Shown: positions 1 through 64,000 of the stretch, in pieces
Numbering within the stretch: position 1 is the first letter of the stretch
Layout: each line of letters opens with the position of its first letter
DNA from: Lysobacterales bacterium
Lineage (GTDB): Bacteria > Pseudomonadota > Gammaproteobacteria > Xanthomonadales > Xanthomonadaceae
DNA length: 64,000 nt
Assembly (NCBI GenBank): GCA_015655355.1
Contig: JAATFG010000017.1
Span: 19,054 to 83,053 of the forward strand
Direction of reading: 5' to 3'
Made by a program: the position numbers and the translations under genes
Notes under the pieces: generated by a model
Databases searched by the model: none
Told to the model about the DNA's origin: nothing
What the model saw: only the letters and a program-made list of their open reading frames with translations

Positions 1-560
1 TGCGCCGGCACGTTGCCGAGGTGCTTCGCCGTCACCCACACCTGGCCGATGATCTCGGCGGTGGTGAGGTTGCGATTGAAGCCCTGCGTGGCGGTCGAGC
101 AGAACGAGCAATTCAGCCCGCAGCCGACCTGCGAGGACACGCACAGCGTGCCGCGGCCCTTGTCCGGGATGTACACGGTTTCCACCGCGTTCTTGCCGTC
201 CACGCCCATGCCCAGCAGCCATTTGTGGGTGCCGTCGCTAGATGGCTTGTCGAACACGACGTTGGGCACGACGACTTCGGCGTGTTCCTGCAGCTTGGCG
301 CGCAGGTTCTTGCCGAGGTCGGTCATCCCGTCGAAATCGGTGACGTAGCGGTGGTGGATCCACTTCATCACCTGGTGCGCGCGGAATTTCTGCTCGCCCA
401 GTTTCCCGACGAAGAACTGCTCCATGCCCGCGCGATCGAGATCGAGCAGGTTCTGCTTGCGCGCAGACGCAGCCACGACGGGCAACGGCGCGATGTCCGT
501 TGCCAGCTTCAGCGGAATCGGCGAAGCCGTCTGCTGCGGGTTGTCGTCGTGGCTGCTCAT
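1..560 (-). CDS. rlmN: 23S rRNA (adenine2503-C2)-methyltransferase RlmN (3' part outside window)
   Basis: Reverse-strand translation [10 protein letters not shown]...[26 protein letters not shown]...[36 protein letters not shown]; radical-SAM CxxxCxxC motif; runs off the window edge. Confidence 0.93.
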
Positions 561-569
561 GGCGTCAGC

Positions 570-995
570 TTAGCGCGAGAAGATTTCGGTCGCTGCGAAG
601 AAGTACGCGATTTCGATGTTCGCGTTCTCCACCGAGTCCGAACCGTGCGCGGCATTGGCGTCGATGCTGTCGGCGAAGTCGGCGCGGATGGTGCCCGGCG
701 CGGCATCCTTCGGGTTGGTGGCACCGAGGATTTCGCGGTGCTTGAGCACGGCGTTGTCGCCTTCCAGCACCTGGATCGCAACCGGGCCGGAGATCATGAA
801 CTCGACCAGTGCGTTGAAGAACGGGCGCTCCTTGTGCACGGCATAGAAGCCTTCGGCTTCGCGGCGCGACAGGTGTTTCATCTTCGAGGCGACGATCTTC
901 AGACCGTTCTTCTCGAAACGGGCGTAGATTTCGCCGATGACGTTCTTGGCCACGGCATCGGGTTTGACGATCGACAGGGTGCGCTCCAGCGCCAT
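570..995 (-). CDS. ndk: Nucleoside diphosphate kinase
   Basis: [34 protein letters not shown]...; 141 aa; internal start of the 570..1142 ORF. Confidence 0.97.
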
Positions 996-1162
996 GAGGG
1001 TTCTCCGAAGGGATTGAAGGAACGAATGCAAAAAACCCGCGTTGAAACGCGGGCTTAGGCGATTTTGGTGGGGCGGATTGTACCCGTGGCCGGCGTGATT
1101 GTCGAAGGCTTCCGCCGGTATCCACTTTCCGCCACTCGACAAATCCGCAAACCCGGCGCATT

Positions 1163-1180
1163 ATCAAACAAGCGTTTGAT
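1163..1180. promoter_or_regulatory. Palindromic operator candidate ATCAAAC-AAGC-GTTTGAT upstream of TetR/fad genes
   Basis: Perfect 7-bp inverted repeat with 4-nt spacer, 36 bp upstream of a TetR-family start codon. Confidence 0.55.
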
Positions 1181-1215
1181 TCAGGCCTGCCTGCCTCCAT
1201 GACGAATCCTGCCCG

Positions 1216-1827
1216 ATGAACAGCACCGCCCATTTCTCGACCAAGGACCGCATCCTCACCGCGGCCGAGGAGCTGTTCGCCCTGCACGGCTTCGCCGGCA
1301 CCTCGCTGCGCCAGGTGACCAGCAAGGCCGACGTCAACATCGCCGCGGTCAACTACCACTTCGGCAGCAAGGACAACCTGGTCAACGAAGTCTTTCGCCG
1401 GCGCATGGATGAAATGTCCAAGGCACGCATCGCGCAACTGCGAAACGCGCAGCAGAAAGACCCGTGCGACATGCACGCCCTGCTCGCCGCCTTCATCGAG
1501 CCGGCGCTGGCCGTGGTCGAACACAACGGCGCTTTCGTGCGCGTGCTTGCCCGTGCCTACGTCGAAAAGAACGACAAACTGCGCCAGTTCCTGTCCGAGA
1601 ACTACGGCCACGTGCTGCGCGAATTCGCCAAGGCGATCGCGCCGTGCGTGCCACAGCTGAGCAAGGCGCAACTGTATTGGCGGCTGGATTTCACCATCGG
1701 CGCGCTGACCTACACGATGGCCGACTTCGGCACGGTCAAGCGACGCGAAGGCGTCACCGAAGGCGCGCATCGTGAGCGCGCGGCGCAAGAGCTCATCCAA
1801 TTCGCAGAGGCCGGCCTGCGCGCCTGA
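1216..1827 (+). CDS. TetR/AcrR family transcriptional regulator (fatty-acid type, candidate)
   Basis: N-terminal HTH DRILTAAEELFALHGFAGTSLRQVTSKADVNIAAVNYHFGSK typical of TetR; precedes beta-oxidation genes. Confidence 0.85.
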   Translation: MNSTAHFSTKDRILTAAEELFALHGFAGTSLRQVTSKADVNIAAVNYHFGSKDNLVNEVFRRRMDEMSKARIAQLRNAQQKDPCDMHALLAAFIEPALAVVEHNGAFVRVLARAYVEKNDKLRQFLSENYGHVLREFAKAIAPCVPQLSKAQLYWRLDFTIGALTYTMADFGTVKRREGVTEGAHRERAAQELIQFAEAGLRA

Positions 1828-1892
1828 ACGAAGTTCCAGTCCAGGCTCAAGAACCGGAAAATTTCCCGTTTCACAACAAAGGGTTGCATGAC

Positions 1893-4265
1893 ATGTCCGA
1901 GAAACTTCTTGTGAGAAAAGTCGCGGTGCTGGGCGCCGGCGTGATGGGGGCGCAGATCGCCGCCCATTTGACCAATGCCGGCGTCGACACCGTCCTGTTC
2001 GATCTTCCTGCGAAGGAAGGCGACCCGAACGGCATCGTGCTCAAGGCCATCGCCAACCTGGGCAAACTCTCGCCGGCGCCGCTGGCGAGCAAGTCGCTGG
2101 CCGAAGCGATCACGCCGGCGAATTACGACGGAGGCGCCGAACTGTTGCAGGGCTGCGACCTGATCATCGAAGCCATCGCCGAACGCATGGACTGGAAGCA
2201 GGACCTGTACAAGAAAATCGCCCCGTTCGTGCCGGCGCATGCGATCCTCGCGTCCAACACCTCGGGCCTGGGCATCAACAAGCTGGCCGAAGTGCTGCCG
2301 GAGGAAATGCGCCACCGCTTCTGCGGCGTGCATTTCTTCAACCCGCCGCGCTACATGCACCTGGCCGAACTGATCCCGGCCACCACCACCGAAACGAAAT
2401 ACCTCGAAGGCCTCGAAACCTTCCTCGTCAGCACGCTCGGCAAGGGCGTGGTGTACGCCAAGGACACGCCGAACTTCATCGGCAACCGCATCGGCGTTTT
2501 CAGCATCCTCGCCACCATCCACCACACCGCCGCGTTCAAGCTCGGCTTCGATGAAGTCGATGCGGTCACCGGCCCGTTGATCGGCCGCCCGAAGTCGGCG
2601 ACCTATCGCACTTCCGATGTCGTTGGTCTGGACACGATGGCCCACGTCATCAAGACCATGGCCGACACCCTGCCGGACGACCCGTGGCATGCCTTCTTCA
2701 AGTCGCCGGCGTGGCTGGATGCGTTGATCGCCAAGGGCGCGCTGGGCCAGAAGACCGGCGCCGGCATCTTCCGCAAGGTCGGCAAGGACATCGTCGTGCT
2801 CGACCTCGACAAGCAGGATTACCGCGCCAGCGACCGCAAGGCCGCCGACGAAGTGGTCGAAATCCTCAGGACGAAAAACCCGGCCGAGAAGTTCGCCAAG
2901 CTGCGCGCCAGCCAGCATCCGCAGGCACAGTTCCTGTGGGCGACGTTCCGTGACCTGTTCCATTACAGCGCGTATCACTTGGCCGACATCGCCGACACCG
3001 CGCGCGACGTCGATTTCGCGATCCGCTGGGGCTACGGCTGGAACCTCGGCCCGTTCGAGACCTGGCAGGCCGCCGGCTGGAAGCAGGTCGCGCAATGGGT
3101 TGCCGAAGACATCGCCGCGGGCAAGGCGATGGTCAACGCGCCGCTGCCGGCGTGGGTCACCGATGGCCGCGATGGCGTGCATGCCGCCGAAGGCTCGTAT
3201 TCACCGGCAAAGAACGCGCTGTTGCCGCGCTCGACGCTGGCCGTGTACCAGCGCCAGCGCTTCCCCGACCCGCTGCTGGGCGAAGTGTTCGCGCAGGGCG
3301 AAACCGTGTTCGAGAACGACGGCATCCGCCTGTGGACGGATGGCGACGACATCGGCGTCATCTCGTTCAAGACCAAGATGAACACCGTCAGCGACGACGT
3401 GCTGAATGGCATCCAGGAAGCCATTTCCATCGCCGAGAAGAAATTCAAGGGCGTGGTGATCTGGCAGACCAAGGAGCCCTTCTCTGCCGGCGCAGATCTG
3501 GCCGCTGCACTGGCCGGTTTGAAGGAAGGCAAGTTCGCCGAATTCGAGGCGATGGTTGCCAACTTCCAGAAGACTTCGCAGCGCATCAAGTATTCGCTGG
3601 TACCGGTGGTTGCGGCAGTGCGCGGCCTCGCCCTTGGCGGCGGTTGCGAATTCCAGATGCACAGCGCCAAGAGCGTCGCTTCGCTGGAAAGCTACATCGG
3701 TCTGGTCGAAGCCGGCGTCGGTTTGCTGCCGGCCGGTGGCGGCCTGAAGGAGCTGGCGGTGCGTGCGTCGCACGCGGCTGGCCCGGGCGGCGACGTGTTC
3801 GCCGAACTGAAGAAGGTGTTCGAGACCATCGCGATGGCGAAAGTGTCCATGTCCGCGCTCGAAGCGAAGGAACTGGGCTTGATGCGCGCTACCGACAAGG
3901 TGGCGTACAACGCGTTCGAGGCACTCTTCATCGCCAAGAACGAAGCGCGCGCGCTGTTCGATTCCGGTTATCGCCCGCCGCTGCCGGCACGCCGCATCCA
4001 GGTGGCCGGCGACGTCGGCATCGCCACCTTCAAGATGATCCTGGTGAACATGCTCGAAGGCCGCTTCATCAGCGAATACGACTACGAAATTGCTTCGCGC
4101 ATCGCCACCGTGTTGTGCGGCGGTGAAGTGGATCGCGGTTCCATCGTCGACGAGGAGTGGCTGCTGACGCTCGAACGCAAGCACTTCGTCGAACTGGCGC
4201 AGCAGAAGAAAACGCAGGATCGCATCGAGCACATGCTCAAGACCGGCAAGCCGCTGCGCAACTAA
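1893..4265 (+). CDS. 3-hydroxyacyl-CoA dehydrogenase / enoyl-CoA hydratase fusion
   Basis: Rossmann VAVLGAGVMGAQIAAHL at N-term, crotonase-like VVAAVRGLALGGGCEFQMHS at C-term. Confidence 0.93.
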   Translation: MSEKLLVRKVAVLGAGVMGAQIAAHLTNAGVDTVLFDLPAKEGDPNGIVLKAIANLGKLSPAPLASKSLAEAITPANYDGGAELLQGCDLIIEAIAERMDWKQDLYKKIAPFVPAHAILASNTSGLGINKLAEVLPEEMRHRFCGVHFFNPPRYMHLAELIPATTTETKYLEGLETFLVSTLGKGVVYAKDTPNFIGNRIGVFSILATIHHTAAFKLGFDEVDAVTGPLIGRPKSATYRTSDVVGLDTMAHVIKTMADTLPDDPWHAFFKSPAWLDALIAKGALGQKTGAGIFRKVGKDIVVLDLDKQDYRASDRKAADEVVEILRTKNPAEKFAKLRASQHPQAQFLWATFRDLFHYSAYHLADIADTARDVDFAIRWGYGWNLGPFETWQAAGWKQVAQWVAEDIAAGKAMVNAPLPAWVTDGRDGVHAAEGSYSPAKNALLPRSTLAVYQRQRFPDPLLGEVFAQGETVFENDGIRLWTDGDDIGVISFKTKMNTVSDDVLNGIQEAISIAEKKFKGVVIWQTKEPFSAGADLAAALAGLKEGKFAEFEAMVANFQKTSQRIKYSLVPVVAAVRGLALGGGCEFQMHSAKSVASLESYIGLVEAGVGLLPAGGGLKELAVRASHAAGPGGDVFAELKKVFETIAMAKVSMSALEAKELGLMRATDKVAYNAFEALFIAKNEARALFDSGYRPPLPARRIQVAGDVGIATFKMILVNMLEGRFISEYDYEIASRIATVLCGGEVDRGSIVDEEWLLTLERKHFVELAQQKKTQDRIEHMLKTGKPLRN

Positions 4266-4290
4266 CTGACGATGACATTGGAGAAATGAA

Positions 4291-5499
4291 ATGAGCAAAG
4301 TGATTCAAGACGCCTACATCGTCGCCGCCACCCGCACACCGGTCGGCAAGGCGCCCAAGGGCGTGTTCCGCAACACCCGTCCCGACGAACTGCTGGCGCA
4401 CGTGCTGAAGTCCGTCGTCGCGCAGGCGCCGGGCATCGACCTCGCCCGCATCGACGACGCCATCATCGGCTGCGCGATGCCCGAGGGCGAGCAAGGCATG
4501 AACGTGGCGCGCATCGGCGTGTTGCTGGCCGGCCTGCCGAACAGCGTGGCCGGGCAGACCATCAACCGTTTCTGCTCGTCCGGCTTGCAGGCGGTGGCAT
4601 TGGCGGCGAACGAAATCCGCCTCGGCAATGCCGACCTGATGCTTGCCGGCGGCACCGAATCAATGTCGATGGTGCCGATGATGGGCAACAAGGTGGCGCT
4701 GTCGCCGCAGGTGTTCGCGAAGGACGAGAACGTCGCGATCGCCTACGGCATGGGCATCACCGCCGAGAAGGTCGCCGAGGAATGGAAAGTCTCGCGCGAA
4801 GACCAGGACGCGTTTGCGCTGGCCTCGCACCAGAAGGCGCTGGCTGCGCAGGCCGCCGGTGAATTCGCGCAGGAAATCAGCCCATACGAAGTGATTTCGC
4901 GCATTCCCGACCTCGCCGGAAACACGATCCAGTTGCGCAAGAAGCTGATCGCCGCCGACGAAGGCCCGCGCGCCGACACCTCGCTGGAAGGTCTGGCCAA
5001 GCTGCGCACGGTGTTCCGCAACCCGCAGTTCGGCGGCAGCGTCACTGCGGGCACTTCGTCGCAGATGAGCGACGGCGCCGGTGCGGTGCTGCTGGCATCG
5101 GAAGCGGCGATCAAGCAATACGGCCTGACGCCGCTGGCGCGCTTCGTGTCGTTCTCGGTCGCCGGCGTGCGCCCGGAAGTGATGGGCATCGGCCCGATCG
5201 CGGCGATTCCGAAGGCGCTCAAGCAAGCCGGTTTGACCAAGGATCAGCTCGACTGGATCGAACTCAACGAAGCCTTCGCCGCGCAGTCGCTGGCGGTGAT
5301 CCGCGACAGCGAACTCGATCCTAGCAAGGTCAATCCGCTCGGCGGTGCGATCGCACTCGGCCACCCACTCGGCGCGACCGGCGCGATCCGCACCGCGACG
5401 ATCGTCCACGGCCTGCGCCGCCACCAGAAGAAGTACGGCATGGTGACGATGTGCATCGGCACCGGCATGGGCGCAGCGGGCATCTTCGAGTCGCTTTGA
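4291..5499 (+). CDS. Acetyl-CoA acyltransferase (thiolase)
   Basis: Thiolase motifs NRFCSSGLQAV, GHPLGATGAIR, CIGTGMGAAGIFE. Confidence 0.95.
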   Translation: MSKVIQDAYIVAATRTPVGKAPKGVFRNTRPDELLAHVLKSVVAQAPGIDLARIDDAIIGCAMPEGEQGMNVARIGVLLAGLPNSVAGQTINRFCSSGLQAVALAANEIRLGNADLMLAGGTESMSMVPMMGNKVALSPQVFAKDENVAIAYGMGITAEKVAEEWKVSREDQDAFALASHQKALAAQAAGEFAQEISPYEVISRIPDLAGNTIQLRKKLIAADEGPRADTSLEGLAKLRTVFRNPQFGGSVTAGTSSQMSDGAGAVLLASEAAIKQYGLTPLARFVSFSVAGVRPEVMGIGPIAAIPKALKQAGLTKDQLDWIELNEAFAAQSLAVIRDSELDPSKVNPLGGAIALGHPLGATGAIRTATIVHGLRRHQKKYGMVTMCIGTGMGAAGIFESL

Positions 5500-5518
5500 T
5501 TCGCTTCATGCAGCAAAG

Positions 5519-5547
5519 AAAAAGGCCGCGAAATCCGCGGCCTTTTT
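5519..5547 (+). terminator. Rho-independent terminator after thiolase
   Basis: AAAAAGGCCGCG-AAATC-CGCGGCCTTTTT. Confidence 0.85.
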
Positions 5548-5563
5548 CTATTCTCACTTGAGC

Positions 5564-6043
5564 TTAATTCCCACGAGCACCGCTCCAATTTCGCCAATTC
5601 GATTGTGGCTGGCTTGTCACTGGTTGCTGTTGTGCTGGCGTATTTTCAGGTTGTATTACGGATTGCTGCGAAGGCAAAGACACAGGGTCTTGCTGGGTTG
5701 GATCGGTCGAGCATTGCTTCGCTTCGAGTATTTTCTTGACAGCCTCTTTTTCGCCCCTAACTTCTGCAAGTTGGTCTTCTACTGCGCGGTTCGGGCGGCC
5801 GCCATATGAAATCCAAAATGCCTGCACCTTGCCGGTATGGTGTCGCTGATCTTCAGCTGTAGCCAACTGACTTTCTCCTCTGACCAGATCGTTCAACTCG
5901 GCAACAAGCTGACCACAGGAATATTGTGCGTACTTCGAGATGGGCACATATGTTGCAGTGATTTTTGACGACTTCGGCGGCACGTCAAAACAACCTGCCA
6001 ACAACACACACGACACGGCCAAGACCGCAACGCGAATCTTCAT
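5564..6043 (-). CDS. Putative lipoprotein, unknown function
   Basis: Signal peptide and lipobox VLLAGCF; Q/P-rich C-terminus. Confidence 0.7.
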   Translation of the reverse strand: MKIRVAVLAVSCVLLAGCFDVPPKSSKITATYVPISKYAQYSCGQLVAELNDLVRGESQLATAEDQRHHTGKVQAFWISYGGRPNRAVEDQLAEVRGEKEAVKKILEAKQCSTDPTQQDPVSLPSQQSVIQPENTPAQQQPVTSQPQSNWRNWSGARGN

Positions 6044-6117
6044 ATCCTCGTCCTTATGGATTTCCCCGAGCCTTGATTATGGCGAGAAAACCGCCATGCG
6101 CAAATCGGGAGACTTGA

Positions 6118-8475
<2,358 letters not shown>

Positions 8476-8520
8476 GGGTTGACTTGACCTGAAAAAGTGC
8501 CTGTTAGTAATTGATAATAA

Positions 8521-9611
<1,091 letters not shown>

Positions 9612-9612
<1 letters not shown>

Positions 9613-10778
9613 TGGCAACGCTGCGCGCTCATCATTCGCTCATGGAAATCCCGGCCGAAAGCTGGGATTCTCTTTGTATGGCGGCAGGGCGTGACGGCCG
9701 CAATCCCTTCGTCGCCCATGCCTTTCTTGCCGGCCTGGAACAGACCGGCTGCATTCGCGAAGAATGGGGCTGGACGCCGCATCACCTGGCGCTGTGGCAA
9801 GGCGATGAACTGGTCGCAGCCGCTCCGGCTTACCTCAAGGGCAATTCGCACGGCGAGTTCGTGTTCGATCACGCCTGGGCGCATGCGTACGCGCGCGCAG
9901 GGCTGGAGTATTTCCCGAAGCTGCTGATCGCCTCGCCCTACTCGCCGGTCACCGGACCGCGCCTGCCGGCGAAGGACAAGACCGCGCGGAACGCGCTGCT
10001 CGGCGCCATCGCAGAACATGCTTGCGAATTCGGCTTGTCGTCAGTGCACGTCAACTTCCACCTCGAAGACGAAGACTCCGCGTTCGACGCGGACGAGTTC
10101 GACAAAGTCTGGCTGCCCCGCAGCGACGTGCAATACCACTGGCGCAACGACGCCGGTTGGCGGGACTTCGACGGTTTCCTCGCCGCGCTCGACCACAAGC
10201 ATCGCAAGAACATCAGGCAGGAGCGCGCGAAAGTGGCGAAAGCCGGCATCACGTTCCGCGTGCTGCACGGCGACGAGGCCAGCGACGACGATCTGGCCGC
10301 GATGTTCGAGTTCTACCTGCAGACCTTCATGGAGCACGGCAATTCGCCGGCGCTTACCCTGGATTTCCTGCGCCACCTGGCCCGGGAAATGCCGCGCAAT
10401 CTGGTGATTTTCCTCGCCGACCTGGCCGCTGAACCGATCGCCGGCGCATTGTGCCTGCGCGGCGGCGACACGCTGTACGGCCGCTACTGGGGCGCGCACG
10501 CGAACGTGTCCGGCCTGCATTTCGAGGCTTGCTATTACCAGGGCATCGAATATTGCCTGCGCGAAGGCCTGCACGTATTCGAGCCGGGCGCACAAGGCGA
10601 GCACAAGATCGCGCGCGGCTTCCTGCCGGCGCCGGTGCGCAGCCGGCACTGGATCGCCGACGCGCAATTCCGCGACGCACTGCGCCGCTGGTGCGAAGAG
10701 GAAACGCGCTCGGTGCATGGCTACGCGCGTTCGCTGCTCGCCCATTCGCCGTATCGCGCCGCGCCAACCGGGAAATGA
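9612..10778 (+). CDS. GNAT family N-acetyltransferase (COG3146-type)
   Basis: ORF MATLRAHHSLMEIPAESWDSL...GAQGEHKIARGFLPAPVRSRHWIAD; overlaps trxB stop by 1 nt. Confidence 0.8.
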
Positions 10779-10844
10779 CCTGCCGGTGATGACGAGCGGG
10801 TCGCAACGCGTGGTTGCAGTGAACGATTACCTACAATCATCCGC

Positions 10845-11624
10845 ATGCGACATTCACCATTCCTGCTGCCATCCGAACCCGATGCGCCGTTTCCGCCCGC
10901 ATCATTGGCGCTGCGCGAGCCGGACGGCCTGCTCGCCATCGGCGGCGACCTGAGCGTGCCGCGCCTGCTCAACGCGTACCGCAACGGGATTTTCCCGTGG
11001 TACTCGCAAGGCCAGCCGATCCTGTGGTGGTCGCCGGACCCGCGTTGCGTGTTCCGCACCGACGGCGTGCACCTGTCGGCGAAATTCCGCCGCCAATTGC
11101 GCCACTCGAACTGGACCGTCCGCGCCGATACCTGTTTCGCCCAGGTCATCGCCGCCTGCGCCAGCGTGCCGCGGGTCGGCCAGGAGGGCACCTGGATCAC
11201 CGCCGAGATGCAGGCGGCCTACAACGCACTGCACCGGCTCGGCCATGCGCATTCGGTCGAAGTGTTCGACGCAGGCGCGCTGGTCGGCGGCCTCTACGGC
11301 GTGGCGATCGGCCGGATGTTCTTCGGCGAATCGATGTTCTCGGCCCGCTCCGGCGGCTCGAAACTGGCCTTGGCCGCGCTGGCCCGGACCTTGCACGGCT
11401 GGGGCTGGCCATTGATCGACGCCCAGGTCGCCAACGACCACACCCTGGGCCTCGGCGCACAGTTGTGGCCGCGCCGCGAATTCCTGCACCGGATTTCCGA
11501 CCAGACCGCGTTGCCGGAACCGCCCGAGGCGTGGACGGCGCGGTTCGGGGAAATCCCGGCCGATGACCTGTCTGCGCCGGAACAGTTCCGTCGCCGGACA
11601 CACGGTTTTGCGCCGAGTGCCTGA
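10845..11624 (+). CDS. aat: Leucyl/phenylalanyl-tRNA--protein transferase
   Basis: REPDGLLAIGGDLSVPRLLNAYRNGIFPWYSQGQPILWWSPDPR. Confidence 0.97.
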   Translation: MRHSPFLLPSEPDAPFPPASLALREPDGLLAIGGDLSVPRLLNAYRNGIFPWYSQGQPILWWSPDPRCVFRTDGVHLSAKFRRQLRHSNWTVRADTCFAQVIAACASVPRVGQEGTWITAEMQAAYNALHRLGHAHSVEVFDAGALVGGLYGVAIGRMFFGESMFSARSGGSKLALAALARTLHGWGWPLIDAQVANDHTLGLGAQLWPRREFLHRISDQTALPEPPEAWTARFGEIPADDLSAPEQFRRRTHGFAPSA

Positions 11625-11687
11625 TGCGCGTACAATGGCCGGCTTTAGCGGCTTGCGCCGCCCCCTTGCGCCCTCCAGCAGAGACAC

Positions 11688-11906
11688 ATGTCGAAAGACG
11701 ACTCCATCGAATTTGAAGGCTCCGTCACCGAGACGCTGCCCAACACCATGTTCCGGGTGAAACTGGAAAATGGCCACGAGATCATCGCCCACATCTCCGG
11801 GCGCATGCGCAAGAACTACATCCGCATCCTCACCGGCGACAAGGTCAAGGTCGAAATGACGCCCTACGACCTGACCAAGGGCCGCATCACCTATCGCATG
11901 AGGTGA
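11688..11906 (+). CDS. infA: Translation initiation factor IF-1
   Basis: [72 protein letters not shown]. Confidence 0.99.
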
Positions 11907-11925
11907 TACGCGCCTGCGGTGCATG

Positions 11926-11952
11926 AAAAAAGCGGCCAATGGCCGCTTTTTT
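11926..11952. terminator. Bidirectional terminator between infA and clpA
   Basis: AAAAAAGCGGCC-AAT-GGCCGCTTTTTT. Confidence 0.9.
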
Positions 11953-11965
11953 CGTTGGTGGGGAT

Positions 11966-14248
11966 TTACTCCACCGTCGCCGGCAACAGCTTTTCCGGCT
12001 CGGACTGCGCCTCGACCACCAGTTCGCCATCGCGCACGTCGATGCTGACCTTGCCGCCGCCCACCAGCTTGCCGAACAGCAATTCGTCGGCCAGCGGGCG
12101 CTTGATCTTGTCCTGGATGATCCGCGCCATCGGCCGCGCGCCCATCAGCGGGTCGAAGCCGTTCTGCGCCAGCCAGTCGCGCGCGGTCGGCGTCGCCGAG
12201 ACGCTGACGTTCTTCTCGTGCAGCAGCGCTTCCAGCTCGATCAGGAACTTGTCGACCACGCGCAGGATGTGGTCGAAGCCCAGCGCGGAGAATTGCACCA
12301 CCGCGTCGAGGCGGTTGCGGAATTCCGGCGAAAAGCCCTTGCGGATCGCTTCCATCGCGTCGGTCGAATGATCCTGCTTGGTGAAGCCGATCGAACGTCG
12401 CGAGGCCTGCGTGGCGCCCGCGTTCGTGGTCATCACCACGATCACGTTCTTGAAGTTGGCCTCGCGCCCGTTGGTGTCGGTGAGGATGCCGCGGTCCATC
12501 ACCTGCAACAGGATGTTGAAAATGTCCGGATGCGCCTTCTCCACTTCGTCCAACAGCAGCACGCAATGCGGGGTCTTGACGATCTTCTCGGTCAGCAGGC
12601 CGCCCTGGTCGAAGCCGACGTAGCCAGGCGGCGCGCCGATCAGGCGCGACACCGAATGCGGCTCCATGTATTCACTCATGTCGAAACGCACCAGCTCGAT
12701 GCCCAGTTGCAACGCGAGCTGCTTGGTCACTTCGGTCTTGCCGACGCCGGTGGGACCGGAAAACAGGAACGAGCCGATCGGCTTTTCCGGATTGCCCAGG
12801 CCCGAACGCGACAGCTTGATCGCCGAGGCCAGCGATTCGATCGCCGCGTCCTGGCCGAAGATCACCATCTTCAGATTGCGCTCAAGATGCTGCAGCACGT
12901 CCTTGTCGGTCGCGCTGACCTGCTTGGCCGGAATGCGCGCCATCTTGCTGACGATGGTTTCGATTTCGGCGATGTCGATCAGGGTCTTGCGCTGGTCTTC
13001 CGGCAGCAGGCGCTGGCGCGCGCCGGCCTCGTCGATCACGTCGATGGCCTTGTCCGGCAGCAGGCGGTCGCCGATGTGCTTGACCGACAGATCCACCGCG
13101 GCCTGCAAGGCCTCGTCGAGGTAGCTGACGTTGTGGTGCGCCTCGTAACGCGGCTTCAGGCCCTTGAGGATTTCGTAGGCCTCGCCGATGGTCGGTTCGA
13201 CCACGTCGATCTTCTGGAAGCGGCGCGCCAGCGCGCGATCCTTCTCGAAGATGCCACGGTATTCCTGGAACGTGGTCGAACCGATGCAGCGCAGTTCGCC
13301 GTTGGCCAGCGCCGGCTTGATGAGATTGCTCGCGTCCATCGTGCCGCCCGACGCGGAACCGGCGCCGATGATGGTGTGGATCTCGTCGATGAACAGCACC
13401 GAGTTCGGAACCTTCTTCACCGCCTGCAGCACTGCCTTCAGGCGCTTCTCGAAATCACCGCGGTACTTGGTGCCGGCGACCAGCGCGCCGAGGTCGAGCG
13501 CGTAGATCGTCGCGTCCGCAAGCACGTCCGGCACCTGGCCATCGACGATGCGCTTGGCCAAACCTTCGGCGATCGCGGTCTTGCCGACGCCGGCTTCGCC
13601 GACGTACAGCGGGTTGTTCTTGCGCCGGCGGCACAGGATCTGGATGGTGCGCTCGATCTCGTCGCCACGGCCGACCAGCGGGTCGATCTTGCCGGCGCGC
13701 GCGGCCTCGTTGAGGTTGGTCGCGTACTCGGCCAATGCATCGCCCTTGGCCTCGCCATCGCTGGACTTGCCTTCGGCCTCGCTTTCACCGGACGCGGCCG
13801 GCGCTTCGCCTTCGCCGGCCTTGGCCACGCCGTGGCTGAGGTAATTGACCACGTCCAAGCGGGTCACGTCCTGCTGGTTGAGGAAGTAGACCGCGTGCGA
13901 ATCCTTCTCGCCGAAGATCGCGACCAGCACGTTGGCGCCGGTCACTTCCTTCTTGCCGGAAGACTGCACGTGGTAGACCGCGCGCTGCAACACGCGCTGG
14001 AAGCCGAGCGTGGGCTGGGTATCGCGACCGTCGTCCTCGGCCAGGCGCGACACCGAGGTTTCGATGGCGCGTTCCAGTTCGCCACGCAGGCGTTCGACGT
14101 CGGCGTTGGTGGCCTTGAGCACGCCCAGCGCCGAGGGGTTGTCCAGCAACGCCAGCAGCAGGTGCTCGACCGTCATGAATTCATGACGGGCTTCGCGGGC
14201 ACGCTTGTAGCATTGGCCAATGGTCTGTTCGAGGTCTTTGCTGAACAT
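11966..14248 (-). CDS. clpA: ATP-dependent Clp protease ATP-binding subunit ClpA
   Basis: MFSKDLEQTIGQCYKRAREARHEFMTVEHLLLALLDN; two AAA modules. Confidence 0.98.
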   Translation of the reverse strand: MFSKDLEQTIGQCYKRAREARHEFMTVEHLLLALLDNPSALGVLKATNADVERLRGELERAIETSVSRLAEDDGRDTQPTLGFQRVLQRAVYHVQSSGKKEVTGANVLVAIFGEKDSHAVYFLNQQDVTRLDVVNYLSHGVAKAGEGEAPAASGESEAEGKSSDGEAKGDALAEYATNLNEAARAGKIDPLVGRGDEIERTIQILCRRRKNNPLYVGEAGVGKTAIAEGLAKRIVDGQVPDVLADATIYALDLGALVAGTKYRGDFEKRLKAVLQAVKKVPNSVLFIDEIHTIIGAGSASGGTMDASNLIKPALANGELRCIGSTTFQEYRGIFEKDRALARRFQKIDVVEPTIGEAYEILKGLKPRYEAHHNVSYLDEALQAAVDLSVKHIGDRLLPDKAIDVIDEAGARQRLLPEDQRKTLIDIAEIETIVSKMARIPAKQVSATDKDVLQHLERNLKMVIFGQDAAIESLASAIKLSRSGLGNPEKPIGSFLFSGPTGVGKTEVTKQLALQLGIELVRFDMSEYMEPHSVSRLIGAPPGYVGFDQGGLLTEKIVKTPHCVLLLDEVEKAHPDIFNILLQVMDRGILTDTNGREANFKNVIVVMTTNAGATQASRRSIGFTKQDHSTDAMEAIRKGFSPEFRNRLDAVVQFSALGFDHILRVVDKFLIELEALLHEKNVSVSATPTARDWLAQNGFDPLMGARPMARIIQDKIKRPLADELLFGKLVGGGKVSIDVRDGELVVEAQSEPEKLLPATVE

Positions 14249-14401
14249 GGTGGATCTTTCTCCCGCGGGGCCACAAGCGACCCCTTAAGCTGTGATAGCC
14301 ACAATATGCGGCCTCCGGGGCGGATTTCCACAACCAGGACGGATTCCAGCGTTCAGCTGGTGGAAAGCTCGACGCCGTTGGCAAAATCCGGGGGCATTCA
14401 G

Positions 14402-14722
14402 TCAGTGCCTTTCCATCGTGCACAGCAGCGGATGCTGGTTCATCCGCGAATACTCGTTGACCTGCGCGACCTTGGTTTCGGCCACCTCGCGGGTATACAC
14501 CCCGCACACGCCGCGTCCGCGGGTATGCACGTGCAGCATCACCTGGGTGGCCTTTTCCAGGTCCATGTCGAAGAACTGCTGCAGGACCTCGACCACGAAG
14601 TCCATCGGCGTGTAGTCGTCATTGAGCAGCAACACCTGGTACCGCGGCGGCGGCATGACCTCGGGCTTGCCGGTTTCCACCAGCACGCCATGGTCGGATT
14701 CGTTTTCGGTACGTTGCGCCAT
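14402..14722 (-). CDS. clpS: ATP-dependent Clp protease adaptor ClpS
   Basis: [27 protein letters not shown]. Confidence 0.97.
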
Positions 14723-14777
14723 GCTTGCAATTATAAACCAGCACCACCATTTACCATGGGCACTTTAGAATCGACGC

Positions 14778-15254
14778 ATGAGCAAGATCGATGGCCAATG
14801 CTGGCAACCCGACGTGACCGTGGCCACCGTGGTGGTCCGCGACGGCAAGCTGTTGCTGGTCGATGAATACGCCGGCGGCACGTCGCTGGTGTTGAACCAG
14901 CCGGCCGGGCACCTGGAACCGGACGAAACCCTGGCTGAAGCCGCCGTGCGCGAAACCTTCGAGGAAACCGGCTGGGACGTCGAACTCACCCACTTCATCG
15001 GCGCCTACCAATGGAGAGTGCCCGAGGGCCCGAACGCCGGCAAGCATTACCTGCGTTTCGCCTTCGCCGCCACGCCGCTGCGCCACCACGCCGCGGCGAA
15101 GCTCGACGACGGCATCGAGCGCGCCGTGTGGCTTGCGCCCGAACAACTGCAGGCGCAGCAGGCACGCTGGCGCAGCCCGCTGGTGTGGCAGGTCGCGCGC
15201 GACTTCCTCGCCGGCCAGCGCCATCCGCTTTCGCTGCTGAAGCACCTCGCATGA
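14778..15254 (+). CDS. NUDIX hydrolase (NudJ-like, upstream of mnmA)
   Basis: Nudix box [24 protein letters not shown]. Confidence 0.92.
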
Positions 15255-16372
15255 GCGCGGCCAAGGTCATCGTCGGGGTCAGCGGCGGCGTGGATTCGTC
15301 GGTCGCCGCACTGCGCCTGCAACAGCAGGGCGCGGACGTCGCCGGATTGTTCATGCAGAACTGGGCCGACGACGGCAGCGGCGAATGCCGCGCCGAGGAC
15401 GACCGCCGCGATGCGGTCGCGATCTGCGGAAGGCTCGGCATCCCGTTCCACTTCCGTGATTTCTCCGCCGAATACTGGGCCGGCGTATTCGAGCATTTCC
15501 TCGCCGAGTATCAATCCGGGCGCACGCCGAACCCGGACGTGCTGTGCAACCGCGAAGTGAAGTTCAAGCATTTCCTCGACGCGGCGCGCGAACTCGGCGC
15601 GGAAAAAATCGCCACTGGCCATTACGCCCGGATCGCCCGGATCGACGGCGACTGGAAACTGCTGCGCGGCATCGACCGCGGCAAGGACCAGAGCTATTTC
15701 CTGCACCAGCTCGGGCAGGAACAGCTTTCGGCGACCCTGTTTCCCATCGGCGAAATGCACAAGCCGGCGCTGCGCGCCGTCGCCAGGGACGCCGGCCTGC
15801 AAACCCACGACAAGAAGGATTCGACCGGCATCTGCTTCATCGGCGAGCGCGATTTCCGCGAATTCCTCGGCCGCTACCTGCCGGCGAAGCAAGGCGAGAT
15901 GCGTACGCCGGACGGCGCGGTGATCGGCACCCATCCCGGCGTGTTCTATTTCACCCTGGGCCAGCGCGAAGGCCTCAACATCGGCGGCGTGCGCGGACGC
16001 CCGCAGGCGCCATGGTTCGTGGTCGGCAAGGACGTGGCGACGAACGTGCTCTATGTCGAGCAAGGCACCGACAATCCCTTCCTCCATTCCACCCAGCTGT
16101 GGAGCGAGCCGGCGCATTTCATCGCCGGCCACGCGCTGGCGGGCGAATTCAATTGCACCGCGCAGACGCGTTACCGCCAGCCGGACGAGGCCTGCCGCGT
16201 CACGGTGCACGACGACGGCACCCTGCACGTGCGCTTCGCGCGCCCACAGCGCGCGGTGACGCCGGGGCAATCGCTGGTGCTATACGCCGGCGACGTCTGC
16301 CTCGGTGGCGCGGTCATCGCCCGCACCGACGCACCGCTGGAACTGCAACTGCAAAAACGACAGGCCGCATGA
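15251..16372 (+). CDS. mnmA: tRNA 2-thiouridine(34) synthase MnmA
   Basis: [34 protein letters not shown]; start overlaps NUDIX stop. Confidence 0.97.
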
Positions 16373-16983
16373 GCGACAACCACGACTTCGACCACCGCGT
16401 GCTGGCCCTGGCCGGCATGCTGCAGGCACTGGCACAAGTGCGCCGCATCGCCGAAAGCGGCCAATCGGACGCCGCCGCCGCGCAGACCGCGCTGGACAGC
16501 GTGTTCCGCATCGACGCCGATTCGCCGGAAGCGGTCTACGCCGGCGCACACAGCCTGCGCAACGGCCTGCAGGTGTTGCGCGACCAGCTCGGCAACCGCC
16601 GCAACGAAGCGCTGCTGAAGATCGCCGTGGCAGTGCTGCAACTGGAACGCCGCTTCATCCGCGATGCGCGCATCGCGCAAGCGGCGCATGACGGGATCGT
16701 GCGGATCGGCTTCGATGCGCGCGCGCGCGGCAGCATCCATCCGGACGTGCTCAACGCGCTGGGCACGCTGTATGCGCAGACACTCAGCCGCCTGCGTCCG
16801 CGGGTGATGGTGCAAGGCAATCCGCATTACCTCGCGCAGCCGGCGGTGGTCGCGGAAATCCGCGCGCTGCTGCTGGCCGCGGTGCGCTCGGCGGTGCTGT
16901 GGCGGCAGATGGGCGGCAGCTACTGGGACTTCGCCTTCTCGCGCCGGCGCATGCTCGAAGCGGTCGAACGCCAGTTGCGCTGA
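16369..16983 (+). CDS. hflD: High-frequency lysogenization protein HflD homolog
   Basis: [21 protein letters not shown]...; canonical position after mnmA; ATGA overlap. Confidence 0.9.
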
Positions 16984-17076
16984 GCGCGCCGCGACCGAAA
17001 CCTTCAGCCGAAACCAGTGCGCCGAATCCGCTGAAAGCCGGCTACGATTGTCCCCGCACATCCTGGGGGAAATCGC

Positions 17077-19002
17077 ATGCACGCACTTCGTCTCGCCGCC
17101 ACGCTCTGCTCCGCCCTGCTCGCCGCCACGGCGTTCGCCCAGGACGCGAACACGCCGCAATACCCGGACTATCCAAGCGAAACGCCGGCCGAGTTCCATC
17201 CGGTCAGCGACAGCTTCGATTTCGTCGAACGCGACGTGATGATCCCGATGCGCGACGGGGTCAAGCTCAACACCGTCATCCTGATCCCGAAGGGAGCGAC
17301 GCACGCCGGCATCGTGCTCACGCGCACGCCCTATGACGCCAGGCAACTGAGCCACAACAACCCCAGCGGCCACCTGCAGGTATCGCTGCAAGGCTACGAC
17401 AACGCCAGCGACGTGATCGTCGAGGACGGCTACATCCGCGTGATCCAGGACATCCGCGGCAAGTACGGCAGCGAAGGCGATTACGTGATGAACCGCCCCG
17501 TGCACGGCCCGCTCAACCCGACCCCGGTCGATGATGCCACCGACACCTGGGACACCATCGACTGGCTGGTGAAGAACATCCCCGAATCCAACGGCAAGGT
17601 CGCGACCATCGGCATTTCCTACGACGGCTTCGAGCCGCTGATGTCGCTGATCAATCCGCATCCGGCGTTGAAGGCGTCGGTGCCGATGAACCCGATGGTC
17701 GATGGCTGGATGGGCGACGACTGGTTCCACAACGGCGCGTTCCGCCAGCAGAACCTGCCCTACATCTACGAGCAGGCCGCTAGCCGCGACAACAGCTTCA
17801 AGTGGTGGAGCAATTACCACGACGATTACGACCTGTACCTGCACTACGGCTCCGCCGGCGCGATGGGCAAGGCCTACGGCATGGAGCAGATCGGCTTCTG
17901 GAACAAGCTGGTCGCGCATCCGGCCTACGACGATTTCTGGAGCCGGCAAGCCGTCGACAAACTCCTCGCGGATCAACCGCTGAAAGTGCCGGTGATGCTG
18001 GTGCACAGCCTGTGGGACCAGGAAGACATCTACGGCGCGCAGGCGGTGTATCGCGCGATCAAGCCGAAGGACAAGAGCGGCGACATGGTCAAGCTGGTGC
18101 TGGGCCCGTGGTACCACGGCCAGGCCATCGACGAGGGCAGCAAGATCGCCGCCATCCAATTCGGCAGCGATACCGCGAAATACTGGCGCGAACACGTGCT
18201 GCGCCCGTTCCTCGCGCAGTACCTGCAGGACGGCGCGCCGAAAGCCGACCTCGCGCCGGTCACCGCGTTCCAGACCGGCACGAACGAATGGCAGCGCCTG
18301 CCGCAATGGCCGCTCGCGTGCGAAAGCGGCTGTACGGCCAAGAGCAAGCCGCTGTACCTGCAGGCGTCGAACAAGCTCGGTTTCACTGCCGCAGACAAGG
18401 GTTACGACGAATACGTTTCCGACCCGGCGCATCCGGTGCCGTTCCGCGCACGCCCGAGCCAGCCGGTCGGTTACGACAACGGCCTGACCTGGCAGGAATG
18501 GCTCGTGGACGACCAGCGCGAAGCCTCCGGCCGCACCGACGTGATCACCTACGTCTCCGACGCGCTCACCGCGCCGTTGAAAATCGCCGGCGTGCCGCAA
18601 GTGCACCTGGATGCCGCGACCAGCGGCAGCGACAGCGACTGGGTGGTGAAGCTGATCGACGTGTATCCGGACCAGGTCGCCGAACAACCCGAAATGGGCG
18701 GTTATCAACTCGCGGTGGCAATGGATATCTTCCGCGGCCGTTACCGCGAAGGCCTCGACAAGCCGAAAGCGCTGACCCCGAACCAGCCGCTGGCATACTC
18801 GTTCGACCTGCCCTCGGCCAACCATGTATTCCTGCCCGGCCACCGGATCATGGTGCAGGTGCAATCGAGCTGGTTCCCGCTGTACGACCGCAACCCGCAG
18901 ACCTTCGTGCCCAACATCTTCTTCGCCCAACCCGGCGATTACGTGAAGGCCACGCAGCGCGTCTACCACGACAGCTACATCAGCCTGCCGGTGGTGAACT
19001 GA
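17077..19002 (+). CDS. CocE/NonD family hydrolase (X-Pro dipeptidyl-peptidase S15-type, secreted)
   Basis: Signal peptide MHALRLAATLCSALLAATAFA; IGISYDGFEPL nucleophile region; MRDGVKLNTVILIP. Confidence 0.9.
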   Translation: MHALRLAATLCSALLAATAFAQDANTPQYPDYPSETPAEFHPVSDSFDFVERDVMIPMRDGVKLNTVILIPKGATHAGIVLTRTPYDARQLSHNNPSGHLQVSLQGYDNASDVIVEDGYIRVIQDIRGKYGSEGDYVMNRPVHGPLNPTPVDDATDTWDTIDWLVKNIPESNGKVATIGISYDGFEPLMSLINPHPALKASVPMNPMVDGWMGDDWFHNGAFRQQNLPYIYEQAASRDNSFKWWSNYHDDYDLYLHYGSAGAMGKAYGMEQIGFWNKLVAHPAYDDFWSRQAVDKLLADQPLKVPVMLVHSLWDQEDIYGAQAVYRAIKPKDKSGDMVKLVLGPWYHGQAIDEGSKIAAIQFGSDTAKYWREHVLRPFLAQYLQDGAPKADLAPVTAFQTGTNEWQRLPQWPLACESGCTAKSKPLYLQASNKLGFTAADKGYDEYVSDPAHPVPFRARPSQPVGYDNGLTWQEWLVDDQREASGRTDVITYVSDALTAPLKIAGVPQVHLDAATSGSDSDWVVKLIDVYPDQVAEQPEMGGYQLAVAMDIFRGRYREGLDKPKALTPNQPLAYSFDLPSANHVFLPGHRIMVQVQSSWFPLYDRNPQTFVPNIFFAQPGDYVKATQRVYHDSYISLPVVN

Positions 19003-19019
19003 AGCGATTGATTGCGACG

Positions 19020-19045
19020 AAAAAGTCGGGCAAGCCCGGCTTTTT
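19020..19045. terminator. Terminator between hydrolase and convergent LysR gene
   Basis: AAAAAGTCGGGC-AA-GCCCGGCTTTTT. Confidence 0.8.
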
Positions 19046-19947
19046 CATGCGCGGAAATCCCGTTGCTTCGCCATGTCGATGAACGCACGCAGCTTGGGCT
19101 GGAGCTGGGTGCCGGAGGGGAAATAGAGGTACATTCCGCTGCTTGGCCGGATGTAATCGCGCAACACGGATTCAAGCCGACCGGCTGCGAAATCTTCCGC
19201 CGCCTCCAAATCGGAAACGTAGGCCAGTCCCAGGCCCTGGCGCACGAGCGACAACAGCGCCGTGCGTTCGTTCACGACCAGCCGCCCTTGCATGTCCACG
19301 AGGAAATCGCGGCCATCGCGGGTGAACTCCCAGCGATGCCGTTGCCCCGAGGTGACGAAGCGGTAGTTGATGCCTTCGTGCGCAATCAAATCCTCCGGCG
19401 TTTGCGGCTTGCCCGCGTACGCAAAATACGCTGGCGAACCGACCACCGACCAATGCATTTCCGGCGTGAGGCGCACCGCGACCATGTCCTTTTCGACACT
19501 TTCTTCCAAGCGGATGCCTGCATCGTAAAGACCGCTGGCCAGATCGACCGCGCCATCGTTGAGCGACAATTCCAGCGTCACATCGGGACACGCGCGGCGG
19601 AATTCCGCGATCAACGGCTCGACGACCAAGCGCATCGCCACGCGCGACATGGTCAAACGCAGCGTGCCACTCGGCTGTGCGCGGAAACCTGAAAGTCGCG
19701 CGAATGCATCGTCGATTTCAGTTGCTGCGGGCCGCAAGCGATTGAACAACGCGGCGCCGGCTTCGGTCAGCACCACGCTGCGCGTCGTGCGCTGGAACAG
19801 CACCACGCCATAGCGTTGTTCGAGCTGCTGGATGGCCTTGCTGACCGCCGTCGCCGAAACCCCGAGCGCCTGCGCCGCGCGGGTAAAGCTCAGGTGTTCG
19901 GCGACGGCAAGAAACGGAACGATTCCGTCGAACTGATCTTTTTCCAT
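19045..19947 (-). CDS. LysR family transcriptional regulator
   Basis: MEKDQFDGIVPFLAVAEHLSFTRAAQALGVSATAVSKAIQQLEQRYG. Confidence 0.93.
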   Translation of the reverse strand: MEKDQFDGIVPFLAVAEHLSFTRAAQALGVSATAVSKAIQQLEQRYGVVLFQRTTRSVVLTEAGAALFNRLRPAATEIDDAFARLSGFRAQPSGTLRLTMSRVAMRLVVEPLIAEFRRACPDVTLELSLNDGAVDLASGLYDAGIRLEESVEKDMVAVRLTPEMHWSVVGSPAYFAYAGKPQTPEDLIAHEGINYRFVTSGQRHRWEFTRDGRDFLVDMQGRLVVNERTALLSLVRQGLGLAYVSDLEAAEDFAAGRLESVLRDYIRPSSGMYLYFPSGTQLQPKLRAFIDMAKQRDFRA

Positions 19948-20072
19948 TCCGGGACCATGAACCTGTGGTTGATGCCCCATCCTCGTTCATGCGGTTTTTC
20001 GACGCAATCGCGCCGACTAAGCTTGTCTGCGTTGCGCGGCAACCACGGCGCATTCACCCAAGGAGACAACAC

Positions 20073-20909
20073 ATGACGACCCGCACCTGGTTCATCACCG
20101 GCATCAACAGCGGCCTCGGCCGATTGATGACCGAACAACTTCTGGAGCGCGGCGAACGCGTCGCCGGCACCGCGCGCAAGCTGGAAACGCTGGCGCCGTT
20201 GCAGGAAAAATACGGCGAACACTTCCTGCTCCAGTCGCTCGACCTGACCGACACACCGGCGATTCGCCGCGTCGTCGATGCCGCATTCGACCACTTCGGC
20301 CACATCGACGTGATCGTCAACAACGCCGGCTACGGCCTGTTCGGCGCAGCCGAAGAATTGCTGGACGAACAGATCGTCCACCAGCTCGACACCAACGTGA
20401 TCGGATCCATCCAGGTCGTGCGCGCCGCACTGCCGCACCTGCGCGCGCAAGGCGGCGGCCGCATCATGCAGTTGTCGAGCATGGGCGGACAGTGGGCCAT
20501 GCCCGGGCTGTCGCTGTATCACGCGTCGAAATGGGCGATGGAAGGCTTCTTCGAATCCACGATTCAGGACATCGCGCCGTTCGACATCCAGGTCACGATC
20601 GTCGAACCGGGCAGCGCGCGCACCGAATTCGCCGCCAACAGCGCCGCCCTCGCCCCGGCGATGGAAGCCTATGCACAGACGCCGGCCGGCGCGGTGCGCA
20701 GCCGCATCGAGCCCGGCTTCAGGGAGCAACCCGGCGATCCGGCAAAGATGGCACGGGCGATGATTGCCTCGGTCGATCGGAACCCCGCGCCGAAACGCCT
20801 TGCGCTTGGCTCGGATGCTTACAACAACATCAAGAATGCGCTCACCGAACGGCTTGCGGCACTTGAAGCACAGAAGGACATCGCGATGTCCACCGATTTC
20901 CCGGCCTGA
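20073..20909 (+). CDS. SDR family oxidoreductase
   Basis: TWFITGINSGLGRLMTEQL; VNNAGYGLFGA; YHASKWAMEG; divergent from LysR. Confidence 0.93.
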   Translation: MTTRTWFITGINSGLGRLMTEQLLERGERVAGTARKLETLAPLQEKYGEHFLLQSLDLTDTPAIRRVVDAAFDHFGHIDVIVNNAGYGLFGAAEELLDEQIVHQLDTNVIGSIQVVRAALPHLRAQGGGRIMQLSSMGGQWAMPGLSLYHASKWAMEGFFESTIQDIAPFDIQVTIVEPGSARTEFAANSAALAPAMEAYAQTPAGAVRSRIEPGFREQPGDPAKMARAMIASVDRNPAPKRLALGSDAYNNIKNALTERLAALEAQKDIAMSTDFPA

Positions 20910-20955
20910 CAACGACAGGCTCGTCGGCATTCCCCCCGTCCGGGACGTTTCGATC

Positions 20956-21045
20956 TGGCGGAAGCGGTGGGATTCGAACCCACGGATGGTTTGACCCATC
21001 GCCGGTTTTCAAGACCGGTGCCTTAAACCGCTCGGCCACACTTCC
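20956..21045 (-). tRNA. tRNA-Ser(UGA)
   Basis: GGAAGTGTGGCCGAGCGGTTTAAGGCACCGGTCTTGAAAACCGG...GGGTTCGAATCCCACCGCTTCCGCCA; encoded CCA. Confidence 0.95.
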
Positions 21046-21072
21046 AATGGATGGATTTTCGCACGAAGCGGC

Positions 21073-22086
21073 CTACGCGGCTTCGGCCTTCTTCGCCTTG
21101 GGCGCGGCCTTTTCCGGCGCAGCGGTCTTGCCCAGCGCCACTGCGGCGGCATCGGCGCACTTGCCGCCGCAATCCAGGCGCGAGGTCTCGATCTGCTGCG
21201 GCAAATGCTCGGCAAGGAAGTCGATGAAGACGCGCACCGCCGGCAACATGCCGCGGCGCGAGGCGAACACCGCATGGCAGATGCCCTGCGGCAGCGACCA
21301 TTCCGGCAGCACCACTTCCAGTTCGCCGCTGCGCACCGCTTCGGCGCACACGGTTTCCGGCAGCAGGGTGATGCCGTGGCCATCCTTCGCCAGGCATTGC
21401 AGCAGCGGGAAATCGAAGCCCATCAGCCGCGGCTGCAATTCGATCCGGCGCACTTCGCCGCCGGGACCGTGCAGTTCCCAGCGCTGGCGCGCCTCGTCCT
21501 CGCTGATGCTCAGGGTGACGTGATCGACCAGGTCTTCCGGCTTCTGCGGGCGACCGGCGCGCTTCAGGTACTTCGGGCTGGCGACCAGCAATTCCTGGAT
21601 CTGGCCGAAGCTGCGCATCACCAGCGAGCCGTCGTCGTCGAGCTTGGCGCGCACGCGCAACGCGATGTCGTAGCCTTCGTTGATGATGTCGACGCGGCGA
21701 TTGTTGACGTGCAATTGCAGGCGCACTTTCGGGTACTTGTCGAGGAACTGCGGCAGGATCTTCGGCAACTGCATCTGCGCCACCGCGACCGGCACGCTGA
21801 CCCGCACGATGCCGCGCGGCTCGGCGCTGAGGCGGTCGACCACCTCGCGCGCGGCCTGTGCCTCGGCGAGCATCGTCTGCGCGTGGCGATGCACGCTCAT
21901 GCCGACGTCGGTGACCGCGAAGCGACGGGTCGAACGCTGCAGCAGGCGCACGCCCATGTCGGTTTCGAGCTGGCTGATGCGCCGGCTCAGGCGCGACTTC
22001 GGGATACCCAGCGCACGCTCGGCGGCGGCGAAACCACCGTGATCGACGACCATCGCGAAGTAGTAGAGATCATTGAGGTCTTGCAT
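21073..22086 (-). CDS. LysR family transcriptional regulator with Ala/Lys-rich C-terminal tail
   Basis: MQDLNDLYYFAMVVDHGGFAAAERALGIPKSRLSRRISQLE. Confidence 0.93.
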   Translation of the reverse strand: MQDLNDLYYFAMVVDHGGFAAAERALGIPKSRLSRRISQLETDMGVRLLQRSTRRFAVTDVGMSVHRHAQTMLAEAQAAREVVDRLSAEPRGIVRVSVPVAVAQMQLPKILPQFLDKYPKVRLQLHVNNRRVDIINEGYDIALRVRAKLDDDGSLVMRSFGQIQELLVASPKYLKRAGRPQKPEDLVDHVTLSISEDEARQRWELHGPGGEVRRIELQPRLMGFDFPLLQCLAKDGHGITLLPETVCAEAVRSGELEVVLPEWSLPQGICHAVFASRRGMLPAVRVFIDFLAEHLPQQIETSRLDCGGKCADAAAVALGKTAAPEKAAPKAKKAEAA

Positions 22087-22232
22087 GGCGGGCTTCCCGA
22101 GCGAGGTTCCAACTGCGGAACAATTCCGGCAATTAAACCGCGCTTATTCCAGAATGACAACGACTGGACCCGGAAAGCAATCAGGGCGACCGCAGCCGCC
22201 CTGATGCCCGAAGCCGAACCGGAAGCCGCCGT

Positions 22233-22643
22233 TCACATCGCGCGCGGCGCGAACGTGACCTTGGCGCTGACGTCGGCGAACGGGGACACGACCCTGGAAG
22301 TGACGTCGGCGAACGAAAGCCTCGTCGTGGCCGCAGCCACGACCTTGTTCGCGGCTGCTTTCTTCTTCGCTGCCGGCTCGGCCTTGGCCACCGCCGTCTC
22401 CGGTCCCGCCGCCGGACGGTTCGGCGACTGATAGCCCTGCGCGGCCATCCATTTGTCGAAGTCGTCGGCGGTCATCTTCTTGCCGTTCTGGATCATGTTG
22501 AAGCGTGCCGGCTGCTGCTGTTGCGCCGGTTGTGCCTGCACTTGCGCCTGCGCATCCTGCGCGAAGGCCGTGCCCGCACAAGCCAGCGCTGCGACGGCGA
22601 ACGCGCACGAAATGGAACGGGAAACGGAGAAACGAACGCGCAT
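22233..22643 (-). CDS. Hypothetical exported protein
   Basis: Signal peptide MRVRFSVSRSISCAFAVAALACAGTAFAQ; ...KKMTADDFDKWMAAQGYQSPNR. Confidence 0.7.
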   Translation of the reverse strand: MRVRFSVSRSISCAFAVAALACAGTAFAQDAQAQVQAQPAQQQQPARFNMIQNGKKMTADDFDKWMAAQGYQSPNRPAAGPETAVAKAEPAAKKKAAANKVVAAATTRLSFADVTSRVVSPFADVSAKVTFAPRAM

Positions 22644-22771
22644 GGACGAAATCCTCAAGATGAGTGCGTGCTTGATAACCGCATGACAGTTTGGCCGCAA
22701 GCCTTTGTGCTGTCGAGTGTCGCGGCGATTCATTCAGCCGCACCACATCGATGTGAACGCCGCCGTCACGC

Positions 22772-24852
<2,081 letters not shown>

Positions 24853-24878
24853 CCCCGCAGGGCGACGGCGACATTCGT

Positions 24879-26189
24879 TCAGGCGCTGCGCAGGCCGAAC
24901 CCGGCGCGGCGCGCGAGGCCGTCGAAATCAGGGAACGAGGTGGCGACATTGGCGACGTCGCCGATTTCGACTTCGGCCGATGCGACTTGCGCGGCGATGG
25001 CGAAGGACATCGCGATGCGATGGTCGCCATGGCTGTCGATCTCTCCACCCGCCAGTTGGCCGGGGAAAATCGTCGCGCCATCGGGCGTTTCGTCGACGCG
25101 CAAGCCGAGCGTGCGCAACCCCGCGGACATCGCGGCAAGGCGATCGGATTCCTTGACCCGCAATTCCGCTGCGCCACGTACCACGGTTTCGCCGCTGGCG
25201 CACGCCGCGGCGACGAACAACGCGGGGAATTCGTCGATCATGTCCGGCACGATTTCGACCGGCACCTCGATGCCATGCAGCGGCGCGTGGCGCACGCGCA
25301 AATCCGCGACCGGTTCGCCGCCGTGCGAGGCATGGTTTTCCTCGACGATGTCCGCGCCCATCAGGCGCAGCGCGGTGAGCAAGCCGGTACGGCGCGGATT
25401 CAGGCCGACCTGCTTCAGGCGCAGTTCACTGCCCGCCACAATGCTCGCGGCGACGAGGAAGAACGCCGCGGAAGAAAAATCCGCCGGCACCGCGATGTCG
25501 GTCGCGCGCAAACGCTGGCCACCGCGCAAACGCGCGAAACCCGGGCGGAATTCGATGTTCGCACCGAATGCGGACAGCATGCGCTCGGTGTAGTCGCGGG
25601 TCGGATGCGGCTCGCGCACCATGGTTTCGCCCTGCGCGTACAGGCCGGCAAGCAGCAGCGCGGACTTCACCTGCGCGCTGGCGACCGGCAATTCGTAATC
25701 GATGCCGTGCAGCGCTTGTCCGCCGCGGATATGCAGCGGCGGCAAGCCACCTTCGGCAGTGTCGATCCTTGCGCCCATCTGCGCCAACGGACCGGTCACG
25801 CGCTTCATCGGCCGCTTGCTCAGGCTTTCGTCGCCGACCAGCATGCAATCGAATCGCTGCGCGGCGAGCAGGCCGGCGAGCAGGCGCATGCCGGTGCCGG
25901 CGTTGCCGCAATCCAGTTCCGACTTCGGCGCTTGCAATCCATCGACGCCGACGCCGTGGACGATGCGGGTCGAGGGCGACGGCGTTTCGATCTTCACGCC
26001 AAGCGCGGAAAACACCTTCGCGGTCGAGCGCGTGTCCTCGCCTTCGAGGAACCCGTCGATGCGCGAAACGCCATCGGCCAGCGCGGCGAACATCACCGCG
26101 CGATGCGAGACGGACTTGTCGCCGGGGATTTCCAGCTCGCCGCGCAGCGGTGCGCCACGGGAAGCGAGCCAGTCGAGTTTTTCAGCCAT
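24879..26189 (-). CDS. aroA: 3-phosphoshikimate 1-carboxyvinyltransferase
   Basis: LEIPGDKSVSHRAVMFAALADG; DCGNAGTGMRLLAGLL. Confidence 0.97.
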   Translation of the reverse strand: MAEKLDWLASRGAPLRGELEIPGDKSVSHRAVMFAALADGVSRIDGFLEGEDTRSTAKVFSALGVKIETPSPSTRIVHGVGVDGLQAPKSELDCGNAGTGMRLLAGLLAAQRFDCMLVGDESLSKRPMKRVTGPLAQMGARIDTAEGGLPPLHIRGGQALHGIDYELPVASAQVKSALLLAGLYAQGETMVREPHPTRDYTERMLSAFGANIEFRPGFARLRGGQRLRATDIAVPADFSSAAFFLVAASIVAGSELRLKQVGLNPRRTGLLTALRLMGADIVEENHASHGGEPVADLRVRHAPLHGIEVPVEIVPDMIDEFPALFVAAACASGETVVRGAAELRVKESDRLAAMSAGLRTLGLRVDETPDGATIFPGQLAGGEIDSHGDHRIAMSFAIAAQVASAEVEIGDVANVATSFPDFDGLARRAGFGLRSA

Positions 26190-26276
26190 TGCAGACACCA
26201 AAGCGAAGCCGCTGGATGACCAATCATTCGGTCGTTGAAAAGCGCTTCCCGCCTTCGCGGGAATGACGGGCAGGAA

Positions 26277-27440
26277 TCAGGGCACCGCGACCGGGTACGA
26301 ACCGAGCACGCGCACCTGCTCGACATGGCCTTGCAATTCGGCCATCGCCTTCTTCATCGCCGCATCCTCGACATGTCCGGCCAGGTCGATGAAGAACGCG
26401 TATTCCCACTTGGCATTGTGCGAGGGCCGCGATTCGATGCGGTTCATGCTGATGCCGTGGCGCGCGAACGGGCTGAGCAGGTTGAACAGCGCGCCGGGCT
26501 TGTCGTGGATGTAGACCAGCACCGACGTGCGATCGTGGCCGGATGGCGGGAAAATCGGCCGGCCAATCACCAGGAAGCGCGTGGTGTTGTCCTCGTCGTC
26601 CTGGATCGGGCCGTTGACGACCTTCTTCAAGCCGTACACGTGCGCGGCGCTTTCGCCGGCGATGCACGCGGCCTCGTCGCTGTTGCGCACGCGGCGCGCG
26701 CCTTCGGCATTGCTGGATACCGGGATCTTCTCGACCTTGGGCAGGTTCGCGCGCAGCCAGCCGGAGGTTTGCGCGAAGGCCTGCGGGTGCGCGTAGATGC
26801 GTTCGATGTCCTCGATGTGGCCGTTGCGCGAAAGCAGGTACTGGTGCACGCGCAGCTCCACTTCGCCGCAGATGTGCAGCTTGCTGGTGAGGAACATGTC
26901 CAGGGTGATCTGGATCATGCCCTGCCCGGAATTCTCCACCGGCACCACGCCGAAATCGGCATTGCCGTTCTCGACTTCCTGGAACACTTCCTCGATCGAG
27001 CCCATCGGCAGGCCGAGCGCGCTGCGGCCGAAATGCTTGAGCATCGCCTGTTGCGTATGCGTGCCTTCCGGGCCGAGGTAGCCGATCTTCAGCGGCTCCT
27101 GCTGGGCCAGGCAAGCGGACATGATTTCGCGGAACACGTGGACCAGCACTTCGTCGGACAGCGGCCCTTCGTTGCGGTCGACGACCATGCGCAGCACCTG
27201 CGCTTCGCGTTCCGGACGGTAATAGTCCACCGCCTGCGCCAGCTTGCCCTTGGCCTTGCCGACCTGGTGCGCGAGCTGCGCGCGTTCGGCGATCAACGAC
27301 TGGATGGTGCGGTCGATGCGGTCGATGTTGGCGCGCACGTCGGCCAATACGACGGGTTTGTCGGCGGCGGGCTTGGCGGGCTTCGCACTGCTTTTCTTTT
27401 GCGCCGGCTTGGCGGCTTGCTGCTTCGGCTTGGAGGCCAT
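26277..27440 (-). CDS. pheA: Bifunctional chorismate mutase / prephenate dehydratase
   Basis: N-terminal chorismate mutase helix; GYLGPEGTHTQQAMLKHFG; C-terminal ACT ESRPSHNAKWEYAFFIDLAGH. Confidence 0.96.
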   Translation of the reverse strand: MASKPKQQAAKPAQKKSSAKPAKPAADKPVVLADVRANIDRIDRTIQSLIAERAQLAHQVGKAKGKLAQAVDYYRPEREAQVLRMVVDRNEGPLSDEVLVHVFREIMSACLAQQEPLKIGYLGPEGTHTQQAMLKHFGRSALGLPMGSIEEVFQEVENGNADFGVVPVENSGQGMIQITLDMFLTSKLHICGEVELRVHQYLLSRNGHIEDIERIYAHPQAFAQTSGWLRANLPKVEKIPVSSNAEGARRVRNSDEAACIAGESAAHVYGLKKVVNGPIQDDEDNTTRFLVIGRPIFPPSGHDRTSVLVYIHDKPGALFNLLSPFARHGISMNRIESRPSHNAKWEYAFFIDLAGHVEDAAMKKAMAELQGHVEQVRVLGSYPVAVP

Positions 27441-27444
27441 TTTC

Positions 27445-28536
27445 TCAACCGTTCCTGTTCTGGAAATCGCGCATGAAACCGGCCAGTGCCTGCGCGGCCG
27501 GCACCGGCAAGGCGTTGTACAGCGATGCGCGGATGCCGCCGATGGCCTTGTGCCCCTTCAATGCGAGCAGGCCCGCCGCCTTCGATTCGACCACGAATTG
27601 AGCGGTCAATTCTTCGCTCGGCAGGAAGAACGGTATGTTCATGCGCGAGCGGAATTCCGGCAATACTTCGTTGCGGTAGAAACCGCCAGATTGCGCGATC
27701 GCGTCGTAAACCAGTTGCGATTTCCGCGCGCTGCGCCTGGCGAATTCGGCGACGCCGCCTTCATCCAGCATCCACTTCACGGTGAGGCCGAGCAGGTACC
27801 AGTTCCAGGTCGGCGGCGTGTTGAGCATCGAATCGCGCGCCGCGTGCGAGGCGTAATTGAAGATGTCCGCGCGCGGCAGACCGGCACGTTCGAGCAGGTC
27901 GCGGCGCACGATCACCACGGTGATGCCGACCGGGCCGAGGTTCTTCTGCGCACCGGCATAGATCAGCGCGTACTTGCCCACATCGATCGGTTCGCTGGCG
28001 ATGTTCGAGCTGAAATCGGCGAACAGCGGCACATCGCCGACGTCGGGCGTGTCGCGGAACTCGATGCCGTGGATGGTCTCGTTCGCGGTGATGTGCACGT
28101 AATCGGCATTCGGCGTGAGCTGCCACTCGCTGCGCGCGGGAACTCTAAGGAACTTGCCGTCCGCGGTTTCCGACGTGGCGGCGATGTTGACCTTCACCAC
28201 CGGCCTGGCCTGCTTGATCGCGGTCTTGCCCCAGTGGCCGCTGACGATGTAGTCGGCAGTGCCGCCGGGCGTGGCGAAATTCAGCGGCAGCAGCGCCTGC
28301 TGGGTGGTCGCGCCGCCGGCAAGGAACAGCACCGCGTAATCGTCGGGAACCGACAGCAGGGTGCGCAGGTTGGCCTCCACTTCGGCCGCCAGCTCGATGA
28401 ATTCCTTGCTGCGATGGCTGATCTCGACCACCGAGGCGCCGACGCCGTTCCATTCGAGCATTTCGGCCTGGGCCTGACGCAATACGGATTCCGGCAACGT
28501 CGCCGGGCCGGCACTGAAGTTGGGGAGACGGGTCAT
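27445..28536 (-). CDS. serC: Phosphoserine aminotransferase
   Basis: [46 protein letters not shown]. Confidence 0.97.
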
Positions 28537-28605
28537 GCGCACACCTGTTGGGCAGGCGCCGATTATGCCGCAGCGCAGCGCTTCGCTGTGGATCGGCGGC
28601 GTCGG

Positions 28606-29415
28606 TCAGTGCCCGCCGAACAGCAACAGCGCGCCCAGGGCCAGCCCGAGCAAGGCCGCCGCCAGCAACAGCCACGGCCAGCGCAGCGCTCGCGCCTTGC
28701 TGCGCGCGGCCTGCGCGGCGATCGCTGCGGCGGTGGCCGGCTGCGGCAACGAAGGCGCCGGTTCCTGCACGCCGGCCTGCGGCACTTCCAGCACGAAGCG
28801 CTGGGCGGCGAAAGCGATCTGGTCACCGGCCTGCAGCAGCGCATCGCGGCATTCGACGCCATTGACCAGGCAAGCGGACTTCGCATCGCGCAAGCGCAGC
28901 ACGACCTGATCGCCCATCCGCTGCAATTCGGCGTGACGCGCGGCGAGGCCATCGATGCGCACCTCGCAATCGTCGCCGCTGCCAATGTCCAGCGCCTCGC
29001 CCACCGGAAAACTGCGCCCGTGGTGGCCACCGCCAATGCCGCGCAGCACGACGCGCGCGTCGGTTTCGTCGCCGGCCCTGGTTTTCGCGCCCTTGGCCGA
29101 CAGCGCCCTGGCCACGTCGGCCTGCACCAGCAGCTCCGCGCCTTCGGCATGCAAGGTATCGCCGGCGCGCAGCATCGCCATGCGCCGCACCGGGCGGCCA
29201 TTGACGTGCACGCCGCGCGCCTCGTCGGCCAACAGCAGCCAGATGCCGCGGCGGTCCACGCACACCTGCGCCAAAGGCGCGCCGCGCACCGCACTGCCGA
29301 CCAGCAAACGGCCATCGTCGCCGCGCACCACGCGCAGCACGCCGGTCTGCAGCGGCCAATCCGTCTGCACGCCACGTGCCGGCGCGTTGTTGAAATGCAG
29401 TCTGAGGTTCTCCAC
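28606..29415 (-). CDS. FHA-domain protein with C-terminal TM segment (likely GTG start)
   Basis: FHA-like RSFPVGEALDIGSGDDCEVRIDGLAARHAEL; TM WPWLLLAAALLGLALGALLLFGG. Confidence 0.75.
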   Translation of the reverse strand: MENLRLHFNNAPARGVQTDWPLQTGVLRVVRGDDGRLLVGSAVRGAPLAQVCVDRRGIWLLLADEARGVHVNGRPVRRMAMLRAGDTLHAEGAELLVQADVARALSAKGAKTRAGDETDARVVLRGIGGGHHGRSFPVGEALDIGSGDDCEVRIDGLAARHAELQRMGDQVVLRLRDAKSACLVNGVECRDALLQAGDQIAFAAQRFVLEVPQAGVQEPAPSLPQPATAAAIAAQAARSKARALRWPWLLLAAALLGLALGALLLFGGH

Positions 29416-29485
29416 GGCGTGGGAGCCTAACAGGATAAACTTCGTACTCGAAGCCCTTCCCCGAATTTTTCTGCAAGGAACCCGC

Positions 29486-29761
29486 ATGGCCGGCATCGAC
29501 ATCCGCCACCCGCACACGCTCGGCCTGGAGCAGGCGCGCAACGCCCTCGACGAAGTCGCGCACAAGCTCGGCGAGCGCTACCAGTTCGATTGCAAGTGGA
29601 TTGGGGACACGCTGAACTTCAACCGCAGCGGCATCGACGGACAAATCCACCTGGCCACCGACCATATCCAGGTCAAGGCCAAGCTAGGCATGATGCTGTC
29701 GATGATGCAGGGCCCGATCGAAGCGGAAATCCGCCGCGTGCTGGCGGAAAAACTGGGCTGA
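29486..29761 (+). CDS. Polyhydroxyalkanoic acid system family protein
   Basis: MAGIDIRHPHTLGLEQARNALDEVAHKLGERYQFDCKWIGDTLNFNRSGIDGQIHL; 91 aa. Confidence 0.8.
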   Translation: MAGIDIRHPHTLGLEQARNALDEVAHKLGERYQFDCKWIGDTLNFNRSGIDGQIHLATDHIQVKAKLGMMLSMMQGPIEAEIRRVLAEKLG

Positions 29762-29920
29762 GGCCGCGCCATCGCAAATACCCGCGCATCGTTCGCAAGC
29801 CAACGCTGGCCAGCGCGAACTGGTTTGTCCAATCCGCCAGGCTCGGCCGGCGACGGAACGATTCGTTGCAAGCGTGCTTTTCTGTTGCAAAGCAGCAGCG
29901 AGAAGCGTAAAAAATGCATC

Positions 29921-29986
29921 AGCCCGCCAGTCCATCCGAAGCTGTTTGCTCCCCTCCCCTTACAACTTCGGACTGGCGGGCTTTTT
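29921..29986 (+). terminator. Extended bipartite stem-loop with T-run (terminator or small structured RNA)
   Basis: AGCCCGCCAGT/ACTGGCGGGCT plus inner CCGAAG/CTTCGG around a pyrimidine-rich loop, then TTTTT. Confidence 0.7.
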
Positions 29987-30030
29987 CATGCCCGCGATTC
30001 GGCCATCCGGCCTTCCGCGGTGCGGCCGGA

Positions 30031-30753
30031 TCAGAGCACGTAACCGCCATCGATGGTGAGGCTGGCCCCGGTCATGTAACCGGCCTCCTCGCCGGCCACC
30101 CATGACACCAGCGCGGCGATCTCGTCCGGACGTCCCACCCGGCCCAGCGGCACCAGCGCCTTGATCTGCTCGATGTGGCTGGCGGTCATGTCCGTTTCGG
30201 TCGGACCGGGCTGGATGTTGTTGACCGTGATCCGCCGCGGCGCCAAATCCAGCGCCAGCCCGGTGACCAGCGACGCCACCGCGGCCTTGCTCATCGCGTA
30301 CACGCTGCCGATCGGATTGCTGGCGCGCACGGCGGTATTGCTGCCGATGGTGATGACCCGGCCGCCATCGCGCATGTGCGCCACCGCGGCCTGGATGGCG
30401 AGGTAGACGCCACGCACGTTGACGTCCAGCACCGCGTCCAGGTCCTCGATCCGGAATTCGTGGAGCCGGCCCACGCGCAGCACGCCGGCGTTGACCACGA
30501 CCACATCGAGCTGGCCGAAACGGGCCACGGCCTGCTCCACTGCCGCGCCGATCGCCGCCGCATCGGCGCTGTCGGCCCGTATCGCGAACGCCTCGCCACC
30601 CTGCGCCACGATCGCATCGACCACGTCGCGTGCCCGGTCGGGCTGCGACACGTAGGTCAACGCAAGCCTGAACCCGTCCCGCGCAAGTCGCCGCGCCACC
30701 GCGGCACCGATCCCGCGCGAACCCCCGAACACCATCGCCACTTTTCGTTCCAT
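30031..30753 (-). CDS. SDR family oxidoreductase
   Basis: KVAMVFGGSRGIGAAVARRLARDG; VVNAGVLRVG; YAMSKAAV. Confidence 0.93.
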   Translation of the reverse strand: MERKVAMVFGGSRGIGAAVARRLARDGFRLALTYVSQPDRARDVVDAIVAQGGEAFAIRADSADAAAIGAAVEQAVARFGQLDVVVVNAGVLRVGRLHEFRIEDLDAVLDVNVRGVYLAIQAAVAHMRDGGRVITIGSNTAVRASNPIGSVYAMSKAAVASLVTGLALDLAPRRITVNNIQPGPTETDMTASHIEQIKALVPLGRVGRPDEIAALVSWVAGEEAGYMTGASLTIDGGYVL

Positions 30754-30773
30754 TTCCACTTCTTCACCTGTTT

Positions 30774-30788
30774 ATTGATCGATTGATC
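30774..30788. promoter_or_regulatory. Candidate TetR operator upstream of SDR gene
   Basis: ATTGATCGATTGATC; matches the element upstream of the adjacent TetR gene. Confidence 0.6.
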
Positions 30789-30844
30789 CAAAACAAACCA
30801 AACAAAACGCCGCATTGCGGCGCACCCACTGCAAAAAGTCCCGG

Positions 30845-31429
30845 CTAATCGGCGCGCAAGCGGTCTGTCGCGAAACGGGCGATGCGACGCAGTTCATCGC
30901 GGCCCGCACCGGCGCGGGCGGCCAGCTGGATCCCGGTCATGCTCATCTGCACGAAAGCGGCTGCCTCGCCCACGTCCAGCGACGCATCGATTTCACCCAT
31001 GGCCTGGCCCTCGCGCAGGCGTTCGCGCAGTTGCCTGCGCAGCGCTGCCGCATGTTTCTTGCGCATTTCGACCAGCTCCGGGTCGCCGACGCCGAACTCG
31101 CAAACCGAACCCACGCCCATGCATCCCAATGCGCGCTGACGATCGTCCCCCACGGCCAAGCCCGCCAGCAAATCGCCAATCCCCTGCAACGGCGAGACCG
31201 GCGCGCGCAAGCGCTGCAAATGCGCCGCCACCGATTGCTGCTGGTAGGCCGCCAACGCCTCCAGGTACAGCTGGCGCTTGTCGCCATAGGCGTTGTACAG
31301 GCTCTGGCGGCCGATGCCCATCGCCTGCAGCAGATCGTCGGTCGAGGTTGCGGCAAAACCTTTCGCCCAGAACACCTGCATGGCTTGCTGCAGCGCCTGC
31401 TCTCTGTCGAATTCGCGCGGTCGGGCCAT
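30845..31429 (-). CDS. TetR/AcrR family transcriptional regulator
   Basis: MARPREFDREQALQQAMQVFWAKGFAATSTDDLLQAMGIGRQSLYNAYGDK. Confidence 0.93.
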   Translation of the reverse strand: MARPREFDREQALQQAMQVFWAKGFAATSTDDLLQAMGIGRQSLYNAYGDKRQLYLEALAAYQQQSVAAHLQRLRAPVSPLQGIGDLLAGLAVGDDRQRALGCMGVGSVCEFGVGDPELVEMRKKHAAALRRQLRERLREGQAMGEIDASLDVGEAAAFVQMSMTGIQLAARAGAGRDELRRIARFATDRLRAD

Positions 31430-31447
31430 GCAGGCAGCATCGCATTA

Positions 31448-31465
31448 ATTGACCAATCGATCAAT
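31448..31465. promoter_or_regulatory. Candidate TetR auto-operator
   Basis: ATTGACCAATCGATCAAT (reverse complement ATTGATCGATTGGTCAAT) upstream of TetR start. Confidence 0.6.
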
Positions 31466-31493
31466 ATCAATCCAGTCACTCGCCGAAAACGGC

Positions 31494-31516
31494 AAAGCCC
31501 CGCATGGCGGGGCTTT
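31494..31516. terminator. Stem-loop, probable terminator downstream of the pirin gene
   Basis: AAAGCCCCGC-ATG-GCGGGGCTTT. Confidence 0.7.
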
Positions 31517-31575
31517 GTGTTGAAGCAGGAACGACATCAGGAGCTTCGCGCCTGCGCGGGCACGACGCGGCTTGC

Positions 31576-32298
31576 TCAGCGCTGCGGTTCCCAGCCCTCT
31601 TCCGGCAGATCGAACACCAGCACTTCGGCATCGGTACCGTTGCCGACTGTCACCAGCGGCTCGGCCTGCATCATCAACGCATCGCCGGCCGACAGACGAC
31701 GGCCATTGACGTCAAGCTGGCCACTCACCGCGTGCACATAGGCCAGACGCCCCTTGCCAACCAGCAGTTCGGCCTGCTCATCGCCGTCGAACAGGCCGGC
31801 GTACATGCGCGCGTCCTGGTGGATCGTCACCGAACCTTCGGCGCCATCCGGGCTGACCACGAGGCGCAGCTTGCCGCGCTTCTCCTCGTCGCCGTAGGTC
31901 TTCTGCTCGTAGGTCGGCTGCACGCCGAGCTTGTTCGGGATGATCCATATCTGCAGGAAATGGGTCTGGCCTTGCTTGTCGTAATTGAATTCCGAATGCT
32001 GCACGCCGGTGCCGGCGCTCATGCGCTGCACTTCGCCGGGCACGATGCTGGCCTTGTTGCCCATCGAATCCTGGTGGCCGAGCGAACCGTTGAGCACGTA
32101 GCTGACGATTTCCATGTCACGGTGGCCGTGCGTGCCGAAGCCCTGGCCGGCGGCGACCTTGTCCTCGTTGATCACGCGCAACGGGCCGAAGTGGATGTGC
32201 TCCGGGTCGTAGTAATTGGCGAAGGAAAAGCTGTGCCACGAATCCAGCCAGCCGTGGTTGGCATGGCCGCGCTCCTTGGCGGCGCGCAAGGTGATCAT
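31576..32298 (-). CDS. Pirin family protein
   Basis: MITLRAAKERGHANHGWLDSWHSFSFANYYDPEHIHFGPLRVINEDKV. Confidence 0.95.
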   Translation of the reverse strand: MITLRAAKERGHANHGWLDSWHSFSFANYYDPEHIHFGPLRVINEDKVAAGQGFGTHGHRDMEIVSYVLNGSLGHQDSMGNKASIVPGEVQRMSAGTGVQHSEFNYDKQGQTHFLQIWIIPNKLGVQPTYEQKTYGDEEKRGKLRLVVSPDGAEGSVTIHQDARMYAGLFDGDEQAELLVGKGRLAYVHAVSGQLDVNGRRLSAGDALMMQAEPLVTVGNGTDAEVLVFDLPEEGWEPQR

Positions 32299-32651
32299 CG
32301 GAACCTCCGTGGTAATGGTCGTGCTTCATCGAAGCGGGATGGCGTGCATCTTGCGCGCATCCCCCCACGGATTTAAGCGGCCCGCGCCCCACGGACTGTT
32401 CCATTTCTATTTGAATGAAGATTCATTTCAGTCATTCAACCCAAATCCGCAGCAAATCAACCAGCGGCGATCGTGTACACCGTACTGGCAGAAGCGGGTT
32501 TCCGCAGGAGTGTCTTCAGCCATGAGTGAGCACCCCTAGTGAACGAAGTAAGAGGATGACCACCGCGTTCTTGTTGGCAACGACGGAGGCTGGCCGACGC
32601 GGCCTTGCCGCTAGCCGACCGGCTACAGGCGCAACCGCTTCCGGAAACAAG

Positions 32652-32678
32652 AAAGGCTGCCCTTGCGGGGCAGCCTTG
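32652..32678. terminator. Stem-loop terminator candidate
   Basis: AAGGCTGCC-CTTGCGG-GGCAGCCTT. Confidence 0.6.
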
Positions 32679-32694
32679 TGCATGGATCGACCGA

Positions 32695-32769
32695 TGGTGG
32701 GCGATAGTGGTTTCGAACCACTGACCCCTGCCGTTTGAAGGAAGTGCTCTACAGCTGAGCTAATCGCCC
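32695..32769 (-). pseudogene. Degenerate tRNA-Val-like gene with CAA anticodon loop
   Basis: GGGCGATTAGCTCAGCTGTAGAGCACTTCCTTCAAACGGCAGGGGTCAGTGGTTCGAAACCACTATCGCCCACCA; acceptor and T-arm perfect, D-loop one nt short, one anticodon-stem mismatch. Confidence 0.55.
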
Positions 32770-32889
32770 ATGACGGGCATCGGTGAATCGGAGGCGCGCA
32801 TTGTACGGACCGGCATGGTGAAGGTCAACGCCCGCAGCCCGCGCCATCGTGCCGGCGACCGACGCGCAAAACGGCGGCGACCGGCGCAC

Positions 32890-34515
32890 TCACGCCGATT
32901 TCGACATGCGCAAGGCGGCGATGCGCGACGGCGGCGCGAAAGTGTCGGCGCGCGCCACGTTCCAGAAGGTCTGAAACACGATGTGCTCGGGCAATTCGCC
33001 ACCCAGCAGCGCGCCCGGCTGCAACTGCGGATACAGGCCGGCCAGCGAGCGGATCTGCGTCGCCGACACGCGGCGCAGGATGTGCTCAGGCCCCAGTTCG
33101 CGCGGATGGTTCAATCCCGCCGCGCCGAGCAGGTCGCGCAGCGCTTTGAGCGTGTTGTCGTGGAAGTGCCGCACGCGCTGCGCCTTGGTCGCCACGTCGA
33201 GGTGTTTCCAGCGGCTCGGGTCTTGCGTCGCGATGCCGGTCGGGCATTTGTCGTTGTGGCAGCTCTGCGACTGGATGCAACCGAGCGAGAACAGGAAGCC
33301 GCGCGCGATGTTGCACCAGTCGGCGCCCATCGCCAGCACGCGCGCAACGTCGAAGCCGCTGGTGATGCGTCCGGCCGCGCCGATGCGGATCTTGTCGCGC
33401 AGGTCCAGACCGACCAGCGTGTTGTGCACCAATTGCAATGCGGGAAGCATCGGCGTGCCGATGTGGTCGATGAATTCCGCCGGCGCCGCGCCGGTGCCGC
33501 CCTCGCCGCCGTCGACGACGATGAAGTCCGGCAATACGCCGCTCTCGTGCATGGCTTTGGCGATGCCGAACCACTCCCACGGATGGCCGATCGCAAGCTT
33601 GAAACCCACCGGCTTGCCGCCGGAAAGCTCGCGCAGGCGGGTGATGAAATCGAGCAGGCCCAGCGGCGTGGAGAATTCCGAATGCTTCGACGGCGACACG
33701 CAATCCTGCCCCGCCGGCACACCGCGCGTCACCGAAATTTCCGCGGTGACTTTGGCCGCCGGCAGCACGCCGCCGTGACCGGGCTTGGCACCTTGCGAGA
33801 GCTTGATCTCGATCATCTTCACCTGCGGCGATTGCGCCTGCATGGCGAATTTCTCCGGATCGAAATGCCCGTTCTCGTCGCGGCAACCGAAATACCCCGA
33901 CGCGACCTGCCAGGTCAGATCGCCGCCGTTCTCGCGGTGGTACGGCGAGATCGAGCCTTCGCCGGTGTCGTGGTAGAAATTGCCGAGCTTGGCACCGAGG
34001 TTGAGCGCGCGGACCGCGTTCGCCGACAGCGCGCCGAAGCTCATGCCGGAAATGTTGAGCACGCTGGCGTCGTACGGCTGCTTCGCGTTCTCGCCGATGA
34101 CGAGGCGGAAATCCGGATCCTTGATCTCGACCGGCGCCAGCGAGTGGTTGAGCCATTCGTAGCCGACGGCGTACATGTCCTGCTGGCTGCCGAACGGCAC
34201 CACGTCCATCGCATTCTTCGAGCGCTGGTACACCAGCGAACGCTGCTGGCGCGAGAACGGCACCTGGGTGGTGTCGCCTTCGATGAAGTACTGGCGCATC
34301 TCCGGGCCGACCGCTTCCAGGCCGTAGCGGAAATGCGCGAGGATCGGGTAATTGCGCCGCAGCGAGCTGGTTTTCTGCAGCATGTCGAGCGTGCCGAGCA
34401 ACGCAATCGCGGCGAAAACGGCGAAACCCCACCACCACGCCGGCCACGCCAGCGCAAGTGCGAAAGCGACGGCCACAAGAATGATGCTGGTCGCGAAAGC
34501 CAGATAGCGATACAT
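32890..34515 (-). CDS. FMN-binding glutamate synthase family protein
   Basis: N-terminal TM; SGMSFGALSANAVRALNLGAKLGNFYHDTGEGSISPYH; GGEGGTGAAPAEFIDHIGTP. Confidence 0.92.
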   Translation of the reverse strand: MYRYLAFATSIILVAVAFALALAWPAWWWGFAVFAAIALLGTLDMLQKTSSLRRNYPILAHFRYGLEAVGPEMRQYFIEGDTTQVPFSRQQRSLVYQRSKNAMDVVPFGSQQDMYAVGYEWLNHSLAPVEIKDPDFRLVIGENAKQPYDASVLNISGMSFGALSANAVRALNLGAKLGNFYHDTGEGSISPYHRENGGDLTWQVASGYFGCRDENGHFDPEKFAMQAQSPQVKMIEIKLSQGAKPGHGGVLPAAKVTAEISVTRGVPAGQDCVSPSKHSEFSTPLGLLDFITRLRELSGGKPVGFKLAIGHPWEWFGIAKAMHESGVLPDFIVVDGGEGGTGAAPAEFIDHIGTPMLPALQLVHNTLVGLDLRDKIRIGAAGRITSGFDVARVLAMGADWCNIARGFLFSLGCIQSQSCHNDKCPTGIATQDPSRWKHLDVATKAQRVRHFHDNTLKALRDLLGAAGLNHPRELGPEHILRRVSATQIRSLAGLYPQLQPGALLGGELPEHIVFQTFWNVARADTFAPPSRIAALRMSKSA

Positions 34516-34619
34516 GCGTTTCCTCGGAATCAATGCGCGTATTCGGTCCGCAGCAAGGATACGCGGTTTAGGATGGGCACTGCGCTTCAACACTACCTGG
34601 ACCCCACGTGCCCGCCCCG

Positions 34620-35372
34620 ATGATCGCCCTGTCGCTTTCCGCCCTGCTTGCCGTCGCCGAGAAGGCGCCGACGACTCCGCCGCCCGCGCCGCCGCTGGCA
34701 CCGGCCACGCTGTCGCTGGTGTGCCAGGTCAAGGACTGGGCACCGCCGGTGTTCGCGCCAGGCTCCGACGCCGCGCGCGCCAGCCTCAACGACGCCGACC
34801 GCAAGTTCGCCGACGATTTCGAGCAGAGCCTCAGCAACAAGAGCGCCGAACGCGACGACGGCAACCTCAGCGCGGCCGACTTCGACCGCTTCGCCGACCG
34901 CGCCCTGCGCGACGCGGTGAAGCAACGCGCCGACCTGCGCCCGGTCCTGTCCTCGATCGCGCTGCATTATTCGCACAACGTCGGCATCGACTACCTGCTC
35001 GAACGCGACAACGAACGGGCGCTGGCCCAGCACGATGCGTCCACCCAGGCCAAGCCCTATCTCAACCATTACGTGCAACTGCACCTGGCCAACAACGAAG
35101 TGACCTGGCAGGAAACCATGCAGCGCCTCGCCGACAAGGCCATGCTCAACGTGCCCGACCCGCGCACCGGACTGACCCCGACGCTGAGCTTCGACGAAGG
35201 CCGCCTCGTCTTCACCCTGCAGCCCAAGGCCGAGGACACGCTGTCGCAGAAGACCGTCGCCACCATCGACCGCTTTTCGGGCGAACTGCTGCTGGAAAAG
35301 AGCAACAGCGCCGGACGCCTGCTGTTCTCGCTCAGCGGCATCTGCAGCACGCAGGACGCAGCGAAGTTCTGA
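34620..35372 (+). CDS. Hypothetical protein
   Basis: Intact ORF MIALSLSALLAVAEKAPTTPPPAPPLAPATLSLVCQVKDW...; no family recognised. Confidence 0.7.
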   Translation: MIALSLSALLAVAEKAPTTPPPAPPLAPATLSLVCQVKDWAPPVFAPGSDAARASLNDADRKFADDFEQSLSNKSAERDDGNLSAADFDRFADRALRDAVKQRADLRPVLSSIALHYSHNVGIDYLLERDNERALAQHDASTQAKPYLNHYVQLHLANNEVTWQETMQRLADKAMLNVPDPRTGLTPTLSFDEGRLVFTLQPKAEDTLSQKTVATIDRFSGELLLEKSNSAGRLLFSLSGICSTQDAAKF

Positions 35373-35570
35373 GCTTCGCCACGCCCGTCGGCACGCCGTG
35401 CCGTGGCACGTTCCGTCCACCGGTAACGCCCGGAATCCAGCGCACGGACCTCCGCCGGAATTCCCGTCTTCGGCATGCTGCCTTATACGGAATATCGCAT
35501 GTATTGATTATCAAGCATAACTTCCTTGATATATTTCCGGTCCGCATAGTGCCCGCACCCCACTTTCAGG

Positions 35571-37778
35571 ATGCGATGCACGATGAGGCGCCGGCCCCCA
35601 ACTCCTTCAACGCAGGCATTGCGTTCCGGAATGCCGAGGAAACGGTTGGTTGCCGCCTGTGCGCTCGCCTGCACGGCCGCGCTGGCCAGCAATGCCCGCG
35701 CCGGCGACGTCCCGGCAACGGATGACCCCGGCAAGGACAGGGCCGTCGTGCTCGACACGGTCACCATCACCGCGGAGAAGCGCGAAACCGCGCTGCGCGA
35801 TACCCCGCTGGCCGTGTCCGCGATCAGCCCCGACGCCATCCAGCGCAAGGGCACCACCACCCTGCGCGAACTGACCGGCGACGTGCCCGGCCTGTCCGCG
35901 CCTGGCTCGATCACCAACATGCAATCGCTGTACATCCGCGGCATCGGCACCGCCGATCCGGGCTTCTACCCGGCCGTCGCGGTGTACGTGGACGACGTGT
36001 ACCTGCCGCGCCCGTTCGGCGTCGGCACCTTCATCCTGCCGGACCTGGAACGCATCGAAGTGCTGCGCGGCCCGCAAGGCACGCTGTACGGACAGAACAG
36101 CAGCGCCGGCGCGGTGCGCTTCATCTCCCGCGACCCGGACGACACCCCAGCCGCGGACGTGGCGCTGGGCGTCGGCAACGACGGCTACCGCGAAGGCAGC
36201 GTCTATCTGTCCACGCCAATCAAGCCGCAGGTGCTGTCGGTCGGTCTGGCCGTCGCCAGCGAACGCACCGACGGCTACACCTACAACGCGAACCTGGACA
36301 AGGAAGTCGATGCGGTCGACCTGCAGCAGGCGCGCCTGAAATTCAAGCTCACGCCGGCCGAAGGCACCTCGGCAACCTTGTCGCTGGACTACACCCGCGA
36401 CCGTTCCGACAACGCCTTGTACATCCCGGTCGGCTACCCCGGCGCGAACCCGCGCACCACCTTCGCCGACGTCGATACGCAACTGGGCCGCATCGACAAG
36501 GGCGTGACCCTGCACGTCGACCAGGACCTCGGCGAACACCTGAGCTTCAAGTCGATCAGCGGCTACCGCAAGTTCGACGACAACCCCTCGCCATGGGATC
36601 AGGACGGCACCCCGAACCCGGCCAACGAATGGGTGCAATACATCGACCAGAACCAGTTCTCGCAGGAATTCCAGCTCAACGGCGACTACGACCGCTTCGA
36701 TTTCACCACCGGCGCGGTGTATTTCCGCGAACAGCTGGCATTCGATCGCCTGACCGGCTTGAACGGCAATTTCTCGGAACTGCTCAGCCACCTGCACTCC
36801 GAAAGCGAAGCCATCTACGGGCAGGCGGAATGGAAGGCCACCGACGCGCTCGGCTTCGTCGCCGGCGGCCGCTTCAGCCGCGACCGGCAGGAATTCGCCA
36901 ACGATTCGTTCCGCGACACCCCCGACGGCACGCGTACCTCGCAGGTGTATTCGGTCGCCGGGCTGGAGCACGAGTGGAACGCGTTCACCCCGAAGATCGG
37001 CGTGAACTACCGCTGGCCCAATGGCGTGCTCAACTACTTCACCGTAACCCGCGGTGACAAGCTCGGCGGCTACAACCGCGCCGCATCGACCGCGCAGATC
37101 GCCGACTTGCCGGTCGGCCCGGAGAAAGTCACCGCATACGAGTTGGGCAGCAAGCAAACCCATCTCGACGGCCGCGCCGAAACCAGCGTCGCGCTGTTCT
37201 ACAACGATTTCCGCGACTACCAGGCGCAGGTGACCAACCCCACCGTCAACGGCGATTACATCACCGGCTCGGTGCTGGTGAACGCGGCCAAGGCGCGCAC
37301 CTACGGCGCCGAATTCGAGGGCACGATCCGCTTCAGCGAAGACTGGGACCTGAAAGGTTCCGCGGCCTGGCTGAAAACCAAGTTCACCGATTTCCAGAAC
37401 CCGACTGGCGCCCTCAACAGCGACTACACCGGCAACGAATTGCCCAATGCCCCGGAATGGACGCTCGGCCTGAGCAGCAACTACCGCCTGCCGCTGTCCC
37501 TTCCCGGCGAAACCTCCATCGACGCGTATGCGCGCTACATCGACGCGCAGTTCTCCGACATCGGCAACACCGAAAACACCCGCGTCGGCGCGCAAACCTA
37601 CGTCGGTGCCGGCATCGATTACCGCACCGCCGACAACCGCTGGGACATTTCGCTGAAGGCCAACAACCTGCTCAACAAGACCTACGCGGTCAACCTGAAA
37701 TACCAGGCCGGCGTCAGCAACCAGGCCGCCTACAGCCCGCCGCGCCAGATCGTGTTCGGCGTGCGCTACACCTACTGA
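35571..37778 (+). CDS. TonB-dependent receptor
   Basis: Plug RDTPLAVSAISPDAIQRKGTTTLRELTGDVPGLS; beta-barrel C-term ending VRYTY. Confidence 0.95.
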   Translation: MRCTMRRRPPTPSTQALRSGMPRKRLVAACALACTAALASNARAGDVPATDDPGKDRAVVLDTVTITAEKRETALRDTPLAVSAISPDAIQRKGTTTLRELTGDVPGLSAPGSITNMQSLYIRGIGTADPGFYPAVAVYVDDVYLPRPFGVGTFILPDLERIEVLRGPQGTLYGQNSSAGAVRFISRDPDDTPAADVALGVGNDGYREGSVYLSTPIKPQVLSVGLAVASERTDGYTYNANLDKEVDAVDLQQARLKFKLTPAEGTSATLSLDYTRDRSDNALYIPVGYPGANPRTTFADVDTQLGRIDKGVTLHVDQDLGEHLSFKSISGYRKFDDNPSPWDQDGTPNPANEWVQYIDQNQFSQEFQLNGDYDRFDFTTGAVYFREQLAFDRLTGLNGNFSELLSHLHSESEAIYGQAEWKATDALGFVAGGRFSRDRQEFANDSFRDTPDGTRTSQVYSVAGLEHEWNAFTPKIGVNYRWPNGVLNYFTVTRGDKLGGYNRAASTAQIADLPVGPEKVTAYELGSKQTHLDGRAETSVALFYNDFRDYQAQVTNPTVNGDYITGSVLVNAAKARTYGAEFEGTIRFSEDWDLKGSAAWLKTKFTDFQNPTGALNSDYTGNELPNAPEWTLGLSSNYRLPLSLPGETSIDAYARYIDAQFSDIGNTENTRVGAQTYVGAGIDYRTADNRWDISLKANNLLNKTYAVNLKYQAGVSNQAAYSPPRQIVFGVRYTY

Positions 37779-37791
37779 CGCGGAACCGACG

Positions 37792-38835
37792 ATGCGCCTT
37801 CTTCCCCGCCCCGACCGTTCGTTCTCCGCCGCGCTTCGCATCGCTGCCCTTGCCTTGCTCGCACTGCTGGCCGGTTGCGGCGCGCCGCCCACCGCCAACA
37901 CGAGCGACGCGGCATTGCCGGAACTCTCGATCACCGTGTTCGCCGCGCCTTCGCAGAGCCTGTGGATACCGACGCTGATCCAGGCGCTGCAATTGGACCG
38001 CAAACACGGCTTCCAATTGAAGGTGACGCCCAAGCCGGGCCCCGTCGCGTACACCGATTTCGCCAGCGGCAACGACCAGGTCTGCTATTGCGCCGCGCCG
38101 GCGGCGGTCGCGCGCTTCGTCGAACAAGGCTCGGACATCGCGCTGCTGTGGAACGTGTTCGACCTGAACTACTACGTGGTTTCGCACGATGTGGCCATCG
38201 CCTCGCCGCGCGACCTGGTCGGCCGCCGCCTCGCTGCCGACACCGGCACCGGGCAATGGGCGATCGCGGCGTGGATGCTGGAACAGGATGGCCTCGATCT
38301 GTCCAAGGTCGAGCTGCACTCGATCTCCAACCCGACCGCGCAACTGGCCGAGCTGTCGCTGGGCCGGGTCGATGCCGTGGTCGAAGGCATGATCGACGTC
38401 GCCACGCTGCAAACCTCGGAACAAGGCCAGGGCCTGCACGTGATCGCGCTCGACCCGAAGGCGGCGCTGGCGAAGCATCAGGCCGGATCGAGCGTGCCCA
38501 GCATCGCCTTCGGCGTGTGGCGGCCGTGGCTGGATCAACCCGGCCATCGCGAACTGGCGCAGCAGTTCTATCAGGCCAATCTCGACGCGGTCGCGTGGCT
38601 GCGCGCCCATCCGGCGCAGGCCGCGAAGATCGTCGCCGAACGCACCGGCATGTCCGCCACGGCGCTGCAGCAGTTGTTCGAGCACAACCCGGAAATGATC
38701 GACGTGCATCCGATCGGCAACGACCACGGCGCGATCGCGCTGCTGACCCAGGACCTGCTGCCGAAGGCCGGCCTGCTGGAACGTCCCCTCACCGATGCGG
38801 AGCTTGGCCGTTATGTCTCGAACTTCGCTCCTTGA
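37792..38835 (+). CDS. ABC transporter substrate-binding lipoprotein (SsuA/TauA/nitrate-type)
   Basis: Lipobox LLALLAGCG; ITVFAAPSQSLWIPTLIQALQLDRKHGFQLKV. Confidence 0.88.
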   Translation: MRLLPRPDRSFSAALRIAALALLALLAGCGAPPTANTSDAALPELSITVFAAPSQSLWIPTLIQALQLDRKHGFQLKVTPKPGPVAYTDFASGNDQVCYCAAPAAVARFVEQGSDIALLWNVFDLNYYVVSHDVAIASPRDLVGRRLAADTGTGQWAIAAWMLEQDGLDLSKVELHSISNPTAQLAELSLGRVDAVVEGMIDVATLQTSEQGQGLHVIALDPKAALAKHQAGSSVPSIAFGVWRPWLDQPGHRELAQQFYQANLDAVAWLRAHPAQAAKIVAERTGMSATALQQLFEHNPEMIDVHPIGNDHGAIALLTQDLLPKAGLLERPLTDAELGRYVSNFAP

Positions 38836-39631
38836 TTCGCCGGTGAACGCGGACGTGCCTGCGCGCGCAAACGCACCGCGGCGCTGGCCGGCGAACTTGA
38901 ACTGGGAAGGCGTGGCCGTGTTCGCCGCGATTTTGCTGGCGTGGCAGTTCGCTTCGCTGCGGCTGCCACCGTTCCTGTTCCCGTCCTTCGCGAAAATCGG
39001 CCAGGCGCTGCTCGAAGTGCTGACCACGCCGGACACCCTGCTGTCGATCGCGCAGACTTGGCTGCGCATCCTGCTCGCCTTGGCGGCGAGCTTCGCGCTG
39101 GCGCTTGTACTGGGCATCGTCGCCGGCTTCCAGCGCCGCGTCGACCGCAGCCTGTTGCCGCTGGTGCAATTCCTGCAAGGCGTCCCGGCGGTGTGCTGGG
39201 TGATCTTCGCGGTGATCTGGTTCAAGAACGTGGAGCTGCGCATCGCCTTCGTCGTCGTCATCAGCACCTTCGCCGGCTTCTACTACCAGATCCGCGAAGG
39301 CGTGCGCGCGGTGCCGCCGGAACTGACCGACATGGTCCGCGCGCTGCGCCCGAGCCGCCTGCAATTGATCCGCAAGCTGATCCTGCCGTCGCTGGCGCCG
39401 GCGATGTTGACCGCGTGGCGCAGCGAAATCGGCGCCGGCACCAAGATCACGATCATGGCCGAACTGCTCGGCGGCATCAGCGGCGTCGGCTATCGCCTGC
39501 GGCTGGCGCAGGAATTGTTCCGCATGGATCAGGCGATCGCGTGGTCGGTGGTGTTGATCGCGTTCGTGTTGATCGGCAATGCCGTGCTCGGCCAACTCGA
39601 CCGCCGCCTGCTGCGCTGGCGCCAGCGCTGA
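38813..39631 (+). CDS. ABC transporter permease (SsuC/TauC-type)
   Basis: MSRTSLL...; TM-rich; EAA-like LRPSRLQLIRKLILPSLAPAMLTAWRSEIGAGTKITIMAELLG. Confidence 0.9.
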   Translation: MSRTSLLDSPVNADVPARANAPRRWPANLNWEGVAVFAAILLAWQFASLRLPPFLFPSFAKIGQALLEVLTTPDTLLSIAQTWLRILLALAASFALALVLGIVAGFQRRVDRSLLPLVQFLQGVPAVCWVIFAVIWFKNVELRIAFVVVISTFAGFYYQIREGVRAVPPELTDMVRALRPSRLQLIRKLILPSLAPAMLTAWRSEIGAGTKITIMAELLGGISGVGYRLRLAQELFRMDQAIAWSVVLIAFVLIGNAVLGQLDRRLLRWRQR

Positions 39632-39657
39632 AACACGCGAAAAAACGGAGACACGCG

Positions 39658-40455
39658 ATGAGCCATCCGACGACTTCTTCCAACCACAACGCCATCCGCT
39701 TCGACGCGGTGCGCAAGCTGTACGAACGCGACGGCAAGCGCACGCTGGCCATCGACAATCTCAGCTTCGATATCGCGCGCGGCGAATATGTCTGCATCGT
39801 CGGCCGCACCGGCTGCGGCAAATCGACCACGGTCAACCTGCTGCTGGGCCTGTCTGCGGCCAGCAGCGGACGCGTGTCCGTGCTCGGTCACGATCCGCAC
39901 CGCGACTTCGACGCGCTGCGCGGACGCATCGCCTGCATCTTCCAGGGCGACCGCCTGCTGCCGTGGCGCAGCGCGCTGGACAACGTGCGCCTGCCGCTGG
40001 AAGTGCTCGGCATCGACGAAGCCGCGCTGCGGATTTCGCCACGGCAATGGTTGGCGCGCGTCGGCCTCGGCGATTTCGTGCACGCACTGCCGCACGAACT
40101 GTCCGGTGGCATGCGCCAACGCGTGGCGATGGCGCGGGCGCTGGTCGCCAACCCGGAGATCGTGCTGGCCGACGAATCCTTCGGTCATCTCGACGAAGTC
40201 ACCGCGCAGAAACTGAAAACCGATTTCCGCCAGTTGGCGCGCGATACCGGCAAGACCATCGTGCACATCACCCATTCGATCGACGAAGCCATCCAGCAGG
40301 CCGACCGCATCCTCGTGCTCGGCGCGCAAGGGCGGCTGTCCGCCAGCTTCCATCCTGCCGACGAGGCCGGTGGCAACGTCGAACAATTGCGCGAACGCAT
40401 CTATCGGCAGATCGAATCTTCCGCTGGCGCACTGCCGGTCACGCAGGCCGCCTGA
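39658..40455 (+). CDS. ABC transporter ATP-binding protein (SsuB/TauB-type)
   Basis: Walker A GRTGCGKST; signature LSGGMRQRVAMARAL; Walker B VLADESF. Confidence 0.93.
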   Translation: MSHPTTSSNHNAIRFDAVRKLYERDGKRTLAIDNLSFDIARGEYVCIVGRTGCGKSTTVNLLLGLSAASSGRVSVLGHDPHRDFDALRGRIACIFQGDRLLPWRSALDNVRLPLEVLGIDEAALRISPRQWLARVGLGDFVHALPHELSGGMRQRVAMARALVANPEIVLADESFGHLDEVTAQKLKTDFRQLARDTGKTIVHITHSIDEAIQQADRILVLGAQGRLSASFHPADEAGGNVEQLRERIYRQIESSAGALPVTQAA

Positions 40456-41906
40456 TGGGCACGCCCGCGCCAACGCTGTCGGCCACCGAACTGAAGATCG
40501 TGCCGCTGATCGTGGCCAGCGCGTTGTTCATGGAAAACCTCGACAGCACCATCATCACCACCGCGCTGCCGGCGATCGCGCGCAGCTTCGGCGAACCGGC
40601 GGTGGCGCTGAACGTCGGCATCACCGTGTACCTGCTGGCGCTGGCGGTGTTCATTCCGGTCAGCAGCTGGACGACCGACCGCTGGGGCACGCGCAACGTG
40701 TTCGCCGCGGCCATCGGCCTGTTCGTGGTCGCGTCGCTGTTGTGCGGCCTGAGCCACGGCTTGACCGAGTTCGTGATCGCGCGCGCGGTGCAAGGCGCGG
40801 GCGCGGCGATGATGTCGCCGGTCGGGCGCACGGTCGTGCTGCGCACCACCAGCAAAGAGCAAATGATGGTGGCGATCACCACCCTAACCTGGCCGGCGTT
40901 GATCGCGCCGGTGGTCGGCCCGACGGTCGGCGGTTTCATCGCGACGTGGTTCGACTGGCGCTGGATCTTCTTCATCAACCTGCCCATCGGCGTGTGCGGT
41001 TTGCTGCTGGCGTTGCGCTTCATTCCGAACCTGCTGGCCGAACAGCCGCGCAGGTTCGACATGCCTGGTTTCGTGCTGGCGGGACTGAGCTTGTCCGCAT
41101 TGACCTCGGGCCTCGGCCTGCTCGCGCATCAAGGCGCGGGCGATGCCTTGGCGTGGGGCTTGTTGCTGGCCGCGATCGTGTTCGGCCCGCTGACCGTGTG
41201 GCATTTGCAGCGCACCGCGACGCCGTTGCTGCCGCTGGCGCCGTTCCGCATCGGCAGCTTCAGCAACACGCTGCTCGGCGGTTCGTTCTCGCGCTTCGCG
41301 GTCAGCGCCGGCTTGTTCGTGTTGCCGCTGATGTTCCAGGTCGGCTACGGCATGAACGCGTTCGCCGCCGGGCTGCTGATGCTGGTCGGCGCGGCCGGCA
41401 GCCTGTCGACCAAGGCCATCGCGATCAAGGTGGTGCGCCGCTTCGGCTTCCGCCGCGTGTTGCTGGTCAACAGCGCGTTGATCGCCGCTTCGACGCTGGC
41501 CTGCATCGCGCTGCAACCCGGCCTGCACTGGCTGGGCATGGTGCTGGTGATGCTGTCCTGCGGCTTCACCCGTTCGCTGCAATTCACCTGCATCAACACC
41601 CTCACCTTCGCCGACATGCCCGCCGCGCAGATGAGCGCGGCCAGCGCCTTGTCGCTGATGGCGCAGCAAGTGGCGATGGGCCTGGGCGTGGCGTTCTCCG
41701 CCTTGTTGCTGCACGCATCGGCCGCGCTGCGCGGCAACGGCGCCGATGCGCTGGCGCCTGCCGATTTCCATCTTGCCTTGGTCGCCCTCGCGCTGGTCGC
41801 ACTGCTCGCCGTGCCGGTGTTCGCGCGACTGGGCGGCAATGCCGGCGCCGAAGTCAGCGGCCACCCATCCCTTCGCCGAACCGATCCACAAGGAGCCAAC
41901 CGATGA
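40455..41906 (+). CDS. MFS transporter (DHA2/14-TMS-like)
   Basis: FMENLDSTIITTALPAIARSFGEP motif typical of DHA2 exporters. Confidence 0.9.
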   Translation: MGTPAPTLSATELKIVPLIVASALFMENLDSTIITTALPAIARSFGEPAVALNVGITVYLLALAVFIPVSSWTTDRWGTRNVFAAAIGLFVVASLLCGLSHGLTEFVIARAVQGAGAAMMSPVGRTVVLRTTSKEQMMVAITTLTWPALIAPVVGPTVGGFIATWFDWRWIFFINLPIGVCGLLLALRFIPNLLAEQPRRFDMPGFVLAGLSLSALTSGLGLLAHQGAGDALAWGLLLAAIVFGPLTVWHLQRTATPLLPLAPFRIGSFSNTLLGGSFSRFAVSAGLFVLPLMFQVGYGMNAFAAGLLMLVGAAGSLSTKAIAIKVVRRFGFRRVLLVNSALIAASTLACIALQPGLHWLGMVLVMLSCGFTRSLQFTCINTLTFADMPAAQMSAASALSLMAQQVAMGLGVAFSALLLHASAALRGNGADALAPADFHLALVALALVALLAVPVFARLGGNAGAEVSGHPSLRRTDPQGANR

Positions 41907-42682
41907 GCCACGTAATCGATGCAACCTGGTTGCAGCAACATCTTTCCGACCCGAACCTCGTTCTGGTCGATACCCGCCCGCTCGATGCCTGGCGCAGCGG
42001 CCACCTTCCCGGCGCGCGTCATTACGATCCCGGTCTGTTCCCGTTGGCACGCACCACGCCGGAAGCGATCAAGGCCTTCACCGCGCAAGTCGAGTGGGCG
42101 TTCTCGGCGCTCGGCATCGGTGCCGACGACCACGTGGTGTTCTACGAATCCGCCACCGACGTGCGCGCCGCGCGCGCTGCATGGACGCTGGAATATCTTG
42201 GCCACGCCAAGGTGTCCGTGCTCGACGGCGGCATCGACAATGCGGGCATCGCGGCGACTGCCGACCTTGCCGCAATAACGCCCGGCCGCTTCCGCGCCGC
42301 GCCGGTGCCGAGGTTGCTGGTCAGCGCCGAACAGGTCCAGTCGCGCGATGCCGACACCCTCGTGCTCGACACGCGCCGCCAGCCCGACTACCTCGGCAGC
42401 GCCGACAAGCCGCGCAGCGGCCACATCCCCGGCGCGGTGCATCGCGATGCCAGCGACAACCTCGACGGCGCGCACTACAAGCCCGCCGCCGCGCTGCGCG
42501 CCGAACTCGACGCGCTGGGCCTGAAGACCGACCAGCGCATCGTCGTCTATTGCGGCGGCGGCGGTCGCGCCTCGCAGAGCTATCACGCGCTGCGCCGCGC
42601 CGGCTTCGACGACGTCGGCGTCTATCTCGCCTCCTGGAACGAATGGAGCGCGCGTCCCGAATTGCCGGTGCAGGCCGGCTGA
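41903..42682 (+). CDS. Sulfurtransferase (tandem rhodanese domains)
   Basis: LVLVDTRPLDAWRSGHLPGARHYDP and LVLDTRRQPDYLG...RIVVYCGGGGRASQSYHALRRAGF. Confidence 0.93.
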   Translation: MSHVIDATWLQQHLSDPNLVLVDTRPLDAWRSGHLPGARHYDPGLFPLARTTPEAIKAFTAQVEWAFSALGIGADDHVVFYESATDVRAARAAWTLEYLGHAKVSVLDGGIDNAGIAATADLAAITPGRFRAAPVPRLLVSAEQVQSRDADTLVLDTRRQPDYLGSADKPRSGHIPGAVHRDASDNLDGAHYKPAAALRAELDALGLKTDQRIVVYCGGGGRASQSYHALRRAGFDDVGVYLASWNEWSARPELPVQAG

Positions 42683-42754
42683 TCCAGTCCACCTGCAAAC
42701 CCACCCCTTTCTCCATAGCTGCCTTCTCCATCCACTTCGCAACGAGGAACCACC

Positions 42755-43672
42755 ATGTCCGCCATCGCCATTGATACCGACCTGTCCACCGTGCAGCCGC
42801 GCGTGCTGGACGTTTCCCACTACTACTCGCCGGCCGAAACCTTCGACGGCATCCGCGTCAGCCCGTACAAGCCGGTGCTCGGCGCGCGCGTGGAAGGCCT
42901 GCGCCTGAAGAAAGGCCAAGCGCTGCCCGACACCACCGTCGCTTACCTGCGCCGCAAGCTGCTCGACCGCGGCTTCCTCTACTTCGAGCCGGGCACGGTC
43001 GACGTCGACGGTTTCGTCGACCTGGTCCAGTTGTTCGGCGAAGCGCGCTTCTATGGCGGCCCGTACACGCCGCCGCCGGAAGGCCACAAGCTGCTCAACA
43101 CCATCGACTCGAAGATCAAGAAGACCAACATGAACTTCATCTGGCACGTCGATGGCGGCTATTATCCGGACCCGCCGAAGATGACCGCGCTGTTCGCCAC
43201 CGCCGTGCCCGAATACGGCGGCGATACGCTGTTCTCCAACGCGGTGGCGGCCTACGACCTGCTCGATCCGCTGTTCGCGCAGTATCTGGAAACGCTGACT
43301 GCCGTGCATTCCGGCGACACCGTCGGCCACCTGCCGCTGTCCTACCACGCGGATCCGGAAGGCCTGGCCGCGCAGCGCGCCAAGTATCCGCCGCGCGACA
43401 CGCCAGTGATCCGCGTGCATCCGGAAACCGGGCGCAAGCAAGTGTTCGTCAACGAGTCCTACACCTTCGCCATCCGCGGCGTGACCCGCGCGGTCAGCCA
43501 GAACCTGCTGAACATCCTGTTCGACCTGATCAAGTCGCCGGAACTGCATGCGCGGGTAAGCTGGGAACAAGGCGCGGTGGTGATCTGGGACAACCGCAGC
43601 GTGCAGCATTGCGGCGTCAACGACTACAGCGGCGGCGGCCGCCGCGCGCTGTACCGCGCGACCTTGTACTGA
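42755..43672 (+). CDS. TauD/TfdA family Fe(II)/2-oxoglutarate dioxygenase
   Basis: NFIWHVDGGYYPDPPKMTALFA (HxD) and distal WDNRSVQHCGVNDYSGGGRRALYRATL. Confidence 0.92.
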   Translation: MSAIAIDTDLSTVQPRVLDVSHYYSPAETFDGIRVSPYKPVLGARVEGLRLKKGQALPDTTVAYLRRKLLDRGFLYFEPGTVDVDGFVDLVQLFGEARFYGGPYTPPPEGHKLLNTIDSKIKKTNMNFIWHVDGGYYPDPPKMTALFATAVPEYGGDTLFSNAVAAYDLLDPLFAQYLETLTAVHSGDTVGHLPLSYHADPEGLAAQRAKYPPRDTPVIRVHPETGRKQVFVNESYTFAIRGVTRAVSQNLLNILFDLIKSPELHARVSWEQGAVVIWDNRSVQHCGVNDYSGGGRRALYRATLY

Positions 43673-43751
43673 CGGTCCACGACAGTCGCCCGCCAAGCGC
43701 GGGCGACTATACTTCGGGCCGAATCGCGGACAAGGGAAAACACGGCAACCG

Positions 43752-44687
43752 ATGGGCAACGAGCCTTCCTTCGCAACCGACGCGTGGATGTCGCGGCTGA
43801 ACCTCAAGCACCTGCAGCAACTGCGCAGCCTGGCCGAGCACGGCAGCATCAGCGAGGCCGCGCGCAGCATGGCGACCACCCAGCCGGCGTTGTCCAAATG
43901 GCTCAAGGAACTGGAGGACGCCATCGGCGCGCCGCTGTTCGAGCGCCATGCGCGCGGCCTCACGCCGACCGCGCACGGCCGTGTCCTGCTCACCCACGCC
44001 GCGCGCCTCGGCAACGAAACCCTGCGCATGCAGCGCGACCTTGCTGTGCTCGACGGCGGCGGTTCGGTGCACGTGCGCGTCGGTGTCGCGCCGATCGCGG
44101 CGCCACACCTGGCGCCGCGATCGGTCGCCGCGTTCCTGCGCAAGCACCCGCAGGCGACGGTCGAACTGCACGAACACACCATGCGCGTGCTGCTGCGCAA
44201 ACTGGAAGAAAACGAGCTGGACATCGCGGTCGGCAGCCTCGACGATTTCGAGGCGCATCCCGGCGTGCAGCATCAGGTGCTGCACGAAGAACGCCTGCAA
44301 GTGGTCGCGCGCAAGAAACACCCGCTCGCCAGCCGCACCGCGCTGGAATGGGACGACCTGCGCGGCTACGACTGGGTGTTGTGGCCGCAAGGCACGATCA
44401 ATCGCGCGCGTCTCGACGCCGCGCTGCTCGGCGCCGGACGCGGCGCCTTGCCCTGCCACGTCGAATCGTCCTCGCTGGTCGCGAACCTGGCACTGGTGCG
44501 GCAAAGCGATCTGCTGTGCGCGATTTCCGACAGCCTCGCCGACCACGTCGCCAAACGCATGGACATCCTGCCGCTGGACACGCGCATCGGCGCGCGCAGC
44601 CTCGTCGGCATGTGCTGGCGCGACGACCCGCTGCGGGACGCCGCCACCGGCGACATGCTGCAATTCCTGCGCAATGCCTCAGCCTGA
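43752..44687 (+). CDS. LysR family transcriptional regulator
   Basis: MSRLNLKHLQQLRSLAEHGSISEAARSMATTQPALSKWLKELEDAIGAPLFERH. Confidence 0.93.
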   Translation: MGNEPSFATDAWMSRLNLKHLQQLRSLAEHGSISEAARSMATTQPALSKWLKELEDAIGAPLFERHARGLTPTAHGRVLLTHAARLGNETLRMQRDLAVLDGGGSVHVRVGVAPIAAPHLAPRSVAAFLRKHPQATVELHEHTMRVLLRKLEENELDIAVGSLDDFEAHPGVQHQVLHEERLQVVARKKHPLASRTALEWDDLRGYDWVLWPQGTINRARLDAALLGAGRGALPCHVESSSLVANLALVRQSDLLCAISDSLADHVAKRMDILPLDTRIGARSLVGMCWRDDPLRDAATGDMLQFLRNASA

Positions 44688-44714
44688 CGCATCCCCATCT
44701 TTCGACTTTTCATC

Positions 44715-45743
44715 ATGACCATCACGCACATTCGCCCCCACCTCGCCGCCGCCATCGGCTGCACGCCGCTGATCAAATTGCGCCGCGCCTCCGAACTCAC
44801 CGGCTGCGAGATCCTGGCCAAATGCGAATTCGCCAATCCCGGCGGCAGCATCAAGGACCGCACCGCGCTGGGCCTGCTGCTGGACGCGGAAAAATCCGGC
44901 GCGCTGCAACCCGGCGCACTGATCGTCGAAGGCACCGCCGGCAACACTGGCATCGGCCTGGCATTGCTCGGCGCCAGCCGTGGCTATCGCAGCGTGATCT
45001 ACATGCCCGACACGCAAAGCAAGGAAAAGATCGACGCGCTGCGCATCACCGGTGCGGAAGTGCGCCTCGTGCCCGCCGTGCCATATGCGAACCCGAACCA
45101 CTACGCACACCAGGCGCGCCGCTTCGTCGAGGAAGCGAACGCGGCAGAACCCGGCAGCGCGTGGTTCGCCAACCAGTTCGACAACACCGCCAACCGCGAT
45201 TTCCATGCGGCCACCACCGGCGTCGAAATCTGGGAACAGACCGACGGCCAGGTCGCTGGCTTCGTCTGCGCCACCGGCACCGGCGGCACGCTCGCCGGCG
45301 TCGGCCTTGCGCTGAAGGCACGCAACGCGCAGGTGAGAATCGCACTGGCCGATCCGGCCGGTTCCGCGCTGGCGCATTACGTCAACACCGGCGAACTGAA
45401 GGCCGAAGGCAACTCGATCAGCGAAGGCATCGGCTCCTCGCGCGTCACCGCGAATTTCGCCGATGCGCCGATCGACCTGGCGTGGAATATCCCCGACGTC
45501 GAATCGGTGCCGTGGGTGCACGCGTTGATGCACGCGGAAGGCCTGAACGTCGGCGGCTCCAGCGGCGTCAACGTCGCCGGCGCGGTACGGCTGGCGCGCG
45601 CACTCGGCCCGGGCCACGTCATCGTCACCCTGCTCGCCGATGCAGGCACGCGCTACCAGGCCAAGCTGTTCAATCCGGCGTTCCTGCGCGGCAAGGACAT
45701 TCCCGTGCCGGCGTGGCTCGACACCGCATTTTCAGCACAATGA
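44715..45743 (+). CDS. Cysteine synthase (CysK/CysM family)
   Basis: IGCTPLIKLRRASELTGCEILAKCEFANPGGSIKDRTAL; TAGNTGIGLAL PLP-binding motif. Confidence 0.94.
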   Translation: MTITHIRPHLAAAIGCTPLIKLRRASELTGCEILAKCEFANPGGSIKDRTALGLLLDAEKSGALQPGALIVEGTAGNTGIGLALLGASRGYRSVIYMPDTQSKEKIDALRITGAEVRLVPAVPYANPNHYAHQARRFVEEANAAEPGSAWFANQFDNTANRDFHAATTGVEIWEQTDGQVAGFVCATGTGGTLAGVGLALKARNAQVRIALADPAGSALAHYVNTGELKAEGNSISEGIGSSRVTANFADAPIDLAWNIPDVESVPWVHALMHAEGLNVGGSSGVNVAGAVRLARALGPGHVIVTLLADAGTRYQAKLFNPAFLRGKDIPVPAWLDTAFSAQ

Positions 45744-45772
45744 CTGCAGGCAGAATCGCGCGTGGCAAAAAC

Positions 45773-45800
45773 AAAAACGCCGGCAGACGCCGGCGTTTTT
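45773..45800. terminator. Bidirectional terminator between cysteine synthase gene and tRNA-Cys
   Basis: AAAAACGCCGGC-AGAC-GCCGGCGTTTTT, 12-bp stem. Confidence 0.9.
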
Positions 45801-45813
45801 CGGTTTCGCAACA

Positions 45814-45887
45814 TGGAGGCCTGGGTCGGAATTGAACCGGCGTACGCGGATTTGCAGTCCGCTGCATGACCACTCTGCCACCAAGCC
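45814..45887 (-). tRNA. tRNA-Cys(GCA)
   Basis: GGCTTGGTGGCAGAGTGGTCATGCAGCGGACTGCAAATCCGCGTACGCCGGTTCAATTCCGACCCAGGCCTCCA. Confidence 0.94.
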
Positions 45888-45939
45888 ATGTCGCGAGCCG
45901 CGGATTATCGCTGATTTGCCGCGGCGCGGGCAAGCCGCG

Positions 45940-45991
45940 TGGTGCCCGGAGAGGGAATCGAACCCTCACTCCCTTGCGGGTGACGGATTTT
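45940..45991 (-). tRNA. 3' half of a split tRNA-Leu(UAA) (copy A)
   Basis: AAAATCCGTCACCCGCAAGGGAGTGAGGGTTCGATTCCCTCTCCGGGCACCA; acceptor strand TCCGGGC complements the 5' half at 47474..47508. Confidence 0.85.
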
Positions 45992-46279
45992 AAGCCACGG
46001 CATGGATTCCGCACCGGGTTCCTCTGTGCTTGGATATGGCTTGCTGTGGCAGGTTTTCCGTAAGGCCAAAAAAGACAGTAAGGCAAGCGAACCACTCGAC
46101 CGTCGGACTGCTGGCCCCCCTCGGTCAGCGCAGAGGGGGTAGCCCCGTCGCCAAACGACCTGAGCGACCGGCCTCGGGGGCTGGCAAGCCTGTGTGATCT
46201 GTGAAGAATCGTGGCGTCGAGGTCGCGAAAGGTCGCGGGAACAACTTGATGGGCGTGCAGCATATGCCGAGCTATTTCG

Positions 46280-46906
46280 TTATCGCGGCAAGGGTTTCGA
46301 CAACCGCGATCCGCGAGGCCACTGGATTAGTACCTCGCAAATAAGCACGGGTGCGATCCAATAGAGCCAGATGCCCGCCGTCACGCCTTCGATACCCAAG
46401 CTGGGAAACGGCGGCACCAGCTGCGCTATGCGGCAGCCGACGAAAGTCCACGTGACGACGTAACTTCGAATGACCCACTCACGATGATTGTCGAATCGTC
46501 GGTTCCAGGCGGCGCGCCACGCCATTGCGGCAAAGACGAGCCATACCATCGCCAAGGTCGCGGTCGCCACGCCGAGGCTGAAGGGCGGGTGGAACGGCCG
46601 CACCGAGAGGCCTAGAGCCGCTAGGGCGCCGACGGTGCCCCCGAGCAGATACGTGTACCCAATGGCTTTATGGGCGCGTCGGAACTTACGTGTCCATCCC
46701 ACGTAGATCGCGGCCGCCCCTGCTGCAAGCATGGCCGTTCCTCCGACGGTGTGCACATACAGGAGGCCATAGTGCCGAAGGTGTTCGCTCGCGCTGCGAA
46801 GCGTCAGTACAGGCCATGCATGGGTCCACCAGATCGCCGCCGAACTCAGCATGGCAAACGTGAGCAGCGCTCCAAAGGTCCACCCACGCGCTTTTGATCT
46901 GTTCAA
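46280..46906 (-). CDS. DUF2306-type multi-pass membrane protein (probable TTG start)
   Basis: Several TM segments; YVGWTRKFRRAHKAIGYTYLLGGTVGALAAL...; His-containing TMs. Confidence 0.75.
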   Translation of the reverse strand: MNRSKARGWTFGALLTFAMLSSAAIWWTHAWPVLTLRSASEHLRHYGLLYVHTVGGTAMLAAGAAAIYVGWTRKFRRAHKAIGYTYLLGGTVGALAALGLSVRPFHPPFSLGVATATLAMVWLVFAAMAWRAAWNRRFDNHREWVIRSYVVTWTFVGCRIAQLVPPFPSLGIEGVTAGIWLYWIAPVLICEVLIQWPRGSRLSKPLPR

Positions 46907-46988
46907 TTCGGGAGACTCAAAAGGCGTAAGGGAAACAGAACAACTCGATGATTCCAGCTACGGCATGCTACAGCCAGATACATCTACT

Positions 46989-47306
46989 TGGTGCCCGAGG
47001 CCGGAATCGAACCGGCATGCCTTTCGGCGAGGGATTTTCTTGCCACTTCGGCTTTCGCCGCCGTCCTGCACATCGCTGGGCGTTCGTGGTCTGGAGCACG
47101 CCTTCACCATAGCCTTGCGGCCGCAGGTGCCCGCCGTCTGCTCTCTACACCTTCCCAAACGAACTGCTTGGGCTTGGCTCGGCGTTGGCTCGGACGCCGG
47201 AGCATCCAGGGCTTTCACCGACTTTGACGGGCTTCACTTCGGACGTTTCCACCCGAAGGCTCAAATTGTTCAAGTCCCTTGTGTCTACCGATTTCACCAC
47301 TCGGGC
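46989..47306 (-). tRNA. tRNA-Leu(UAA) interrupted by a group I intron (copy B)
   Basis: Exons GCCCGAGTGGTGAAATCGGTAGACACAAGGGACTT + AAAATCCCTCGCCGAAAGGCATGCCGGTTCGATTCCGGCCTCGGGCACCA form a perfect class II tRNA when joined. Confidence 0.93.
47039..47271 (-). ncRNA. Group I self-splicing intron (Azoarcus-like, 233 nt) in tRNA-Leu(UAA) anticodon loop
   Basis: Core blocks AACGCCGAGCCAAGC, AAGGTGTAGAGAGCAGACGGCGGGCACCT, GGCTATGGTGAAGGCGTGCTCCAG; P7 GAGCA/TGCTC; P1 CUU/GAG with U.G at 5' splice site; terminal G. Confidence 0.92.
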
Positions 47307-47473
47307 GCAGTGCGATGCGCTGGAAACTCCTGTCTCAGTCCTGTTGGCACCTGGTTGGCCCTTGACTGCCAAGCCAAGCCGCGAAGCTACATCTTCGACG
47401 CCCGCAAGCCGTTGTCACTATTGGCCTTCCGGCAGGGTAACGCAAGCGGAAAGAGCTTGACAAAACTGATTTT

Positions 47474-47508
47474 AAGTCCGCTGTGTCTACCAATTTCGCC
47501 ATCCGGGC
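47474..47508 (-). tRNA. 5' half of split tRNA-Leu(UAA) (copy A)
   Basis: GCCCGGATGGCGAAATTGGTAGACACAGCGGACTT; followed by non-tRNA sequence. Confidence 0.85.
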
Positions 47509-47573
47509 TTGCGCAGGATTCTAATGCCAATCGCCTTGGCGCATCCGCGATGCGTCGGATGCGGCGCATCGGC

Positions 47574-47604
47574 GAAAAAAAAGAGGGCCCGAAGGCCCTC
47601 TTTC
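47574..47604 (-). terminator. Rho-independent terminator downstream of tRNA-Gly
   Basis: GAGGGCC-TTCG-GGCCCTC followed by a T8 run on the minus strand. Confidence 0.88.
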
Positions 47605-47641
47605 GCAATCGGCGCGCTCTTGCGAACGGCGCTTGTGAAAC

Positions 47642-48409
<768 letters not shown>

Positions 48410-48460
48410 CGCCTGCGGATTCTACACCAGCGCACTTGCGCGCCCGCTCCGGCAATGCGT

Positions 48461-50395
48461 TCAAGCATCGCCATGCAGCGTTGCATCGGCCACGTGCAGG
48501 CCATGCAGGTTGGCGTAGATGCGCTCGGCCAGTTGCGCGTTGATGCCCTCGACGCGCGCGATTTCGTCGGTACCGGCAGCCTTCAACCCGGCCAGGCCGC
48601 CGAAGTGCTTGAGCAGCGCCGCGCGCCGCTTCGGGCCGATGCCGCCGATGTCTTCCAGCTTGCTGGTCATCCGCGCCTTCTGGCGCTTGCCGCGGTGGCC
48701 GGTGATCGCGAAACGGTGCGATTCGTCGCGCACCTGCTGGATCAGTTGCAGCGCCGGCGAGGCCGCGCCGGGACGCAGCTCGCGGCCATCGGGCAACACC
48801 AGGGTTTCGTGGCCGGGACGTCGCTCCTCGCCTTTCGCCACGCCGACCAGCACCACGCTGTCGATGCCGAGGTCGGCGAGCACGCCTTGCGCCTGCGCGA
48901 GCTGGCCGGCGCCGCCGTCGATCAGCAACACGTCCGGCAATATCGGGAAATCGCCGTTCCGGCTCTCGTGCACGGCACGGGAGCGCTCGTCGGCGCGCGC
49001 GCCGGTGGCGCGCAAACGCGCCTCCTCGCCCTCTTCGACCGCACGACGGAAACGGCGCTCCAGCGCCTGGTGCATCGCCGCGTAATCGTCGCCGGGCGTG
49101 ATCCCGGTGATGTTGTAGCGGCGGTACTGCGCGCGCAGCGGGCCTTCCTCGTTGAACACGACGCACGAAGCCACCGTCGCCTCGCCCATCGTGTGCGATA
49201 TGTCGAAGCATTCGATGCGTCTGGCCGGCGCGGACAAACCGAGCATCTCGCGCAAGGCTTCGCTGCGCGCGCGCTGCGCGGCCTGGCTGGTCAGTTCGGT
49301 GGCCAGCGTCATCTCCGCATTGCGCTTGGCCAGATCGAGATAACCGGCGCGCTCGCTGCGCACGCTCCACTTCAGTTGCACCTTGCGCTCGGCCGACGCC
49401 GACAGCGCGTGTTCGAGCAATTCGGCGTCCTCGATTTCGCGGTCGAGGACGATTTCCTTCGGCGGCGGTTGTTCGGCGTAATACTGCGAGACGAATGCGG
49501 CGAGCACTTCGCCGGCGCTTTCCTCGCCATTGGTTTTCGGGAAGAACGCGCGCGTGCCGAGGTTGCGCCCGTCGCGGAACGCGAGCAGCACCACGCAGGC
49601 CGCGCTGCCCTGTATCGCCACCGCGAGCACGTCGAGGTCGGCGGCGTGGCCATCCACGTATTGCCGCGCCTGCAGCGAGCGGATCGACCCGATCAGGTCG
49701 CGCAGACGCGCGGCTTCCTCGAAGCGCAGGTCGCGGCTGGCCGCTTCCATCTGTTCGCCGAGTTCGCGCGAAAGCTCGTCGCTGCGGCCATCGAGGAACA
49801 GGCTCGCGCGGCGCACCGATTCGGCGTAATCCTTCTGCTCGATTTTTCCGACGCACGGCGCGGTGCAGCGCCCGATCTGGTATTGCAGGCACGGCCGGGT
49901 GCGGTTGCGGAACACGCTGTCCTCGCAATTGCGGATCTTGAACAGCTTCTGCATCAGGTTGAGCGTGTCGCGCACCGCGGTCACGCCCGGATACGGGCCG
50001 AAGTAGCGCCCCGGCACCGCGCGCGCGCCGCGATGCAGGGCGATGCGCGGCCAGGTTTCGCTGGTCAGCAAGACATACGGATAACTCTTGTCGTCGCGCA
50101 GCAGCACGTTGTAGCGCGGCAAAAGCGACTTGATCAGCTGGTTTTCCAGCAGCAGCGCCTCGGCCTCGGTGCGCGTCACCGTGACTTCCATGCGCGCGAT
50201 CTGCGCGACCATCGCCAGCGTGCGCGGCGCCTTCGGCGAATTGCTGAAGTAATTGGCCACGCGCTTCTTCAGCGCGCTGGCCTTGCCGACGTACAGCAAG
50301 GTGTCGTCGGCCGCGTACATGCGGTACACGCCCGGCGCGGTGCTGAGCTGGGCGACGAAGGCTTTGCCGTCGAAAGGAATGGGGTTCGTGCTCAC
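48461..50395 (-). CDS. uvrC: Excinuclease ABC subunit UvrC
   Basis: GVYRMYAADDTLLYVGKASALKKRVANYF; C-terminal HhH. Confidence 0.98.
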   Translation of the reverse strand: MSTNPIPFDGKAFVAQLSTAPGVYRMYAADDTLLYVGKASALKKRVANYFSNSPKAPRTLAMVAQIARMEVTVTRTEAEALLLENQLIKSLLPRYNVLLRDDKSYPYVLLTSETWPRIALHRGARAVPGRYFGPYPGVTAVRDTLNLMQKLFKIRNCEDSVFRNRTRPCLQYQIGRCTAPCVGKIEQKDYAESVRRASLFLDGRSDELSRELGEQMEAASRDLRFEEAARLRDLIGSIRSLQARQYVDGHAADLDVLAVAIQGSAACVVLLAFRDGRNLGTRAFFPKTNGEESAGEVLAAFVSQYYAEQPPPKEIVLDREIEDAELLEHALSASAERKVQLKWSVRSERAGYLDLAKRNAEMTLATELTSQAAQRARSEALREMLGLSAPARRIECFDISHTMGEATVASCVVFNEEGPLRAQYRRYNITGITPGDDYAAMHQALERRFRRAVEEGEEARLRATGARADERSRAVHESRNGDFPILPDVLLIDGGAGQLAQAQGVLADLGIDSVVLVGVAKGEERRPGHETLVLPDGRELRPGAASPALQLIQQVRDESHRFAITGHRGKRQKARMTSKLEDIGGIGPKRRAALLKHFGGLAGLKAAGTDEIARVEGINAQLAERIYANLHGLHVADATLHGDA

Positions 50396-50451
50396 CGCGC
50401 AATTCTAGCGTTTGCCCGTCATTGCGACGAAAGCCGGAACGACGGCGGCAA

Positions 50452-51870
50452 TCACTCCTCGACGATGTCGAGCTGTTCCAGCGTCCCGGTCGCCGGGTTG
50501 TAGCGGTGGATGCGGTGCATGTCCGCCTCGCTGATGAACAAGGTGTGCGCGGCAAACGCCAGGCCGGAGACGCCGGACAGCGGCGGCATCTTCACCGTTT
50601 CCAGCGTACCGCTGCCGATGCGCAGGCTGCGCACGCGGCCGTTGCCGGCATCGGCGATCCACAACATGTCGCTGCCGATCGCCAGCGCCAGCGGATACTG
50701 CATCCGCGCCTGGACGCGGTCGCCGTCGCTGTCGCCGCTGTCCCACGCGCCGCTGCCGACCAGCGTCTGCACCAGTTCGTTGCGCAGATGCATGGTGCGC
50801 AGCGCCGAGGCGAGGCCGTCGGCGACGTACAGCGTCGGCGGCTGCGCGGCCAGCGCCATCGGCTGGGCGAACGCGGCCAGGGTGCCGGTGCCATCCTTCA
50901 CGCCGAGCTGGGCGCTGCCGGCGCGGCAGGTGAACATGTGCTGGATCAGGTCGTAGCCCCACACCCGGTTGTCGCCGGCCAGCGCGACCAGCACCTCGTT
51001 GTCGTTCGCGTACAGGCCCTGCGGCTGCGCCAGCGAGATGTTGCGCGGCGAATCGACCTTGCCCTGCACCGGCGTGCCGCAGCGGCCACTGCCGATCAGC
51101 GTGTCGACGCTGCCGGTACGCAAGGAAATGCGCCGCACCGCGTGATTGCCGGCATCGGCCACGTACAGCCATTCGCGCGACAGGGCCAGGCCTTGCGGGC
51201 TGCGGAACGCGGCCTGTTCGCCTTCGCCGTCGGTGAAGTCTGGCGTGCCCATGCCGAACACGCGCAGCACGCGCCCGGCGTGGGTGCATTCGAGCACGCG
51301 GTGGTGGCCGGTGTCGGCGATGAACAAGCGCTCCTCGTTCGCCGCCAGCGCGGTCGGGAAGCGCAGCGTCTGCTGCGGCTCGCGGAGGGTCTTCAGCAGC
51401 GCCTTCGGGTTGTCGTCGAGGGTTTCCGGCAGGCCATCGCACAGCGCGAGCAGTTTTTTCTCCAGCTCCGCCCATCCCTCTTCGCCGGTGGCCTGCGCGA
51501 CCAGCGTGCCCTCGCCGTCGAGCAGCAGCAGGGTCGGCCACGCCTCGATGCCGAAGCGCTGCCACGCGACCCAGTCGTTGTCGTGCGCCAGCGGCAGGTT
51601 GACGTTCTGCCGCCGCCACAACGCGAACGCGGCCTGCGCATCGCGCTCGAAATCGAAGCGCGGCACGTCGATCATCAGCACGCACAGACGGCCGGGGAAC
51701 TTCGCCTGCCATTGCGCCGCTTCGTTCATGCGCTGCCAGCACCACGCCGAAGTCGCGCTGACGAAGGCCAGCAGCACCGTGCGCCCGCGCAATTCGCGCA
51801 ACTGCACCGGGGTTGCGTTGAGCCATTGCAGGCTGGCGGGCAATTCGGGAAGCGGGTCGCTGATCGGCAT
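50452..51870 (-). CDS. Thioredoxin-like + NHL-repeat protein
   Basis: N-terminal thioredoxin-like fold region followed by repeated ADTGHHRVLE / ADAGNHAVRRI / ADAGNGRVRSL NHL blades. Confidence 0.82.
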   Translation of the reverse strand: MPISDPLPELPASLQWLNATPVQLRELRGRTVLLAFVSATSAWCWQRMNEAAQWQAKFPGRLCVLMIDVPRFDFERDAQAAFALWRRQNVNLPLAHDNDWVAWQRFGIEAWPTLLLLDGEGTLVAQATGEEGWAELEKKLLALCDGLPETLDDNPKALLKTLREPQQTLRFPTALAANEERLFIADTGHHRVLECTHAGRVLRVFGMGTPDFTDGEGEQAAFRSPQGLALSREWLYVADAGNHAVRRISLRTGSVDTLIGSGRCGTPVQGKVDSPRNISLAQPQGLYANDNEVLVALAGDNRVWGYDLIQHMFTCRAGSAQLGVKDGTGTLAAFAQPMALAAQPPTLYVADGLASALRTMHLRNELVQTLVGSGAWDSGDSDGDRVQARMQYPLALAIGSDMLWIADAGNGRVRSLRIGSGTLETVKMPPLSGVSGLAFAAHTLFISEADMHRIHRYNPATGTLEQLDIVEE

Positions 51871-51906
51871 GGGGGAAGTGCTCGTCGGGCGGTGGGCGGT
51901 CTTGCG

Positions 51907-52713
51907 TCAGGTCTGCTGCCGCAGCCACGCTTGCGCGCGCTGCAGGTCTTCCGGCGTGTCGACGCCGGGCGGGAATTCGGCGGGGGTCAGCGCCACCGCG
52001 ATGCGGAAACCGGCTTCGAGCACGCGCAACTGCTCCAGCGATTCGATCTGCTCCAGCAGGCCCGGCGGCAACTGCGTGAACTTGCGCAGGAAGCCGGTGC
52101 GGTACGCATAGATGCCGATGTGGCGCAGGCACTGGCCGGGCATCAGCACGCGCTTGTCGGCGGCGAAGGCATCGCGGTGCCACGGGATCGGCGCGCGCGA
52201 GAAATACAGCGCGTCGCGCCAGCCGGCGAAACCGGCGATGTCTTCGCGCAGGTTGTTCGCGCCGCCCTTGCACACCAGCTTGACCGCGTTCGGATTGAAG
52301 AACTCTTCGGCGTCAATGATGCGCGCGGCCAGCGTGGCCATTTCCGCGCCGCTGTCGTGCAGGGTTTGCGCGACGGCGCGGATGCCTTCGGCCGGCGCGA
52401 ACGGCTCGTCGCCTTGCAGGTTGACCACGATTTCGTCGTCGCTCCAGCCGGCGATGTCGGCGCATTCGGCGAGACGGTCGCTGCCGGAGGCATGCGAAGC
52501 CTTGGTCATCGCCACCTTCACTCCGGCGACGCCGTCCAGTGCATCGGCGATGCGCGCATCGTCGGTGGCGACCCAGGCTTCGCGCGCACCGGCCTGCAGG
52601 GCGCGTTCGGCCACGCGCAGCACCAGCGGCTTGCCGCCGAGATCGGCCAGCGGCTTGCCCGGCAGGCGCGAACTGGCGTAGCGGGCGGGAATGGCGACGA
52701 CGAAACCGGTCAT
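51907..52713 (-). CDS. kdsB: 3-deoxy-manno-octulosonate cytidylyltransferase
   Basis: [36 protein letters not shown]. Confidence 0.98.
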
Positions 52714-53735
52714 GCGGCGCTCTCGTTGCTTCTTTTGGTGGTTTGCGCGAGTTTTTCCAGCAATGCCGCCCAGAACGCTTCCGGCAAGGCCGCGCCCACC
52801 GGCACGGCGTAACACCAGTCGTTGGCGAACGCGGCGCATTTCACCGCGTCCTTCTCGGTCATCAGGATCGGCAGTTCGCTGCCGAAGGACAAGTCCCGCG
52901 CAACGTAAGCGTGATGGTCGTCGAAAGCATGCGGCACCACGCCGATGCCGTGGCCGCGCAGCGCGTCGAAAAAGCGCTGCGGATGGCCAATGCCGGCGAC
53001 CGCGTGCACGCGATGCCCGCCGAAATGCGCCAGCGGCACCGCGCGGCCGCCGCGCAACGGCACCGCTTCGCTCGCCTGCAGGCGCATCGGCCATTCGCCG
53101 AAGCCGGTACGGCGATCGTCTTCGGCGGCGGCGATGTTGAGGTTGACCACGCGGAAACCGCAGTGCGCGCCGCGCCCGGCCGGTTCGCGCAAGGGCCCGG
53201 CCGGCAGCATCCGGCCGTTGCCGTAGCGGCGCGCACCGTCGATCACCTCGATCTCGAGGTCGCGGCGCAAACGGTAATGCTGCAGGCCGTCGTCGCAGAC
53301 GATCACGTCGCAGCCTTTCGCGACCAGCGCCTGCGCCGCGGCGACGCGGTCGGCATCCACCCGCACCGGCACGCCGGTGCGCTGCGCGATCAGCACCGGC
53401 TCGTCGCCGCCGAGCTCGGCCGGCGTGTCCTTGTCTACCCACGCGGCCTGGTTCGCATTGTTGCGACCGTAGCCGCGCGAGGCCACGCCGGGCGTGTAGC
53501 CGGCCTGCTGCAGGCGCTGCACCAGCGCGATCGTCAGCGGGGTCTTGCCGGTGCCGCCGACGCTGACGTTGCCGACCACCAGCACCGGCGCGGCGACCTG
53601 CACCGATTTCAGCCAGCCACGGGCGTACAGCCGGATGCGCAGGGCAACCACCTGCGCGTACAACGCCGCCAGCCAGCGCGTCCACAGCGGCGGCGATCGT
53701 TCGCCGTACCAGTAATCCGGAGTGCGTGCGCCCAT
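52710..53735 (-). CDS. lpxK: Tetraacyldisaccharide 4'-kinase
   Basis: [40 protein letters not shown]. Confidence 0.97.
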
Positions 53736-53741
53736 GCCCGA

Positions 53742-55502
53742 TTACTCCGCCTCGCGGAACTGCATCTTGTACAGATGCGCGTACAGGCCGTCGCGGGCGA
53801 GCAGTTCGGCGTGCGTGCCGCGCTCGACCAGCTTGCCCTGGTCGAGCACCAGCACCTGGTCGGCATGCTCGATGGTCGAGAGACGATGTGCGATCACCAG
53901 CGTGGTGCGGTCCGGCATCAGGTGCTGCAACGCGTCCTGCACCAGGCGTTCGGATTCGTTGTCGAGCGCGGCGGTGGCTTCGTCGAGGATCAGGATCGGC
54001 GCGTCCTTCAGCATCGCGCGGGCGATGGCGAGGCGCTGGCGCTGGCCGCCGCTGAGCTTGCCGCCCTTGTTGCCGATCTGCGCGTCGAGCTTTTCCGGCA
54101 TCTGCCGCACGAACTCCATCGCGTTGGCGCCGTGCACCACGCTGTCGAGCTGTTCGGGCGACGCATTGCGCAGTTCGCCGTAGGCCACGTTCTGGGAGAC
54201 GCTGCCGTTGAACAGCATCACCTGCTGGCCGACCAGCGCGATCTGCCGGCGCAGGTCGGCGAGCCGGTAGTCGCGCAGCGGTGCGTCGTCGAGCAGGATC
54301 TGGCCGTCGCTGAAATCGTAGAACCGCGGGATCAGCTTCACCAGGGTCGACTTGCCGCTGCCGGAACGGCCGACGATCGCGGTGACGGTACCGGGTCTGG
54401 CGACGAAGCTGACGTCCTCCAGCGCGTTCCTGGTCGCGCCGGGGTAACGCGCGGAAACATGGCGGAATTCGAGTTCGCCGCGCGCGCGCCGCAGGCTGCG
54501 CGTGCCGGCGTCGGTTTCGTCCGGTGCGTCAAGCACGGCGAAGATGCGCTGCGCCGACGCGACGCCGCGCTGCAAGACGTTCTGCACGCTGGTCAGGTTG
54601 CGCAACGCCGGGATGATGGCCAGCATCGACACCATCAGCGACACGAAACTGCCGGCGTCGAGGCGCCCGGCCATCGACTCGCGCCCGGCGAAAAACAGCA
54701 GCAGCGCCAAACCGACCGCGCCCATGATCTGCACCGTCGCCGAGGAAATGCCCTTGGTCGATTGCACCTTCATCGACAGATACACGTTGCGGTCGGCCAA
54801 TTTCCTGTAACGCGCCTGTTCGATGTCCTGCGCGCCGTAGATCTTCACTTCCTGCTGGTTGGACAGCGCTTCGTCGGCCGCCTGCAACAGTTCCGCGCCG
54901 CTCTCCTGGATCCGGTGGCTGACCTTGCGGTAACGCTTGGCGACCTTGCTCATCATCCAGCCCAGCAGCGGCCCGAGCAGCACGATCGCCAGCGTCACCC
55001 GCCAACTGACCCAGAACATTATCGCCAGCGCGGCAAGCGCCTGCAGCGAATACTGCAACATCGTCTGCATCGCATCGATCGCCGCCTGCGCGACCTGGTC
55101 GGCATCGCTGCCCAGGCGCACCAGCATCGCCGGCACCGGCTCGGCGTCGAAACGCGCGCCGGGCAACTGCAGGTACTTCCCAAGCAGGTTGACCCGGAAA
55201 TCGCGGGCGATGCTGCGCGCGGCCTTGCCCATGCCCATGTCGGTGATGTAACCGGCAATGCCGCGCAGCACGAACAGGCCGACGATCGCCAGCGGCAGCA
55301 GCAAGCTCAGATGCGTGTTCTTGCTGATGAAGGTTTCGTTGATGACCGGCTTCATCAACAGGTTGAACTCGGCGCCGGCGCCGGCCTCGAGCAGCATGCC
55401 AACCAGCGCGCCGCCCAACAGCCAGCGATAAGGCTTGGCGAAACCGAGCAGGCGCTTGTAGACCTGCCAGGCCGACGTGTTTTCGCCCGTGGCCGCGCTC
55501 AT
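53742..55502 (-). CDS. msbA: Lipid A export permease/ATP-binding protein MsbA
   Basis: TM domain; [51 protein letters not shown]; adjacent to lpxK. Confidence 0.96.
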
Positions 55503-55954
55503 GGCGTGGCGCCCGGCTTGTTGTCGACCGCCGCGGACGGATCGCCCGGTGTCGTCGCGATGACGATCTTGCGGAACCCGAGCTGGCCGAGCACGTCCTG
55601 CGCGGTGATCACCGCCTGGTACGGCACCCGCGCATCGGCGCGCAGCAGCACCGGGCGCTCGCGGTCGTCGCCGGCGGCGGCCTTGAGCGCGGCCTTGAGC
55701 GCGTCGGCATCGGCGCGCAGCACTTCGTGGTCGCCGACGAAGTAATGGCCCTCGGCGTTGATCAGCACGCTCAGGTTCTGCGTGGAATTCTGCGCCGGCT
55801 CGCCATCGGCCTTGGGCAGTTGCAGTTGCAGGGTGCTGCGCGCCTCGAAGGTGGTGGTGATGACGAAGAAGATGATCAGCACCAACACCACGTCGATCAG
55901 CGGCACCAGATCGACGTGCACGTCATCGTGCGCCTGCGTGTCGCGGATGCGCAT
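55499..55954 (-). CDS. exbD: Biopolymer transporter ExbD/TolR
   Basis: VDLVPLIDVVLVLIIFFVITTTFEARSTLQLQLPKA. Confidence 0.93.
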   Translation of the reverse strand: MRIRDTQAHDDVHVDLVPLIDVVLVLIIFFVITTTFEARSTLQLQLPKADGEPAQNSTQNLSVLINAEGHYFVGDHEVLRADADALKAALKAAAGDDRERPVLLRADARVPYQAVITAQDVLGQLGFRKIVIATTPGDPSAAVDNKPGATP

Positions 55955-55957
55955 GGC

Positions 55958-56638
55958 TCAGGCTTCCGTCGCGGTTTCGCTGCGCGCCGCGGCCACGGCG
56001 CGCGCGCGCGCGGCGCCGGCCGCACGCGCGTCCAGCGCATCGAGCAACGCGGTGGCCTCCTGCTCCATCTCGATCACGTAGCCCTGGATGCGCCCGCGGA
56101 AGTAGCGGTGGAAGAACAGCGCGGGAATCGCCACGACCATGCCGGTCGCGGTGCACACCAGCGCCTTGCCGATGCCGCCGGCGAGCTGGTTCACGTCGCC
56201 GACGCCGTGGTCGAGAATGCCGAGGAACATCTGGATCATGCCGACCACGGTGCCGAACAGGCCGAGCAGCGGCCCGGCCGAGGCGATCGTGCCGAGCGTG
56301 TTGAGGAACTTCTCCAGCCGATGGACGAGGAAGCGGCCGCTGTCCTCGATGCGTTCGCGGACCAGTTCGCGCGGCTTGTTGCGCACGTCCAGCGCGGCGG
56401 CCAGCAATGCGCCCAGGGGGGATGTGCGGCGCAGCGATTCGATGTGCGCCGGATCGAGCTGGCCGCCGGCGGCCCACTTGCGCACTTCCTCGCCCAGGCC
56501 CGGCGGCAGGACTTCCTTGCGCCGCAGCGACCAGAAGCGTTCGACCACGATCGCCAACGCCAGCACGGCCAGCAGCAACAACGGAATCATGGGCCAGCCG
56601 CCCGCCTTCACCAGTTCCAGCACGTTCTGTTTCCTCAA
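55958..56638 (-). CDS. exbB: MotA/TolQ/ExbB proton channel family protein
   Basis: LGTIASAGPLLGLFGTVVGMIQMFLGI...ALVCTATGMVVAIPALFFHRYF. Confidence 0.93.
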   Translation of the reverse strand: MRKQNVLELVKAGGWPMIPLLLLAVLALAIVVERFWSLRRKEVLPPGLGEEVRKWAAGGQLDPAHIESLRRTSPLGALLAAALDVRNKPRELVRERIEDSGRFLVHRLEKFLNTLGTIASAGPLLGLFGTVVGMIQMFLGILDHGVGDVNQLAGGIGKALVCTATGMVVAIPALFFHRYFRGRIQGYVIEMEQEATALLDALDARAAGAARARAVAAARSETATEA

Positions 56639-56784
56639 GCCCTTGCGGGAAGTTGTTCAGCCAAGTCCATAGGATAAGCCAGCGCGGCGGCGCGCGTGGG
56701 GGAATCCGTCACGCTGCCGAGGCAGGGCCGGCGCCGCGCGCGCTGGCTCATCGCCGCGCCCGGCGACGTCCATCGTGACCCTGC

Positions 56785-59178
56785 TCAACCACCCCGCCCG
56801 GCCAATGCAACGGCATCCCATCCGCGCGGGAACGCCCGCCGCCGCTCGCGCACGACCGGGCCGCCGGCATCCAGCCACACCGTGATCGCGCCGCTGCGCG
56901 CGGTGTCCAGCACTTCGGCGCCAGTCGCCTGCCAGCGTTGCACCACGTCCGCGCGCGGATGGCCGAAGCGATTGCCGTGGCCGCTGGACACCAGCGCCAG
57001 GCGCGCGCCGGTCGCGGCGATGAACCCCGGGTCGGAAGACGCATCGCTGCCGTGGTGCGGCACCAGCACCACCTCGGCGCGCAACGCGGCGGCATCGTCG
57101 TGCAGCAGTTCGCGTTCGATCACCTGGCCGATGTCGCCGGTCAGCAGCGCCGCGCCGTGCGCACTCTCGATCCGCAGCACGCAGCTGGATTCGTTGTCCA
57201 GATACGGATAATCGCGCGGCGGGTGCAGGAAGCGGAAACGCACCCCGTCCCATTCCCATGCGGCGCCTGCCATGCAATCACCATTCGCCGCGACCGGCGC
57301 GCCGTGCGAAGTCAGCACGTCGTGCACCGGAATCGCCGCACGCACCGAGGCCAGGCCGCCGGCATGATCGTTGTCGCCATGGATGACGACGATGCGGTCG
57401 AGCGCCTCCACGCCCAGCGCATGCAGGCTCGGCACCACCGCGCGCTCGCCCGCGTCGAAACCATCGGCCACCGCCGGCCCGGTGTCGTACAGCAGCGCGT
57501 GGTTCGCCGTGCGCACCAGCACCGACAAGCCCTGCCCCACGTCGATCACCTGCAGTTGCGCTTCGCCGTTTTTCGGCGCGTGCAGGTCCGGCCACAGCAG
57601 CGGCAGCCACAACAACGCGGCGAAAGGTTTTCCCGGCACGCCGCGCGGCAGCAACAGCCAGAATGCGCCGGCCAGTGCCAGCGGCAAGGCGAACCCCGCC
57701 GGCTCCGGCAGCCAGATCAAGGCCGCGCGACGCTGCGCCAGCCATGCGAACAATGACCAGCTCGGCTCGAAACACAGCCCGGCGAGCTTCCACGCCCATG
57801 CGCCGAAGCCCGCGTGCAACGCATCGAACGCGGTGCCGAACAAGGACAACGGCACCACCACCAGCGACCACCACGGCACCGCGACCAGGTTCGCCAGCGG
57901 CCCGAGCAACGATGCCTGCCCGAACAGCAGCACCGTCAATGGCAACAGGCCGAGCGTGGCGACCCACTGCGCCGCAAGCAGTTCGCGCACGACGCGGCCT
58001 GCGCCACGCTCCGGCAGGCACCACGCCAGCCACGCGACGCCGGCGAAGCTCAACCAGAACCCCGGCTGCAACACCGACAGCGGATCGAACAGCAGCACGG
58101 CGATCAGCGCCAACGCGAGCCCGTCGGCGATGCGCAGGCCACGGCGGAACATGCACGCCAGCGCGAGCGCCGCGATCATCAGCAAGGTGCGCACGGTCGG
58201 CAGCGAGAAGCCGGCCATCGCGCCATAGGCGAGCGAGCCGCACAACGCCGCGATGGCGGCGGCAACCGGCCGCGGCAACCACTTCCCCAGTCGCGGAAAC
58301 ACGCGCCAGGCGAGCGCGACCAGCAACGCGAGGAACCCGCCGACCAGGCCGACGTGCGAGCCGGAAATCGCGATCAGGTGGGTCAGCCCCGCCGCGCGCA
58401 ACACGCGCCAGTCCTCGTCATCCAGTGCCGAGGTGTCGCCCACGGTCAACGCGCGGATGAAGCGCGCCGATTGCGGCCGTGCCTCCCGCGCGATATGCGC
58501 CGACATCGCTTCGCGCCACGCGTCGATGCCGCGCGCGGGCGCGAGTTGCCGCGCGGCCTGCACCTCGCGCAGGTAGCCGACGGCGGCGATGCGCTGCGCC
58601 AGCGCGTATTCCTCGCTGTCGAAGCCGCCGGGATTGCGCAGTCCGCGCGGCGCTTTCAGCATCACCTGGAATTGCCAGCGCGCGCCGGCATGCAATTGCG
58701 TGCGCGGCCCCGGCGCGGTCGCGGCATGATCGTCGTACCAGGCCAGTTGCAGCCGCTCGCCGCGCAATTCCGGAATCGGCGTCTTGCCGTCGAGGCCGCG
58801 CGCGTCATCCACGACGAACTGAAAGCGCGTGCGCCGCACTTCCGGCTCCGGCAAGCCTTCGACCGTGCCGCGCACGATCACTTCCCGTTTCGCGCCGCCA
58901 TGCGGCCATTGCGAATGCAGCACATGGCCGGCGTTCAAGCCGGCCCAGCAGAAGCCCAGCAGCGCGATGCACGCAACGCGTGCCGCGGTCCGTTTCCACG
59001 CGGTTTCAAACGGCATCGGTGCCCGTCGCGTTCCGCTGCACCGCCACGCAACAATGATCGCCGCAACCAGCCCGGCCAGCAGTTCCCACCACGACAACCG
59101 CTTCGGTGCGAACAAACAAGCGCAGACGCCGCACAACAGCGCGACGGCATGCGCCTTGCCGAACAGGGGCGCGCGCAT
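56785..59178 (-). CDS. comEC: DNA internalization competence protein ComEC/Rec2
   Basis: Competence TM domain (GLTHLIAISGSHVGLVGGFLA) plus metallo-beta-lactamase domain (VIHGDNDHAGGL); start MRAPLFGKAHAVALLCG inside the 56785..59340 ORF. Confidence 0.95.
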   Translation of the reverse strand: MRAPLFGKAHAVALLCGVCACLFAPKRLSWWELLAGLVAAIIVAWRCSGTRRAPMPFETAWKRTAARVACIALLGFCWAGLNAGHVLHSQWPHGGAKREVIVRGTVEGLPEPEVRRTRFQFVVDDARGLDGKTPIPELRGERLQLAWYDDHAATAPGPRTQLHAGARWQFQVMLKAPRGLRNPGGFDSEEYALAQRIAAVGYLREVQAARQLAPARGIDAWREAMSAHIAREARPQSARFIRALTVGDTSALDDEDWRVLRAAGLTHLIAISGSHVGLVGGFLALLVALAWRVFPRLGKWLPRPVAAAIAALCGSLAYGAMAGFSLPTVRTLLMIAALALACMFRRGLRIADGLALALIAVLLFDPLSVLQPGFWLSFAGVAWLAWCLPERGAGRVVRELLAAQWVATLGLLPLTVLLFGQASLLGPLANLVAVPWWSLVVVPLSLFGTAFDALHAGFGAWAWKLAGLCFEPSWSLFAWLAQRRAALIWLPEPAGFALPLALAGAFWLLLPRGVPGKPFAALLWLPLLWPDLHAPKNGEAQLQVIDVGQGLSVLVRTANHALLYDTGPAVADGFDAGERAVVPSLHALGVEALDRIVVIHGDNDHAGGLASVRAAIPVHDVLTSHGAPVAANGDCMAGAAWEWDGVRFRFLHPPRDYPYLDNESSCVLRIESAHGAALLTGDIGQVIERELLHDDAAALRAEVVLVPHHGSDASSDPGFIAATGARLALVSSGHGNRFGHPRADVVQRWQATGAEVLDTARSGAITVWLDAGGPVVRERRRAFPRGWDAVALAGRGG

Positions 59179-59179
59179 G

Positions 59180-60190
59180 TCAGCGGTCCAGCGGGCTGAG
59201 CACGCCACCCGCGCCGCGATTGAGTACATGCGTGTAGATCTGGGTGGTGGCCACGTCCTTGTGCCCGAGCAATTCCTGCACGGTGCGGATGTCCGCGCCG
59301 CTTTCCAGCAAATGGGTGGCGAAGGAGTGGCGCAAGGCATGCGCCGACACGGGCTTGGCGATACCGGCGCGCATGCACGTGCCTTTCAGCGCGCGCGACA
59401 GCATGCCGTCGTCGAAATGATGGCGGCGCGCGATCCCGGCGCGCGGATCGCGCGAACGCCGCGGCGCCGGGAACAACCATTGCCAACCGAATTCGCGCGG
59501 CGCGCTCGGGTATTTGCGCGCCAGCGCATCGGGCAGCCAGACCGCACCGAAACCGGCCAGCAGGTCGGCCTCGTGCAGGACGCGCGCGCGTTCCACCTCA
59601 CGCTTCAGTTCGTCGGCCAGCCTCGCCGGCAACACCGTGCGCCGGTCCTTGCCGCCCTTGCCATCACGCACCACGATCTCGTTGCGGGCGAAATCCACCT
59701 CCTTGACCCGCAGGCGCAGGCATTCCATCAAGCGCAAGCCGCTGCCGTACAGCAGCGCCGCAAGCAGGCGTGGCCGTCCTTCCATCAGCGCAAGCAAGCG
59801 CCGCACCTCCTCGCGCGAAAGCACGCTCGGCACGCGCTGCGGACGCTTGGCGCGGACCACGTTCTCCATCCACGGCAAGTCGATGCGCAGCACTTCGCGG
59901 TACAGGAACAACAGCGCCGCCAGCGCCTGGTTCTGGGTGCTGGCGGCCACCTTGCCATGCACGGCCAGCGCGCTGAGGAAATGCTCGACCTCCGCCGCGC
60001 CCATCTCCCGCGGGTGGCACTTGCCATTGGCGAGGATGAAGCGACGAATCCAGCCAAGGTAGGCGCGCTCGGTGCGCAAGCTGTAATGCCGCGTGCGCAA
60101 AGCATCGCGCACCCGCTCCAGCAAACGTGGCGGCCTGCCCGATGTCACCCGAACCCGGCTTATTCCTGCGTTTTCGCCCTGATAAGACAT
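59180..60190 (-). CDS. intI: Integron integrase IntI (tyrosine recombinase)
   Basis: IntI-specific segment [101 protein letters not shown]; start MSYQGENAG. Confidence 0.97.
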
Positions 60191-60355
60191 ATCGCCCCAT
60201 CCGACTGGATATGCAAACCAGCATCCAGCTTCCGGCGACACACAACCATCATCCAAACCCGTGATCCGTGTAGGATTTCCCCGTTTGACACGTCCCACCC
60301 ATGCCCGCGACACTCCGCACTATCACCCCGTTTCGGGGTCTAATAGGCGTTAGAA
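60191..60355 (+). other. attI recombination region (junction G|TTAGAAC at 60349/60350)
   Basis: Intergenic region upstream of divergent intI ending in GGCGTTAGAAC; small hairpin ACCCCG-TTT-CGGGGT at 60325-60339; TTGACA at 60285-60290 is a weak Pc -35 candidate. Confidence 0.7.
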
Positions 60356-60384
60356 CTGCTTCTCACCAACAGGGGGACTGAAAG

Positions 60385-60639
60385 ATGAAGGTTTGGATCA
60401 AGTCGTTTGACGTTGAAATGCAAGTCAAGCAAAGCGGCATTGAGTTGGAGGTTCGTAGCAACGACGGATCGATCCAGCTTGGTGACTGCTACGCCACCAT
60501 GACCGGCCTCGTATGGTGCAAGGGACGCACCACCAAAAAGCATGGCATCAAGCTCAAGTGGGACGACCTCGCCTTGCTTTGCGCATCAGACGACACGCTC
60601 AAAGCCGCACTCAAGGCGGCCAAAGATGCTGCGAAGTAG
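60385..60639 (+). CDS. Integron cassette 1: hypothetical 84-aa protein
   Basis: MKVWIKSFDVEMQVKQSGIELEVRSNDGSIQLGDCYATMTGLVWCKGRTTKKHGIKLKWDDL. Confidence 0.85.
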   Translation: MKVWIKSFDVEMQVKQSGIELEVRSNDGSIQLGDCYATMTGLVWCKGRTTKKHGIKLKWDDLALLCASDDTLKAALKAAKDAAK

Positions 60640-60645
60640 CAGTTC

Positions 60646-60700
60646 TAACAATTCGTTCAAGCCGACGCCGCTTCGCGGCGCGGCTTAATTCAGGCGTTAG
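60646..60700 (+). repeat. attC site 1
   Basis: taacaattcgttcaagccgacgccgcttcgcggcgcggcttaattcaggcgttag; GTTCTAAC complements cassette start GTTAGAAC. Confidence 0.93.
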
Positions 60701-60723
60701 ATTGCTTATGGAGTTTTCTCGCG

Positions 60724-61206
60724 ATGGAAAACCATATCAAGGAATTCATTGATCGCTACAAAGACCTGCGCGCTCAGCATTTGGACAGCCAGTATCTGTT
60801 CAAGCAGAAGAAAGAAAACAAAAAAATGAGCGACCTAGACCTGATCGCACAGGATGAAGATTTCTACAATACTTACCTTCTAGATGCTCAAGGTCTCGCC
60901 GCTTTGCGCAAGACCTCAATTACTAAAACGAGATGGGCTAGTCTCGCCTTCGCCTTAAAAAATCGCTCTGAGATCATCAACAGTAAGATCGACTTCTTCA
61001 ATTACATGCATACGCTGCTAGCTATCTGTCTTCCGCTCTTTATTCTTGCGGCTCAAAAGATAGATCCATGGAATGCTGGGCTGGCTGTGATATGCGTGTT
61101 TTTTATTTTTTGGATATTCAAAATAAGATCCGAGCTTAGAGTAGAGCTATCGACCGCCAAAGAGCTCGCAAATGTTTTTGAGCGCCTGTCAAAGGACGCA
61201 ATCTAA
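60724..61206 (+). CDS. Integron cassette 2: hypothetical protein with two predicted TM segments
   Basis: 160 aa; hydrophobic hairpin YMHTLLAICLPLFILAA...WNAGLAVICVFFIFWIF between charged helical regions. Confidence 0.82.
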   Translation: MENHIKEFIDRYKDLRAQHLDSQYLFKQKKENKKMSDLDLIAQDEDFYNTYLLDAQGLAALRKTSITKTRWASLAFALKNRSEIINSKIDFFNYMHTLLAICLPLFILAAQKIDPWNAGLAVICVFFIFWIFKIRSELRVELSTAKELANVFERLSKDAI

Positions 61207-61258
61207 CAATTCATTCAAGGCGAGACCGCTTCGCGGTCCGCCTTAATTCAGGCGTTAG
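61204..61258 (+). repeat. attC site 2
   Basis: taacaattcattcaaggcgagaccgcttcgcggtccgccttaattcaggcgttag; GCAATCTAAC complements cassette start GTTAGATTGC. Confidence 0.93.
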
Positions 61259-61288
61259 GTCTCACTCATCGCAATTTGGGGATTACAC

Positions 61289-61456
61289 ATGGAACACCTT
61301 AAGAACCTCACATCCCAGCAGCTGGTCATGGCCGCATGCGGAGCTTTGGTTGCTGCCGGCGCCATGCTTTCGGGCGGGAGCAAGCTAGGCTACTTGCCGC
61401 TGGCCCTTGCCGTAATTTGTGGACTTGGTGCGTTCGCCAAGTCCAAGAATCGCTGA
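61289..61456 (+). CDS. Integron cassette 3: 55-aa small hydrophobic protein (absent from supplied ORF track)
   Basis: MEHLKNLTSQQLVMAACGALVAAGAMLSGGSKLGYLPLALAVICGLGAFAKSKNR*; fills the cassette between attC2 and attC3. Confidence 0.75.
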   Translation: MEHLKNLTSQQLVMAACGALVAAGAMLSGGSKLGYLPLALAVICGLGAFAKSKNR

Positions 61457-61491
61457 CAAATCATTGATCGCATTGTTGGGGCCGTGAGACC

Positions 61492-61546
61492 TAACAATTC
61501 ATTCAAGCCGACGCCGCTTCGCGGCGCGGCTTAATTCAGGCGTTAG
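61492..61546 (+). repeat. attC site 3
   Basis: taacaattcattcaagccgacgccgcttcgcggcgcggcttaattcaggcgttag; GTGAGACCTAAC complements cassette start GTTAGGTCTCAC. Confidence 0.93.
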
Positions 61547-61588
61547 GCGTCAGAATCCAAGTCCGTTGCGCGCACACAGGGAGGCACG

Positions 61589-62470
61589 TTGAAGACCATC
61601 GCGACAATCAACTTCAAGGGCGGAGTCGGCAAAACAACGGCCACTTGGGCGCTCGGGAACGTCGCAGCACGCGACACTGGCGTCAGCTCGCCGATCTTCG
61701 ATCTCGACGCGCAAATGTCGCTCACTCAAGCGATTGCGCTCAACGAAGATGGGAATCCCTTCAAGGATTTCACTAACTGGTACGAGCGGTCAATCAACAA
61801 GAAGAAAACAATATTTGACGCGCTCGACGAGTTCACCAAGCCGGCCGCGTTCAATTTCGGGATCAATCACGACTTCATCTACAAGATTTCGGAACGCTAT
61901 CACTTCGTTCCGTCGGTCGAAGATCTCTACTGGACCGAACTTGAGTTATTTGATCGAGAGAAGGTGAAGTTCTTTATTCAGCGTCTGCTGGAAAAGATTC
62001 AGAATTCTTCGAATGTCCCAAAGTACAACTATGCGTTGTTCGATTGCCCACCGTCATTCAGCCTTCTGAGTTACTCGGTACTGTCTACCTGTGACCTCGT
62101 TCTAATTCCAATCAATCCGGATTTCTTTGCTGCCAAAGGATTGGCGTTGTTGTTGAACAGCCTTCGTATGCGCATTGAGCCATTCCCGGTTCCCAAGATC
62201 GGCGTCTTCATGAACAGAGCGAAGAAGCCTGGCGGGAGCTCCATCAAGCGGTACAGCAACGAAACCCAGCGCTACCTGGACGATGCATCAGACGTGCTGA
62301 AACACGTGGCTGCGGACCGCGGGCTAAACGTCCGACTGTTCGATCAAGCCATCTTCGACAAAGTCGGCATGAAGCGCGCCATACAAGAAGGCCTGCCCAC
62401 GGACTTTGCGGCACAATACTCGACCCTCTGGAAACAGATTCAAGGCTTCTTGAATGAGAAGGCCAAATGA
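61589..62470 (+). CDS. Integron cassette 4 gene 1: ParA/MinD-like P-loop ATPase
   Basis: Deviant Walker A KGGVGKTTATWAL; FDLDAQMSLT; YNYALFDCPPSFSLLSYSVLSTCDLVLIPINPDFFAAKGL. Confidence 0.92.
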   Translation: MKTIATINFKGGVGKTTATWALGNVAARDTGVSSPIFDLDAQMSLTQAIALNEDGNPFKDFTNWYERSINKKKTIFDALDEFTKPAAFNFGINHDFIYKISERYHFVPSVEDLYWTELELFDREKVKFFIQRLLEKIQNSSNVPKYNYALFDCPPSFSLLSYSVLSTCDLVLIPINPDFFAAKGLALLLNSLRMRIEPFPVPKIGVFMNRAKKPGGSSIKRYSNETQRYLDDASDVLKHVAADRGLNVRLFDQAIFDKVGMKRAIQEGLPTDFAAQYSTLWKQIQGFLNEKAK

Positions 62471-62868
62471 CTAACGACGACTTAAGACTGGAAATTGCCA
62501 AGCTTCATGAAAAGCTAGATCGCGTACTTGCCTTGCTGGACGCGAAGACCGCGTCTGCGCAGAGAAAGGCCGCCGACCGCAAGGCGAAGCAGGAGAAGCC
62601 TCAACCATTAACAGAAGATGAAATTAAGCAGCAGCAGGAGCGATTCCAGGAGCTTTTCGCCCGATGGATGGGCGGCTTTGAGGTCGAAGTTCAGAATGAA
62701 CTTGAGGCTGCGGACGCAGATGCGCTCAGACGGTTTGCCGACGCAAACAACCTAAACATCACGACCAAGACCCCCAAGATCAAAGCACTGCAGTTAATCG
62801 CAGCAAGATTTCGAGAAAAGCGGCAACTCATGCAGGGGCTACCATCGCGGCGGGACGCTGACGCCTAA
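62467..62868 (+). CDS. Integron cassette 4 gene 2: 133-aa partner protein with coiled-coil N-terminus
   Basis: ATGA overlap with ParA stop; LRLEIAKLHEKLDRVLALLDAKTASAQRKAADRKAKQE heptad-like N-term. Confidence 0.85.
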   Translation: MTNDDLRLEIAKLHEKLDRVLALLDAKTASAQRKAADRKAKQEKPQPLTEDEIKQQQERFQELFARWMGGFEVEVQNELEAADADALRRFADANNLNITTKTPKIKALQLIAARFREKRQLMQGLPSRRDADA

Positions 62869-62929
62869 CCGGTCGTTCGAGCGGACCTCCTTCGGCAAGC
62901 CTCAGTCGGCCGCTCAACTTCAACGTTAG
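62866..62929 (+). repeat. attC site 4 (divergent type)
   Basis: taaccggtcgttcgagcggacctccttcggcaagcctcagtcggccgctcaacttcaacgttag; CTGACGCCTAAC complements cassette start GTTAGGCGTCAG. Confidence 0.85.
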
Positions 62930-62934
62930 GCCTT

Positions 62935-63381
62935 ATGAAGAATGCTCCACCCGGATACGAGTGTCCGTTCTGCGGTATTGCCGAGACACTTCCATCGCCT
63001 GCGCCAGAATCAGCCGTTGTCTTGGTGGATGCCAACGTGTTCGCTTTGGTTCCGACTCACCACTACGCCGGAATAAAAGGCAACTGCTTGGTGGTACCTC
63101 GGAGCCACCATGAGAACGTGTTGGACATCCCGGACAACCTCGGCGTCGACTTCTTTCGTGCCACGCGTCGCCTAGCGCACGCCATGCGGAATGCCTTCGG
63201 TTGTGAAGGAATCTCCACTCGCCAACACAACGGGCCAGCCGGCAATCAAGATGTGTGGCACTACCACCTTCATGTATTTCCTCGCTACCCGAATGACGGA
63301 CTGTATGCGGGGCAGAAAGCGCCCTACACCACCGAGGAGCGAATCGAGTTGGCAGCCCGTCTTCGGGCTGCTTTGCGGTAG
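62935..63381 (+). CDS. Integron cassette 5: HIT family protein (terminal, no cognate attC seen)
   Basis: CPFC zinc-type pair; WHYHLHVFPRY (HxHxH). Confidence 0.92.
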   Translation: MKNAPPGYECPFCGIAETLPSPAPESAVVLVDANVFALVPTHHYAGIKGNCLVVPRSHHENVLDIPDNLGVDFFRATRRLAHAMRNAFGCEGISTRQHNGPAGNQDVWHYHLHVFPRYPNDGLYAGQKAPYTTEERIELAARLRAALR

Positions 63382-63389
63382 GTGCACTT

Positions 63390-63416
63390 CCGCCTGAGCA
63401 TTCGGCAGTCAGGCGG
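63390..63416 (+). terminator. Stem-loop downstream of HIT gene (terminator or attC remnant)
   Basis: CCGCCTGA-N11-TCAGGCGG. Confidence 0.5.
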
Positions 63417-63477
63417 ACGGCTACGGGCCGCGACATCAGCAACAAATAAAAGGCGGCCATGCAATCGCCTTGTTCCT

Positions 63478-64000
63478 TTACTCGAAGCTGCCTACCGAAT
63501 CATGCGCCAGGTTCTCGAACTTGGTGTATTCGCCGAGGAACGTGAGGTGGAACTCGCCCGTGGGGCCGTTGCGCTGCTTCGCGATGATTATGTCGGCGAT
63601 ACCCTTACGCGGCGTCTCTCGCTCGTACACTTCTTCGCGATAGATGAAAAGAATCACGTCGGCGTCCTGCTCGATAGCGCCCGACTCTCGCAAGTCCGAC
63701 ATCACCGGACGTTTGTCCTGACGCTGCTCGACGCTGCGATTCAGCTGCGACAGCGCGATCACCGGCACGTCCAACTCTTTCGCCAGCGCTTTGAGTGAAC
63801 GAGAGATCTCCGAGATCTCCGTAGCTCTGTTCTCGGTGGTGCCCGACACCTGCATGAGCTGCAAGTAGTCGACCACGATTAGCCCGAGCCCATGCTCGCG
63901 CTTCAGGCGCCGCGCCCGTGCACGCACCTCGGTGGGCGTCAACGCGCCGCTATCGTCGATATAGATTGGCGCGTCGGCCATCATCGACACCGCGGAATCG
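63478..64000 (-). CDS. dnaB: Replicative DNA helicase DnaB, C-terminal part (5' end outside window)
   Basis: LGLIVVDYLQLMQVSGTTENRATEISEISRSLKALAKELDVPVIALSQLNRSVEQRQDKRPVMSDLRESGAIEQDADVILFIYREEVY. Confidence 0.97.
   Translation of the reverse strand, partial: DSAVSMMADAPIYIDDSGALTPTEVRARARRLKREHGLGLIVVDYLQLMQVSGTTENRATEISEISRSLKALAKELDVPVIALSQLNRSVEQRQDKRPVMSDLRESGAIEQDADVILFIYREEVYERETPRKGIADIIIAKQRNGPTGEFHLTFLGEYTKFENLAHDSVGSFE

Follow-up and report, generated by a model that had tools for sequence, protein, structure and literature searches.

In the Lysobacterales bacterium whose DNA we analysed (a stretch of 64,000 nucleotides, hereafter the window), the host gene for tRNA-Leu(UAA) is parted into two halves by 1,482 bp lying in its anticodon loop, and this insert is almost certainly the remnant of an integrative element whose replacement tRNA took over from the gene that was split. 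The complete explanation, in which the remnant derives from an integrative and conjugative element (ICE) and the replacement tRNA carries a group I intron inside the attachment core, where it acts as a shield, is very probably correct; the narrower proposal, that shielding is the reason the intron is kept, is somewhat more likely than not. Elements that replace a split tRNA are known; an intron acting as a shield, and its wide occurrence, had not been familiar to us.

The divided tRNA-Leu(UAA) gene

Both host halves lie on the minus strand and, when joined, are recognized by ARAGORN as an 87-nt tRNA-Leu(taa), with 7 of 7 acceptor-stem pairs and 5 of 5 anticodon-stem pairs formed between them. 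Within the 1,569-nt stretch the 9-bp sequence CTTAAAATC has exactly two copies, one per junction; it is the recombination core (attL/attR) rather than a target duplication of the transposon type, and each junction holds half a tRNA only, with no functional tRNA rebuilt at either. An earlier note, made from the letters of the window, had described one split tRNA-Leu(UAA) with this spacing and a repeat at both junctions, an insert holding a second, intron-bearing tRNA-Leu(UAA) and a membrane-protein gene, and a position between tRNA-Gly and tRNA-Cys near pgsA; all of these proved accurate. The features of the locus are as follows.

47708-48409, minus strand: pgsA (CDP-alcohol phosphatidyltransferase), host landmark
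47642-47717, minus strand: flanking host tRNA-Gly(GCC)
47468-47508, minus strand: attL, the 5' half of the resident tRNA-Leu(UAA), pairing with the 3' half and ending in the core CTTAAAATC (47468-47476)
47307-47467, minus strand: left-end spacer of the element, from the core to the inner tRNA
47345-47363, minus strand: two AGGNGCCA-like direct repeats (AAGGGCCA..CAGGTGCCA), candidate arm-type sites of the integrase
46989-47306, minus strand: replacement tRNA-Leu(UAA) (ARAGORN), exon 1 at 47272-47306 and exon 2 at 46989-47038, CCA encoded
47039-47271, minus strand: group I intron of 233 nt at the cyanobacterial position after U34, between CTT and AAAATC of the core, with terminal G and no ORF
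46280-46906, minus strand: DUF2306 predicted membrane protein, 208 aa, with no homologue among the element loci compared
45995-46074, minus strand: right-end arm of the element adjoining attR, about 80 bp, conserved with complete elements; the integrase that follows is deleted here
45940-45994, minus strand: attR, the core CTTAAAATC (45986-45994) and the 3' half of the resident tRNA-Leu(UAA) with CCA
45814-45887, minus strand: flanking host tRNA-Cys(GCA)

The inner tRNA-Leu(taa) has a mature form of 85 nt (ARAGORN); both tRNAs are missed by ARAGORN without its intron mode, and likewise by the Rfam tRNA model. The window intron reaches 32.1 bits against the Rfam model Intron_gpI (RF00028; E 1e-6, computed for the local stretch), which is less than the gathering score of 50; the introns of loci L114 (61.9) and L103 (54.5) exceed that score. 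Its terminal residue is G, as expected of group I, and in a consensus fold of 38 divergent homologous introns 97.4% of cells are paired and 29 of 68 pairs have compensatory (two-sided) changes, the structure having been derived from the same alignment on which pairing was scored. The outer insert was considered as a second group I intron and rejected: it starts with AAAATC, ends with CTT, lacks a terminal G and has no Rfam match.

Among the tRNA loci found in the draft assembly by the Rfam tRNA model there is no second tRNA-Leu(UAA), a possibility that the earlier note had raised; the other tRNA-Leu genes are CAA (two copies), CAG and GAG, and the 1.57-kb query matches only itself in its own draft genome. 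Retention of the spare tRNA in this genome is explained by its being the sole tRNA-Leu(UAA) found. We infer from the sequence that the intron is spliced and that the inner copy alone functions.

The draft comprises 138 contigs with 7.5% contamination (G000), the kind of assembly in which a chimera could arise, as the earlier note had cautioned. Both junctions, however, match independent and mostly cleaner genomes, and the host flanks pgsA, tRNA-Gly and tRNA-Cys are continuous; mis-assembly is therefore very unlikely. The tRNA order in the window (45814-47717) is tRNA-Gly, tRNA-Leu, tRNA-Cys, and in relatives with the cluster it is Gly, Cys, (Gly), Leu; because of this difference, the locus appears to have been rearranged as well.

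Complete elements and empty sites

In a genome of the same genus (G004), positions 1-521 of the query (87% identity) and its right part lie on one contig, 62.6 kb apart. About 180 bp inside the right end, G004 encodes a tyrosine integrase of 401 aa whose domains are Arm-DNA-bind_3, SAM-like and catalytic (Phage_integrase), and the element's interior encodes TrbI, TrbL, a TrbE-type ATPase, a TraG-type coupling protein, peptidase S26, DUF3363 and DUF736 proteins, copper/metal efflux genes and a Tn3 transposase; by its predicted gene content, the element is an ICE. A second, unrelated tyrosine integrase (L054:10101-11090:+), about 150 bp outside attR of G004, suggests a tandem island.

The same integrase lies beside the 3' tRNA half in complete elements of G095, G344, G296, G407, Lysobacter concretionis and P. 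jinjuensis, and also in S. stutzeri KOS6, Ottowia (frame broken), G795 and G797. Complete elements sharing both ends span 23-83 kb; right ends were located at 40.8 kb in Lysobacter concretionis Ko07, 66 kb in Pseudomonas jinjuensis, 68 kb in Stutzerimonas stutzeri KOS6 and 45 kb in Ottowia beijingensis, the species with the broken integrase frame. The order of the module is int, about 180 bp, attP core, about 160 bp and intron-bearing tRNA, with AGGNGCCA repeats on both sides of the core; complete elements have similar repeats close to int at attR, and an alignment of 10 elements shows that the left-end spacer is homologous in all Leu(UAA) elements and has a conserved TTTGTCAAG motif beside the core. 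What remains in the window is the left end with the spare tRNA (46989-47508), about 80 bp from the end of the right arm (45995-46074) and, on the right, the 3' tRNA half. Because only these ends are left of what is a 62.6-kb element in G004, the window holds a decayed element. The DUF2306 gene was tried as shared cargo and dismissed, being present only in the window genome among the loci compared; it is either leftover cargo or a later arrival.

The congeners examined have a contiguous tRNA-Leu(taa), adjoined in most of them by pgsA or the tRNA-Gly/tRNA-Cys cluster. These empty sites, for which the earlier note had proposed a search, uphold its view that DNA entered the anticodon loop and brought a replacement tRNA. 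Its description of that DNA as a small unit does not stand, and where it left the mechanism unknown, the relatives' complete elements supply an intact tyrosine integrase. An origin of the 1.48 kb as a small self-contained mobile unit, or as an intron-based element of the IStron or homing type, would accord with the lack of an integrase: as the earlier note had observed of recombinases, no remnant of one is detectable in the window insert (best tblastn E 0.45). Such an origin is scarcely credible, since complete versions with an integrase and 23-83 kb of cargo have the same two ends, the intron lies within the inner tRNA and is not itself what was inserted, and no transposase or homing endonuclease is encoded in the inserted 1.48 kb.

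We propose that recombination by the tyrosine integrase joins attP to the anticodon loop of tRNA-Leu(UAA) over a short core (CTT/CTTAAAATC). Unlike the ordinary tRNA-targeting islands, this element rebuilds no tRNA and leaves the host gene split and useless, and the complete tRNA-Leu(UAA) carried next to attP would take over, being transcribed, spliced and sufficient. The group I intron lies inside the same core of the spare, where splicing would still yield a normal anticodon loop. A likely advantage of this arrangement is entry into hosts whose tRNA-Leu differs outside the core; the host would in turn depend on the element unless it were precisely excised. In the window genome, later loss of the interior (int and the transfer genes) would have produced the present arrangement.

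Records of other replicons were also compared. On the Cupriavidus megaplasmids pBB1 and p1 (L434 and L435) left ends of such elements persist in decayed form, the intron-bearing tRNA being truncated; many enterobacterial plasmids carry an unrelated intron-bearing tRNA-Leu, and phage records gave no long match. A Leu(CAA) element of about 23 kb (G145; L430-L431) has defence-like cargo, comprising a SMODS nucleotidyltransferase (CBASS-like), a STAND-type NTPase, HEPN, a WYL regulator, an AbiEii-like AAA protein and a Tle1-like phospholipase; none of the ten proteins scanned in it is a phage structural protein.

Recurrence, attachment core and intron

The same architecture is found in Lysobacter, Pseudomonas, Stutzerimonas, Variovorax and Ottowia. 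A scan for the pattern, with one genome per species, gave at least 120 loci and, among the matches listed, 97 usable intron-bearing tRNA genes, of which 22 are preceded, at no more than 600 bp, by a 5' half of the same tRNA; the corresponding counts among the matches listed were 0 of 97 for reversed windows and 1 of 93 for downstream windows. These 22, again among the matches listed, are 11 Leu(UAA), one Leu(CAA), nine Ile(CAU) and one Arg(UCU), two of them (L148 and L163) having been mislabelled by ARAGORN and assigned a type by eye. The outer 5' half lies 199-236 nt upstream (start to start) of the intron-bearing tRNA in ten aligned Leu(UAA) elements, that of the window among them. The element's tRNA is of the type that is disrupted (UAA/UAA, CAA/CAA, Ile(CAU)/Ile(CAU), Arg(UCU)/Arg(UCU)); thus elements that split Leu(CAA) bear an intron-containing Leu(CAA). 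Intact tRNA-Leu matches in beta-proteobacterial hosts were considered as a second UAA copy and discarded, their anticodon being CAA.

Fifteen rejoined split tRNAs form 179 of 180 expected acceptor and anticodon pairs, compared with 162 on average and never more than 175 when partners are shuffled within tRNA type (p 5e-5), which disposes of the objection, anticipated in the earlier note, that the halves might belong to unrelated tRNAs. The mature inner tRNA of the window is 99% identical to the inner tRNA of the Lysobacter and Ottowia elements, and any two inner tRNAs from hosts of different orders have 87-100% identity, compared with 72-86% for the split host tRNAs; to judge from these identities, the inner tRNA travels with the element. 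Canonical tRNA-targeting islands (Islander, PMC4383910) likewise have a tyrosine integrase, an anticodon-loop crossover and a displaced 3' fragment at the far end, so that the window could be read as one of them, its tRNA rebuilt from an element-borne 3' part and its extra 5' fragment mere debris. That reading is very improbable: it predicts a chimera of host 5' and element 3' sequence, whereas here both host halves survive and pair, the target gene is not regenerated, and the complete tRNA is wholly element-borne and nearly identical across hosts.

Leu elements share one integrase beside the 3' half, and Ile and Arg elements hold other Phage_integrase proteins; therefore unrelated integrases use the same design. 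Right ends of Ile(CAU) elements were located in a Comamonas MAG (24 kb), Gulbenkiania mobilis (8.6 kb), beta-proteobacterium AAP51 (31 kb) and Polynucleobacter (22 kb, degenerate). The Ile introns found here presumably resemble the Azoarcus ribozyme.

Most intron-bearing tRNAs elsewhere (in cyanobacteria, on viral contigs and among most pattern matches) lie outside such elements. Many viral contigs in IMG/VR (L302-L421) have group I intron-bearing tRNA genes, 59 of them Leu(UAA); a 2014 review placed phage introns in protein genes only (PMC3984707). Prophage origin was considered for the elements and rejected: viral contigs with the intron pattern give no nested case, and the core lies within 500 bp upstream in 1 of 52 Leu intron-tRNA cases. 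Plasmid pCTX-M3 (L433, NC_004464.2) has at 2490-2800 a complete intron-bearing tRNA-Leu(UAA) of different sequence (GCGGACG..CGTCCGC), which adjoins an AAA-ATPase gene and aac(3)-IId and has 60-80% matches on many enterobacterial plasmids (about 1,280 plasmid records); this tRNA may hint at a chromosomal or element source of that resistance block.

To avoid the bias of an intron search, the integrase rather than the intron was used as query in two orders. An intron-bearing tRNA is present in 10 of 10 evaluable genomes with tRNA-splitting integrases and in 0 of 13 whose integrases all belong to the sister clade, which does not target tRNA (Fisher 9e-7, ignoring kinship, the counts being of non-independent events). 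The ten are seven genomes of the window's order together with G795, G797 and G004, the last being the integrase query's own genome. Eight genomes of the window's order have tRNA-splitting integrases, and all seven that are evaluable have the intron-bearing tRNA; G378 was omitted from the count because attL, the left end, is absent from its assembly. Among 400 genomes of Ottowia's order, G795 and G797 have three tRNA-splitting sites in all, each with an intron-bearing tRNA. G712 (Burkholderiales), with the integrase, a damaged 3' fragment, an intact tRNA-Leu(CAA) and no intron-bearing tRNA, is either not evaluable or a possible exception.

In an integrase tree, the UAA, CAA and TTTTT-type targets form one group each without exception, and 0 of 200 shuffles were as good. 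Integrases of the sister clade insert at TTTTTCAT, TTTTTTAT or TTTTTTGT, and those that split tRNA-Leu insert in the anticodon loop. The sister-clade sites (L098, L224-L232, L438-L447; for example L225, near the integrase start) are T-runs, mostly of rho-independent terminator hairpins; the attB of the Tn4371 family (TTTTTCAT and variants) appears to be such a terminator T-run. G386 has two copies of the intron-bearing tRNA (L092, L086, L067), and the attR of one element copy is not a tRNA half: its border is CTTACAATC, which lies outside any tRNA and is apparently a secondary site of attachment, narrowing strand exchange to CTT(A).

The intron, between CTT and AAAATC, falls within the 9-bp attachment core, and because it interrupts the core, the DNA of the spare tRNA would not serve as an attB. 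The attB that was used in G797, namely the host tRNA that was split, is 96% identical to the inner exons, and its first 49 nt, including the anticodon arm, are identical to them. The intronless exons therefore equal a used attB, and a spare lacking the intron would offer the integrase a valid target beside attP. The G797 integrase is 99.75% identical to that of G004, a member of another order, which indicates recent long-range transfer. A likely advantage of the intron is protection of the spare, about 200 bp away, from integrase-mediated recombination with attP or attL. If attL recombined with a spare lacking the intron, the 5' half of the host tRNA would be joined to the 3' half of the spare; as this product has the layout of a canonical island, the intron would keep the two layouts apart.

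The intron might instead be a passive passenger, a neutral hitch-hiker already present in the captured tRNA when only the replacement tRNA was needed. Its position is well known and often occupied by group I introns in tRNA-Leu(UAA), intron-bearing tRNA-Leu(UAA) also occur outside elements, and the replacement tRNAs of mycobacteriophages function without an intron (PMC10865867). We consider this possible but the weaker reading, because no evaluable case identified through the integrase lacks the intron, because it recurs in the replacement Leu(CAA), Ile(CAU) and Arg(UCU) of unrelated elements, always at the position in the anticodon loop that is the core, and because introns are rare in the surveyed order (matches in 28 of 398 genomes of the window's order, elements included). 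Shielding is not obligatory, given the intronless life style of the mycobacteriophages; it may be an exaptation, given that most intron-bearing tRNAs lie outside such elements; and the intron, which occurs elsewhere for other reasons, could simply have been carried along.

Relation to known systems

The closest parallel is tRNA-dependent lysogeny, in which a tRNA borne by a mycobacteriophage replaces the split host tRNA (Guerrero-Bustamante & Hatfull 2024, PMC10865867); its authors expected tRNA replacement elsewhere, and no intron is discussed in that text. Both systems have a tyrosine integrase, a short (~10 bp) core in the anticodon loop, a host tRNA that is not rebuilt and a supplied tRNA of the same type, and the CTT core is common to mycobacteriophage Fionnbharth and the elements described here. 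The phage tRNA is intronless and its role was genetically tested, whereas our elements are described from sequence; they are ICEs or islands of Proteobacteria, with the tRNA in an int-attP end module, a group I intron in the core and several tRNA types, and they are not temperate phages, as the conjugation genes of G004 and the defence-type cargo of G145 indicate.

Ryan et al. (2009, PMC2789088), in a paper that mentions neither tRNA nor intron, define the Tn4371 family by an integrase more than 70% similar to IntTn4371 and by maintenance and transfer genes like those of Tn4371. Like these ICEs, our elements have trb/TraG transfer genes (with DUF3363 and DUF736 in G004) and metal-resistance cargo, and their integrases are 60-69% identical to those of the sister clade, which is assigned to Tn4371 by attB sequence only: it uses exactly the Tn4371-family sites TTTTTCAT/TTTTTTAT/TTTTTTGT (PMC2789088). 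Unlike Tn4371-family ICEs, our elements split tRNA-Leu, carry an intron-bearing tRNA and use no TTTTTCAT-like site.

At a Caldiarchaeum tRNA-Thr locus, a 5' fragment lies upstream of an intron-bearing tRNA with a recombinase between them, and an element was proposed as carrier of the intron (Sugahara et al. 2012, PMC3293823). The 5' fragment upstream of an intron-bearing tRNA is common to both systems; the Caldiarchaeum case differs in its archaeal, protein-spliced intron, its single locus, its canonical regeneration model and the lack of a replacement role or a shield for any tRNA that the element itself carries. In resident genes, tRNA-Leu(UAA) and tRNA-Ile(CAU) are known to contain group I introns (review PMC3984707); these have the same position and core as those reported here, which are tied to integrative elements. 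The open-access literature searched contains no account of group I introns in replacement tRNAs and no paper that joins tRNA group I introns with integrative elements, which is no proof of novelty.

These findings offer a testable function for bacterial tRNA introns. That tRNA introns block integration was proposed for archaea by Randau and Soll (cited in PMC3293823 and PMC4390854), an idea that had lacked direct evidence; here intron, core and integrase occur in one module, and a used attB can match the protected exons. They also extend tRNA-replacing integration from phages of Actinobacteria to conjugative elements in at least two proteobacterial orders, and explain how one integrase enters hosts with different tRNA-Leu sequences. 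The combination of a split tRNA and an intron-bearing tRNA is a simple signature for mapping such elements, which regeneration-based tools are designed to miss. There is perhaps an even chance that the group I introns of proteobacterial tRNAs persist largely as element shields, across several integrases and at least four tRNA types, thereby placing an essential tRNA under element control. After decay of the element, as in the window, a bacterium can keep an essential tRNA of foreign, intron-bearing origin.

Follow-up and report, generated by a model that had tools for sequence, protein, structure and literature searches.

The tRNA-Leu(UAA) gene studied here lies in a stretch of 64,000 nucleotides from a Lysobacterales bacterium (the window, from whose first letter all positions are counted). 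It is interrupted by a group I intron, and a second tRNA-Leu(UAA) 5' half, with 82% identity over 38 nt, is located 202 nt upstream of it. The question raised by this locus is why an intron-bearing tRNA gene should stand beside half of another gene for the same tRNA. The explanation that we favor, at a probability of about 0.78, is that the intron-bearing gene is the replacement brought by an integrative element for the resident gene that it split, and that the intron, positioned at the integrase core, hides this copy from the integrase. We consider the replacement of the resident tRNA to be established and place the masking at about even odds. A sequence-only reading had described the intron in terms that mostly hold up, and had mentioned neither the second 5' half nor the displaced 3' half belonging to it.

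The intron and its group I core

The gene is carried on the minus strand (47306-46989), a point on which the sequence-only reading was silent, and has the following parts (G and L numbers below are our handles for genomes and loci).

47272 to 47306, minus: 5' exon of the replacement tRNA-Leu(UAA), GCCCGAGTGGTGAAATCGGTAGACACAAGGGACTT, ending in C32 U33 U34 (sequence; ARAGORN on the joined exons)
47039 to 47271, minus: group I intron, 233 nt, terminal G at 47039 (covariation over 38 introns; Rfam Intron_gpI, 32.1 bits)
46989 to 47038, minus: 3' exon of the replacement tRNA-Leu(UAA), A35 to CCA, AAAATCCCTCG...GGGCACCA (sequence; ARAGORN on the joined exons)
47258-47252/47243-47237, minus: P2 (covariation, 38 introns)
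47232-47226/47135-47129, minus: P3 (covariation, 38 introns)
47221-47216/47184-47179, minus: P4 (covariation, 38 introns)
47143-47139/47098-47094, minus: P7, GAGCA/TGCTC (covariation, 38 introns)

The 3' exon follows directly after the terminal G of the intron (AAAATCCCTCGCC...GGGCACCA), which is inserted between U34 and A35 and splits CTT from AAAATC. When joined, the exons make up 85 bases that ARAGORN recognizes as a class II tRNA-Leu(taa) with a complete cloverleaf, in agreement with the perfect class II tRNA-Leu that had been predicted; the U34/A35 position, the 233-nt length and the terminal G can likewise all be read in the sequence. The intron-bearing gene in the window was called neither by ARAGORN nor by Rfam at its gathering score. 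Intron_gpI (RF00028), the covariance model that had been proposed as a check, did match within 901 bases (32.1 bits, E 3.2e-6) but fell short of the gathering score of 50. This score was reached at only 2 of 12 related loci and therefore misses the group to which the intron belongs. It was also too strict to serve as a homolog finder. The gathering score is a detection threshold and not a defining feature, and the miss is outweighed by the covariation test described below.

Because the Rfam score was weak, the structure was tested on relatives, which were gathered from whole-genome searches and by scanning genome and viral collections for an exact core pattern. Their exons were placed by an explicit cloverleaf search, as ARAGORN applied to every possible exon join was not discriminating, and 38 introns were aligned. 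The tested structure (P2, P3, P4, P5, P6, P6a, P7, P8 and P9) was drawn from the window's own sequence and counted on this alignment. Over 54 pairs, 90.0% of the cells were paired, compared with 73.2% after shuffling and 27-45% after the partners had been slid; changes on both sides were seen in 38 of the pairs, and the covariation score was 0.429 versus 0.148. All five P7 pairs form in each of the 38 introns, with compensatory changes in three, so the earlier suggestion that P7 has covaried is borne out, and the P3/P7 pseudoknot within the paired P3-P8 core is supported by covariation as well. The P1 pairing noted before can be seen in the sequence, with the CUU end of the 5' exon facing the guide GAG and a U.G at the 5' splice site, and the terminal G is invariant in 38/38 introns. 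Inspection by eye shows P2 and P9 with GAAA loops and no sign of P5abc, which makes the intron a candidate for subgroup IC3, marked by GNRA loops L2 and L9 and the lack of P5abc. As judged from the alignment, selection acts on the folding of this group I intron core; the functional ribozyme that had been proposed is likely, and the intron presumably splices in the cell.

Group I introns are also located in tRNA-Leu(CAA) genes (L011, L312 and L321), where C34 precedes the splice site, and thus P1 would have a C-G pair instead of the usual U.G.

A split resident gene and the element within it

The second 5' half and its surroundings can be described as follows.

50395-48461, minus: uvrC, host flank, upstream
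48409-47708, minus: pgsA, host flank, upstream
47642 to 47717, minus: tRNA-Gly(GCC), host flank, adjoining the cut tRNA-Leu
47468 to 47508, minus: resident tRNA-Leu(UAA) 5' half, attL, cut in the anticodon loop, with the core CTTAAAATC at its end (junction shared by G004, G118, G312, G359, L077 and L099)
47307 to 47467, minus: leader, left arm of the element's attachment site, 161 nt, with a degenerate arm-type repeat AGGGCC..AGGTGCC (aligned with 11 other leaders)
46280 to 46906, minus: DUF2306 membrane-protein gene, 208 aa (Pfam DUF2306, 3.2e-16), the sole gene remaining between the element ends
45995 to 46061, minus: right arm of the element, resembling those of the 62.6-kb (G004) and about 44-kb (G118, G359) elements
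45940 to 45994, minus: displaced 3' half of the resident tRNA-Leu(UAA), attR, beginning with the core CTTAAAATC (rejoined halves are tRNA-Leu(taa) in ARAGORN)
45814 to 45887, minus: tRNA-Cys(GCA), host flank beyond the other side of the insertion

The resident 5' half reads GCCCGGATGG...GGACTTAAAATC, where its likeness to a tRNA ends, and the 3' half, CTTAAAATCCG...CTCCGGGCACCA, is found 1.48 kb away at 45994-45940. Their acceptor strands, GCCCGGA and TCCGGGC, form pairs between themselves and none with the intron-bearing gene, and the rejoined halves give a perfect tRNA-Leu(taa) of 87 bases with all stems in ARAGORN. Intact tRNA-Leu(UAA) genes in relatives are also 87 bases long and mostly stand beside tRNA-Cys and tRNA-Gly. 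Since the halves rejoin into a tRNA and the core is present at both cuts, we conclude that 1.48 kb was inserted into the anticodon loop and is bordered on either side by CTTAAAATC. No complete tRNA is present at either border; at the left end, the sequence past the core is not a tRNA 3' half, and hence the target was not rebuilt by an identity block. A complete tRNA-Leu(UAA) gene, the intron-bearing one, is located 161 nt from the core. Together with the leader, the DUF2306 gene and the short right arm, it makes up the insert, and neither an integrase nor conjugation genes were found within these 1.48 kb. As the right arm resembles those of full-size elements, the copy in the window must have decayed, with the loss of its integrase and of almost all its cargo.

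The window contains two further features of note. A second tyrosine recombinase (Phage_integrase, Phage_int_SAM_4) of a different subfamily is encoded 12 kb from the intron-bearing gene (59183-60319, minus strand). ARAGORN also calls a tRNA-Leu(CAA) at 32695-32769 (minus strand), which at 75 nt has no long variable arm and shows an anticodon-stem mismatch; it resembles a tRNA-Val(CAC) with a changed anticodon and may be a pseudogene, an error or a recoded tRNA.

The same element is present at full size in relatives. In G004, which belongs to the same genus, the same left end is found with the displaced 3' half 62.6 kb away (C13, 233.3-295.9 kb), and elements of about 44 kb are found in G118 (C1, 71.5-115 kb) and G359 (C1, 194-239 kb); in these three genomes, each 3' half that was displaced pairs with the 5' half from the same gene. 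At the right end in G004, G118, G312 and G359, a tyrosine integrase is encoded just inside the displaced 3' half. The integrase start is 195 bp from the displaced Leu half both in UAA versions (G312, G391, G118 and G359) and in CAA versions (G413 and G167). The latter two, with integrases at 69% and 61% identity, respectively, have displaced CAA halves and an intron-bearing tRNA-Leu(CAA), and integrase relatives at 64-68% identity are mostly without a Leu half and without the intron. In G391, whose assembly is in pieces, the integrase and the displaced half are present and the intron-bearing tRNA was not found. The integrase of G004 has Phage_integrase and Arm-DNA-bind_3 domains, and its element also encodes VirB4/TrbE- and TrbL-type conjugation proteins, a ParA-like protein and a Tn3 transposase. 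Integrase and intron occur together in 8 of 17 genomes with a close integrase, compared with the intron in 24 of 399 overall (Fisher p 8.6e-7, an indicative value, as these Lysobacterales genomes are mutually related).

In a Lysobacterales metagenome-assembled genome (MAG; L077) and in a MAG of the betaproteobacterium Hydrogenophaga (L099), leader and intron-bearing tRNA are nearly the same and the resident half is the host's own, from which it follows that one kind of element was inserted in different hosts. Paired AGGnGC repeats are found in 11 of 13 leaders by a strict pattern, versus 0.1% of random 230-nt segments. They are also present in the right ends, are degenerate in the window copy and look like integrase arm sites. 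A homology of the leader to a transposon end had been considered and was dropped once the core, the arm repeats and the integrase had been found. The exact left end of the window was found, among 369 genomes of the class, only in the window's own genome, and an element with this exact junction is therefore rare. In two Cupriavidus megaplasmids (L018:4000-4335 and L019:4001-4317), the same leader and tRNA-Leu 5' half are followed by an intron that is broken around P7-P3'; these copies are degraded left ends of the element and lie outside any tRNA gene.

Two other accounts of the locus can be weighed at this point. Group I introns of subgroup IC3 are old and common at U34/A35 of cyanobacterial and plastid tRNA-Leu(UAA) genes, and many intron-bearing tRNA-Leu genes have no cut neighbor, so that the window could hold an ordinary chromosomal intron, inherited or horizontally acquired and unlinked to integration, next to an unrelated pseudogene half. 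However, the 3' half of this neighbor stands at the far end of the insert with the same core and rejoins with it into a tRNA, and both ends recur around full-size islands with one integrase (G004, G118 and G359). This account is contradicted for the window, and we regard it as very improbable. The window genome is a MAG of 138 contigs, which might raise the suspicion that the composite is an assembly artefact of the bin, but the same left end is found in independent assemblies of other species, including the single-contig G118 and G359, and the idea has almost no credibility.

Distribution of introns and split residents

The expectation that such introns would be rare in proteobacteria was not upheld. 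The intron core pattern is present in 24 of 399 Lysobacterales genomes and in many alpha- and betaproteobacterial genomes, and a relative is present in 635 of 5,426 complete Escherichia coli genomes. Under a strict test, which required a half of the same isotype cut at the junction and outside any intact gene, a cut resident was located near 7 of 26 intron-bearing tRNAs in the order and near 13 of 81 from other genomes, one of the 13 (L073) being doubtful; none was found nearby for the other 19 and 68, respectively. Looser inspection adds L066, L143, L154 and L162. On viral contigs, the count was 0 of 53, and an unintegrated phage has no split resident. The isotypes with a cut resident include Leu(UAA), Leu(CAA), Lys(UUU), Ile/Met(CAU) and Thr(UGU), and their leaders are unrelated. 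In L063, L091 and L149, the intron-bearing tRNA has an integrase 32-65 bp away.

A pattern search of 101 relatives found exactly one intact tRNA-Leu(UAA) gene in each of 86 intronless genomes; the six genomes whose intron match was full-length yielded no intronless tRNA-Leu(UAA). No other tRNA-Leu(UAA) gene was found in the window genome, a MAG that is 94% complete with 7.5% contamination and could miss one. The replacement tRNA would thus probably be essential, and the intron-bearing copy would have been retained in the decayed element because it is the only tRNA-Leu(UAA) found. In G038, G061, G071, G088 and Azonexus L097, the intron-bearing tRNA is an ordinary-looking chromosomal gene (the G061 locus is identical to Pseudofulvimonas gallinarii NZ_SMAF01000013), and these genes may be products of element decay.

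A 2014 review had reported phage introns in protein genes only (PMC3984707). Among the viral loci L180-L299, 53 intron-bearing tRNA genes were solved (Leu, Arg, Met/Ile, Lys, Asn, Gln, Glu and Thr). Phage LR756511 (595 kb; L021:2001-2785) has a tRNA-Leu(UAA) group I intron that is ~500 nt larger in P6, an expansion with an apparent HNH-endonuclease-like reading frame. The E. coli-type locus (L017:3995-4300 and L377:5001-5306) is an intron-bearing tRNA-Leu(UAA) that lacks annotation and is accompanied by an attP-like core and AGGTGC arm repeats; it is enclosed by IS26 copies, and DUF3883 and resistance genes are nearby. Of its 670 places, 589 are on plasmids, similar DNA is present in up to 1,280 plasmid records, and integrated elements in L076 and L179 are similar to the locus. 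Such genes escape tRNA and Rfam annotation, and consequently tRNA-dependent integration is under-counted.

Possible attachment-site masking and related systems

In the mechanism that we propose, a tyrosine integrase would recombine the 9-bp core CTTAAAATC in the attachment site of the element with the anticodon loop of the resident gene for tRNA-Leu(UAA), which would be split and not rebuilt, and the element would bring a complete tRNA-Leu(UAA) about 160 bp inside its left end, oriented with the host tRNA genes. At this distance from attP, the replacement gene is itself a possible target of the integrase. The group I intron would break this copy exactly at the integrase core (CTT / AAAATC), and self-splicing would restore the mature tRNA, so that the intron would be free of cost in RNA and the DNA of the copy would be no integrase target. 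With continued decay of the element, what remains would look like an ordinary chromosomal tRNA gene that contains an intron.

In G312, the exon junction of the replacement is identical to the reconstituted attB, evidently a site used by the element's integrase, over 21 bp (CAAGGGACTTAAAATCCCTCG), and in G359 the match is 20 bp; the intron cuts it after CTT. In the window, attP and replacement gene share only 9 bp, as in intronless phage replacements, and the copy might therefore be a poor target even without the intron. Seven intronless Gordonia and Mycobacterium phages carry replacement tRNAs that have 7-11 bp in common with the attP of the same phage; in Gordonia phage Daredevil, the one example with an intron, the overlap is 16 bp, a contrast of a single phage with seven that fits masking. 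When junction matches were compared with those of swapped loci, at least 14 nt were shared in 6/122 versus 5/750 and at least 12 nt in 11/122 versus 26/750, a modest signal because the control loci themselves contain such cores.

Daredevil (NC_048021, 41821-42131, minus strand of the record; L300:2871-3181) was reported without a tRNA of its own and appears to carry an intron-bearing one, an unannotated tRNA-Lys(UUU) with a 238-nt group I intron that adjoins the integrase and a 16-bp attP-like core. Its T54 is A and its plaques are clear, and hence this tRNA may be defective.

It is also conceivable that the replacement is real and the masking is not, the intron being a selfish passenger in a tRNA-Leu gene that the element acquired; intron and integrase would then both prefer the anticodon loop because it is conserved. 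The same introns occur in non-element tRNA genes, the known phage replacement tRNAs are intronless (PMC10865867) and the 9-bp overlap in the window is short, all of which would be expected of a passenger. Less easily accommodated are the recurrence of the layout across different leaders, isotypes and phyla, the 16 bp of Daredevil against the 7-11 bp of its intronless relatives, and exon junctions that equal used attB sites over 20-21 bp; we consider a mere passenger unlikely, if by no means negligible. Still less probable is that the intron guards the tRNA or the site against another threat, such as anticodon nucleases or competing elements directed at the same target. A role in blocking integration was proposed for archaeal tRNA introns by Randau and Soll, and it has been suggested that intron gain via a mobile element could exclude later elements (PMC3293823). 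However, no competing element or nuclease was tied to the loci studied here, and the exclusion of other elements would be the same masking mechanism and thus not fully separate from it. Masking from the element's own integrase may be the benefit for which the intron was selected. The broader proposition, that self-splicing introns serve integrative elements as masks of attachment sites and that decay of the elements fixes intron-bearing tRNAs in chromosomes, is one that we would neither favor nor disfavor; if true, it would explain part of the patchy distribution of bacterial tRNA introns. The hiding of an attachment site would give a tRNA intron a concrete, testable benefit. Element decay would provide a route to the fixation of such introns, one that the window catches half-way.

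The locus links bacterial group I introns with tRNA-dependent integration, so far described for actinobacteriophages and ordinary tRNA genes. We found no open-access work on group I introns that also treats attP sites in tRNA genes or integrative elements of this kind, and priority is accordingly uncertain. The window's intron shares the gene, the U34/A35 site and the group I core with cyanobacterial and plastid tRNA-Leu(UAA) introns but, unlike these, is carried by integrative elements. As in the tRNA-targeting islands found by Islander (PMC4383910), there is a tyrosine integrase, a tRNA target and a displaced fragment at one end; those islands, however, rebuild the target from island sequence, whereas here the resident remains split and a second complete gene is supplied. 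In Caldiarchaeum, a tRNA-Thr 5' fragment lies 1.8 kb from an intron-bearing copy whose intron gain was ascribed to an integrating element (PMC3293823). That case is similar in its tRNA 5' fragment near an intron-bearing copy and in the implication of a mobile element, but it concerns protein-spliced archaeal introns at one locus in one population, with no group I intron. A close parallel to the arrangement described here is the tRNA-dependent lysogeny of Guerrero-Bustamante and Hatfull (2024), in which actinobacteriophages disrupt a tRNA gene and carry an intronless replacement (PMC10865867). In both systems, a presumably essential gene is disrupted without being rebuilt and the cure is carried by the element; here, in contrast, the carriers are proteobacterial islands, at least one of which has conjugation genes (G004), and a group I intron splits the replacement at the core.
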